A DNA stretch of 40,905 nucleotides from Candidatus Zixiibacteriota bacterium (GTDB lineage Bacteria; Zixibacteria; MSB-5A5; GN15; PGXB01): positions 1 through 40,905 of the forward strand of contig JAPLUR010000122.1 in assembly GCA_026397505.1 (NCBI GenBank). Reading direction: 5' to 3'. Below, in pieces: positions 1 to 40,905 of this stretch (positions within the stretch are counted from its first letter, which is position 1; the number at the start of each line of letters is the position of its first letter). The notes beneath the pieces were generated by a model that saw nothing but the letters and a program-made list of their open reading frames with translations, was not told the origin of the DNA and did not search any database. Made by a program: the position numbers and the translations under genes.

Positions 1-69
1 CACCATACCGAAATTGTCAGCAGCCACCGCGGCGGGAAAATTGATTCACCCGGGAAAAGCAGAGAGTAA
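1..69 (+). CDS. 3' end of a gene, probably metal ABC transporter ATPase (partial)
   Basis: An open frame enters from the left edge and ends at TAA 67-69, leaving 22 residues that begin with two histidines and end in a basic tail (SPGKSRE). It lies five bases before a metal-transporter permease gene, so it is probably the end of the preceding operon gene. In this transporter family that gene is usually the ATP-binding subunit, but a substrate-binding protein is possible. The visible tail has no diagnostic motif, so the identity is inferred from position only. Confidence 0.4.
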   Translation, partial: HHTEIVSSHRGGKIDSPGKSRE

Positions 70-74
70 CAGGC

Positions 75-953
75 ATGGCTTTTTACGATAGTCTCTATGG
101 ATTGATCGGCGGGCTTTTCCCCTATGAATGGGCGCATTCAACCTTTGTACTGCGGGCTCTGATTGGCCTTTTGTTGCTGACACCGCTCTGCGGGGCTATG
201 GGGATAATGGTGGTCAATTTCCGCATGGCCTTCTTTTCGGATACCATCAGTCACTCCGCTTTCACCGGCATCGCCCTGGGTCTCCTATTTGGAGTCAATC
301 CCTGGATCACACTGGTGGCTTTTGGCGTCGTAGTTGGCCTGGGAATAATTCGGGTCAAGAAACATAGCGAGCTGTCAACCGATACCGTTATCGGAGTCTT
401 TTTTTCCACGGTCATTGCCATTGGAATAGCCATAATCAGCGTTCGGCGGGGACTGAGCCGCGACCTGCAATCTTATCTTTTTGGCGATATTCTAACTATA
501 AACGAGGCTGAACTGACCGCCATGATTGCCCTTTTTGTCGTTGCCTTCATATTTATCTGGTTGACTTACAATAAGTTGCTGATGATTGGCCTGCATGAGG
601 ATCTGGCTTCTTCAAAGGGGTTCAATACTACCTTATATGAATATGCTTTTTCGGCCATATTGGCCATTGTGGTCACCTTTAGTATCCGCGCCGTGGGACT
701 TCTGCTGGTGACCGCTCTTTTGATACTCCCGGCGGCTTCGGCCAGGAATATGGCCCGTTCCTCGGGGGCTCTTTTCTGGTGGTCAATACTTTTTTCATTG
801 ATTTCAGGAGTTCTGGGTCTCGCCGGTTCGCTAATCTGGAATATGGCCACCGGCGCCTCTGTCATACTGGCGGCATCGGCTCTTTTCGTCCTCACCAATC
901 TGGCCAGCTTCATAAGGCACATGAAAGGACGGCATGTTTCCCCGGTAAATTGA
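75..953 (+). CDS. Metal (zinc/manganese-type) ABC transporter permease, ZnuB/TroC family
   Basis: The 292-residue protein is almost entirely hydrophobic with about eight or nine membrane-spanning helices and matches the ABC-3 permease family. Family landmarks are visible: the MGIMVVNFRMAFFSDTISHSAF stretch near residues 43-64, the HEDLASSKG cytoplasmic loop near residue 174 that contacts the ATPase, and the LLLVTALLILPAASAR segment near residue 209. It would sit in the inner membrane and import a divalent metal such as zinc or manganese; the metal cannot be told from the sequence. The length is normal. It follows the preceding frame by five bases, which fits translational coupling in a transporter operon. 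No terminator is visible after it. Confidence 0.88.
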   Translation: MAFYDSLYGLIGGLFPYEWAHSTFVLRALIGLLLLTPLCGAMGIMVVNFRMAFFSDTISHSAFTGIALGLLFGVNPWITLVAFGVVVGLGIIRVKKHSELSTDTVIGVFFSTVIAIGIAIISVRRGLSRDLQSYLFGDILTINEAELTAMIALFVVAFIFIWLTYNKLLMIGLHEDLASSKGFNTTLYEYAFSAILAIVVTFSIRAVGLLLVTALLILPAASARNMARSSGALFWWSILFSLISGVLGLAGSLIWNMATGASVILAASALFVLTNLASFIRHMKGRHVSPVN

Positions 954-1053
954 AAGGCCTGATTGCGGAATTCATTGATTAGAATGGGGGGCAACTGCGT
1001 CTTAGAATAAAGATGAGGACTCTTTAAAGGTATAAATGTCCAATTCCAAAATT

Positions 1054-1138
1054 TATATAGAGGCCTATATAGAGGCCTTGACAAACGGAAGGGGTTATGG
1101 TAACTTCATTTGACTTTTTTGGCCGGTAATAATAAATT
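1054..1138 (+). promoter_or_regulatory. Candidate promoter region with a 12-bp direct repeat
   Basis: In the 299-base gap after the permease, the 12-mer TATATAGAGGCC occurs twice back to back (1054-1065 and 1066-1077). It is followed at once by TTGACA (1078-1083), which has only a poor -10 (TAACTT, 1101-1106). A better pair is TTGACT (1110-1115), 17 bases, TAAATT (1133-1138). Either would give the outer-membrane protein gene a leader of roughly 100-140 bases. The direct repeat could be an operator. Pattern match only. Confidence 0.35.
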
Positions 1139-1252
1139 GCCGGTCTAACGATAAGAGGTTGAAATAATTACCCCTGCGGGAGATAAAGAGGCTCGTGGGG
1201 CCATAAAATAGATAATTCGAAAGTATTTGATTCAATATTGATGGAGATGAGA

Positions 1253-2701
1253 ATGGGAATTTTAAGGTATTTTGCCTTTTTGACCTTGCTTCTGGTATTT
1301 CTGTTGCCATCAGCTTTTGGCAGCGGCTTTACTTTTGACGGCAACGGAGTGAAGGCAAGAGGTATGGGCGGGGCATTTCGTGCCGTAGCTGATGATTGGT
1401 CGGCAGCCTGCTATAATCCTGCCGGATACGCCCGGATGAAGGATAATCAACTGGCGGGCAATCTGACTATTTTCCATAACCGTTACTGGGTCAAGCCCAA
1501 TATCCTGTGGGGCGGACAGTATGAAAGCGGTTACATGAACGGTCTGGATATTCCCAATAAACACGAGTATTTGAATATCCCCCAGGGTGCCTTCCTGGCT
1601 CGTTTCCCTTTCTGGGGTGAAATTGTGATGGGATTATCCGGTTACCAGGCTTTTGATCAAAACCAGACCTGGCAGCTGTATAAGAACATTCCGGCATACA
1701 GCCGTGCCAGTATTCCCGGCACCCAGTATTACATCAACCTTGATGTGGTCGCATTCCAGTTGACTGCGGCCAAGAACTTCATGAATGATCGCCTTTCGGT
1801 CGGAATCGGTCTGGCGGTTCTCCGCGGCGATTTGTCTTATGGTGATCTGGTCCTGAGAAGAAATCCGATGCCGGCTCCGATCAGCGATCGTCCTTACGAA
1901 AGAGTCCCCGAATGGTATAAGAATGACGGTAATGGCTGGGGAATAGGCTATCGCGCCGGGCTTCTTTATAAAGCGACCGAGAAATTGGATCTCGGCCTGG
2001 TTTTTATCGGGAAATCATCAATTGATATTGACGGAACCAGCGAGTTCAAGTTCTATATGGGAGACAATGCCTACCTGCGCGATAACTTCTTTCCCACCAC
2101 CGAGGAATACCTTTTTGCCGGCGGCGAAGTTGTGGATTTGAATTCCAAATTCAAGACCACCCTTGATCTCCCGGCTTCCATCGGCGGCGGGATTGCCTAC
2201 AAGGTCAATCAGAAACTGACTGTGGCGCTTGATGCCGAAATGGTTTTCTGGTCTTCGTTCAAAGGTTTTGACTTCACCTTCAGCAATTTCTCCGGCCTAA
2301 AAAATCCGCTGTTCCTTCGCGCCAACGATTCTTTATTCAAGACCAACATGGTTGTACCGGTTAAGTGGGACGATGCCGGAAAAGTGATGCTTGGCGCCAA
2401 TTATAAGGCTTACAGTTTCATAGATGTGAGAGCCGGAGGCTCTTTTGAAAATTCGCCGGTTAACCAGACGACTTTCATCCCGCAGTTTTTCAATCTTGGC
2501 GATAAATACACGGTCGGTTTTGGCCTTGGTTTTGCAATCGGCTACTGGAATCTCGATTTCGCCACCAACTATTCTCATCAGAAGGATCTCAAAATCACCG
2601 GTTATTCTGATGTCAATGACGATGGTTTGATGGATAACCTGCAGGGCGATTACAGAGCCAATAACTATGAAACCGTGCTCGGTATCTCATACCGGTTTTA
2701 G
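1253..2701 (+). CDS. Outer-membrane beta-barrel protein, OmpP1/FadL-like
   Basis: The protein has a Sec signal peptide (hydrophobic run FAFLTLLLVFLLPSAFG). The mature start carries the KARGMGGAFRAVADDWSAACYNPAG pattern (about residues 30-55) typical of the OmpP1/FadL/TodX family, where a conserved N-terminal hatch precedes the barrel. Many alternating beta segments follow and the last residue is Phe (SYRF), the usual outer-membrane insertion signal. Members transport hydrophobic molecules or act as general barrels; the cargo here is unknown. In-frame starts exist at 1238 (TTG), 1241, 1247 and 1253. I prefer ATG 1253 because GGAG at 1243-1246 lies six bases upstream. An esterase-like lipoprotein follows 12 bases later, so the two are probably co-transcribed. 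Confidence 0.8.
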   Translation: MGILRYFAFLTLLLVFLLPSAFGSGFTFDGNGVKARGMGGAFRAVADDWSAACYNPAGYARMKDNQLAGNLTIFHNRYWVKPNILWGGQYESGYMNGLDIPNKHEYLNIPQGAFLARFPFWGEIVMGLSGYQAFDQNQTWQLYKNIPAYSRASIPGTQYYINLDVVAFQLTAAKNFMNDRLSVGIGLAVLRGDLSYGDLVLRRNPMPAPISDRPYERVPEWYKNDGNGWGIGYRAGLLYKATEKLDLGLVFIGKSSIDIDGTSEFKFYMGDNAYLRDNFFPTTEEYLFAGGEVVDLNSKFKTTLDLPASIGGGIAYKVNQKLTVALDAEMVFWSSFKGFDFTFSNFSGLKNPLFLRANDSLFKTNMVVPVKWDDAGKVMLGANYKAYSFIDVRAGGSFENSPVNQTTFIPQFFNLGDKYTVGFGLGFAIGYWNLDFATNYSHQKDLKITGYSDVNDDGLMDNLQGDYRANNYETVLGISYRF

Positions 2702-2713
2702 GAGGACCAAAAT

Positions 2714-3937
2714 ATGTTAAAAAGAATATGGCTTCTGTTTTCGGTCCTTTTGATCGCGGCTGTGCTTTACAGTTGCAGCGACCGGGGAATCGTCACAGTA
2801 GACAACAATTTTAATAAGGGCTCGATATTCACGGCTCAGCACGTCTTCACGCACTATCTCAAACAATCAATGTTCAAGAATATCAGCGATGCCCCGCTGG
2901 TTCGGTTCCGGGTCTACCGCCCGTACATAGAGGATGAGAATCAGGTTCCGGGAATACCCTTTCCGGTGCTGTATCTTCTCTCGCCCTATGGAGAAGACGA
3001 ATTCTTCTATCTTGATAATGGCCTGAAAGAAGTGGCTGACGGTATGATTGCCCGCCACGAAATCAAGCCGATGTGGATCGTCTGTGTCAATGGCTCCAGC
3101 GGTTACGGCGGGGCGTTCTATGGTGACACTTACGCCGGCGGCAAATACGCCGAGTTGATTGGCGCCAAATACGGCCTTCCCACCAATGACAGCCTTGGCA
3201 CTCTGCTGGATTATGTTGACGGCGTTTTCAATACCATCGATTCCCGCGCCACACGGGCCATCTCCGGGGTCGGCACGGGTGGTTATGGCGCCATGAGAAT
3301 CGCCATTCGTTACAGCGAAAATTTCTCTTCGGTATCAGCCGTTTCGGCTCCGCTCGATTTTAACGGCGCCGGCGGCACCGGCGGTTTTGTCCCGTTATTC
3401 CAGCAGGTCATGCAAGTTCAGGGAAGCGCCAATTATCGCTCCCTGGATACTTCCTCTTCCAAGCCGCTGAACAACCTGTTCATTGCTGCGGCCTGCAACT
3501 ATTCGCCGCACGATACCGGCACTACCGGTGACAGCTTCGTCATTACCGATTCGGCCACCTATTTTGCACCTTTCGGCAGCAGTTCGACCGTCAAGTTTCA
3601 TCTTCCCTTCGATTCCACCGGCAGCGTTTATGATTCCACCGGTGCCGTTTATCCGATCTGGAATATGTGGCTGAGCAACAATATTGAGAATATTCTGGCC
3701 GCCTATCCCGATGCGCTCGATGCCACAGCGATCTTCCTGGCGGCCTCGCCCCAGAGCGATTTCGGATACTTCGATCAGACCCTGGCCTTCCATGACCATC
3801 TGACCGGTCTGAATAAAGCTCATCAGTATCTTATGTTTGATGGGTATTCCGGAGTCCCGGCGAGCGGCAACAATTACACCTATGATATGCTGGAGAAAAT
3901 CCTGAAATTCCACTCGGATCATTTCATTATCCCGTGA
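2714..3937 (+). CDS. Esterase-D-like lipoprotein lacking the usual serine nucleophile
   Basis: The 407-residue protein starts with a lipoprotein signal ending in LYSC (Cys21). It carries an alpha/beta-hydrolase fold of the putative esterase (esterase D / tributyrin esterase) family: FPVLYLLSPYGED near residue 83 and a nucleophile-elbow-like GVGTGGYGAM near residues 185-194. In this family the elbow reads GxSxGGYGA. Here the Ser position is Gly187 (codon GGC 3272-3274), and the C-terminal region that normally supplies the catalytic His reads GVPASGNNYTYDML with no His. It therefore looks like a pseudo-enzyme or binding protein, unless Thr188 acts. An AGGAGG ribosome site overlaps the stop of the preceding barrel gene, so the products are probably partners in the envelope. 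A strong terminator follows. Confidence 0.72.
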   Translation: MLKRIWLLFSVLLIAAVLYSCSDRGIVTVDNNFNKGSIFTAQHVFTHYLKQSMFKNISDAPLVRFRVYRPYIEDENQVPGIPFPVLYLLSPYGEDEFFYLDNGLKEVADGMIARHEIKPMWIVCVNGSSGYGGAFYGDTYAGGKYAELIGAKYGLPTNDSLGTLLDYVDGVFNTIDSRATRAISGVGTGGYGAMRIAIRYSENFSSVSAVSAPLDFNGAGGTGGFVPLFQQVMQVQGSANYRSLDTSSSKPLNNLFIAAACNYSPHDTGTTGDSFVITDSATYFAPFGSSSTVKFHLPFDSTGSVYDSTGAVYPIWNMWLSNNIENILAAYPDALDATAIFLAASPQSDFGYFDQTLAFHDHLTGLNKAHQYLMFDGYSGVPASGNNYTYDMLEKILKFHSDHFIIP

Positions 3938-3958
3938 TGGGTGTAAAATGAAACTCAA

Positions 3959-3993
3959 AAGCCGGGAACGGGTGTCAGCCCGCCCGGCTTTTT
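3959..3993 (+). terminator. Rho-independent terminator after the barrel/esterase-like operon
   Basis: AGCCGGG (3960-3966) pairs with CCCGGCT (3983-3989), with an inner CGGG/CCCG stem, and is followed by a T run. It ends only about seven bases before the next start codon. Confidence 0.8.
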
Positions 3994-3999
3994 AATTGT

Positions 4000-4710
4000 A
4001 TGATAGACGAGAGAAGCTACGATTTAATATCAATCGGCGCCCACCCTGATGATGTTGAGGTCGGCACCGGCGGCGTACTTATTGCGCTCAATAAGAGCGG
4101 CTACAAGACCGGCATTGTCTATCTGACCGCCGGTGAGATGGGGACCGGCGGAACGCCCGAAATCAGGGCGGAAGAGGCGGTCAATGCCGCCAGAGTTATG
4201 GGTTCCGATCTGATTCACACTTATGATTGGGGCGATGCCCGTCTTTTTGACAGCTATGAAAAACGGATTGAGCTGGCCGGCCTGATAAGAAAGTGCCGTC
4301 CCTCGATAATCCTGGCGCCCTACCCTCAGATAGGGCATGGGAAAAGACAGTCGCATCCCGATCATGTTGCTGCCGGGCAGATTGTAATCAATGCTGCCAG
4401 CTACGCCACGCTGAAGAAGATGCCGATTCCCGGAGAACCTCACTCGGTCAAACGGGTCTTCCATTATTTTCTCCCGCCCGGGCTGACTCCCAGTTTCGTG
4501 GTCGATATCACCGAGTATTTCGAGCAATGGATTGAGGCGCTCAAATGCCATAAGTCTCAGTTTCTCAATCCGGAGAAATCGCGCGATTATATCTGGTCGC
4601 TGGAATCGATGGCGCGCTCGTTCGGTTCGCAGGCGGGATGCCGCTATGGGCAGGGGTTCTACCATATCGAACCGATGCGCATTGTCGACCTGTTTGATCT
4701 GGTAAAATAA
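4000..4710 (+). CDS. bshB1: PIG-L family deacetylase, BshB1-type (bacillithiol biosynthesis)
   Basis: The 236-residue protein matches the N-acetylglucosaminyl-malate deacetylase that removes acetate from GlcNAc-malate in bacillithiol synthesis. GAHPDDVE at residues 13-20 supplies His15 and Asp18, and SHPDHVAAG near 118-126 supplies His122, the expected zinc ligands. The RAEEA motif near 56 and the C-terminal GFYHIEPMRIVDLFDL are typical of the BshB1 branch, as is the length. No other bsh gene is visible nearby, so the bacillithiol assignment rests on subfamily resemblance; another GlcNAc-conjugate deacetylase is possible. The start is odd: ATG 4000 has no Shine-Dalgarno sequence and directly follows a terminator hairpin, yet a later start would cut into the HPDD motif. 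Confidence 0.8.
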   Translation: MIDERSYDLISIGAHPDDVEVGTGGVLIALNKSGYKTGIVYLTAGEMGTGGTPEIRAEEAVNAARVMGSDLIHTYDWGDARLFDSYEKRIELAGLIRKCRPSIILAPYPQIGHGKRQSHPDHVAAGQIVINAASYATLKKMPIPGEPHSVKRVFHYFLPPGLTPSFVVDITEYFEQWIEALKCHKSQFLNPEKSRDYIWSLESMARSFGSQAGCRYGQGFYHIEPMRIVDLFDLVK

Positions 4711-4900
4711 TTCTTGACATTTTTAATCCTTGGGGCATCTTAGTAGTAGGGAAACTAAATCTGGAGCCTTGGCCAAGACGCGCCGGTTAATATCCGGTGT
4801 TGCATAATAATTTGGGGGAAAGGATGGCCTATGAGCAGTTTCTTTTGATTTGCAGTAAAATATGGCATATTTTGGGCTAACAACACACAAGGAGGAAATG

Positions 4901-5926
4901 ATGAGAATAGCAAATTTGATGGTGATTGGTCTGCTTTTGGGTATCTGCTGGGGTTTGATAGGCTGCTCGGCGAGTGCCGGGGATTACACGATTGAGAAGG
5001 TGATCGAGATTGGCCCAGCCGACTGGGTGCCGTTCTTGTGGCCGATCAAATGGTCGCCGGACGGGACGAAGATTTCCTATTTCTACAATGGCTACTTGAC
5101 GATTTCGGACACTTTGGGCCATTCCCGGCAGGCCTGGAAGGCAAACACCTATCCGCATAAATATGAATGGCTGTCCAACGATGAAATTTTCATGCATCAG
5201 CGCTTTTTGGCTGGAAACAGAACCATTGTTCGTTTGAGTATTATTGATATTAACACCGGCCAGGAGCGGATATTAGTGGATAATACTCCAGCAGATTCCA
5301 ATATGTCGGCCGTACAGGAGGTTGAGGTTAGTGGGCCGGAGCGCACAGTGGAGGGGAATGTATATTATATCAACGAAAAGGTGGCGGGGAAAAGCGCTAT
5401 CATACCGCAGAGCAAATTTGCGCCCGCCGATAAGGCCTCGTCGGCATCTGACAACCACATATTGCGGTGGGGTGATAAAGGGCTTTACCTGGTTCGCGCC
5501 GATATGCAGGATTCGACAAGGCTATCAAGAAAGCCTTACGACTATATACCGTTGCCACCGATAATCAGCCCTGATCACAAATATATAATGGTTGGCGGCA
5601 CCATTGAGCGTATTGCCGATTCTCAATATATAGTAATGGATACATGCATTACCAATAAGCCTCAAAAAACAGTTGGTTGTGGCTTCATATTCTGTTCCTT
5701 CAATCCCAAAGGTAATGAAATATTATTTCAACGTGGATGCGATGATGGTGAATCGTATATAGTCCGCAGCATTGGTACCTTTATCCTTGAAACTGGCAGA
5801 ATACAAATACTTGATAGCATTATTCACTTGACTGATTGTGCGACTCCAGTCTATGCGCCCGATGGACGCAAAATCGCCTTCCAATCAAACAAGAAAATAT
5901 ATATTATCTATAGGGGGTTGCAATGA
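4901..5926 (+). CDS. Lipoprotein with TolB-like beta-propeller
   Basis: This is a secreted lipoprotein of 341 residues. A signal peptide ends in LIGC (Cys22), followed by TolB/WD40-like blades with the repeated 'sPDGtkI.f' pattern: IKWSPDGTKISYFYNGYLTISD near residue 50 and YAPDGRKIAFQSNKKIYII at the C-terminus. The start at ATG 4901 is chosen because GGAGG (4891-4895) lies five bases upstream; a frame start at 4862 would spoil the signal peptide. The stop overlaps the amidase start by four bases (ATGA 5923-5926), so the two are translationally coupled. The precise function is unknown, and the propeller probably binds a protein or glycan partner at the envelope. Confidence 0.7.
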   Translation: MRIANLMVIGLLLGICWGLIGCSASAGDYTIEKVIEIGPADWVPFLWPIKWSPDGTKISYFYNGYLTISDTLGHSRQAWKANTYPHKYEWLSNDEIFMHQRFLAGNRTIVRLSIIDINTGQERILVDNTPADSNMSAVQEVEVSGPERTVEGNVYYINEKVAGKSAIIPQSKFAPADKASSASDNHILRWGDKGLYLVRADMQDSTRLSRKPYDYIPLPPIISPDHKYIMVGGTIERIADSQYIVMDTCITNKPQKTVGCGFIFCSFNPKGNEILFQRGCDDGESYIVRSIGTFILETGRIQILDSIIHLTDCATPVYAPDGRKIAFQSNKKIYIIYRGLQ

Positions 5927-6981
5927 ATATCCGTAGATTATACAGGAATTCTCTATCAGGTCATATCATTATATTTATTTGTGTCTATTTTTCACTCATA
6001 TATACTGCATCTGCATTTAAGGTTTGCGTAGACCCCGGACATGGCGGCGAAGATGGGGGTGCACCTTCTGCAATTACCGGTTACAATGAAAAGGATGTCA
6101 ATTTACAGATTGCCATTTTGCTTAAAGACAGCCTTGAAATGGGATCACTCACGGGTAATTATCGGTTTACCCGTCTTACTGATACTTTTATTCAACTGGA
6201 GGACAGGCCGGCAATTGCCAATACCTATGAAGCGGATGCGTTTCTTTCGATCCATCACAATGGCAGTACAAATCCAACGGTGCAGTATTCCTGGGGATAT
6301 TATTGCAACATGGATACAATACCATACGGGCCTTATGTGGGTTGGACGCGCAAGACTACACCGCACTTTGCGCAGAAAGTGTTATATCTGATTCGCCGCG
6401 CATTTCGATATGCATGGAACGAACCTATAGCCCAAAATGAGGCCGTCCTAAGGATGTCATATATGGCTTCAACGATTTCCGAGGCATCTTTCATTTCGCA
6501 ACCCGCTGAGGCGCAGAAATTTTTCAATAATGAGGACGGCCACCGCGAAAATGAGGCCTGGGCTTTGGTAAGCGCCATATACAGTTATTGGGCGGCCCAG
6601 GGCATTGCCTATGTTGATTATATCTATCAGAACCCTGAATATGCTGATTCTTTTGCTTTGAGAGTTGACGGCTGGGATTATAAGGCGCCGTACCGGGATT
6701 GTTGGATGCCGGGCGAATATCATGGTCTGGAAGCGGCTCCATTCATTAAAGACGGCTATTATTATCAATTTCATCATTGGGAACACCGTCTTTATTTCTC
6801 AGGCGTTTTACTATTTCAAACTACGGACAATCCCTATGAATTTTTCGTAGATCAAGCGCCTGGTGACACCGCTCATTGGTATCGGGCGATTTTCACAGGC
6901 GGGCCGTTTGATTTCAATCTGATATACCCCTCGGCCGGCATGACCGAAATCAATAAGAATGACACCTTAACTATAATCTGA
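5923..6981 (+). CDS. N-acetylmuramoyl-L-alanine amidase (Amidase_3), catalytic part of a larger gene interrupted by TGA
   Basis: After a signal/anchor segment (IIIFICVYFSLIYTASAF), residues 33-212 form an Amidase_3 domain that cleaves the bond between muramic acid and the peptide stem of peptidoglycan. The zinc ligands are visible: His40 in DPGHGGEDGG, Glu56 in YNEKDVN and His111 in SIHHNG, with catalytic Glu187 in SEASFIS. About 140 further residues follow before TGA 6979-6981. The frame then continues without a gap into ATG 6982 and a 405-residue open stretch of extracellular modules. The join reads 'TLTII-stop-MAPPGV...[12 protein letters not shown]', which resembles the usual 'TI.W.aP' opening of a beta-sandwich module. 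The TGA therefore probably replaces a TGG Trp codon. Confidence 0.85.
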   Translation: MNIRRLYRNSLSGHIIIFICVYFSLIYTASAFKVCVDPGHGGEDGGAPSAITGYNEKDVNLQIAILLKDSLEMGSLTGNYRFTRLTDTFIQLEDRPAIANTYEADAFLSIHHNGSTNPTVQYSWGYYCNMDTIPYGPYVGWTRKTTPHFAQKVLYLIRRAFRYAWNEPIAQNEAVLRMSYMASTISEASFISQPAEAQKFFNNEDGHRENEAWALVSAIYSYWAAQGIAYVDYIYQNPEYADSFALRVDGWDYKAPYRDCWMPGEYHGLEAAPFIKDGYYYQFHHWEHRLYFSGVLLFQTTDNPYEFFVDQAPGDTAHWYRAIFTGGPFDFNLIYPSAGMTEINKNDTLTII

Positions 6982-8199
6982 ATGGCGCCACCGGGGGTGC
7001 TTAACTCCTGCTCTCTTTATGTGGAGCTTTCCACAAATAACAAGCGCACCTGGTCCCAAATTGCCGGTCCGCTTCCCTATAACAATGGTATGGGTGCGGC
7101 TGCGTCGCCCCCGGAGAGTGTGCCATTAATGCCCAATGTCGGTAAATATCTCTGGCATACGCCCAATATCAATTCCGATAGCTGCTTTCTGCGTATCCGC
7201 GGCTCCGACCTCGCAGAAAACAACGGCCAGGTGATTTCGCATCGGTTTAGATTGGGCTGCGCACGTCCATATGCCGACTTTACGCCTATCCATGCCACCG
7301 GTGATCGCACGCTGACGATTCCATTCCGCGAATTTTGCTTGAATTCACCTTCGGCCTGGTTTTGGGATTTCGGCGATGGTGGCACATCAACAGCCCCTGA
7401 TCCAACGCATACATACGGCCCGGGTGTTTATACCGTGACCTTAATAGCCTCGAATCAATGCACGGCCGATACATTAATCAGACCAAACATGGTTCATGTA
7501 AACTGCCAAATCCTGCCGGCATTGATTATGACCGATCACACCACCGCACTCTTGAACCATAACATAGTCTTCCGCAACGAGATCATATATACACCACCAA
7601 TGGAATACTGGTGGGATTTTGGCGACGGTAATCAGGTTACAACAAGCTTGGATTCGGTATACCATAGCTATTCATGCCCGGGATCATATACGATTACCCT
7701 GAAAGTGACCGACATGTGCGGCAGCAATCAGCAAACCAAGGTGAATTACATAACCATTACAGCCCCGGCCGGAACGCCCGACACCGACAACGATGGTATC
7801 ATTAATGCCTGCGACAACTGCCCGAGTGTGGCTAATCCCGATCAGGCCGATAATGACCACGACGGTCTCGGTGATCTCTGCGACCCGGATGACGATAATG
7901 ATGGAATCCCCGATCTGACCGATAACTGCCCCATGATTGCCAATCCCGACCAGCATGATTCTGATGCCGATGGTATCGGTGATGCCTGCGATTTCATTTG
8001 CGGTGATGCCAATAACAATGGTTTAGTCAACATACAGGATGTGTCATATATTCTCAAATTTCTATACCTGGGGGGATCCGCGCCCATGCCGGTTTGGCAG
8101 GCAGCCGATGTGAATCATTCCGGCAACCTCAATCTTCAGGATGTCACTTATTTGATAAATTATCTTTACAAAGGGGGTCCGGCCCCGGTGTGTCTGTAA
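6982..8199 (+). CDS. PKD / thrombospondin type-3 / dockerin tail, in frame with the amidase
   Basis: The frame begins immediately after the amidase TGA, has no ribosome site and no signal peptide, and consists only of extracellular modules. First comes a beta-sandwich ([12 protein letters not shown] near residue 15), then two PKD domains ([20 protein letters not shown] near 130 and [10 protein letters not shown] near 208). Thrombospondin type-3 calcium repeats follow ([32 protein letters not shown], about 267-335). A dockerin-like pair of calcium loops closes the protein ([14 protein letters not shown] and [28 protein letters not shown]). Extracellular modules without an export signal make sense only if they are the tail of the upstream amidase, so I treat 5923-8199 as one ancestral gene. 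Current expression could be by readthrough, by re-initiation at the adjacent ATG, or not at all. Confidence 0.75.
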
Positions 8200-8220
8200 T
8201 AGGATTCAATCTAATGTTTT

Positions 8221-8247
8221 GAGGGATGGGCATTATGCCTATCCCTC
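8221..8247. terminator. Bidirectional hairpin between convergent genes
   Basis: GAGGGATGGGC (8221-8231) pairs with GCCTATCCCTC (8237-8247) through 11 pairs, including one G-T, around a five-base loop. It lies between the amidase/dockerin gene and the end of selD, which converge, and probably ends transcription from both sides. Confidence 0.65.
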
Positions 8248-8298
8248 GTTCAATCATAGATATCAATACAAATTTCGGTTGAATAATGAATTAGTACT

Positions 8299-9354
8299 TC
8301 AGTCGACTGCAATTGCTTTCGCGCCCTTTGCTGTCACTTCACCGATTTCATACACCGGTAATTGCCGCTGCGCCGCCTCACGAACAAAGCCGACCGCATT
8401 TTCTTTTGGCAAAGAAATTAAAAGTCCCCCTGATGTCTGCGGATCGAAAAGTATATCGGTCATAGGGACAGACAGGCGGGAGGGTATGGTCACTTTATCT
8501 ACCAGATATTCGCGGTTGGCATTGCTTCCCCCGGGAATCGCGCCTGATTCGGCATATTTAAGAATATTCGGCAGAAGAGGAAGAGTGTCATAATGAAATA
8601 CAATACCGATATTGGAAGCAGCGGCCATCTCATAGGCGTGCCCCAGAAGGCCGTAGCCGGTGATATCGGTGGCGGCATGAGCGCAGAACTGCAGCATCAA
8701 CTCCGAGGCGATATTATTCAGCCGGGTCATCATGGCAGTCACCGCCTCTATATCTTCCGGCGCGGCCATATTGCGCTTAATCGCCGTAGTGATTATCCCG
8801 GTGCCGAGAGGTTTGGTCAAGAAAAGTTTGTCGCCGATTTTGGCTCCGGCATTTTTTACAATCCTGTCAATATCAATGATCCCGGTGACCGCCAGGCCGT
8901 ATTTAAGTTCTTTGTCCTTGATTGAATGCCCGCCGACAATTACCGCTCCGGCCTCGCGAATCTTTGCGGCTCCCCCCAGAAGTATCTTAATCAGGATATC
9001 CGGCGGCATGGTGGCCTCGGGGAAACCGACAATATTGAGCGCCGTGAGCGGTTTGCCGCCCATGGCGTAGATATCAGAAAGGGCGTTGGCGGCCGCAATT
9101 TGCCCGAAAGCATACGGATCATCGACGATCGGCGGGAAAAAATCGACCGTCTGCACCAGTGCCTGACGTTCGTTTATCTTATATATGCCGGCATCATCCG
9201 AAGTCTCAAACCCAACCAGAAGATTGGGATTGGTCTCGGCCGGGAGTTTCTTCAGCAGTTCAGCCAAAAACTTTGGCCCCAACTTAGAGGCTCAACCCGC
9301 GCAGGTGACTTCTGCCGTCAGCTTGATTGTAATTTCTTCTTTTTCGTTTTTCAT
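8299..9354 (-). CDS. selD: Selenide, water dikinase SelD, a predicted selenoprotein (Sec21 encoded by TGA)
   Basis: SelD makes selenophosphate from selenide and ATP, the selenium donor for selenocysteine and selenouridine. The family signature is continuous: NPNLLVGFETSDDAG, DFFPPIVDDPYAFGQIAA, AMGGKP, GGHSIKD, LFLTKPLGTGI, DITGYGLLGH and DPQTSGGLL. Conventional ORF calling would start at 9282 and lose the active-site loop. Reading back to ATG 9354 gives a 351-residue protein, the normal length, interrupted once by TGA at 9294-9292. The context is T-C-A-G-(TGA)-A-S-K-L-G-P, exactly where other SelD proteins carry the catalytic Cys or Sec of the glycine-rich loop. I therefore call the TGA selenocysteine, residue 21. 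A hairpin suited to be a SECIS follows. The gene is the last in a minus-strand cluster headed by an ECF sigma factor, about 100 bases after the preceding gene. Confidence 0.93.
9262..9278 (-). promoter_or_regulatory. Candidate bacterial SECIS hairpin in selD
   Basis: On the minus strand, G-GCCAAA, loop GTT, TTTGGC-T forms a six-pair stem plus a closing G-T wobble, with GU in the apical loop. The loop lies about 21-23 bases after the TGA (9294-9292). Bacterial SECIS elements sit directly downstream of the Sec codon with an apical GU at roughly this distance, where SelB binds. Fold and spacing were read by eye. Confidence 0.65.
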
Positions 9355-9454
9355 AGACTCTCAGCGAAGATAATCTTAATTAGAGATCAAAGCAATAGTA
9401 TCATTGGCCGCGGCCAGCCCGGGTTCCACTGCGACTGTGGCAACGCCTCAATTT

Positions 9455-10453
9455 CTATTTTTGAAGATATCCCAGCCGGCTTCGCTGTTTTCTTCTTATC
9501 TCTTTGGGAATATTTTCATAAATCCAGTCTACGTATGCGGCAATACTGTCTTTCTTTTTCTTTGCGCCCAGCTTATCGAATGATAAATCGAGCCAGTAAG
9601 CGGCTTCAATGACATTGTAGTAATTTCCCGGTTCCGTCTTTAATCTCTCCAGAATCCTATTATATGTCTCCGTTGCGGGCGAATATTGTCCGCTCTTGAA
9701 ATATGCTTTCCCCAGAGGCCAGAGAAATGTATTCCCGCTCGGATATTGCTGGGACATCTCGGTCGCCAATGATATCGCCGAATCATAGTCTTTTTCATTG
9801 ATCCATATCCAGATCAGCGCCGCCCGGGCTGATTTACCCGAAAAGAGTGAGGAATCAATGGCCCATTTGATCTCCTCAATTCCCTGCGCCCGGTCGTCAC
9901 CGAAAAGGCCAATAGTACGAAGAAACCCCGCTTTGACAGATTTCCAGTAGTGATATGAGCCCAACCCGAGATATAGGTCATATAGGGTGGAATCGGCTTT
10001 CAGACCATCCTCATAAGCAGCTTTGGCCTTCATTCCGCTGCCAAGCGCCGCCAGGCTGGATCCGAAACGTGATTCCCACAATGAACGGTAGGCATACTGG
10101 TATCCCAGGTACAAATAGCAGAGCGCCGAATCGCGCCTGGAGCAGCCACGCAGTTTTTGTTTGGCAAGATATTGGGTACTATCCAGAAGAGCATTAAACC
10201 TGACCCCATAAAGATTTTCCTCGCGGTCGGTCATTTCCGCCTGAAGTACTCCGGCCCGAAAAAGATATCCGGCCGGGTCGGTTGTATCCTCGCGATGCAA
10301 TTTGTCGTAAATGGCATATGCCGCCGGCCAATCGGTTGCCAGTAAAGCCTCTTCACCGGCCAGTATAGCTTCAATCTTTTCCAAAGAGAGTAATGGCTGC
10401 GTCATCGCAGACCCGGCCAGAAGAATGCCGGTCAGAAAAAGAAGATATCTCAT
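9455..10453 (-). CDS. Secreted TPR-repeat protein (paralogue of the upstream gene)
   Basis: This 332-residue protein has a signal peptide (YLLFLTGILLAGSAMTQP) and then helical tetratricopeptide-like repeats, for example ATDWPAAYAIYDKLHREDTTDPAGYLFRAG near residue 40 and NTFLWPLGKAYFKSGQYSPATETYNRILE near 250. Its central block DSTLYDLYLGLGSYHYWKSVK is nearly the same as DSTFYDVYLGLGAYHYWKTIK in the gene upstream, so the two are tandem duplicates that have diverged. The start codon overlaps the stop of that gene by four bases (10450-10453), indicating coupled translation. It is probably periplasmic and a scaffold for protein contacts. No enzyme motif is visible and the specific role is unknown. 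Confidence 0.75.
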   Translation of the reverse strand: MRYLLFLTGILLAGSAMTQPLLSLEKIEAILAGEEALLATDWPAAYAIYDKLHREDTTDPAGYLFRAGVLQAEMTDREENLYGVRFNALLDSTQYLAKQKLRGCSRRDSALCYLYLGYQYAYRSLWESRFGSSLAALGSGMKAKAAYEDGLKADSTLYDLYLGLGSYHYWKSVKAGFLRTIGLFGDDRAQGIEEIKWAIDSSLFSGKSARAALIWIWINEKDYDSAISLATEMSQQYPSGNTFLWPLGKAYFKSGQYSPATETYNRILERLKTEPGNYYNVIEAAYWLDLSFDKLGAKKKKDSIAAYVDWIYENIPKEIRRKQRSRLGYLQK

Positions 10454-11481
10454 CGCAGCTTCTTGGCAAGAGATTCCGCCTTATCCAGAGTCTCGGCGAA
10501 ATAGGCATTCGCCTTCTTCATCGAGCTATCCGAGATGATTTTATCGATTATTTTGCGGGCCGCTTCTTTATCCCCTTTCTGAAAGAAAATTTCGGCGGCA
10601 AGATATTCGACTTCATAGAATCCGAAAGGATCATAAAAAGGGGATTTTTTCCAGGCGGCGCGCAACATCCGCAATTTCCCCTCGGCTTCATCGAGACGGC
10701 CGACCGCCATCAGCCCCTGGGCATGATAGAGCAGGCAATAGGGGTCACCGGGATTTAACTCGGCCAGGGAATCGGCCAGACGCAGCATCTCGGCGTATCG
10801 CCCTTCGTTCAGATACACCCGGAGAAGCGATTCGCGGGCATTGTATGTCGACAGATAGCCATGCTCGGCCGCCTTGATAATCTCTTCTATTCCCTGTTCG
10901 CGGCGGTCGCTGACAAACGGGAGCCAGAGAAAGTCCTTGGATTTAATCGTTTTCCAATAATGATAAGCCCCCAGCCCCAGATAAACATCGTAAAAAGTGC
11001 TATCCAGCTCCAGCGTGCGTTCGAGGTGTGAACTGCACTGAAAACCATCCTTGAAAGCCCCCCACCAGTCTCCGTGAAAGGCGCGATGCAATGCCCGATA
11101 ACCGTGCCCCGCCCCCGTGATAAAATGCCAGTCGGGATTTTCCGGATCGCTGTCTATTCTTTCCTCCGTCAAGGCAATCGCTTTATCGAGAAGATAAGTA
11201 ACGCTATCTTTGAAACGATCCGTGCGGTATTCCTCGGAAATCGTCTGGTAAACTGTCCCTAATAGAAAATATCCGACCGGATTCTGCGGTTCATTGACCA
11301 CGATTGCCCGCGCGTTATCGATCGCATTATAATAATCGTAGTGCCATATGTAGCGGGATATCTGCCGGACAAAAGTGTCGCGGATGGCGGTTTCCGAACT
11401 GGCCGAGGCAGCAAGAAATAATAGAAAAAGGCAAGTTATAAAGAAAATTGTTGTGAGAGGAACCGAATTCCGCTTTAGCAT
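10450..11481 (-). CDS. Secreted TPR-repeat protein
   Basis: The 343-residue protein begins with a signal peptide (TTIFFITCLFLLFLAASASS) followed by about six helical hairpins of tetratricopeptide type: EPQNPVGYFLLGTVYQ, DSTFYDVYLGLGAYHYWK, GDPYCLLYHAQGLMAVGRLDEAEGKLR and EVEYLAAEIFFQKGDKEAARKIIDK. It shares the YLGLGxYHYWK block and the following 'QGIEEI' stretch with the downstream paralogue, with which it overlaps by four bases. It lies 47 bases after the anti-sigma gene, so it probably belongs to the same sigma-controlled transcript. The likely place is the periplasm or outer face of the inner membrane. Function beyond protein-protein contact is unknown. Confidence 0.75.
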   Translation of the reverse strand: MLKRNSVPLTTIFFITCLFLLFLAASASSETAIRDTFVRQISRYIWHYDYYNAIDNARAIVVNEPQNPVGYFLLGTVYQTISEEYRTDRFKDSVTYLLDKAIALTEERIDSDPENPDWHFITGAGHGYRALHRAFHGDWWGAFKDGFQCSSHLERTLELDSTFYDVYLGLGAYHYWKTIKSKDFLWLPFVSDRREQGIEEIIKAAEHGYLSTYNARESLLRVYLNEGRYAEMLRLADSLAELNPGDPYCLLYHAQGLMAVGRLDEAEGKLRMLRAAWKKSPFYDPFGFYEVEYLAAEIFFQKGDKEAARKIIDKIISDSSMKKANAYFAETLDKAESLAKKLR

Positions 11482-11528
11482 CGCCGCATAATATCGAGCA
11501 GGAGGAATATTAGCAATAGTTTTTTGAG

Positions 11529-12305
11529 CTATATGGGCCGTACAGTCGCTATGAAGGCGGGTAAATCAATGGTTTTATCTTCAGAAATAGCCATGGCAAT
11601 AGAATCGCCATGCTTCCAATAGATCATCTGGCAGTCAGCGCAGACATGCCGGAAATACTCCATTCCGGAATAGACGGTTTTCTGGAAATTGGGTAAGACG
11701 GTATCGGCGGCACGGCCGAAGAAAAGCGAGACCCTGGCAGACCCATTCTGGTATCGCAGGTGAACATATTTGTGTCCGATGATATCATCATAACCGCCAT
11801 GCAGCATCTGATACCCCGCTACGCTGTCGCTCAGGGCAAGATGCAGGTTCGAGGCCAGATAGTCCCTTATCTGCGGGAGCGGAATGCCCCTATTATTCTC
11901 CATAATAGATAACGGATTTCCTTCCAGATGATGTTTTTCGAAAGGATAAACGTAAGTACGATGGCGGTACAATTGGGAAAGAGAAAGGGCCGAAACCAGA
12001 AAGAGTACCAGAATAGCCGCCGCGGCAAAAATTAGATTTTTATTCTTAAAAAAATTTGTAAAAAAACCCCCTGACTCTGGTTCACCTTCCTCAAGACGGG
12101 CGAGAATTCTATATTTCAGCTGTTCGGTTATGGTCGGGGAGGTCGCTTTATCGGTGACAAACGTTTTGAACATCGTCTCGAATTCATAGCGCTTCATACA
12201 GTCGCGGCAGTTTTCGAGATGCGCTCGGACTTTTTCGGTATCGATTTGATCGGCTTCTTTATCAATTACTTCATAGAGTAGTCTCAGGGCTTCCTGGCAT
12301 GTCAT
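11529..12305 (-). CDS. Zinc-finger (ZAS-type) transmembrane anti-sigma factor
   Basis: The 258-residue protein starts with an anti-sigma domain carrying the His-x3-Cys-x2-Cys signature (His29, Cys33, Cys36 in HLENCRDC), the zinc site of the ZAS family that binds and silences its partner ECF sigma factor. A single membrane helix follows at about residues 91-111 (LIFAAAAILVLFLVSALSL). The outer domain of about 145 residues contains a second Cys pair (VCADC) of unknown use that could sense redox state or metal. The start overlaps the sigma factor stop by four bases, the usual sigma/anti-sigma arrangement. The signal sensed is not evident. Confidence 0.85.
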   Translation of the reverse strand: MTCQEALRLLYEVIDKEADQIDTEKVRAHLENCRDCMKRYEFETMFKTFVTDKATSPTITEQLKYRILARLEEGEPESGGFFTNFFKNKNLIFAAAAILVLFLVSALSLSQLYRHRTYVYPFEKHHLEGNPLSIMENNRGIPLPQIRDYLASNLHLALSDSVAGYQMLHGGYDDIIGHKYVHLRYQNGSARVSLFFGRAADTVLPNFQKTVYSGMEYFRHVCADCQMIYWKHGDSIAMAISEDKTIDLPAFIATVRPI

Positions 12306-12886
12306 TTGGCTGCTTCCTTGATAAAACCATTCTTAACTGCGTAATCCCAGAGAGCTTTTTGAAGAAGCTTGCGCCCCCGATGAAGTCGCGATTTAACCGT
12401 TCCGATCTGAAGACCGGCGATCTCGGCAATCTCCTGGTAGCTGAATCCCTCCAGAAAGGAGAGCACCACAACCAGCCGGAAATCCTCGGGCAACTCCTCA
12501 ACGGCTCTCTTAACATCGTCGTCAAAAACCTTGGCAAAGAAATGCTGTTCCGGATTCTCCGCAGGTCCCAGAGCCGATAACTGTCCGAATAAGAAATCAT
12601 CATCAACATCCTGTAAGTCAACAACCTGTGGCGTCCTCGATTTGGCGCGGTAGTTGTTGATAAAGATATTGGTCATTATCTTGAACAACCACGCCCGACA
12701 ATTGGAACCTTCTTCGAACTTATCCCAGAAGCGGTACGCTTTAAGAAACGTCTCCTGAACCAAATCCTCGGCCTCATTCTCATTCCGGGTCATCCGGAGA
12801 GCAGTCCGATGAAGAGCGTCCAGGTGTATCAGCGCCTGGGCTTCAAACTTACCCTTTTTATTATTTCCCGAATTCAATTCGCTCAT
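12302..12886 (-). CDS. ECF-subfamily RNA polymerase sigma factor
   Basis: The 194-residue protein has the two-domain layout of group 4 (ECF) sigma factors. Region 2 (about residues 20-90) holds ALRMTRNENEAEDLVQETFLKAYRFWDKFEEGSNCRAWLFKIMTN, which binds core polymerase and the -10 element. Region 4 (about 125-180) holds a helix-turn-helix, VEELPEDFRLVVVLSFLEGFSYQEIAEIAGLQIGTVKSRLHRGRKLL, which reads the -35. It is followed with a four-base overlap by a zinc anti-sigma factor and then by TPR genes and selD. A GGAAC-N18-GTT match lies upstream, compatible with autoregulation by a SigR/SigE-like factor. Confidence 0.92.
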   Translation of the reverse strand: MSELNSGNNKKGKFEAQALIHLDALHRTALRMTRNENEAEDLVQETFLKAYRFWDKFEEGSNCRAWLFKIMTNIFINNYRAKSRTPQVVDLQDVDDDFLFGQLSALGPAENPEQHFFAKVFDDDVKRAVEELPEDFRLVVVLSFLEGFSYQEIAEIAGLQIGTVKSRLHRGRKLLQKALWDYAVKNGFIKEAAK

Positions 12887-13310
12887 GAGAATTCTCTACT
12901 CATGGGTCGGATCGGGTAATTCAAACAATTCAATATCATATAACATCTCTGGCCCTCGTCTTGTTCCCTTTTTCGCTGGTGGTAAACGATTACTGGATAT
13001 ATCCATAGAATGGCAGCGAAAACTCCGGCAAAATATCCATATCAATTTATACAGATTCCAGGCAATAATCTGTAAAATATCTTTTGCCTTATTTACAAAT
13101 AATCGAAATCAGGGTAATTATGCAAGGACAAAAGAGGGTTATCAATATCACAGACTTCTCCGGGTCTCTTGTCGTCTCCTATTATCTTGTCTGACAATGT
13201 GTTGCGCCTTGGAATGGATAGGGGTCAGGGTCAGAAGACTCCGGCCGAGAATCCCCTGGGGCAAAATTTCTCTTGAATTGATTGGAAAAAATTCCGATAT
13301 AGTGATTGAT
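12887..13310. other. 424-base gap between divergent sigma-factor and lipoprotein genes
   Basis: No gene is evident here. An open plus-strand frame runs through from 12885, but it is not protein-like until the lipoprotein start at 13311. The left part holds the candidate ECF promoter for the minus strand. A perfect palindrome, GAGAATTCTC, abuts the sigma factor start at 12887-12896. Nothing else stands out. Confidence 0.5.
12942..12968 (-). promoter_or_regulatory. Candidate ECF-type promoter upstream of the sigma factor gene
   Basis: On the minus strand GGGAAC (12968-12963) is separated by 18 bases from GTT (12944-12942). This resembles SigR/SigE-type promoters (GGAA(C/T) -35, GTT -10). It would start transcription about 50 bases ahead of the sigma factor ATG, as expected for autoregulation. 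A short match of this kind can arise by chance. Confidence 0.35.
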
Positions 13311-14057
13311 ATGAAAAACCTGATTATTTTGGGTCTGCTGGCCTTTTATCTTCTGGCTGTCTGGGGTTGCGATCAGAGAATTACCCCCTCTGAAAAAAAT
13401 GGCCATTTTCTGCAGGGAGCGTCGGTCAAAAATCTGGACAATGATTCGGTTGTGGTTGAAGCCAAAGTCAAGCGCAATGATACTATCCTGACCACGGCGC
13501 TCATTCGTATCAAAAATGACACGCTGAAATATGTCGACAGTTTTTATCTTAAATCATATCCGGCGGCCGATTCAATCCCTCAGGGGAGTTACCATCTAAG
13601 ATTGACCGACCCGGGTATCCGCGATGATTCCGTTTCTTTTTACCAACCAGCCGATTTTTCCATTTATTCGATTGTACCCGATACTCGGCTGAATCCGGGC
13701 GGCAGCCGGCAGGTGAAAATATCCTGGTTGACCTCGGCCGGAAGCAACGGTTATGCTTTCGGTGTAATTCGACGCGATCTAATTTATCATGCCACCGGCT
13801 TTAAGCAATTTGTGACCACCGGGACCACCTCGGTTACTATCCCCCCAGATGCTTTTCGTCTCTCAGGAAATCTCGACACCGGATGGTATTATATTTATGT
13901 CTATGCCTATTATGGCGCGCCGATTGCCAGCCATAATCTGCCTACTTCCTTCCCAACCGGAATCGACCCCAATATTGCCCGGTACAATTTCACCGGAAGC
14001 TGGGGAGCGATTACGGTAACTCGGCGGGATTCAATGTACATAACCACCTTGCCATAG
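13311..14057 (+). CDS. Lipoprotein of unknown function
   Basis: I place the start at ATG 13311 because a lipoprotein signal (LIILGLLAFYLLAVWGC, Cys20) begins there; the same frame is open back to 12885, but that part is not protein-like. The mature protein of about 228 residues is rich in beta-forming and Ser/Thr/Asp residues. It contains two likely beta-sandwich domains: one near DNDSVVVEAKVKRNDTILTTALIRI, and one near NPGGSRQVKISWLTSAGSNGYAFGVIRR that resembles fibronectin-type modules. No catalytic motif is seen. It lies 53 bases before murQ on the same strand and may be co-transcribed with it. Confidence 0.6.
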   Translation: MKNLIILGLLAFYLLAVWGCDQRITPSEKNGHFLQGASVKNLDNDSVVVEAKVKRNDTILTTALIRIKNDTLKYVDSFYLKSYPAADSIPQGSYHLRLTDPGIRDDSVSFYQPADFSIYSIVPDTRLNPGGSRQVKISWLTSAGSNGYAFGVIRRDLIYHATGFKQFVTTGTTSVTIPPDAFRLSGNLDTGWYYIYVYAYYGAPIASHNLPTSFPTGIDPNIARYNFTGSWGAITVTRRDSMYITTLP

Positions 14058-14110
14058 ATTTTTCCGAATTCTCTTTGCTTCAATGCCGATATTTTCCTTA
14101 ATTCCCTTTT

Positions 14111-15028
14111 ATGGATGATTCTGTGCGCAAGAATTTGGTGGATATTCTTTCCCATCTCGATACCGAGCAGGTCAATTCCGATACGACCGATATCGACACC
14201 CTCTCGCCGCTGGATATTGTCACCCGAATAAACAACGAAGATAAGAAAGTTGCTCTTGCCGTCGAAAAAGTCCTGCCCGAGATCGCCCGGGCGGCGGAGA
14301 TAGCCGCCCGAACATTGAAAAACGGGGGACGGATTATCTATATCGGCGCCGGGACATCGGGAAGACTGGGTGTTCTTGATGCTTCCGAATGCCCTCCTAC
14401 TTTCGGCACCGACCCGAAACAAATAATCGGCCTGATATCCGGCGGATATGAAACCCTGATTCTCTCCAAAGAGGGGGCTGAGGACCGAACCGACTGGGCG
14501 GTGGAGGATTTGAAAAAAGTGAATCTAAGCAGAAATGATTTCCTCATCGGTCTGGCTGCTTCGGTGCGGACACCTTACACTATTGCCGGTTTAGAATATG
14601 GGGCATCTATCGGATGCCGGACTGCCTTAATAGCCTGCAACAAAGCTGACATATTAGTGATGAAACCGGATATTCTGATAATTCTTCCGGTCGGCCCGGA
14701 GGTAATCACCGGCTCGACCCGGATGAAATCTGGTACGGCCCAAAAGATGACCCTCAATATGATAAGCACGACTGCCATGATTCTTCTGGGGAAGACCTAT
14801 GGGAACCTAATGGTTGACCTTCAGGCCCGCTCCGAAAAGCTGGCCGCCCGGTCAAGAAAAATATTGATGGAGTTTCTCAATATCAACTATGACAATGCCG
14901 ACCGGCTGCTGAAATCGGCGGGAGGCTCGGTCAAAACGGCTTTGGTGATGCACCGGCTTGGGGCTTCAAAAGTAGAGGCGGAGCAAAAACTGACTGAAGC
15001 CGGAGGGTTTCTTAAGAAATTGATTTAA
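14111..15028 (+). CDS. murQ: N-acetylmuramic acid 6-phosphate etherase
   Basis: MurQ removes lactate from N-acetylmuramic acid 6-phosphate to give GlcNAc-6-phosphate in peptidoglycan recycling. The 305-residue protein has normal length and one SIS domain. The family signature is clear: INNEDKKVALAVEKVLP near residue 40, GGRIIYIGAGTSGRLGVLDASECPPTFG near 76-103, EGAEDR near 121, and VGPEVITGSTRMKSGTAQKMTLNMIST near 197-223. Glu91 and Glu122 match the region of the catalytic acids of the family. No anhMurNAc kinase gene (anmK) or phosphotransferase partner is visible within the window. The protein is expected in the cytoplasm. Confidence 0.93.
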   Translation: MDDSVRKNLVDILSHLDTEQVNSDTTDIDTLSPLDIVTRINNEDKKVALAVEKVLPEIARAAEIAARTLKNGGRIIYIGAGTSGRLGVLDASECPPTFGTDPKQIIGLISGGYETLILSKEGAEDRTDWAVEDLKKVNLSRNDFLIGLAASVRTPYTIAGLEYGASIGCRTALIACNKADILVMKPDILIILPVGPEVITGSTRMKSGTAQKMTLNMISTTAMILLGKTYGNLMVDLQARSEKLAARSRKILMEFLNINYDNADRLLKSAGGSVKTALVMHRLGASKVEAEQKLTEAGGFLKKLI

Positions 15029-15050
15029 TCCGGTGGCGGCCATGGCCCGG

Positions 15051-15073
15051 TTGGGATAAGTTATCCCGGTTTT
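15051..15073 (+). terminator. Probable terminator after murQ
   Basis: TTGGGATAAGTTATCCCGG forms a hairpin (GGGAT/ATCCC core extended by G-T pairs) followed by TTTT. It lies 23 bases after the murQ stop. Confidence 0.5.
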
Positions 15074-15310
15074 CCAAAAAGGGGAGGGGTAGCAAAAAAA
15101 TTCAATTTTTCCACTTGTTTTTTATATCCCGGGTCTCCTTTATTTAGTGCGCGGCGTTGTTATTCAACATCGAGACTCAGCGAGTGATTATCAGCGATAA
15201 ATTGTCGGGATTTTCCCGATAGGCATGTTTGACATTACATGATAAATCTGAAACTGGTTGTTGGTATATGACAATCATCAACAAACAATATCTAACCCAG
15301 GGGGAGAAAT

Positions 15311-16414
15311 ATGTCAATATCGGCGGTCATTGAAGTCACGATCGGGTTGGCTTTTATCTACCTGCTCTTAAGCCTTCTTGTCAGCTCGGTAAATGAATGG
15401 TTTGCGCAGGTTTTCAAGACCCGGGCCATAGCGCTGGAAAAAGCCATAAAAGGTCTTCTGAAAGATCCTCCGGACACCGGTTCCGGGAAAGCGAATCCCA
15501 ACTCTCTGGGGGAGCGGTTTTATGACCACCCGGTCATAAAAGCATTCTGCGAGGAGAAGTGGGAAAAAGGCGGTTCAAAGTCAACAATCAAGCGAAAGCC
15601 CTCATACATTCCCGCCCGCACTTTCGCCATGGTTGTCTTTGATCTTATTTTCCCCGGAGAAGATGTTTCCGCAAAATCGCCGCAGGTTCTGACGGATATG
15701 ATTGACAAAGCGAATATTCATCCCGATTTGAAAATTGCCCTCAAGACATTCGTAATATCGCGTGCGGCGAAGGCGGACAATCTGCGCAAAGAAGTTGAAG
15801 ATTGGTTTGATGAGACCATGGGCCGGCTGAATGGTTGGTACAGCCGCAAAGCCAGATTAATATCGTTTGCGATTGGAATAGTATTGGCGGTGGGACTCAA
15901 TATCGACACGATGGTCATTGCCGACTCCCTCTGGCGCGACCCTTCGCTACGGGCCGGCGTTACCAGCTATGTTGAGTCGCACTGGCAGGAATACGAACCT
16001 GCGGCATCAAATGAAACTGGTGACAGCATTGAGGTAAAAAAATTCCCAATTACACTACCCGGGAGAACGGCAGTTCCAATGAGTGATTCACTTCGCGCAG
16101 GAAAGCGAATCCAACAGCTCACTACCGCTCTGGCCGCGGTGAAACTTCCGATTGGAGGATATCGAGCTCATTTTAAAGAATCCGTCGCTAAGGCGGAAAG
16201 AGACAAGGGCAGCGGCACATGGGCTGCGATTAAGTTCACTCTCAATTGGGTTCTGGAGCATCTGCTGGGCTGGTTGATGACTGCTGTCGCAGTTTCGCTG
16301 GGGGCGCCGTTCTGGTTTGATGTTCTGAAGAAGTTCATCAATCTCCGCTCCGCCGGTTTGGTGCCGAAAACATCCAAGGAGGAGGAAGCGGCAGTAGCAG
16401 CGAAGAAGCCATAA
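15311..16414 (+). CDS. Uncharacterised membrane protein
   Basis: A GGGGGAG ribosome site precedes ATG 15311. The 367-residue protein starts directly with a membrane helix (residues 4-26, VIEVTIGLAFIYLLLSLLVSSVNEW). It has a soluble, Lys-rich stretch to about residue 175, a second helix at about 183-198 (LISFAIGIVLAVGLNI), a second soluble part, and a third hydrophobic region near 305-330 (LLGWLMTAVAVSLGAPFWFDVLKKFINLRSAG). The 'LLLSLLVSSVNEW' opening is shared by a widespread bacterial family with no assigned function, as far as I recall. The protein is placed in the inner membrane with a large soluble segment. It is a single-gene unit, with a terminator on each side. Confidence 0.65.
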   Translation: MSISAVIEVTIGLAFIYLLLSLLVSSVNEWFAQVFKTRAIALEKAIKGLLKDPPDTGSGKANPNSLGERFYDHPVIKAFCEEKWEKGGSKSTIKRKPSYIPARTFAMVVFDLIFPGEDVSAKSPQVLTDMIDKANIHPDLKIALKTFVISRAAKADNLRKEVEDWFDETMGRLNGWYSRKARLISFAIGIVLAVGLNIDTMVIADSLWRDPSLRAGVTSYVESHWQEYEPAASNETGDSIEVKKFPITLPGRTAVPMSDSLRAGKRIQQLTTALAAVKLPIGGYRAHFKESVAKAERDKGSGTWAAIKFTLNWVLEHLLGWLMTAVAVSLGAPFWFDVLKKFINLRSAGLVPKTSKEEEAAVAAKKP

Positions 16415-16758
16415 ACGTCGTTCGATGTCGCCGGTTGCAGATCGAGACCCTTCAGGAGTTCGGATATCATGCGACGCTGAGAATGTCATTGAACCCCTTT
16501 CAGCTCCATATTCTTCGGAGCTTTAAGGGGTTTTTCATTCTAAAAACAGGCCATATTAATGAAATCTTCTTGCCAATTGATATCCATCATGATTCATTAT
16601 CCATGAAAGCCGATGATAAAGTCTAAAGTGCCAAATGGCGATTTTGCGGAGAAACTAATGAATCATTTCAGGCCCTTCTTCTTGATTCGCCTTTGTCTGA
16701 TTCTGAAAGGAAAATCCCCGGCGGAAAACTCTATAATGCATCAAGAGAGAAAATTCTC
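16415..16758. other. 344-base gap holding a strong terminator
   Basis: Apart from the terminator at 16492-16536 the gap shows no coding signal I trust. The frame of the next gene stays open back to a TTG at 16693, so up to 66 bases at the right end could be coding. Confidence 0.5.
16492..16536 (+). terminator. Rho-independent terminator
   Basis: AACCCCTT (16492-16499) pairs with AAGGGGTT (16525-16532), and AGCTCC (16502-16507) pairs with GGAGCT (16517-16522). The long two-part stem is followed by a T run. Confidence 0.88.
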
Positions 16759-17388
16759 ATGAATGAAAGGCTGTATCGCAAAACCAGAATTTGGGGATTT
16801 AATTTTAACCACGTGGCTGAGGTTGGCGTCTATCTGCCGGAATCATCCAATATTCTCGGATTTATTAAAGATGGTGTCCGGGCCGATTTATTCGAGCCGG
16901 ATCCCGACTGTATAGAGAAAATAGAAGACTATTTCAAAAATAATTCGAATGTTCGGATATTTCCATATGCCATTTATGCTGAAAACGGGCCAATTCGGCT
17001 GTATCGTGACGGCGCATCGACCTTTGTCGCGGACCTGAAAACTTCTCCGGCGCTGGCCAACGACCAATACCAACCGGCGCCGGAAGATATATTTTATGCC
17101 GAGGCCCGCATTTTCAGTGACTTTGATGACGGTACAATCGATCTCCTGAGTATTGACACCGAAGGGTGTGAATGGTATGTCCTTATGCACCTCAAGAGCC
17201 GACCGCTGGTCATATCTCTGGAAACCGGGTGGAAGAAGTACCGGAATCCATATCTTCCCCAGATTGAAAACTGGATGAGCGAAAATGGCTACCGAAAGTG
17301 GTACCGGGACAGGTCCGATACTGTATATTTGAGACAAGATATCAAGGTCAATCCACTGAGGAAAATATTCCGTCTCATCAGAGGCTGA
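16759..17388 (+). CDS. FkbM-family methyltransferase-like protein
   Basis: The 209-residue product (231 if translation begins at TTG 16693) has a Rossmann methyltransferase fold of the FkbM (Methyltransf_21) type. Visible signs are FNHVAEVGVYLPESS (SAM-loop region), DLFEPDPDCIEKIEDYF (acidic strand 2), VRIFPYAIYAENGPIRLY, and the hallmark LLSIDTEGCEWYVL near the end of the core. FkbM enzymes O-methylate sugars or small molecules; the substrate cannot be told here. ATG 16759 is preferred because a purine-rich GAGAG lies upstream, whereas TTG 16693 has no ribosome site. The first motif reads EVGVYLPES rather than the usual D-x-G-A-N-x-G, so SAM binding may be altered. It converges with the radical SAM pair. 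Confidence 0.65.
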   Translation: MNERLYRKTRIWGFNFNHVAEVGVYLPESSNILGFIKDGVRADLFEPDPDCIEKIEDYFKNNSNVRIFPYAIYAENGPIRLYRDGASTFVADLKTSPALANDQYQPAPEDIFYAEARIFSDFDDGTIDLLSIDTEGCEWYVLMHLKSRPLVISLETGWKKYRNPYLPQIENWMSENGYRKWYRDRSDTVYLRQDIKVNPLRKIFRLIRG

Positions 17389-17460
17389 AACGCAGAACCA
17401 GATTCATATTTCACGAAATTTATGACCGGGGCGACCGCCCGGCCGCCCGAATATTCCACT

Positions 17461-18000
17461 CTAAAATACTCCCTGCGCTTTCAAGGTATCAATGAATTTC
17501 TGCATCAGGCTGTCCAGAAAAATGCCGTAGTCGGAGTGTTTTTGGATGGCCTCGATTGCTTTGACATACGGCCCACCAGTACTATGCGCGGCGCTGTCAA
17601 GAGCCTGAACAATCTGTGAGGTGAACAAACTGTCATCATTCTGATATATATATTCATAGCCGACATTCAGTGAGTCGTTGTATCCGTCAAGATTCAGTAT
17701 GGTGGAATCATTCTCCGGATAATGAAATGTCAGAGCCTTATCATGCTCCAGTGCGATTTCATTTCTGGCGAACACCCGGTTGACAACCGCCCTGGCCTCG
17801 TTTTCGGTCACCATTCCGGGTGGCAACGGCGGCGGGCCGGTCACCCCGACACAATTGCAGGAATCCAGAAATGTCGCCATTAGAGCCGCTGCCAGGCTTC
17901 CTTTAATAATCTTAATTGATCTGGGCTCAGGTTTGGAATGATAGATTCCCCCGGGATATCGCGGCAGTGTATATTTCCTGATTATTCTGATCCTTAACAT
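17461..18000 (-). CDS. Small membrane-anchored partner of the radical SAM enzyme (PRYPGG motif)
   Basis: I place the start at 18000, seven bases after GGGAGG, giving 179 residues. The order is: a basic N-terminus with TLPRYPGGIYHSKPEPR (about residues 11-27), a hydrophobic segment (about 30-45, IIKGSLAAALMATFL), Cys-Asn-Cys at once after it, a proline-rich linker (GPPPLPPGM), and a soluble domain with AVVNRVFARNEIALEHDKALTF and LNLDGYNDSLNVGYEYIYQNDD. I do not recognise the family. Its ribosome site lies inside the end of the radical SAM gene and only one base separates the two, so they are made together. It may be the substrate of that enzyme, modified on its Cys or N-terminal motif, but this is inference; it is long for a classical RiPP precursor. 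Confidence 0.6.
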   Translation of the reverse strand: MLRIRIIRKYTLPRYPGGIYHSKPEPRSIKIIKGSLAAALMATFLDSCNCVGVTGPPPLPPGMVTENEARAVVNRVFARNEIALEHDKALTFHYPENDSTILNLDGYNDSLNVGYEYIYQNDDSLFTSQIVQALDSAAHSTGGPYVKAIEAIQKHSDYGIFLDSLMQKFIDTLKAQGVF

Positions 18001-18001
18001 T

Positions 18002-19165
18002 TTATATCCTCCCTTCCATAAGACAATCTTCCATATATGATGATATCGGAAATGATTTCTCGTAGAACTTTCTCCTAAATAAGGCGACATTATTTTTCCA
18101 GAGTTTGTTGGCCATCTTATCGACTATCGGCATCAGCATCCGCTCATGCTCGCAAATTATCGGCGGGATTCTGTTCAGCGCCCCGGTGGCGCGCCAATTG
18201 ACACATCCGCAATAAGTGGCGCAACGGCCGTACAGAGCACAACCGCGGCATGATTCTTTGTCCAGATAGTTCTGCCCCACGAAACGCCGGCGCTGCACCT
18301 CATCAAAACCGTTCGTTACGTCGCCAATGGAATTTTCACGGAATGATTTATCATCGGTGCCGATAAACTGCACGCAGGGGTAGATTTTCCCCGAGGGGGC
18401 AATGGCAATCTGCGTATTGGCCAGATCGCAGAGGTCGCCCTGGCCGTATGGTTTCTGCGCCCGGGTTTTGATCCGCTCGTCAAACGGGCTATAGAAAATC
18501 TTCTTCCCCGCCGTCAGACTGCGGTAATAGAATGCTGCCAGTTCCCGGTACTGTCTCTCAAGTTCTTTCAGGTGCTGATTTTCCCACCCGGCGGAATAAT
18601 CGAGTGTCTGCAGGACATATCGAAATCCCTTACCGAAGAGGTCCATCGTACCTGCGGCAACATATCCTACTGTCTCCGGGACAACCACCGACACAGCAAT
18701 GGTGTAGGGATTGACGGCAAAGATATTGGCCAGCTTGTCGGCGATCATACTGTACGAACCGCGACCATCGGCAAAACAACGGCTGCAATCATGCTGTTTC
18801 TGATTACCATCGAGACTCAGGACAAAATATATTTCGTTTTCTTTCAGAAATTCCAATATCTCCGGCTTTAGAAGAGTCCCGTTGGTGCTCATGCGGAATT
18901 CAATCCTGCGGCCGAATTTTCCCCGGCTGTATGCGACGATCGCTTTCATCAGGTCAAATTCCTTCAATGGCTCACCGCCGAAAAAGGTGATGACACAGCT
19001 GCCGTCGGATTGGTCGCGCAGAAAATCGACCGCCCGTTGGGCGGTTTCCCGGTTCATCGATTTATTCACTTTTTCGCCGGTATAGCAATAGCGGCATCGC
19101 AGATTACAATTGTGAGTCAGGCAGAGCGCCGCAAATTTGACTCTTGAAAGATATATTTCTGCCAT
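18002..19165 (-). CDS. Radical SAM/SPASM domain protein, peptide or protein maturase type
   Basis: The 387-residue protein carries CxxxCxxC in NCNLRCRYC (near residue 20) for the SAM-binding 4Fe-4S cluster, the FFGGEP motif near 60, and a complete SPASM region. The latter has Cys-x12-Gly-x4-Cys (CDLANTQIAIAPSGKIYPC), then Cys-x2-Cys-x5-Cys-x3-Cys (CRGCALYGRCATYC) and a final Cys in IICEHE, which bind two more clusters. SPASM enzymes such as sulfatase maturases and RiPP maturases modify side chains in peptides or proteins. There is no sulfatase gene nearby. The gene directly downstream, one base away, is the obvious candidate substrate or partner. The two probably form a two-gene operon. Confidence 0.88.
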   Translation of the reverse strand: MAEIYLSRVKFAALCLTHNCNLRCRYCYTGEKVNKSMNRETAQRAVDFLRDQSDGSCVITFFGGEPLKEFDLMKAIVAYSRGKFGRRIEFRMSTNGTLLKPEILEFLKENEIYFVLSLDGNQKQHDCSRCFADGRGSYSMIADKLANIFAVNPYTIAVSVVVPETVGYVAAGTMDLFGKGFRYVLQTLDYSAGWENQHLKELERQYRELAAFYYRSLTAGKKIFYSPFDERIKTRAQKPYGQGDLCDLANTQIAIAPSGKIYPCVQFIGTDDKSFRENSIGDVTNGFDEVQRRRFVGQNYLDKESCRGCALYGRCATYCGCVNWRATGALNRIPPIICEHERMLMPIVDKMANKLWKNNVALFRRKFYEKSFPISSYMEDCLMEGRI

Positions 19166-19405
19166 AAATAACTGCCTGTTTTGAACCTTTCAACGGGCCG
19201 GTTGTCAAAAGAAACAGGAATTCAACTCTTTCAATATGCGAAATAGCAATGGGCGTTTCAACACTAAAGACGAAATCAAGGGGAAAATTGTGCAGAGTGG
19301 TGGAAGACTGTCCGGTCGAGGCCGCGACCTTCCCGGTTGCAAAAAGAACTGTTGCCAAAATAGCCTGAATCTTTATATTTTATATAAGACTAGGAGGATT
19401 TGAAT

Positions 19406-20233
19406 ATGCGCTTTTCCCATTATAGAAAATCGCCGCGCAAATTGAGCGACCGAATCAATTCCCTGCTGCGACCATTTGTTCACACCTTTTGTTTCGGCTT
19501 CATACTGGTTCTGCCGTTTGGCATTTATCGCGGCAATCCCGATTCAACCAGTGTCGTTCTTTCGGGGCATATCGGCACCGGGCAATATGCTTCCGTAATC
19601 CGCGAGTGCGGCGAACCGGTGGCCGCCCAAAAAAATACTTTCAATGATTACGCTCTATCCGCTCATCTGGCCATTCCGCCGCGTCAGAATTCGCCGATTG
19701 TGATCGGCATTGCCTGGGGGGGCTGGCGCTCCGAATCGTACCGCTATCCGATCCGTCAGAGTGACATGAACAACGGCGATTCCTTCATGCCTTCTCCGCC
19801 CCGGCCGGTTAGATTCAATTACGTCAACCCCAGCATCAGTCTGGAGACCCGTCAAGCAGGTATCGGTTTCGGCTTTATGTCGGGACGGCGGCCGCTGAAT
19901 CTTTCGCCCGGCCACGAGGATATGGCCTTTGACGGCTCATTTCATTTGCGTTTCGGCAATCCCCGGTCTATTTGTTTCATAACCAGTTACAATGAAAATA
20001 CTCCTCTGGTTTCCGGAGGAGGATACTATGATATCGGTGTCGTTTCCACCAATCAAAAATTGGCCAGTTTCTATTTTGGGTTTTCCGGCGGTCTTTATGA
20101 TTCGCCGGGGTTCTTGTACCAGATGCAACTTCCGCTTCAGAAACATCTTTCCGCCAGTGCCGCCCTGCGTTATGGTCGGGTCCACGGAGTCGAGGAATTG
20201 GGCTTTGCTGCCGGTCTGAAAGGCAGTTTTTAG
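19406..20233 (+). CDS. Probable outer-membrane or surface beta-rich protein of unknown function
   Basis: ATG 19406 is chosen because AGGAGG (19392-19397) lies eight bases upstream. The 275-residue protein has a long, basic N-terminus before a hydrophobic export segment (FVHTFCFGFILVLPFGIY, about residues 27-44). It then has many alternating short beta segments rich in Gly, Tyr and Phe, such as QKLASFYFGFSGGLYD and KHLSASAALRYGRVHG, and ends in Phe (LKGSF), as outer-membrane barrels do. No family is recognised. It is divergent from the radical SAM gene across a 240-base gap, and a REP-like hairpin follows the stop. Confidence 0.55.
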   Translation: MRFSHYRKSPRKLSDRINSLLRPFVHTFCFGFILVLPFGIYRGNPDSTSVVLSGHIGTGQYASVIRECGEPVAAQKNTFNDYALSAHLAIPPRQNSPIVIGIAWGGWRSESYRYPIRQSDMNNGDSFMPSPPRPVRFNYVNPSISLETRQAGIGFGFMSGRRPLNLSPGHEDMAFDGSFHLRFGNPRSICFITSYNENTPLVSGGGYYDIGVVSTNQKLASFYFGFSGGLYDSPGFLYQMQLPLQKHLSASAALRYGRVHGVEELGFAAGLKGSF

Positions 20234-20269
20234 AGCTAGAATAATAATATTGGAAATAACAACGTCGAA

Positions 20270-20293
20270 TAGGGCGGGCGTGTCCGCCCTACC
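20270..20293. repeat. REP-like palindrome (GTAGGGCGG family)
   Basis: AGGGCGG (20271-20277) pairs with CCGCCCT (20284-20290) around GCGTGT, ending in CCCTAC. It resembles the GTAGGGGC...GCCCCTAC elements at 28680 and 35801 and could also end transcription of the preceding gene. Confidence 0.55.
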
Positions 20294-20444
20294 AATCAAT
20301 CGCCTTCACAAGCTCCACCGTTGAATCGGCCGTGCTGTAATTGACCGTAAAACCACGCTTCTCGAATACCGAAATCATCGGGCAGTTATCGGCGGTGGTT
20401 TGCGCCACAATCCATTTCGGTTTACACTGTTTGGAAAACTCCAT
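20289..20444 (-). pseudogene. Remnant of a GNAT acetyltransferase C-terminus
   Basis: The minus strand encodes 51 residues with IVAQTTADNCPMISVFEKRGF followed by a plausible last strand and helix. This matches the 'a.t..dN.pMi.vfek.GF' motif that ends many GNAT N-acetyltransferases and the acetyltransferase domain of fused acyl-CoA synthetases. Nothing upstream continues the domain, so only a fragment is left. Its stop codon (TAG at 20291-20289) lies inside the REP-like palindrome. Identification rests on one motif. Confidence 0.45.
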
Positions 20445-20583
20445 GGGGAGGCTTCAGTTCCAGCCAGATATTAATTTGCATTGCACAAAATTGCTGAAAA
20501 CAATATCTTTAATTTAGATAATATGAACCTCTCGCCCTTCCTCTCCGACATTTATTATATAAGATGTTAGCAAGTGAGGAATT

Positions 20584-21831
20584 ATGAGGAAAATAATTAG
20601 ACTTCTGGTTTTAACGGCCCTGACCCTGTGTGGCCTTTCCTGCTCAGATTCGGCTGCTCCAGTTCAGCCGGCCAAGCCGCCGCATCAGAATCCCCCGATC
20701 GAGTTGACCGCCGCCGATAAAAGTCTGGCGGAATCAACCAATCGGTTCGGTTTTAACCTGTTCCGGGAAATCTCGGCACGGGAACCGGCCGGGAATAACA
20801 TTTTTGTCTCGCCGTTATCTGTCTCCTATGCGCTCGGTATGACACGCAACGGCGCCGCCGGAACGACCCGCGAAGCCATGAACAAGACTCTTGAACTGGC
20901 CGGACTAACCGACCGGGAGATAAACGAAGCATATCGGAACCTTACCAAAATTCTTACCCGGCTTGACCCGACCGTCGCATTCAAGATCGCCAATTCTATC
21001 TGGTCGCGGATTGGGAAAACGATACAGCCCGAGTTTGTTACCCTGAGCCGGGATTATTTCGATGCCACGGTAAAAGAGGTTGACTTTCTTGCTCCGGGAA
21101 CGGTCGATTCCATCGACAATTGGGTTAATATTAACACCAACGGCAAGATAAAGGAGATATTCAAAGGCGGATTGCCGGCCGATGTGGCCATGCTACTGAT
21201 GAATGCCATCTATTTCAAAGGAACCTGGACCCATCTCTTCGACAGTGCCGAATCTTATGACGGCGCCTTTTATCTGAGTGATAGTACCGAAATTTCAAGC
21301 CGGATGATGGCGCGCGAGGATACTCTTCTGTACTTCGCCAATGACTTGTTTGAAGCAGTCGATCTTCCTTACGGTGATGAAAATTTCAGTATGGCGATAC
21401 TTCTCCCTTTGCCATCGGTGACACCGGAGCAAGTGGCAGCGCAGTTAAATGACGCCAACTGGGCGGTCTGGAGAAAAAGCTTTTACAAGGCGGTGATGCC
21501 GATTGCCATGCCGCGATTCAGATTCGAGTATGGGGTGAAACTGAATGATGCACTCCAGGCGCTCGGGATGACCATTGCATTCGGCGGCGGGGCCGATTTC
21601 AGCAAGATGTTTGTCGATGGCGTGGGATGGATAGATCAGGTTAAACATAAAACCTTCGTCCAGGTCGATGAAAACGGCACCGAGGCGGCGGCTGTGACGG
21701 CCGTGGTGATGATTGACAGTTTCAATCCGGGCATGCTGATCAACCGGCCGTTTATATTCCTGATACACGAGCACCAGTCGGGAGCCATTCTCTTTATCGG
21801 CAAAATCGCCCGGCCCGTCTGGAATGAATAA
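20584..21831 (+). CDS. Serpin-family protease inhibitor, predicted lipoprotein
   Basis: The 415-residue protein has a signal peptide with a plausible lipoprotein cysteine (CGLSC, about residue 20), a Pro-rich linker, and a full serpin fold: NIFVSPLSVSYALGMTRNGAAGTTREAM near residues 77-100, LLMNAIYFKGTW near 202, and PFIFLIHEHQSGAILFIGKI at the end. The reactive-centre hinge GTEAAAVTAV near residue 363 has the small residues needed for loop insertion, so it should be inhibitory. Counting from the hinge puts the scissile bond around Asp-Ser-Phe, one residue shorter than in antitrypsin. The target protease is unknown; surface anchoring suggests protection against external or self-secreted proteases. 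Confidence 0.93.
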   Translation: MRKIIRLLVLTALTLCGLSCSDSAAPVQPAKPPHQNPPIELTAADKSLAESTNRFGFNLFREISAREPAGNNIFVSPLSVSYALGMTRNGAAGTTREAMNKTLELAGLTDREINEAYRNLTKILTRLDPTVAFKIANSIWSRIGKTIQPEFVTLSRDYFDATVKEVDFLAPGTVDSIDNWVNINTNGKIKEIFKGGLPADVAMLLMNAIYFKGTWTHLFDSAESYDGAFYLSDSTEISSRMMAREDTLLYFANDLFEAVDLPYGDENFSMAILLPLPSVTPEQVAAQLNDANWAVWRKSFYKAVMPIAMPRFRFEYGVKLNDALQALGMTIAFGGGADFSKMFVDGVGWIDQVKHKTFVQVDENGTEAAAVTAVVMIDSFNPGMLINRPFIFLIHEHQSGAILFIGKIARPVWNE

Positions 21832-22194
21832 GCCTGATGCTTGAGAGACCTCACGCAGTGCGACTGCCCCGGAAATCAGGTTTTACCATTTCGGCATGAT
21901 GCGGCGATAATCCCGGGGAAATTCCTAATCAGGACATAACCCCACTGCTTTTGTGTCGTGAAACCGACTATTCCAAAAAATTCTATCTGATTTCTGATTT
22001 TGGACTGGACAAACGGAGAAGAGTTGTATAGATTCCATGCCGTTACTGGAAGTTGTTAGTATAGCATAGATTTTGACCACATTTCGGAAACAATCAAATT
22101 TGCGGGCACGATCAGGCGATTTTATCCATTTTTGAATCAGGAAATTCTCTTTGTTTATTAATCACCTTAGATACATTATTTTCAGGAGTCTATG
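21832..22194. other. 363-base gap ahead of the RRM gene
   Basis: No gene or stable hairpin was recognised. The right half is AT-rich and probably holds the promoter and a long leader of the RNA-binding protein gene, but I could not settle on hexamers. Confidence 0.45.
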
Positions 22195-22473
22195 ATGAAC
22201 ATCTATGTCGGGAATTTGTCATTTGAGACAAGCGAGGATGATTTGCGCAGAGTCTTTGAGGAATTCGGTCAGGTCGCCAATGTGACCATTCTCAAAGACA
22301 AATTCAGCGGGAAATCACGCGGTTTCGGATTTGTCGAAATGCCCTCCAGTGAAGAAGGGCAGGCGGCTGTCACGGGTCTGGATGGAAAAGAGATCCAGGG
22401 GCGGGCTCTCAAAGTAAATGAGGCGCGTCCGAAGGCCGAGCAGACCGATGACGGCGGAGGTCGCCGTATCTAA
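22195..22473 (+). CDS. Single-RRM RNA-binding protein
   Basis: The 92-residue protein is one RNA-recognition motif. RNP2 is IYVGNL at residues 3-8 and RNP1 is KSRGFGFVEM near 40-49, with the aromatic residues that stack on RNA bases. A short basic/acidic tail follows (KAEQTDDGGGRRI). Such single-RRM proteins are common in bacteria of several phyla and are thought to bind RNA in the cytoplasm, sometimes in cold response. ATG 22195 is preferred over ATG 22192 because AGGAG (22184-22188) is then six bases away. A terminator follows, so it is monocistronic. Confidence 0.92.
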   Translation: MNIYVGNLSFETSEDDLRRVFEEFGQVANVTILKDKFSGKSRGFGFVEMPSSEEGQAAVTGLDGKEIQGRALKVNEARPKAEQTDDGGGRRI

Positions 22474-22516
22474 AACGGTTCCTGACTGAGCGCGGTCGGA
22501 CAGGTTCTATATTTTC

Positions 22517-22548
22517 GGGGGCGTTCTTATATACGCCCCTGGTTTTTG
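22517..22548 (+). terminator. Rho-independent terminator after the RRM gene
   Basis: GGGGCGT (22518-22524) pairs with ACGCCCC (22533-22539) around an eight-base loop and is followed by TGGTTTTT. Confidence 0.82.
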
Positions 22549-22716
22549 TGTGTAAATAAGGCGATACTTCATATCAGATAATTTCACCCTCTTTTGAACC
22601 CCTCCACATCAAAAACTGAAAACCTCCGCTTGATATTCTGCGTATTTGTAAGATATTAGACAAACTTATGCGTTATGCATATATCATATTCAACCCAAAG
22701 ACAGGGAGACTACCTG

Positions 22717-24609
22717 ATGTTCATGCGCAAGGCAATCTTCGCCATCCTCATTCTAACCTTGGGAGCGACAATGGCTATGGCACAAGCTGAAAACGCCGCA
22801 CCGGTCAAAGCGGCCCCTACCCGCGATCAGATCGACGCCAAATATAAATGGAAACTGGAAGACCTATTCCCCTCCGATGAGACTTGGGAAAAGGCTTTTA
22901 TTGAAATCAAAGGACGTATCCCCGAATTTGCGGCCTTTGAGGGAAAACTGGGCAGTTTCTCCGAGACACTCGCCGGCTGTCTTATGCTTAATGATTCGCT
23001 CAGCTCTAATTTCCACCGCCTCTTTGTGTATGCTTTCCTCAAAAAGGATGAGGACACCAGGGTCTCCAAATATCAGGAAATGGGCGACCGGATTTCGGCC
23101 GTCGGCACCGATTTCAGTCAAGCAACCGCTTTCATCGAGCCGGAGATACTCGCCTTGCCCGATGATACTCTCAAATCATTTCTGAATTCCGATTCCCAAC
23201 TGGCCGTCTATCGATTCTATATCGAAGACCTTATTCGTCGCAAAGCACATATTATGTCGAGCGAGGTGGAGAACCTTCTGGCCATGACCGGAAATGTCAC
23301 TCGGAGCTTTATCCAGTTGTTCTCCATGATCGATGACGCCGATATCAAATATCCGCCGGTCAAAGATGAAAAAGGAGAGATGATCGAGCTGACCAAAGAG
23401 CGTTATGGGGTTCTTCTGGAGTCACCCAATCGGCAGGTTCGCAAAGATGCCAGCGATGCTTATAACAACGCTTATAAGGCCTATCTCAATACTCTGGCTA
23501 CCAATCTCAGTTCCTCTATCAACGCCGATCTATTCTATACGAAGGCACGCAAGTACAGCACCTGTTTGGAGCGAAGCCTTGATGGTTACAATGTTCCGAC
23601 GGCAGTTTTCCATAATCTGATCGATGCGGTCAATAAAAATCTTGCCCCTCTGCACCGTTATACCGCCCTCCGCAAGAAAGTCCTGAAACTGGATACCCTT
23701 TACACCTATGATATGTGGGTTTCGCTGGTGCCGGAAGCCAAAATGGAATTCCCCGACTACGAGAAAGCCAAACAGACCCTGATTACGGCGTTGAAGCCGA
23801 TGGGGAAAGAGTATCTGGAAAATCTCAATATGGCTCTTGCATCGGGTTGGGTCGATGTCTATGAAAATCAGGGAAAGGTCAGCGGCGCCTACAGCTGGGG
23901 GACCTACTCGGTGCATCCCTATATCCTGCTCAATTACGCCGGAACACTCGATAACATCTTTTCGCTGGCGCACGAACTGGGGCATGCCATGCATTCCCAT
24001 TATACCAATAAGAACGAACCGATCACCTATGCCGGGTATTCCCTTTTCACCGCCGAGGTGGCCTCGACCTGTAATGAGGCTATCATGATCGACTATTTGA
24101 TCAAGAACGCCAAGGACAGAGACCAGAAGTTGTACCTCCTCAATTATTACATCAACCAGATTATCGGGACTTTTTACGGTCAGGTGCTGTTTTCCGAATT
24201 CGAGCTTAAAATCCATGAAATTGTGGAATCTGGCGGCGCATTGTCGGCCGAGTCGATGCGCAAGATGTACCGCGAAATCTATCAAAAATATTACGGCCCC
24301 GACCTGGTGATGGAGCCGGAAAAAGATATGGGCGGCCTTCGCATATATCATCTCTACCGTCAATATTACGTCTATCAATATGCCACCGGCTATGCCGCGG
24401 CACAGACGCTGTCGCGGAAGATTCTTGACGGCGAGAAAGGCGCCCTCAATTCTTACCAGAGTTTTATCAGCACCGGAAGTTCCGACTATCCGATTAATAT
24501 CCTCAAGAAAGCGGGAGTCGACATGAACACCCCGGTGCCGGTGGAAAATGTGACGAGAATATTCTCGGAATTGGTCGACCAGTTCGAGAAACTGCTTCTG
24601 GAAAAATAG
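22717..24609 (+). CDS. Oligoendopeptidase F-like M3 metallopeptidase with signal peptide
   Basis: The protein, 630 residues from ATG 22717, has the M3B family layout: a helical N-terminal lobe and a catalytic lobe with HELGH at residues 419-423 (AHELGHAMHSHYTNK) and the third zinc ligand Glu447 in FTAEVASTCNE. It cleaves short peptides. PepF proteins are usually cytoplasmic, but this one begins with a Sec signal peptide (IFAILILTLGATMAMAQA), so it should act in the periplasm or outside. ATG 22717 is chosen because GGGAGA (22704-22709) lies seven bases upstream; the frame is open from ATG 22675, which would bury the signal. A terminator follows. Confidence 0.9.
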   Translation: MFMRKAIFAILILTLGATMAMAQAENAAPVKAAPTRDQIDAKYKWKLEDLFPSDETWEKAFIEIKGRIPEFAAFEGKLGSFSETLAGCLMLNDSLSSNFHRLFVYAFLKKDEDTRVSKYQEMGDRISAVGTDFSQATAFIEPEILALPDDTLKSFLNSDSQLAVYRFYIEDLIRRKAHIMSSEVENLLAMTGNVTRSFIQLFSMIDDADIKYPPVKDEKGEMIELTKERYGVLLESPNRQVRKDASDAYNNAYKAYLNTLATNLSSSINADLFYTKARKYSTCLERSLDGYNVPTAVFHNLIDAVNKNLAPLHRYTALRKKVLKLDTLYTYDMWVSLVPEAKMEFPDYEKAKQTLITALKPMGKEYLENLNMALASGWVDVYENQGKVSGAYSWGTYSVHPYILLNYAGTLDNIFSLAHELGHAMHSHYTNKNEPITYAGYSLFTAEVASTCNEAIMIDYLIKNAKDRDQKLYLLNYYINQIIGTFYGQVLFSEFELKIHEIVESGGALSAESMRKMYREIYQKYYGPDLVMEPEKDMGGLRIYHLYRQYYVYQYATGYAAAQTLSRKILDGEKGALNSYQSFISTGSSDYPINILKKAGVDMNTPVPVENVTRIFSELVDQFEKLLLEK

Positions 24610-24626
24610 CTGTCGAAATCGACCTG

Positions 24627-24660
24627 AAACCGGGGGTGGATAGCTCATCCCCGGTTTGTT
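24627..24660 (+). terminator. Terminator between the peptidase and prolyl isomerase genes
   Basis: AAACCGGGG (24627-24635) pairs with CCCCGGTTT (24649-24657) and is followed by GTTATT. The U tract is short, so efficiency is uncertain. Confidence 0.65.
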
Positions 24661-24745
24661 ATTGGCCCGAATACCCCACTGGACAAATCGCCGCCGATTA
24701 GTTATATATACCGGGCACAATTGAACCAAATGAAGGAGTTCTGAT

Positions 24746-25402
24746 ATGTTTCTTTCTGTAGTATTTGTCTGGCTGATGCTGGGCTTTACGGTCGCAGCCC
24801 CCAAAGCCGACAGCGGCAAAGCGGCCGTGGAAATGCAAAAAGTTTCTGATACGATGAAGGCCAAAGCGGCCGAGGAGATTAAGGTCGAGGCCGAGGCCAA
24901 GAAACTTGAGACTGAGGCAGGCGCGCTAAAAGTGGCCGATACCGCCAAGGCCAAGGTTGAGGAAAAGAAGGCCGTCGAGATTAAGAAGATAGAAGCCGAT
25001 TCCACCCTGAAAGCGGTCAAAGCCGAAAAAGCCAAGGAAATGGGGAAAAAGATGGAAGGCAAGGAGACTACTACGGCTTCCGGGCTGAAATATATCGACA
25101 TGGTCGTTGGTAAGGGCCCCTCTCCGAAATCCGGCGATACGGTTTCGGTTCATTATACCGGCTGGCTTCTTGACGGCAAGAAATTCGACAGTTCCCGCGA
25201 CCGTAACGAGCCATTTGAATTCCAGATCGGCATGGGCAAGGTGATAAAGGGATGGGATGAGGGCGTTATGACCATGAAAGTCGGCGGGAGACGGAAACTG
25301 ATTATTCCTCCCGCATTGGCTTACGGCGAGCGCGGCGCCGGCGGTGTAATTCCCCCCAATGCTACGCTCATGTTCGATGTCGAACTGCTTGGCATAAAAT
25401 AA
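24746..25402 (+). CDS. FKBP-type peptidyl-prolyl cis-trans isomerase, exported, with a charged helical spacer
   Basis: AAGGAG seven bases upstream fixes ATG 24746. The 218-residue protein has a short signal peptide ([18 protein letters not shown]) and then about 80 residues made almost only of Lys, Glu, Ala, Val and Asp (for example [16 protein letters not shown]), predicted as a long helix or coiled coil. A complete FKBP domain occupies residues 110-218: [48 protein letters not shown] and [14 protein letters not shown]. It should catalyse proline isomerisation during folding of exported proteins in the periplasm. The spacer resembles the dimerising N-terminal arms of FkpA/Mip proteins in role, but its low-complexity sequence is different. 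Confidence 0.92.
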
Positions 25403-25412
25403 GAAAAACGGC

Positions 25413-25440
25413 TTGACATAAGCGGCCGACCGCATATTTT
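25413..25440 (+). promoter_or_regulatory. Probable promoter of the tRNA-Lys pair
   Basis: TTGACA (25413-25418), 16 bases, TATTTT (25435-25440), with the first tRNA starting 20 bases later. The -35 is a consensus match and the position fits a tRNA operon. Confidence 0.6.
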
Positions 25441-25459
25441 TGTGTCACCCCGAAAGCAC

Positions 25460-25531
25460 GGGGGTGTAGCTCAGTGGTAGAGCATCTGCCTTTTAAGCAG
25501 GTGGTCGAAGGTTCGATCCCTTCCACCCTCA
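25460..25531 (+). tRNA. tRNA-Lys (anticodon TTT)
   Basis: All four arms can be drawn: acceptor GGGGGTG/CACCCTC with one G-T pair, D arm GCTC/GAGC, anticodon arm TCTGC-CTTTTAA-GCAGG, and T arm GAAGG-TTCGATC-CCTTC. The discriminator base is A at 25531. Loop positions 34-36 are TTT, reading AAA (and AAG by wobble). CCA is not encoded and must be added afterwards. Confidence 0.95.
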
Positions 25532-25539
25532 TATAGAAT

Positions 25540-25612
<73 letters not shown>

Positions 25613-25643
25613 TTTTTTATTGGTGCCAAAGATCCCCTTTTCA

Positions 25644-25800
25644 TGTCATTCTGGCGAAAGCCAGAATCCATATTAAGTGTGCGGCCCGCCGGGGCGGGTC
25701 CTTGTCTGCCGTCTTGCCCGAACGAAAATCGGCAACCGGGAGGTCTGCCATGCACCGCATGAGGTGAATCTCTGGATGCTGGATCAAGTCCAGCATGACA
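25644..25800. repeat. REP-type element: two inverted copies of a TGTCAT-CTGG palindrome
   Basis: The left unit (25644-25670) reads TGTCAT-T-CTGG, six bases, CCAG-AATCCA. The right unit (25773-25800) is the same pattern in reverse orientation with a different loop: TGGATG-CTGG, seven bases, CCAG-CATGACA. Each forms its own hairpin and together they bound a 157-bp segment with TGTCAT/ATGACA ends, like a BIME or MITE. The interior has a GC-rich stretch (GGCCCGCCGGGGCGGGTC) and no gene. Confidence 0.7.
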
Positions 25801-25898
25801 ATAACGTGGCGATAGTGGCACAAGAACATATTTGTCCCAAGATGCCCTCACAACTGTCAAATGTTGGGGTCGGAAAAATGGGTTTGTTTCTTCGATTT

Positions 25899-26489
25899 TT
25901 AAAATGTTTCATTGGAATCGGGGGGTGATTTTGCTTTTTGACCTTGTTGAAGGAGGCGGAGGAGTGTATAAGCGCGGGTCAGCTGGCGATCGAGGCGCAT
26001 TTCGTAACGGAGAATGTTGGTATTGAAAGATTCCGTGGGGATTGATTTGGCACCGACCTTATTATTAATGACGCGGGCTTTATCTTCGGGCGAGATCGAA
26101 TCATTATCGGGGTCCTCGATATTATCCACAAAGCCATGGCCGCTGACAAAGACAAGTTTATTGTCAATTTGCTCGAGCTGGTTGGTGATTTGGGCGGATT
26201 CGGCGGCGATCAGGCGGCGGGAACGCCAGAGAGAGTTGACGATTTTGCGGACAAGGTGTTCCTGGAGAAGGGTTTGAGGTTTAAGTTCCTCGAATAATGA
26301 GGATAGAAGTTGCTCATATTCGGCGGGATCTTCTTTGAGGCGGGGTGAATTGATAATAATATCGGCCGAATAAATGCCGTGTTTGACGGCATTGTGGCCG
26401 ACGGTTTCCTTGCCCTGATCGGTCTTGGGGCCGGTGGATTTTTGAGCGTTGGCGCGATTGGCGATAAGTTGTTTTTCGCTTATTGACAT
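25899..26489 (-). CDS. Uncharacterised 'NRANAQKSTGPKT' family protein
   Basis: AGGAG eight bases upstream fixes the start at 26489. The 196-residue protein opens with IANRANAQKSTGPKTDQGKETVGHNAVKHGIYS, a conserved N-terminus I recognise from a family scattered through many phyla, often in multiple copies and with no known function. The rest is helical and charged (LQEHLVRKIVNSLWRSRRLIAAESAQITNQLEQ), suggesting a nucleic-acid or protein-binding coiled structure. The basic, Gly/Lys-rich opening recalls DNA-binding AT-hook-like or NUMOD-type motifs, but this is only a resemblance. It lies inside a repeat-rich patch with a RAYT transposase. Confidence 0.6.
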   Translation of the reverse strand: MSISEKQLIANRANAQKSTGPKTDQGKETVGHNAVKHGIYSADIIINSPRLKEDPAEYEQLLSSLFEELKPQTLLQEHLVRKIVNSLWRSRRLIAAESAQITNQLEQIDNKLVFVSGHGFVDNIEDPDNDSISPEDKARVINNKVGAKSIPTESFNTNILRYEMRLDRQLTRAYTLLRLLQQGQKAKSPPDSNETF

Positions 26490-26876
26490 ATTTTCATACT
26501 CCTATTAAGGGGGTATGGAGCAAAATCACCATCGATTCGATACAGATTTTGTATTGCGGTGATTGAATGGCAAGGGGATAGGAAGGAAATATTTGTGAAA
26601 TTGCGGGGTAAATGGATTGATATTGAGGCGATCAAGCAAAAATAATATGTGTCAGTTCATCGCTTGGAAAAGCCGCGCTAAGGAACTGACACAACAGCAA
26701 TATTGCGTCAGGAGGGGGTTCCTGACGCCGCGAGGAAAGCAACGAGCATGAAATTCCGTTTCGCAAAACCCTTCGGGATTTTGCGCTACAAAGCTATTTT
26801 TGACTTTTCCTCAAAATGATTATATATTTGAATCGGAAGGTGATATTTACAGTATCAAACGAGGAAGTAGGGTAAT
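26490..26876. other. 387-base gap with stacked palindromes upstream of the TIR gene
   Basis: No gene is seen. The gap holds three palindromes in a row, at 26648-26693, 26705-26728 and about 26763-26787, then an AT-rich stretch before the TIR gene start. Confidence 0.55.
26648..26728. repeat. Two adjacent inverted repeats (TGTGTCAGTTC and GCGTCAGGA)
   Basis: TGTGTCAGTTC (26648-26658) is perfectly inverted at 26683-26693, and GCGTCAGGA (26705-26713) at 26720-26728. Both units contain a GTCAG core, so they may belong to one repeat family. An imperfect hairpin follows at about 26763-26787, pairing CGCAAAACCC with GGGATTTTGCG, which has one bulged A. Confidence 0.65.
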
Positions 26877-28343
26877 ATGAGTCAGCAGCCGGCCGCCTTT
26901 ATGAGCTATGTCCGTTTCGTTGATGAGCATGAAACGGGACGATTAAGCGAACTCCGCAATCGCTTGAGTGGTGAAATCCGCCTGCAGACCGGAGAAGAGT
27001 TTCACATATTTCAGGATCGGGCGGACATCGCCTGGGGCCAGCAATGGAAACAACGCATCGACGAGTCCCTTGATGCCGTCACCTTTCTCATCCCAATCAT
27101 CACACCCGGGTTCTTTAAAAGCCCGCCATGTTGCGAAGAGCTGAATCGTTTCCTCGAGCGGGAGAAAAAGCTGAAACGCCAGGATCTGATTCTGCCGGTC
27201 TATTACGTAAATTGTCCGATCCTTAACGATGAGGCGAAGCGGCAAGCTGACCCATTGGCCAGAGTCATCGCTGCGCGGCAATATATCGACTGGCGCGAAC
27301 TGCGCTTTGAGCCATTTACCTCCCCACAGGTAGGCAAGATGATCGCAAGGATGGCAGCGCAAATCGTCGAGGCATTGGAACGCGGGCAGCCCAAGCCGCG
27401 GCCTATGCACAGCGCGGGCGCACGCGGGCACCGAAAGGCTATTAAGAGCAGTGCCGAGAAGAGCCCACAGCGCGAGGAAGCTGGCACGGAATCTGCCGAT
27501 GACTCGCGCGGACCGTTGTCCAAAACCGAGCCTCCGACGTTAATCGTCGATGCGTTCCATCGCGGAGATCACCTGACTCTGGGGGATGCACTCAAAGCCG
27601 CCAAACCGGGTGACCGGATTCTTGTCCGGCCCGGGTTGTATAAGGAAGGTGTCACTATTGACAAGCCGGTCGAAATCATAGGTGACGGGGCGTTGGGCGA
27701 GGTCGTAATCGAAGCGAAGGGCAAGGATACCGTCGTCTTCATGGCGAACATGGGTCGAGTCGCCAATCTGACCCTGCGGCAAGTTGGCGGCGGGGATTGG
27801 TATTGCATCGATATCACCCAGGGACGTCTCGATCTGGAAGGATGCGATATAACAAGTCAGTCTCGATCGTGTGTTAAGATACATGGAGGTGCAGACCCAC
27901 GTTTGTGCCGCAACCAAATTCACGAAAGCAAGCGGGGCGGGGTTTATATTTTGGAGTATGGCCAGGGATCGCTGGAGGATAATGATATTTACGGCAACAT
28001 GATGTCTGGCGTGGTGATCAAGACGGGGGGCAATCCAATCCTGCGTCGCAACCGTATCCACGATAGCAGGGAGGACGGCATTCTTGTTGGCCAATATGGT
28101 CAGGGTGTGATTGAGGATAATGATATATTCGGCAATGCATTTGCTGGTGTGGAAATCAGGGAAGGAGGCAATCCCACCCTACGTCGCAATCGCATCTATA
28201 AAAATCTCTATGAAGCGATTTGGGTATATAAAGGCGGGCAAGGTGTCTTTGAGGACAACGACCTTCGCGGTAATGCCAATGGGGCATGGGATATCGCCGC
28301 CGATTGTCTTGACAAGGTGAAGCTCGCCCGCAATAAAGAGTAA
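26877..28343 (+). CDS. TIR domain fused to a right-handed parallel beta-helix
   Basis: The 488-residue protein has three parts. Residues 1-165 are a TIR domain: FMSYVRFVDEHE, the IFQDRADIAWGQQW loop, SLDAVTFLIPIITPGFFKS, then CCEELNRFLE carrying the Glu expected to be the catalytic residue of NAD-cleaving TIR domains. Residues 166-220 are a charged, low-complexity linker. Residues 220-488 are a right-handed beta-helix of the CASH/NosD type (TLGDALKAAKPGDRILVRPGLYKEGV). Its C-terminal half repeats a 46-residue unit at least three times (NPILRRNRIHDSREDGILV, YGQGVIEDNDIFGN). There is no signal peptide, so it should be cytoplasmic. A TIR effector with a solenoid sensor is the arrangement of some immune or signalling proteins, but no partner gene is next to it. 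A defence role is inference. Confidence 0.85.
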   Translation: MSQQPAAFMSYVRFVDEHETGRLSELRNRLSGEIRLQTGEEFHIFQDRADIAWGQQWKQRIDESLDAVTFLIPIITPGFFKSPPCCEELNRFLEREKKLKRQDLILPVYYVNCPILNDEAKRQADPLARVIAARQYIDWRELRFEPFTSPQVGKMIARMAAQIVEALERGQPKPRPMHSAGARGHRKAIKSSAEKSPQREEAGTESADDSRGPLSKTEPPTLIVDAFHRGDHLTLGDALKAAKPGDRILVRPGLYKEGVTIDKPVEIIGDGALGEVVIEAKGKDTVVFMANMGRVANLTLRQVGGGDWYCIDITQGRLDLEGCDITSQSRSCVKIHGGADPRLCRNQIHESKRGGVYILEYGQGSLEDNDIYGNMMSGVVIKTGGNPILRRNRIHDSREDGILVGQYGQGVIEDNDIFGNAFAGVEIREGGNPTLRRNRIYKNLYEAIWVYKGGQGVFEDNDLRGNANGAWDIAADCLDKVKLARNKE

Positions 28344-28427
28344 TGCATTCTGTGCGCGGCAGGCAAGACTAACTCGGCACGATATATATAAAAGAGAGCA
28401 AGCAGACGAATTATTCCGGGGTGCCAA

Positions 28428-28991
28428 ATGACCTCAAAAATGGTGAGTGAGAGATTTAACGGCCGCCGTTCAATACGGTTGCCGGAATATAACTATTCAC
28501 AAGACGGCGGGTATTTTGTCACCATTTGCACCCGGAATCACAAGACACATTTTGAACGCTATGAGGAACTGCGAAAGATTGTTGAAAGAGAGTGGCTCAA
28601 TATCCCCAAACGATTTTGCACTGTGCAATTGGATGAATATGTAGTAATGCCGAACCACGTGCACGGTATAATCATAATCGTAGGGGCGACCCTCGCGGTC
28701 GCCCAAAATGAAAGGGCGAGGGCAAGCCTCGCCCCTACATCTACAAATCGACAGGTGAACCCCACAATTGGGCGAATTATAGGGGCATTTAAATCATCAT
28801 GTGCGAATGCGTGGCTAAGATATGTTGAACGCCAGGAATGGGATGCACCGGTCAGAATCTGGCAGCGCAATTATTATGAACATGTCATTCGCAATGAATA
28901 TGACCTGAACGAAATTAGAAAATACATAATCGAAAATCCGTTGAAATGGGCGCTCGATGAGGAAAATCCTGAACGCGGCATAAGTATGTAG
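28428..28991 (+). CDS. REP-associated tyrosine transposase (RAYT, Y1/TnpA_REP family)
   Basis: The 187-residue protein matches the IS200-like Y1 transposases that mobilise or process REP palindromes. It has GGYFVTICTRNHKTHF near residue 27, the HUH metal motif His77-x-His79 in MPNHVHG, and the C-terminal helix WQRNYYEHVIRNEYDLNEIRKYI with the likely catalytic Tyr at 149 or 150. Residues 85-104 (VGATLAVAQN onwards) are not part of the family. They are the in-frame translation of a REP pair at 28680-28738, inserted between the HUH motif and the catalytic helix. The frame stays open, so the protein may still work with a loop insert. REP-like repeats flank it on the right. Confidence 0.9.
   Translation: MTSKMVSERFNGRRSIRLPEYNYSQDGGYFVTICTRNHKTHFERYEELRKIVEREWLNIPKRFCTVQLDEYVVMPNHVHGIIIIVGATLAVAQNERARASLAPTSTNRQVNPTIGRIIGAFKSSCANAWLRYVERQEWDAPVRIWQRNYYEHVIRNEYDLNEIRKYIIENPLKWALDEENPERGISM
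28680..28738. repeat. REP pair (GTAGGGGC ... GCCCCTAC) inside the transposase gene
   Basis: Two hairpins lie head to head: GGGCGACC (28684-28691)/GGTCGCCC (28697-28704) and GGGCGAGG (28714-28721)/CCTCGCCC (28727-28734). The ends GTAG (28680-28683) and CTAC (28735-28738) are inverted. The element is translated in frame. Confidence 0.8.
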
Positions 28992-29061
28992 GGGTCGACC
29001 CAAAAGCTGGGTAGTGCGGAATCCCAGACGAAGTCTTGCGGTTCCGCCATTCCCCTTACCC
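28988..29061. repeat. REP-like inverted repeats after the transposase gene
   Basis: GTAGGGG followed by the palindrome GGGTCGACCC overlaps the transposase stop. A second inverted repeat follows: GGGTA with GCGGAA (29009-29021) against TTCCGC with TACCC (29042-29061). Position and GTAGGGG end link it to the element inside the gene. Confidence 0.6.
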
Positions 29062-29138
29062 ATATATCAAGAAAATTGCATTTGTGAAATTGCTTCTCGG
29101 TTTCGTATAACCCCAAAAAGATGAACATGGAGCAGGTT

Positions 29139-29915
29139 ATGAAATATCTGGCGACATTTCTATTAATCGCGCTTCTGGGGCAGGGCGATTCGGCTATGAT
29201 TAAAACCGAGACCGTCAAATACAAGCAGGGCGCTGCTGTTCTGGAGGGGTATCTGGCTTATGATGATTCCTTTGCCGGGAAACGGCCCGGTGTTATGATT
29301 GTGCACGAGTGGATGGGGCTGAATGATTACGCCAAAAGAAGAGCCGAGCAACTGGCCTCGCTCGGCTATGTTGCCTTTGCCGCCGATATTTACGGCAAAG
29401 GGGTCCGTCCCAAAGATACCAAAGAGGCGGGCGAGCAAGCCTCAATTTACCGCGCTGACCGCGGCCTAATGCGGGCGCGGGCCACAGCCGGTCTGGAGGA
29501 ACTCAAGAAATTTCCTCTGACCGACACGCTCAAAATTGCCGCAATCGGATACTGTTTTGGTGGCGGCACGGTTTTGGAACTGGCGCGAAGCGGCGCCAAA
29601 CTCAATGGCGTAGTCAGTTTCCACGGCAATCTGGATACGCCGCATCCCGAGGATGCCCGCAATATAAGGGCCAAAGTGTTGGTATTGCACGGCGGTGATG
29701 ATCCCTATGTTCCCGCCGAACAAGTGGCGGCTTTCCAAAAAGAGATGCGAGAGGCCTCGGTCGATTGGCAGATGATAATCTATGGCGGCGCCGTGCACAG
29801 TTTCACCAATCCGGCCAGCGGCAACGACCCCACAAAAGGGGCGGCCTATAATGCAGAAGCCGATCGCCGTTCCTGGGAGGCAATGAAACAATTCTTCAGT
29901 GAAATATTCCAATAG
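29139..29915 (+). CDS. Dienelactone hydrolase family protein, exported
   Basis: From ATG 29139 (GGAG at 29129-29132, six bases away) the protein has 258 residues: a short signal peptide (YLATFLLIALLGQGDSA) and an alpha/beta-hydrolase domain of the dienelactone hydrolase family. The Cys nucleophile is Cys139 in GYCFGGG, with Asp188 in GGDDPYVP and His220 in GAVHSF completing the triad. PGVMIVHEWMGLNDYAKRRAEQLA near residue 45 is the typical oxyanion region. It hydrolyses esters or lactones, but true dienelactone degradation is not indicated by the context. Exported members are common in environmental Gram-negatives. It follows the RAYT gene on the same strand after a repeat and is probably transcribed on its own. 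Confidence 0.88.
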   Translation: MKYLATFLLIALLGQGDSAMIKTETVKYKQGAAVLEGYLAYDDSFAGKRPGVMIVHEWMGLNDYAKRRAEQLASLGYVAFAADIYGKGVRPKDTKEAGEQASIYRADRGLMRARATAGLEELKKFPLTDTLKIAAIGYCFGGGTVLELARSGAKLNGVVSFHGNLDTPHPEDARNIRAKVLVLHGGDDPYVPAEQVAAFQKEMREASVDWQMIIYGGAVHSFTNPASGNDPTKGAAYNAEADRRSWEAMKQFFSEIFQ

Positions 29916-30076
29916 CCGGCGGCAGGAAAGGATATATGATAGGAGATTTAATCGCATCCCCCGGCTAAGGAGAGGAAAATAATAACTGCACAGTTAAGAA
30001 ACTTGGTCAGAGCTAATCTCCCGTCAGATTTGGACTAATCCAATTAAATAACGAACTCTCGTCCCGATTTGTCCTC

Positions 30077-30109
30077 CGTCAACTTTGCCCATGTATGGCA
30101 AAATTGACG
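30077..30109. repeat. Imperfect inverted repeat, possible regulatory hairpin
   Basis: CGTCAACTTTGCC (30077-30089) pairs with GGCAAAATTGACG (30097-30109), with one mismatch, around a seven-base loop. There is no T run, so it is more likely an operator or mRNA structure than a terminator. It lies about 80 bases before the next gene. Confidence 0.45.
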
Positions 30110-30188
30110 AAAGGATTGCTTCAACAACAACAATCTCTTATTTTCAAATGAAACATAATGTCACGAATATGTATGACAGGAGTCTGCT

Positions 30189-31763
30189 ATGACTGCGGTT
30201 TATAAGATTGCCATAATGATCCTGCTGTTTCTTGGCCCATCAGTGCGGGGGGCAGAGTTGCAGATTACGCCATACTCGGATGATGTTTACCGTGCGCTTG
30301 ATTCCGCCGGGAATAATCGTGCGGATTTGGAAAAGGTATTTTCTCATTATGCGGCACCGGAGGATTCCCTTAAGCTCAAGGCCGCTCTATATCTGGTCGG
30401 CAACATGGGGGGACACTCTTATGTCACTTTTGATCTCCGGGATTCTGTCGGGCAGGAAGTCCCTTTCAGCATATTTGATTATCCTAAATATGATTCTCTG
30501 GAGGCAGGCTGGAAAGTGCTCGAGGCAAAATACGGCACGCTGGATTTTAAGCGCAAGGAAACCATTTATGATCTCCAAACAATCCGGGCTGATTATCTGA
30601 TAAACCAGATTGATTACGCCTTCCGGGCCTGGCGCGAAAAACCCTGGGCGAAAAATCTGCCGGTCGATATTTTCTTTGATTATGTTCTGCCATATCGCTG
30701 CAGCAATGAGCCGATCGAGCCGTGGCGGGAGATATTTTGGGAGAAGTATAAGGATATAACCTCTAAAATGGCTGATTCCACCGATCCAATGGAGGCGGCA
30801 GGTTTGATTAATAATGATGTCATGACCTGGTTCACCTTCGATCCCCGATTTTATTATCATCCGACCGACCAGGGACTTTCCGAGATGATGAAGAACCATT
30901 TGGGGCGATGCGAGGATATGACCAATGCCGCCATCTACGCCATGCGGGCCAATGGCGTGGCGGTTACCAGCGACTACACTCCTTTTTGGGCCAACTCGGG
31001 AAACAATCATGCCTGGAATGCTATTGTTCTGCCCGATCGAAAAGTGATCCCTTTTATGGGCGCGGAAAGTAACCCCGGCAAGTATCAATTGGCCAATAAA
31101 CTGGCCAAGGTCTATCGCAAGACCTACGCGCAGCAGCATAATAATCTCATTTTCCAGGAGAGAAAACAGCAGAAAGTCCCCGGCTGGCTGGCCGGAAAGA
31201 GCTATATTGATGTTACTTCCGCTTACACGAAGACATGTGACATTGCCGTTACTTTCAATAAGCCTGTTCCCGATTCGGTTGATATCGCTTATCTGTGCGT
31301 TTTCAACTCCGGCGAGTGGCAGGCGATACACTGGGGAAGAATCAAAAACGGCCAGGCTGTTTTCAATTCCATGGGTACCGACATCGCCTACCTTCCGGCG
31401 CTTTACATGGATGAGAAAATTGTCCCCTATGGATCCCCATTCATATTAAATAATGATTGCACCACCCGAGAATTTTCCCCTGATGAAGAGAGGAGTATCA
31501 CCGCCGAATTCGTTTCTACCACGAAAGTTGCACAAGTTGCCTCGACCGATGGGATCGCCAAATCCTTTCTGACTCCCGGAAAAGAGTATGAACTGTTCTA
31601 CTGGGATGATGGCTGGCAGTCAATCGGAAAAATTACCGCCGGCGATCAGCCTCTCAAGTTTGAGAAAATCCCTTCCGCGGGACTCTACTGGCTGGTAGCC
31701 AAAGACTCTGACCGTGAAGAAAGGATATTCACGATTGATGATAATCAGCAGGTCTGGTGGTAG
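30189..31763 (+). CDS. Exported transglutaminase-like protein
   Basis: The 524-residue protein has a signal peptide (IAIMILLFLGPSVRGAE), a helical N-terminal region and a transglutaminase-core domain. Cys241 is in LGRCEDMTNAAIYAMRANGV, His274 in NNHAWNAIVLPDRK, and a likely third residue, Asp283, closely follows. These are the Cys-His-Asp signature of the superfamily, which includes cysteine proteases and amidases. The last 150 residues look like beta-sandwich domains (DIAVTFNKPVPDSVDIAYLCVFNSGEWQAIHW and LTPGKEYELFYWDDGWQSIGK). Similar proteins occur in Bacteroidota and relatives with unknown substrates. An AGGAG ribosome site precedes the start. Confidence 0.82.
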   Translation: MTAVYKIAIMILLFLGPSVRGAELQITPYSDDVYRALDSAGNNRADLEKVFSHYAAPEDSLKLKAALYLVGNMGGHSYVTFDLRDSVGQEVPFSIFDYPKYDSLEAGWKVLEAKYGTLDFKRKETIYDLQTIRADYLINQIDYAFRAWREKPWAKNLPVDIFFDYVLPYRCSNEPIEPWREIFWEKYKDITSKMADSTDPMEAAGLINNDVMTWFTFDPRFYYHPTDQGLSEMMKNHLGRCEDMTNAAIYAMRANGVAVTSDYTPFWANSGNNHAWNAIVLPDRKVIPFMGAESNPGKYQLANKLAKVYRKTYAQQHNNLIFQERKQQKVPGWLAGKSYIDVTSAYTKTCDIAVTFNKPVPDSVDIAYLCVFNSGEWQAIHWGRIKNGQAVFNSMGTDIAYLPALYMDEKIVPYGSPFILNNDCTTREFSPDEERSITAEFVSTTKVAQVASTDGIAKSFLTPGKEYELFYWDDGWQSIGKITAGDQPLKFEKIPSAGLYWLVAKDSDREERIFTIDDNQQVWW

Positions 31764-31808
31764 CAGCCGGGCGATTGTGCCGTTGTATCCAAAATGTCCA
31801 CTAATTCC

Positions 31809-31836
31809 TTGACAATATTAGCTTTATGACTATATT
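31809..31836 (+). promoter_or_regulatory. Probable promoter of the papain-like protease gene
   Basis: TTGACA (31809-31814), 16 bases, TATATT (31831-31836), about 50 bases before the start codon. Both hexamers are close to consensus. Confidence 0.6.
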
Positions 31837-31887
31837 TGAGTTGATAATATGATTACTTGCCTAAATTATAAACAGTAGGTGCCTTTT

Positions 31888-33267
31888 ATGAAAAGACTTG
31901 GTATTTTCGCGCTGTTGCTCCTCGCCCCACTTTTCATCTCTAACCTCGTTCTGGCCGATTCTGAGGCTGAGAAGGAAGTTACGGCTATACAGAAGAAAAT
32001 CGCCGACGAGGGCCTTGACTGGACGGCGGGACTAAATCCTATCATGACCGATTATACTCTCGATGAACGTCGCCAAATGCTCGGTCTGAAAATGCCGCCC
32101 AACTGGGAAGAGATATGGAGCGCTCACCTGCGCAAGGACTTTGTGTCCAAGGCGGCGTCCGACCTTCCTGTCAGTTTCAATTGGCAGGATTCGGGCAAGG
32201 TCACGCCGGTGAAAAACCAGGGAGGATGCGGTTCCTGCTGGATTTTCTGTGCCACCGGCGCTCTGGAGGCAAATTATAAAATCTATCGCCAAGTTGAATA
32301 CGATCTTTCCGAACAGCAGATTCTTTCCTGCGTGTCTCCCGGCTGGGGATGCAATGGCGGGTGGATGGATGATGTATATAATCATTATAAATCTTTTGGC
32401 GCCATTCTCGAATCCCAAATGCCCTATCTGGCCAATCATAATATTCCATGCACCGAGACACAGTATCAACCGATTGCTTTTCTCGACAGTTGGACAGCCA
32501 TCCCGAACAATATTTATTCTCTGAAGACCGCGGTTATGACCGCCCCGGTGGCGGTTGCCTTCTATGTTTTTAATGATTTCTTTTCTTATGGCGGAGGCTG
32601 TTACAGCAATAACACCTTCACCACCGACTTGAATCATGGCGTGCTAATTGTCGGCTGGGATGACACCATGTGCAACGGCCAGGGCGCCTGGCGGGTCAAG
32701 AACAGTTGGGGGCCAGGATGGGGCGATAATGGTTTTTTCTGGATCAAATACGGCACCTGCAATTTTGGTCAGGGGGCTGCTCTTCTTGATATTAACGCCG
32801 TCAGAATTGCCGAGGAGACTCCGCTTCCGGCCGGCAATCCCTGCTCGGAATATAGCTACCAGATGAACGCCAGCGGCGGGACGCCACCCTATAACTGGTC
32901 GATTTTGGTCGCCCAGCTTCCCGCCGGATTGACTCTGGAAACCGGCGGCCTGATACACGGTAGTCCGGAAAAAGGGGGCAGCTATACTTTCGCCCTCCGC
33001 GTAATGGATTCCTCGATCCCGGTCAAAAGCTTTTTCAAATATTTTACTTTGCCGGTGGCCAATGCCATGAACGGTGATGCCGATTGCAGCGGCCAATACA
33101 ATATCGCCGATGTTACCTATATTATCAAATATCTGTATCGCTCCGGCCCGCCTCCGGTCATCCCGCAGGCCGGCGACCTCGACTGCACTTTTAATTGTGA
33201 TATTTTGGATATTACCTATCTGGTCAATTATATCTACAAAGGCGGCCCCGCGCCCTGTCAGTATTAA
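31888..33267 (+). CDS. Secreted papain-family (C1A) cysteine protease with Ig-like and dockerin-like tail
   Basis: From ATG 31888 the 459-residue protein has a signal peptide (LGIFALLLLAPLFISNLVLA), a propeptide-like region to about residue 90, and a C1A peptidase domain. Catalytic Cys117 is in NQGGCGSCW, His250 in NHGVLIVGW and Asn272 in KNSWGPGWG, with the oxyanion Gln at 111. A putative Ig-like module follows (PYNWSILVAQLPAGLTLETGGLIHG). The C-terminus has two dockerin-like calcium loops (GDADCSGQYNIADVTYIIKYLY and DLDCTFNCDILDITYLVNYIYKGGPAP). The tail matches the one on the amidase-linked frame at 8.2 kb, pointing to a common anchoring or assembly partner. A GTG at 31879 is an alternative start. 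A strong terminator follows. Confidence 0.92.
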   Translation: MKRLGIFALLLLAPLFISNLVLADSEAEKEVTAIQKKIADEGLDWTAGLNPIMTDYTLDERRQMLGLKMPPNWEEIWSAHLRKDFVSKAASDLPVSFNWQDSGKVTPVKNQGGCGSCWIFCATGALEANYKIYRQVEYDLSEQQILSCVSPGWGCNGGWMDDVYNHYKSFGAILESQMPYLANHNIPCTETQYQPIAFLDSWTAIPNNIYSLKTAVMTAPVAVAFYVFNDFFSYGGGCYSNNTFTTDLNHGVLIVGWDDTMCNGQGAWRVKNSWGPGWGDNGFFWIKYGTCNFGQGAALLDINAVRIAEETPLPAGNPCSEYSYQMNASGGTPPYNWSILVAQLPAGLTLETGGLIHGSPEKGGSYTFALRVMDSSIPVKSFFKYFTLPVANAMNGDADCSGQYNIADVTYIIKYLYRSGPPPVIPQAGDLDCTFNCDILDITYLVNYIYKGGPAPCQY

Positions 33268-33286
33268 CCGGAATTGATTATGATTT

Positions 33287-33321
33287 AAGCCTGCCCCGCC
33301 TTTGAGCGGGGCAGGCTTTTC
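33287..33321 (+). terminator. Strong Rho-independent terminator
   Basis: AAGCCTGCCCCGC (33287-33299) is perfectly complementary to GCGGGGCAGGCTT (33306-33318), with a six-base loop and T tract. Confidence 0.92.
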
Positions 33322-33470
33322 TTATTTTATGGCATTAATTATTATGTTTGAAAGAGAAGGCCGGCTCTTTTATCTTTTCAATTGAAGCCGACCGTCATCC
33401 GCCGGTGACAAAAGGCTGCAAAAAGGAGTTGCCGATCAGAAAAGATTCTCCCGAAATACAGGAAGTGTAT

Positions 33471-33893
33471 ATGAAAGGGAAAGTTTTCCTGCATGCCATG
33501 GGGATATGGTTTGTCTTTTTCATATTTGCTTTTCTCAACGGCACCATACGGAATATCTTTTTGGAACCGACGATGGGGAAATATCCCGCTCATGTCATTG
33601 CGGCGGTGGCTCTTTCCGGTTTTGTTCTGGTCGTGACCTATATCTTTGTAACCCATGTCCGGGTCCCCTTCTCAAAACTGGATTTTTTTCTGGTCGGCTT
33701 TCTCTGGGTAATTGCTACTGTTATTTTTGAGTTTGTATTCGGACATTATGTCATGGGGAACCCGTGGGAGACCTTGCTGGCCGATTATAATATCCTGGAG
33801 GGGCGCCTCTGGACCGTGATTCTGGCCTGCGAATTATTCGGCCCGCTGATTTTCTCATTGGTCAAGAAAGCGGCCAAACAATCTTCAGGATAA
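33471..33893 (+). CDS. Small four-helix membrane protein of unknown function
   Basis: ATG 33471 follows AGGAAG at a usual distance; the frame is open back to a TTG at 33348 but lacks a ribosome site there. The 140-residue protein has four hydrophobic helices (IWFVFFIFAFLNGTIRN, HVIAAVALSGFVLVVTYIFV, FFLVGFLWVIATVIFEFVFG, and WTVILACELFGPLIFSLVKK). It therefore lies in the inner membrane with little soluble mass. Motifs such as NGTIRN and FEFVFGHYVMGNPW look conserved-like, but I do not recognise a named family. Confidence 0.6.
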   Translation: MKGKVFLHAMGIWFVFFIFAFLNGTIRNIFLEPTMGKYPAHVIAAVALSGFVLVVTYIFVTHVRVPFSKLDFFLVGFLWVIATVIFEFVFGHYVMGNPWETLLADYNILEGRLWTVILACELFGPLIFSLVKKAAKQSSG

Positions 33894-33923
33894 TCTGATT
33901 CCCCGAGTAATCTCCTCCGGCGA

Positions 33924-34436
33924 TTATTCAATTGTGAATCGCCAGCCACAATAGAAATCCCGTTTCCCCTCATCCGGCGGGCAAGCGATACATTCTGTCT
34001 TAATCCGGGCATCAATCGTGCTGGCAAATTCGGTATATTCCACTATTCCAACCGATTTGCAGGGAAACAACGGGAGATTCTTCCTTCTTCGGGCCGATTG
34101 CACCCGGCAGTCAACCATCCTGAAAAGAAAAGAGTTTTCGGTTTCCTCGGTAATAGTCTGCTCGTTCAGAAAAGCATAAAGGCGGAATCCGAGCGCCTTC
34201 TTGAGCGCTTCCAGTCCGCCGTTGGCGGGGAGTTGGTGACGTTCCATTATCCGTCGGGCCTCAATCCTGGTGAACTCCTGCCAGGCCTGGGTGTCAAGCC
34301 GGATAGCGGTTTCAAGACCGCATTCCTGCTCCACCGCCTGAAACCAGAGCCCGTCGTGTGCCAGCCAGTTTTTGGCGAAATCTACCAGCATCGTCTCAAG
34401 AGTTTCTCTGGGTAAATTCTTCAGTTGATCGTTCAT
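33924..34436 (-). CDS. DUF6125-like cytosolic protein with Cys-rich C-terminus
   Basis: The 170-residue protein is soluble and has no signal. Its second half reads FLFRMVDCRVQSARRRKNLPLFPCKSVGIVEYTEFASTIDARIKTECIACPPDEG. I recognise this from a family of small bacterial and archaeal proteins labelled DUF6125 (distantly related to L-2-amino-thiazoline-4-carboxylate hydrolases). The four or five conserved Cys could bind a metal or cluster. Function is unknown. It diverges from the ftsB-like gene and converges with the four-helix protein gene. Assignment from memory of the motif, so moderate confidence. Confidence 0.6.
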   Translation of the reverse strand: MNDQLKNLPRETLETMLVDFAKNWLAHDGLWFQAVEQECGLETAIRLDTQAWQEFTRIEARRIMERHQLPANGGLEALKKALGFRLYAFLNEQTITEETENSFLFRMVDCRVQSARRRKNLPLFPCKSVGIVEYTEFASTIDARIKTECIACPPDEGKRDFYCGWRFTIE

Positions 34437-34591
34437 GATTTATCCTCTATTAATTCTATCATCTGCAGTCATGGGTTATTCCAAACTTTCGGACAATTTA
34501 ATCAAAAATTTTCTTGCCAAAAAGAGACAAAACAGTTAAATCAAAATACTGAAAAAAATGTCAATGTGTGATACTCTATAGGACCTGACTA

Positions 34592-34948
34592 ATGCGGCAT
34601 GATCATAGAAAAGAAGTTTCTCATCCCTGGCGGGACAATCTGGCCGACCGACTTTCCAACAGCAAGAATACTTTTCGCCGGGGGCTGTTCCGAGTTCTTC
34701 TGGTGGTCGTGCTGGCGTTTCTTGTCTATGCCTTTTTCGGCGGCACCTATGGTTTTGTCCGGATTGCCAAGATTCATTATAAAATCAATGAAATCAATAG
34801 GGCAAACCACCAGTTACTGGTCAGGCTCATTGATGCCGAATACGACCGGATGCGCCTTCAGAACGATTTGAATTATATCGAATATATCGCCCGCACCAAG
34901 CACCTGTTCACCCGCCCGGGCGAGGTTATCTATCGTTTCAAAGAATAG
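34592..34948 (+). CDS. FtsB/DivIC-like septum-formation protein
   Basis: The 118-residue protein has a cytoplasmic basic N-terminus, one membrane helix (about residues 34-52, LFRVLLVVVLAFLVYAFFGG) and a coiled coil (IAKIHYKINEINRANHQLLVRLIDAEYDRMRLQND) ending in LNYIEYIARTKHLFTRPGEVIYRF. This is the layout of FtsB/DivIC, where the last part ('yiE.iAR..l....pGE.iy') is the family signature. It would join FtsL and FtsQ/DivIB in the division complex. The N-terminal extension is longer than in E. coli FtsB. recO follows after six bases. Confidence 0.85.
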   Translation: MRHDHRKEVSHPWRDNLADRLSNSKNTFRRGLFRVLLVVVLAFLVYAFFGGTYGFVRIAKIHYKINEINRANHQLLVRLIDAEYDRMRLQNDLNYIEYIARTKHLFTRPGEVIYRFKE

Positions 34949-34954
34949 AATTCA

Positions 34955-35767
34955 ATGCCGCAGGTCAGATCAGAAGGGGTAATCCTTAAGGCGGTCAACT
35001 GGAAAGAAAACTCACGAATCGTCACTTTCTTCACCGACAACGCCGGGAAACAATCAATTATTGATCGCGGCGGTCGCTCGCTCAAAAGCAAACGGGGCAG
35101 ACTTCAGACTTTCAGCCGTCTGGAAATCGAGTATTTCAAATCGGAAAGATCGGGCACCGGATATCTGACCGAGGTGGAGCTATTGGAGGGATTCCTTTTC
35201 GAGAAAGAGGGAACTCTTGGCCGGCTTACTTTCGCTTCAGCGGCGCTGGAGCTTCTCAACGACCTTCTTGCCGAGGATGAACCGCACGAAGAACTTTATC
35301 TTCTCACCATCCAATTTCTTCGTCTCACCGACTCTGTTTCGAAAAACTCACTGATTCCTCTTTTCCTGGCCTATTTTCTCAAAATTCTCTCCTATCTCGG
35401 CTATCGTCCGAATTTCGCCGGGTGCGTGGGGTGCGGGAAAGAGAAAGAGGCGCTGGCTATCACGGAGACCAACCGCCGCAACGGCGCTACGGGCAAGGCA
35501 TATTTCTTTACTCCCGAGCGAGGCGGGCTGGTATGTTCGTCTTGCCAAATGCCGGGAGAGTATTATATTAAGCTCCAATTTGAGCGGCTGAAGACAATAT
35601 ACCGCCTGCAAACCTCCTCTCTGGCCGAGGCCGGTGCGATGAAAATGAATCTGGGCGAGGGAGAGGAGATTCTGGAGCTTCTGACCGGATTTTTGAAATA
35701 CCAGACCGATACGCGGGAGCTCAACTCGCTTAAGTTCTTGGAGAAATTGCGCAAGGCGCAGGTGTGA
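34955..35767 (+). CDS. recO: DNA repair protein RecO
   Basis: The 270-residue protein has the RecO layout: an N-terminal OB-fold (SEGVILKAVNWKENSRIVTFFTDNAGKQSIIDRGGRSLKSKRGRLQTFSRLEIEYF, residues 6-65), then helices and a zinc finger of four Cys (GCVGCGKEKE and GLVCSSC). With RecR and RecF it loads RecA on gaps in DNA. The length is normal. The gene starts six bases after the ftsB-like gene, so the two share a transcript, and a REP pair follows before glyS. Confidence 0.92.
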   Translation: MPQVRSEGVILKAVNWKENSRIVTFFTDNAGKQSIIDRGGRSLKSKRGRLQTFSRLEIEYFKSERSGTGYLTEVELLEGFLFEKEGTLGRLTFASAALELLNDLLAEDEPHEELYLLTIQFLRLTDSVSKNSLIPLFLAYFLKILSYLGYRPNFAGCVGCGKEKEALAITETNRRNGATGKAYFFTPERGGLVCSSCQMPGEYYIKLQFERLKTIYRLQTSSLAEAGAMKMNLGEGEEILELLTGFLKYQTDTRELNSLKFLEKLRKAQV

Positions 35768-35800
35768 GGCCGAGAGAAGATTGGAGATGCAGGCCTTTCA

Positions 35801-35859
35801 GGGTTTGATAAATCAAACCCCTACGACAGACAGATGGGCGTATGGCAATACGCCCCTAC
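35801..35859. repeat. REP pair (two hairpins ending in CCCCTAC) between recO and glyS
   Basis: GGGTTTGAT/ATCAAACCC (35801-35820) and GGGCGTAT-GGCA-ATACGCCC (35836-35855) are each followed by C(C)TAC, as in the elements at 20270 and 28680. The two copies are in the same direction. Confidence 0.7.
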
Positions 35860-35901
35860 TAAAATGAATAAATGCAATTAAAATAAAGGCAACAGCAACC
35901 T

Positions 35902-37215
35902 ATGGCGAAAAAAACTGATGACAAAATGGATCGACTGGTCTCGCTCTGTAAACGGCGCGGCTTTATCTACCCCTCCTCCGAAATCTACGGCGGACTCAAC
36001 TCCTGCTGGGATTACGGCCCGCTCGGCGCCGAGCTGAAACGGAACATCAAGACTTTCTGGTGGGAGGCAATGACCACCCGGCGCGATGATGTCGAGGGAC
36101 TCGATGCCGCTATTCTAATGCATCCGCAGGTCTGGATCACCTCCGGCCACGTGGCCGAGTTCCACGACCCGTTGATCGACTGCAAAACCTGCAAGGCCCG
36201 GTTCCGCGCCGATGATATCGCCGGAAAAACACGCTGCCCCAATTGCGGCAACGAAACGCTCACCGAATCCCGGCAGTTCAACCTGATGTTCAAAACTTTC
36301 ATGGGGCCGGTCGAGGATTCCACCGCCGTCGTTTATCTGCGCCCGGAAACCGCGCAGGGGATATATGTCAATTTCCTTAATGTCAAAAATTCCTCGCGGC
36401 AGAAAATTCCTTTCGGGATCGCTCAGATCGGGAAAGCATTCCGTAACGAAATCACCCCCGGTAATTTCATTTTCCGCACCCGCGAGTTCGAACAGATGGA
36501 GATGCAGTTCTTCATTCATCCCTCCGAGGATGAAAAATGGTTTGAGTACTGGCGGGAGGAGCGCTGGAACTGGTACCTGGAACTGGGTATAAAGAAAGAT
36601 AAAATCCGCTGGCACCAGCACGGCGAGGGTGAACTGGCGCACTATGCCAAGAAAGCCTTTGATATCGAATATGAATTCCCGTTCGGCTGGAAAGAGCTTG
36701 AGGGGGTGCATAACCGCACCGATTTTGATCTCTCGCGCCACCAGCAAGCGACCGGTAAAGACCTGTCTTACTTTGACGAACGGTTCACCGAGAAATTTGT
36801 CCCTTATATTATAGAGACCTCGGCCGGCTGCGACCGGACACTATTGACGGTGCTGGTTGATGCCTACGATGAGGATCCCACGCGCGGCGATAAATCAACG
36901 GTGCTCCGCCTGTCGCCCCGGATTGCACCTATCAAGGCGGCCATTTTGCCGCTGGTCAATAAAGACGGTATGCCGGAGATTGCCGAGAAGGTTTATCACG
37001 ACCTGAAAAAGAAATTCAAGATTTTCTATGATGACGGCGGCTCGGTGGGACGGCGTTACGCCCGGATGGATGAAGCCGGCTGCCCGTTCTGTATCACTAT
37101 TGATGGTCAGACCAAAGAGGATGAGACGGTTACGATCCGTGACCGCGACAGCATGCAACAGACAAGGCATAAGATTCCGGAACTGGAGGATTTAATCGCC
37201 GCGCGAATAAAATAG
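35902..37215 (+). CDS. glyS: Glycyl-tRNA synthetase, dimeric (eukaryote/archaea-like) type
   Basis: This class II synthetase charges tRNA-Gly. The 437-residue protein is the single-chain type rather than the E. coli alpha/beta type. It has LCKRRGFIYPSSEIYGGLNSCWDYGPLG near residue 14-42, RDDVEGLDAAILMHPQVW, a four-Cys segment (CKTC and CPNC near 93-113), YLRPETAQGIYVNFLN near 145-160, the motif 2 region FRNEITPGNFIFRTREFEQMEMQFF near 177-203, and IETSAGCDRTLLTVLVDAY near 299. An anticodon-binding domain at the C-terminus (IAPIKAAILPL) is present. No ribosome site stronger than a weak purine tract is seen. The cytoplasmic enzyme is essential. Confidence 0.97.
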   Translation: MAKKTDDKMDRLVSLCKRRGFIYPSSEIYGGLNSCWDYGPLGAELKRNIKTFWWEAMTTRRDDVEGLDAAILMHPQVWITSGHVAEFHDPLIDCKTCKARFRADDIAGKTRCPNCGNETLTESRQFNLMFKTFMGPVEDSTAVVYLRPETAQGIYVNFLNVKNSSRQKIPFGIAQIGKAFRNEITPGNFIFRTREFEQMEMQFFIHPSEDEKWFEYWREERWNWYLELGIKKDKIRWHQHGEGELAHYAKKAFDIEYEFPFGWKELEGVHNRTDFDLSRHQQATGKDLSYFDERFTEKFVPYIIETSAGCDRTLLTVLVDAYDEDPTRGDKSTVLRLSPRIAPIKAAILPLVNKDGMPEIAEKVYHDLKKKFKIFYDDGGSVGRRYARMDEAGCPFCITIDGQTKEDETVTIRDRDSMQQTRHKIPELEDLIAARIK

Positions 37216-37228
37216 ATGTTATAATGTG

Positions 37229-37246
37229 GACCCGTTGCGACGGGTC
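37229..37246 (+). terminator. Hairpin after glyS (terminator-like or REP-like)
   Basis: GACCCG (37229-37234) pairs with CGGGTC (37241-37246) around TTGCGA, 14 bases after the glyS stop. There is no T run, so it may be a repeat rather than a classical terminator. Confidence 0.45.
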
Positions 37247-37284
37247 GGGCATAAGAAGTAATAATCTACAATAAGGAGGGCAAA

Positions 37285-38040
37285 ATGCGTACTATGAGAA
37301 TCATTTCTTTTTTGATCGTTTTGAGTTCTTCGACGGTCTTTGCCTGGGAGGCAACGAAATATGACACGGTCGAAGTTCGGTGGGAGAATGGAAACTTAAG
37401 GGAATATTATACTCGGGCGTGCTTTGAAGGATATGGAGACACCTTTCAACCTCATGGCCAATATAAGTCCTGGTTTGAGAATGGGCAGCTGAAAGAGAAC
37501 GGCACTTATAGGTGGAATAGAAGAATTGGCACTTGGATCAAATGGGATGAAAATGGCAATCGCCGGGAAGAAACAACATATATTGACAATGCTATTGAAT
37601 TGCCAGATAACTTCTACAGTGCGCTAAATGGTCAATATATTGAATGGTACCCTGACAACACTGTGAAAACCATAGGCTATTATAAGTACAATTCAAAGTA
37701 TGGGTTATGGATCATTAAGCGACAAGGGGATGATCGCAACAATCCCAATCTGATGATCGACTCAGTAGATTACTATTACCGAGACACGCTTTTGGTTAGA
37801 TTGGAGAAAAGAGACGGCGAATGGCTTCATAGCACGAATGAATATTATAATGCGGAGATGGATTTATGGATTGAATGGAAGAGAACTCATAATAATGATT
37901 GGTTGAGATATTATACGGATTTCTATATAGGTAGAAAGGTAAATGATAAGAGGGACGGCAAATGGCTCCATCTTGATCCCCGAGGCGAAATCGTTGATGT
38001 AATGATCTATCGGGATGGCCAGGAGGTCTCGATAAAATAG
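37285..38040 (+). CDS. Exported MORN-repeat (MORN_2) protein
   Basis: AAGGAGGG directly upstream supports ATG 37285. The 251-residue protein has a signal peptide (IISFLIVLSSSTVFAW) and repeated MORN_2-type strands with the 'WfeNGqlke.g.y' pattern: VRWENGNLREYY, YKSWFENGQLKENGTYRWNRRIGTWIKWDENGNRREE, YIEWYPDNTVKTIGYY. Such repeats form beta-rich antitoxin-like or surface proteins of unclear function. Base use is clearly more AT-rich, with more AAT/TAT codons than its neighbours glyS and recO, which hints at later acquisition. Confidence 0.75.
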   Translation: MRTMRIISFLIVLSSSTVFAWEATKYDTVEVRWENGNLREYYTRACFEGYGDTFQPHGQYKSWFENGQLKENGTYRWNRRIGTWIKWDENGNRREETTYIDNAIELPDNFYSALNGQYIEWYPDNTVKTIGYYKYNSKYGLWIIKRQGDDRNNPNLMIDSVDYYYRDTLLVRLEKRDGEWLHSTNEYYNAEMDLWIEWKRTHNNDWLRYYTDFYIGRKVNDKRDGKWLHLDPRGEIVDVMIYRDGQEVSIK

Positions 38041-38048
38041 GAGAATAG

Positions 38049-38171
38049 GATATTACAATCGGTTTGATATTCGACTTCGATTCAGTTGATACCGTCATCA
38101 TCCACGACTATGACAGCAAGGTGCAAAAAAGGCATGAAATTGCCGAACCTCCGGTCTTATGCAATGATTAG
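38049..38171 (+). pseudogene. Possible coding remnant
   Basis: An open stretch bounded by TAG (38046-38048) and TAG (38169-38171) reads like protein: GLIFDFDSVDTVIIHDYDSKVQKRHEIAEPP. It has no ATG or ribosome site. It could be a decayed piece of a gene or chance coding look; I do not recognise the family. Confidence 0.25.
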
Positions 38172-38189
38172 TTTCACTCGTTGAAATTT

Positions 38190-38612
38190 ATGCCCAATGA
38201 TAACAAAACAGGCCTGCAGAAAATGGTCATATACCTCATGGCGCCGGTGGCCCTCTATATGCTGGGGCTTTCCCTTTATTGGGCTTTCATGCCGTTTCTG
38301 GTGCGGAAAGATTATCGCGCCGAGGTCACCCGCGTGGCGCAGGAGTATGTCGAAACCCGATTGAACACGGAAAAAACGCAAACTGCGTCATCTCAGGACA
38401 GCCTGCACGTCTCCTGGGTCAATGATCTTTTTCGCATTGAAAGCGCCGTTTATGATACTCTCCTCAAAGAAAGCCTTTACACCTGCTTCTACGGTGATAC
38501 CGCCGCTAAGGAATTTCCCTTCAGGATCAGAATCCCCAAGCACAGTTGGCAGAAAGGGGTTATTCTCGACCATGATTCATTACGGAGCATGAAAATTAAG
38601 CCGGGCGAGTGA
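38190..38612 (+). CDS. Small membrane-anchored protein of unknown function
   Basis: I use ATG 38190; TTG 38181 is the upstream limit and no clear ribosome site is visible for either. The 140-residue protein has one membrane helix near its N-terminus (about residues 12-32, MVIYLMAPVALYMLGLSLYWAFMPF). A soluble part of about 105 residues follows (YRAEVTRVAQEYVETRLNTEKTQ, VNDLFRIESAVYDTLLKESLYTCFYG). It is probably anchored in the inner membrane with the soluble part outside. No family is recognised. Confidence 0.55.
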   Translation: MPNDNKTGLQKMVIYLMAPVALYMLGLSLYWAFMPFLVRKDYRAEVTRVAQEYVETRLNTEKTQTASSQDSLHVSWVNDLFRIESAVYDTLLKESLYTCFYGDTAAKEFPFRIRIPKHSWQKGVILDHDSLRSMKIKPGE

Positions 38613-38884
38613 TAAGGCGGCTGCATTCTGCGCCTGACTCATAATCTATTTCAAAGCCATGCAAATGTAAGTGCCCTGGTCCAGCCGGGCCGATTGTGCA
38701 ATGTTGAAGTCCAGGCCTAAATACCTGCTATGCAATAATATAATCTCCGGCCATGGTAAAATCAATCTATCTTGTCGCGTGGCGGGTGCCCGTAAGCTTT
38801 CAATTCCGGAAACATCTTCCCTTGAAAATCGTATCTAAAGCAGTTTAATTGATAGAGAAGAAATACCTTGAAAAGGAGTAATCC

Positions 38885-40750
38885 ATGCGCCGACTAATCA
38901 TAGCTGCTCTCTGCCTTCTGGCCGTAATCTTAATCGGAACCGAAAGCCGGGCGACTCTGACCGACCCGTACGAAATTCTCAACCGCGCCTACCAGGCATC
39001 GGGCGGGCTGGACAAAATCAAAGCCCAGAAAACAACTCATGTCGAAGGGAATATCGACATTGAGGGAACCGGCCTCAAAGGAACCTTTGTCCAGTGGGGC
39101 GAAATCCCCATAAGAAATAGGCAGGATGTCGATCTCAAGATCATCAAACAATCCTCCGGCGATAACGGCCAATTCAATTGGAGTGTCGACCACAATGGCA
39201 AGCTGCAGATCGCCCGTGATGAAAAATCTCTCAAAGAGCGTCAGGTGGCCATGCTGTTGGCCGAATACTATCACTTGAATCGGAATTCCAAGAATTTCAA
39301 AATCACTTTCGAGGGAATCGATACCGCCGCCGGTGCACCATGCTATGTGGTCAAAATCGCCAACACCATCAATGAGAATATTATTGTCAACTACTATGAC
39401 ACTTCAAGTTTCTATCTCATAGAAGCGGTCGCTAAGCAGCCTGACACTGAAACCAAAACTATTTTCTCCGACTATCGCCCTGTCAATGGGATTTTATATG
39501 CTTTCGCTCAGAGATCGGTCACCGAGCCGACCGGGCAGATTGCGAATACGGTATTCACTTTGATTGAGACAAATGTTCCTGTTGACTCCTCCCTTTTCGA
39601 ACCGCCCCTGCAGGATATCACGGATTTCCGTTTTGCCAACGGCAAGAGCGCCGAAAATATTCCCTTCCAGTTTATCGACAATCATATTTTTCTGTATGTA
39701 ACGGTCAACGGCCGCAGCCGCCTCTGGATTCTCGATTCCGGCGCCGGCGCTACAGTCATCGACAGCAAGTATGCCGCCGAGCTTGGACTTAAAGCCGAGG
39801 GAAATATCAAAGGGCAGGGAGCGGGGAATCTGGTTGATGTTTCCTTTGCCGTTCTGCCGCAGTTCAGCATTGACGGTCTTGAATTCGAGTCGCAAAAAGT
39901 GGCCGTTATTGATATCGGCTGGCTGATAAAGAAATGGGTCGGCCTTGATGTCGCCGGGATACTCGGTTACGATTTCCTTTCGCGTCTCGTGACCCGAATC
40001 GACTACGCCAATGAGAGAATATCATTTTATCACCCCGACAGTTACATTCACGCCGGATCGGGAACCGTTCTCAGCGCACCGATATCACAGGATAATATGT
40101 TTCACCTTCCCTTGACGGTCGACGGGAAATACGGCGGCCTCTGGAGTCTTGATTTGGGCGCCGGAGAAACCAGCTTTCATTACCCCTTTGCCGAGGCGAA
40201 CGGATTTCTGACTTACCCCGGTATAGATGCTCTCGGTTTCGGCGCCGGCGGTTCTTTTAAGGAACGCAAGGCGCAGTTCCAGAAAATAGAATTCGGCGGA
40301 TTTGCAGTAGAAAAGCCGGTTATATCATGGGGATTGGAGGCGACCAAGGGTGCTTTCGGGGGTAAAGAACTGACCGGGAATATCGGCAATACCCTTCTGC
40401 GGAATTTTGTATTGTACCTTGACTACAAGAAAGAGCGGTTAATTGTCGAGAAGGGGATCGATTTCGGCAAAGCTTTCCCGCGCGACAACAGCGGCCTTCA
40501 GGCCGGTCTTACAACGGACGGCAAGATGCAGATATATTATGTCTCTCCCGGTACGCCGGGGGCCAAAGCCGGATTCAAGGCCGATGATGTCATTCAAACG
40601 GTCAACGGTATCGATGTCGGCTACTTGGGGGGGATAATCGCCCTGAAAAATCTTCTTAAGGAAAAACCGGGCACGGTCCTTACCTTTGAAATCGTACGTG
40701 ACGGAAAGGTGCAGAAGCTGAAGTTGACCCTGCGTGATCTTTACAGTTAA
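38885..40750 (+). CDS. Exported retropepsin-like aspartyl protease with C-terminal PDZ domain
   Basis: AAGGAG eight bases upstream supports ATG 38885. The 621-residue protein has a signal peptide (LIIAALCLLAVILIGTESRA) and an N-terminal LolA-like region (about 27-225, YEILNRAYQASGGLDKIKAQKTTHVEGNI). Two aspartyl-protease-type halves follow, the first with Asp284 in WILDSGAGATVID and the second with LDLGAGETSF (Asp423). A PDZ domain closes the protein (about 540-621, YYVSPGTPGAKAGFKADDVIQTVNGIDV). The first half has the canonical D-S/T-G; the second reads D-L-G, so activity may depend on dimerisation or be altered. Proteins of this build are frequent in Bacteroidota, Acidobacteriota and related phyla. 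The likely site is the periplasm. Confidence 0.85.
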   Translation: MRRLIIAALCLLAVILIGTESRATLTDPYEILNRAYQASGGLDKIKAQKTTHVEGNIDIEGTGLKGTFVQWGEIPIRNRQDVDLKIIKQSSGDNGQFNWSVDHNGKLQIARDEKSLKERQVAMLLAEYYHLNRNSKNFKITFEGIDTAAGAPCYVVKIANTINENIIVNYYDTSSFYLIEAVAKQPDTETKTIFSDYRPVNGILYAFAQRSVTEPTGQIANTVFTLIETNVPVDSSLFEPPLQDITDFRFANGKSAENIPFQFIDNHIFLYVTVNGRSRLWILDSGAGATVIDSKYAAELGLKAEGNIKGQGAGNLVDVSFAVLPQFSIDGLEFESQKVAVIDIGWLIKKWVGLDVAGILGYDFLSRLVTRIDYANERISFYHPDSYIHAGSGTVLSAPISQDNMFHLPLTVDGKYGGLWSLDLGAGETSFHYPFAEANGFLTYPGIDALGFGAGGSFKERKAQFQKIEFGGFAVEKPVISWGLEATKGAFGGKELTGNIGNTLLRNFVLYLDYKKERLIVEKGIDFGKAFPRDNSGLQAGLTTDGKMQIYYVSPGTPGAKAGFKADDVIQTVNGIDVGYLGGIIALKNLLKEKPGTVLTFEIVRDGKVQKLKLTLRDLYS

Positions 40751-40905
40751 TTTTTGACGGCGTCATGGTAATGTCAATATTAGTGTGGAAATTGGTATAT
40801 CCTTTTTTTCATTTATTTAGGCTGCTTTTTGTATCATGTTTTTGATGGTTTTTATTATTTCATTGTTTCTGTGCCATTTATGATTGAAATAGTTGAATAA
40901 AGCAT

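Follow-up and report, generated by a model that had tools for sequence, protein, structure and literature searches.

The selD gene and its internal TGA

The window, by which we mean the whole 40,905-nucleotide stretch that was analyzed, carries on its minus strand a gene whose product matches selenide, water dikinase (SelD). Translation of the minus strand of 8299-9354 gave MKNEKEEITIKLTAEVTCAG-(TGA)-ASKLGPKFLAELL..., followed by the terminal TGA stop, and the frame is intact save for the one internal TGA in the context VTCAG-(TGA)-ASKLGP. A sequence-only reading had proposed that the frame continues upstream of the usual start, through this TGA (9294-9292), to ATG 9354, and the translation agrees. 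Its claim that gene callers would truncate the protein by 24 residues is also right, because the ordinary open reading frame starts at TTG 9282 and encodes 327 aa, whereas the complete protein has 351 aa.

When the TGA was translated as Cys, the product matched the curated equivalog model TIGR00476 (selD) over its full length (400.6 bits, cut-off 125, profile positions 1-310 of 311), and residues 7-348 matched Escherichia coli SelD (3u0o) with an E value of 3.5e-78. In the alignment the TGA (residue 21) falls opposite Cys17 of E. coli SelD and the corresponding Cys of Aquifex SelD, and U21-A-S-K24 pairs with C17-G-C-K20 of the E. coli protein, which covers both the catalytic Cys/Sec and the conserved Lys. 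Alignment of the N terminus with Cys- and Sec-containing SelD proteins, suggested earlier as a check, thus put the TGA at the catalytic position where it had been said to lie, opposite the essential Cys of E. coli and the Cys codons of Bacilli.

Upstream of selD, the same strand encodes an ECF sigma factor, a zf-HC2 (anti-sigma-like) protein, and two TPR proteins, and in approximately eight relatives of the same family selD is likewise preceded directly by the closest of these TPR genes. An inverted repeat noticed by eye in the gap separating selD from a convergent PKD/dockerin gene is perhaps a terminator shared by the two. Elsewhere the window encodes a protein combining an N-terminal TIR domain with a right-handed beta-helix, a bacterial serpin, and a papain-family protease (Table 1). 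An Rfam scan of the window found two tRNAs and nothing else.

Table 1. Features of the selD locus and side observations in the window
Feature	Position	Strand	Details	Evidence
selD CDS	8299..9354	minus	351 residues, ATG 9354, stop TGA 8301-8299	TIGR00476, E. coli SelD match, frame
Predicted Sec codon TGA, residue 21	9292..9294	minus		E. coli Cys17 alignment; TGA in phylum relatives
Cys18 and Ala19 codons	9298..9303	minus	upstream part of the C-A-G-U (CxxU) active-site motif	sequence
Predicted SECIS upper hairpin	9262..9278	minus	GGCCAAA-GUU-UUUGGCU, 7 pairs, loop G at +21 (9271)	covariation, synonymous recoding
Possible lower SECIS extension	9257..9284	minus	AGUU/AACU	hairpin plus lower stem -9.6 kcal/mol; window sequence alone
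Inverted repeat	8221..8247		GAGGGATAGGCATAATGCCCATCCCTC	by eye
ECF sigma factor, zf-HC2 protein, two TPR proteins	9455..12886	minus		
Bacterial serpin	20584..21831	plus		PF00079, 332 bits
TIR/beta-helix protein	26877..28343	plus		PF13676, PF13229
Papain-family protease	31879..33267	plus		PF00112, 173 bits

Conservation of the TGA and the hairpin among relatives

We searched 98 genomes (the genome itself and 97 relatives) for SelD. A free-standing SelD with TGA at the Sec site was present in 84 of them, including the genome itself, and the nearest named relatives carrying it are Candidatus Zixiibacteriota. Every free-standing SelD of the phylum relatives that covers the site has TGA, with mostly TGC or TGT in Bacilli. 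At 165 loci, a set in which some genomes are represented twice through two collections, the codon was TGA in 100, TGC in 47, and TGT in 18, with the Cys codons confined almost entirely to Bacilli and fused homologues. Coding is conserved on both sides of the UGA, the 20 residues before it being retained in frame among relatives, and the UGA stands opposite Cys in homologues, as is asked of a bacterial selenoprotein. A protein tree calculated with the site left out placed the window SelD among the Zixiibacteriota Sec-SelDs and required four Sec/Cys changes. In the same tree the SelD of one genome from another family of the class (L024, genome G083) groups inside the window's order and not with its class neighbors, which may reflect horizontal transfer or a binning error.

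The six-pair hairpin with GU in its loop that had been described downstream of the TGA is present, but not at the reported offset of approximately 17 bases; the six-pair stem occupies +15 to +29, or starts at +14 with 7 bp when the outer G-U pair is counted, and the loop GUU spans +21 to +23 (window 9271-9269). The window holds a single exact copy of the hairpin 15-mer, and viral contigs contained zero exact matches to the degenerate motif. Folded alone, the hairpin is unremarkable: a 55-nt segment gave z = -0.83 and had a competing minimum free energy (MFE) fold, and over 39 nt the MFE fold is more stable than the hairpin fold by 1.5 kcal/mol. Single-sequence folding being uninformative, we turned to comparison across relatives.

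Within the order the hairpin stands at a constant distance from the TGA. In a gap-free alignment of 62 distinct order-level sequences, pairing held in 94.5% of stem cells and two-sided changes were found in five of the seven pairs. The covariation score was 0.440; shuffled alignments gave 0.167 and slid structures no more than 0.208. This score is no probability because the shuffles ignore relatedness. The covariation across orthologues is that looked for in a bacterial SECIS (bSECIS). In a second control the protein was kept and synonymous codons were redrawn, and p ≤ 0.05 denoted a hairpin stronger than the recodings. The mean energy of the GU-loop hairpin in 63 distinct order-level genes was -6.5 kcal/mol versus -0.4 kcal/mol for synonymous recodings. 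The hairpin was stronger than the recodings in 51 of 63 Sec genes of the order, 11 of 13 at class level, and 8 of 15 others; among Cys genes this held for 1 of 56 free-standing and 0 of 9 fused copies (1/65 together). On the basis of these comparisons, the hairpin at 9262-9278 is a predicted bacterial SECIS, although the window sequence alone folds weakly.

Individual relatives vary in the element. In L048 one C-G pair is replaced by U-A (stem GUCAAG-GUU-CUUGAC), and the protein changes alongside from GPKFLAE to GSRFLTE, a paired change of the kind that selection on the RNA would be expected to produce. In L061 the hairpin is no more than a short, shifted one. Some order-level relatives carry GGC in place of GU in the loop; in five loci of one family (f2; L159, L160, L162, L163, and L164) GGC stands where GU or GGU is usual, possibly reflecting a change of SelB specificity. 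In the window's order, as in part of the remaining class members, the loop G lies at +19 to +22. For other members of the class, and for Firmicutes SelD, the position is +34. We rate at even odds the proposal that within this one orthologous gene the SECIS moved, between 19 to 22 nt and 34 nt after a Sec codon that stayed fixed. If so, SelD would offer a test case for the tolerance of SelB and for evolutionary shifts in hairpin distance.

Selenocysteine machinery and SelD homologues

The genome contains the full set of genes for selenocysteine synthesis and decoding. A tRNA-Sec with anticodon TCA was located on contig C50 (34083-34174; 71.9 bits, gathering score 47) and selA on contig C144 (484.6 bits). 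The selB gene starts just past the selA stop codon, leaves the end of C144, and resumes on C141; the ends of these contigs share an exact 141-nt overlap, and selB is complete across both. The prediction that selA, selB, and selC would be found is therefore confirmed, and neither of the observations named in advance as fatal to the proposal (lack of selB or selC; TGC or TGT at 9294-9292) was made. Across the 98 genomes a tRNA-Sec match above the cut-off was found in at least 77, and absences are unreliable because only 38 candidates per genome were scored. No second selD and no selU were found in the genome, and the single Sec-SelD is therefore the only selenophosphate source found.

Further selenoproteins had also been anticipated, and one was found: a peroxiredoxin on contig C52 of the genome (G000:C52:64817-65194; L199, about 1425-1905, minus strand) has TGA at the position of the peroxidatic Cys, in the context FYPLDWTPV-(TGA)-TNQ, with its own 6-bp hairpin whose G-first loop starts at +28. 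The formate dehydrogenase-like and FlpD-like proteins encoded in the genome have no TGA and were rejected as selenoproteins.

Approximately 14 relatives, not including the genome itself, have an open frame of 559-766 aa with a strong SelD match and no TGA. All nine of the fusion loci that were fetched (L180-L188, from G083, G010, G014, G003, G007, G045, G084, G092, and G061) encode a NifS-type cysteine desulfurase domain ahead of a Cys-type SelD with a CxC motif. SelD fusions with NADH dehydrogenase are known, but that assignment was rejected for the 734-766 aa homologues, in which Pfam identified a NifS-type aminotransferase class V domain. Two prokaryotic NifS fusions were listed in 2015 (PMC4561486). 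Most carriers have the fusion alongside a Sec-SelD, and in G092 (99% completeness) it occurs alone. Relatives with Sec-SelD alone, with Sec-SelD plus the NifS-SelD(Cys) fusion, and with the fusion alone form a natural series for studying the point at which a Cys copy lifts self-dependence.

Predicted selenocysteine in SelD and comparison with known systems

Sec-SelD is a textbook selenoprotein, and its dependence on itself is already known from other bacteria. We put at approximately 97% the probability that the gene encodes SelD with selenocysteine at active-site residue 21, inserted by means of the UGA and a SECIS; Sec is almost certainly the residue at the active site. SelD would make selenophosphate from selenide and ATP, and SelA would use it to form Sec-tRNA-Sec. 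SelB carrying Sec-tRNA-Sec would bind the hairpin 14 to 30 nt past the UGA and deliver Sec there in place of termination. SelD catalysis, SelB binding, and Sec insertion are predicted here from known families. Since its product would feed Sec-tRNA-Sec synthesis, SelD would help to make its own active-site residue, and with Sec-SelD as the only SelD of the genome, Sec would be needed to make Sec.

The TGA might instead be a genuine stop codon or the product of a sequencing error, with a 327-residue product from TTG 9282 or a decaying gene. This is the frame that gene callers give under table 11, but the TGA recurs in 83 related genomes, the 20 residues ahead of it are kept in frame, a product from 9282 would have no catalytic residue, and both the recoding control and the covariation indicate a hairpin under selection; we regard such an explanation as very improbable. 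Just as little weight attaches to reassignment of UGA in this lineage to one of the standard amino acids. The frame is indeed open once the TGA is read as a residue. Against reassignment, 8 of 28 plausible genes of the window, selD included, end in TGA, homologues have Cys at the site and not Trp or Gly, and the genome encodes tRNA-Sec, selA, and selB.

It is also conceivable that Sec is inserted but that the hairpin is a by-product of the GPKFLAE codons and recoding depends on another element. Coding and structure do overlap, and many members of the order share the same amino acids. The loss of the hairpin in synonymous recodings argues otherwise, as do two-sided changes that accompany amino-acid changes, L048 being an example, and we consider this very unlikely, if slightly less so than the two preceding explanations. 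A selenocysteine-containing SelD with its own SECIS remains our preferred reading, by which a little-studied candidate phylum would decode UGA as selenocysteine, a known arrangement found here across the phylum, and by which a standard gene caller would cut the N terminus of SelD there. Among the open-access papers searched, none dealt with selenoproteins of the Candidatus Zixiibacteriota phylum.

Published bSECIS criteria specify a loop of 3-9 nt, an upper stem of 4-16 bp, G in the first two loop positions, a spacing of 16-37 nt, and an MFE at or below -7.5 kcal/mol (PMC13188914). The window hairpin resembles this consensus in its 3-nt loop (GUU) with G first, its 7-bp stem, and the 20 nt between the UGA and the loop. 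It differs in energy, the upper stem alone (-6.3 kcal/mol) being weaker than the limit; with the lower stem it reaches -9.6 kcal/mol, with the competing fold 1.5 kcal/mol better over 39 nt. Compared with Cys-SelD proteins, the window SelD is approximately 50-55% identical to those of Bacilli over nearly the whole length and is alignable with that of E. coli over residues 7-348, whereas the E. coli and Bacilli genes have TGC or TGT in place of TGA, a CxC motif, and in nearly all cases no SECIS. It shares with the Sec-SelD/SPS2 of other bacteria the protein family, the position of Sec, the in-frame UGA with a bSECIS, and selA, selB, and selC (PMC1794560, PMC4561486, PMC13188914), but unlike them has its second Cys at -3 (CxxU) and not at +2. 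In the window's order the Cys at -3 is present in 59 of 63 Sec-SelDs and Cys at +2 in none, compared with Cys at +2 in 54 of 56 free-standing Cys-SelDs; in an ocean survey, CxxU occurred in about 5.6% of single-domain Sec-SelDs (PMC2398784).
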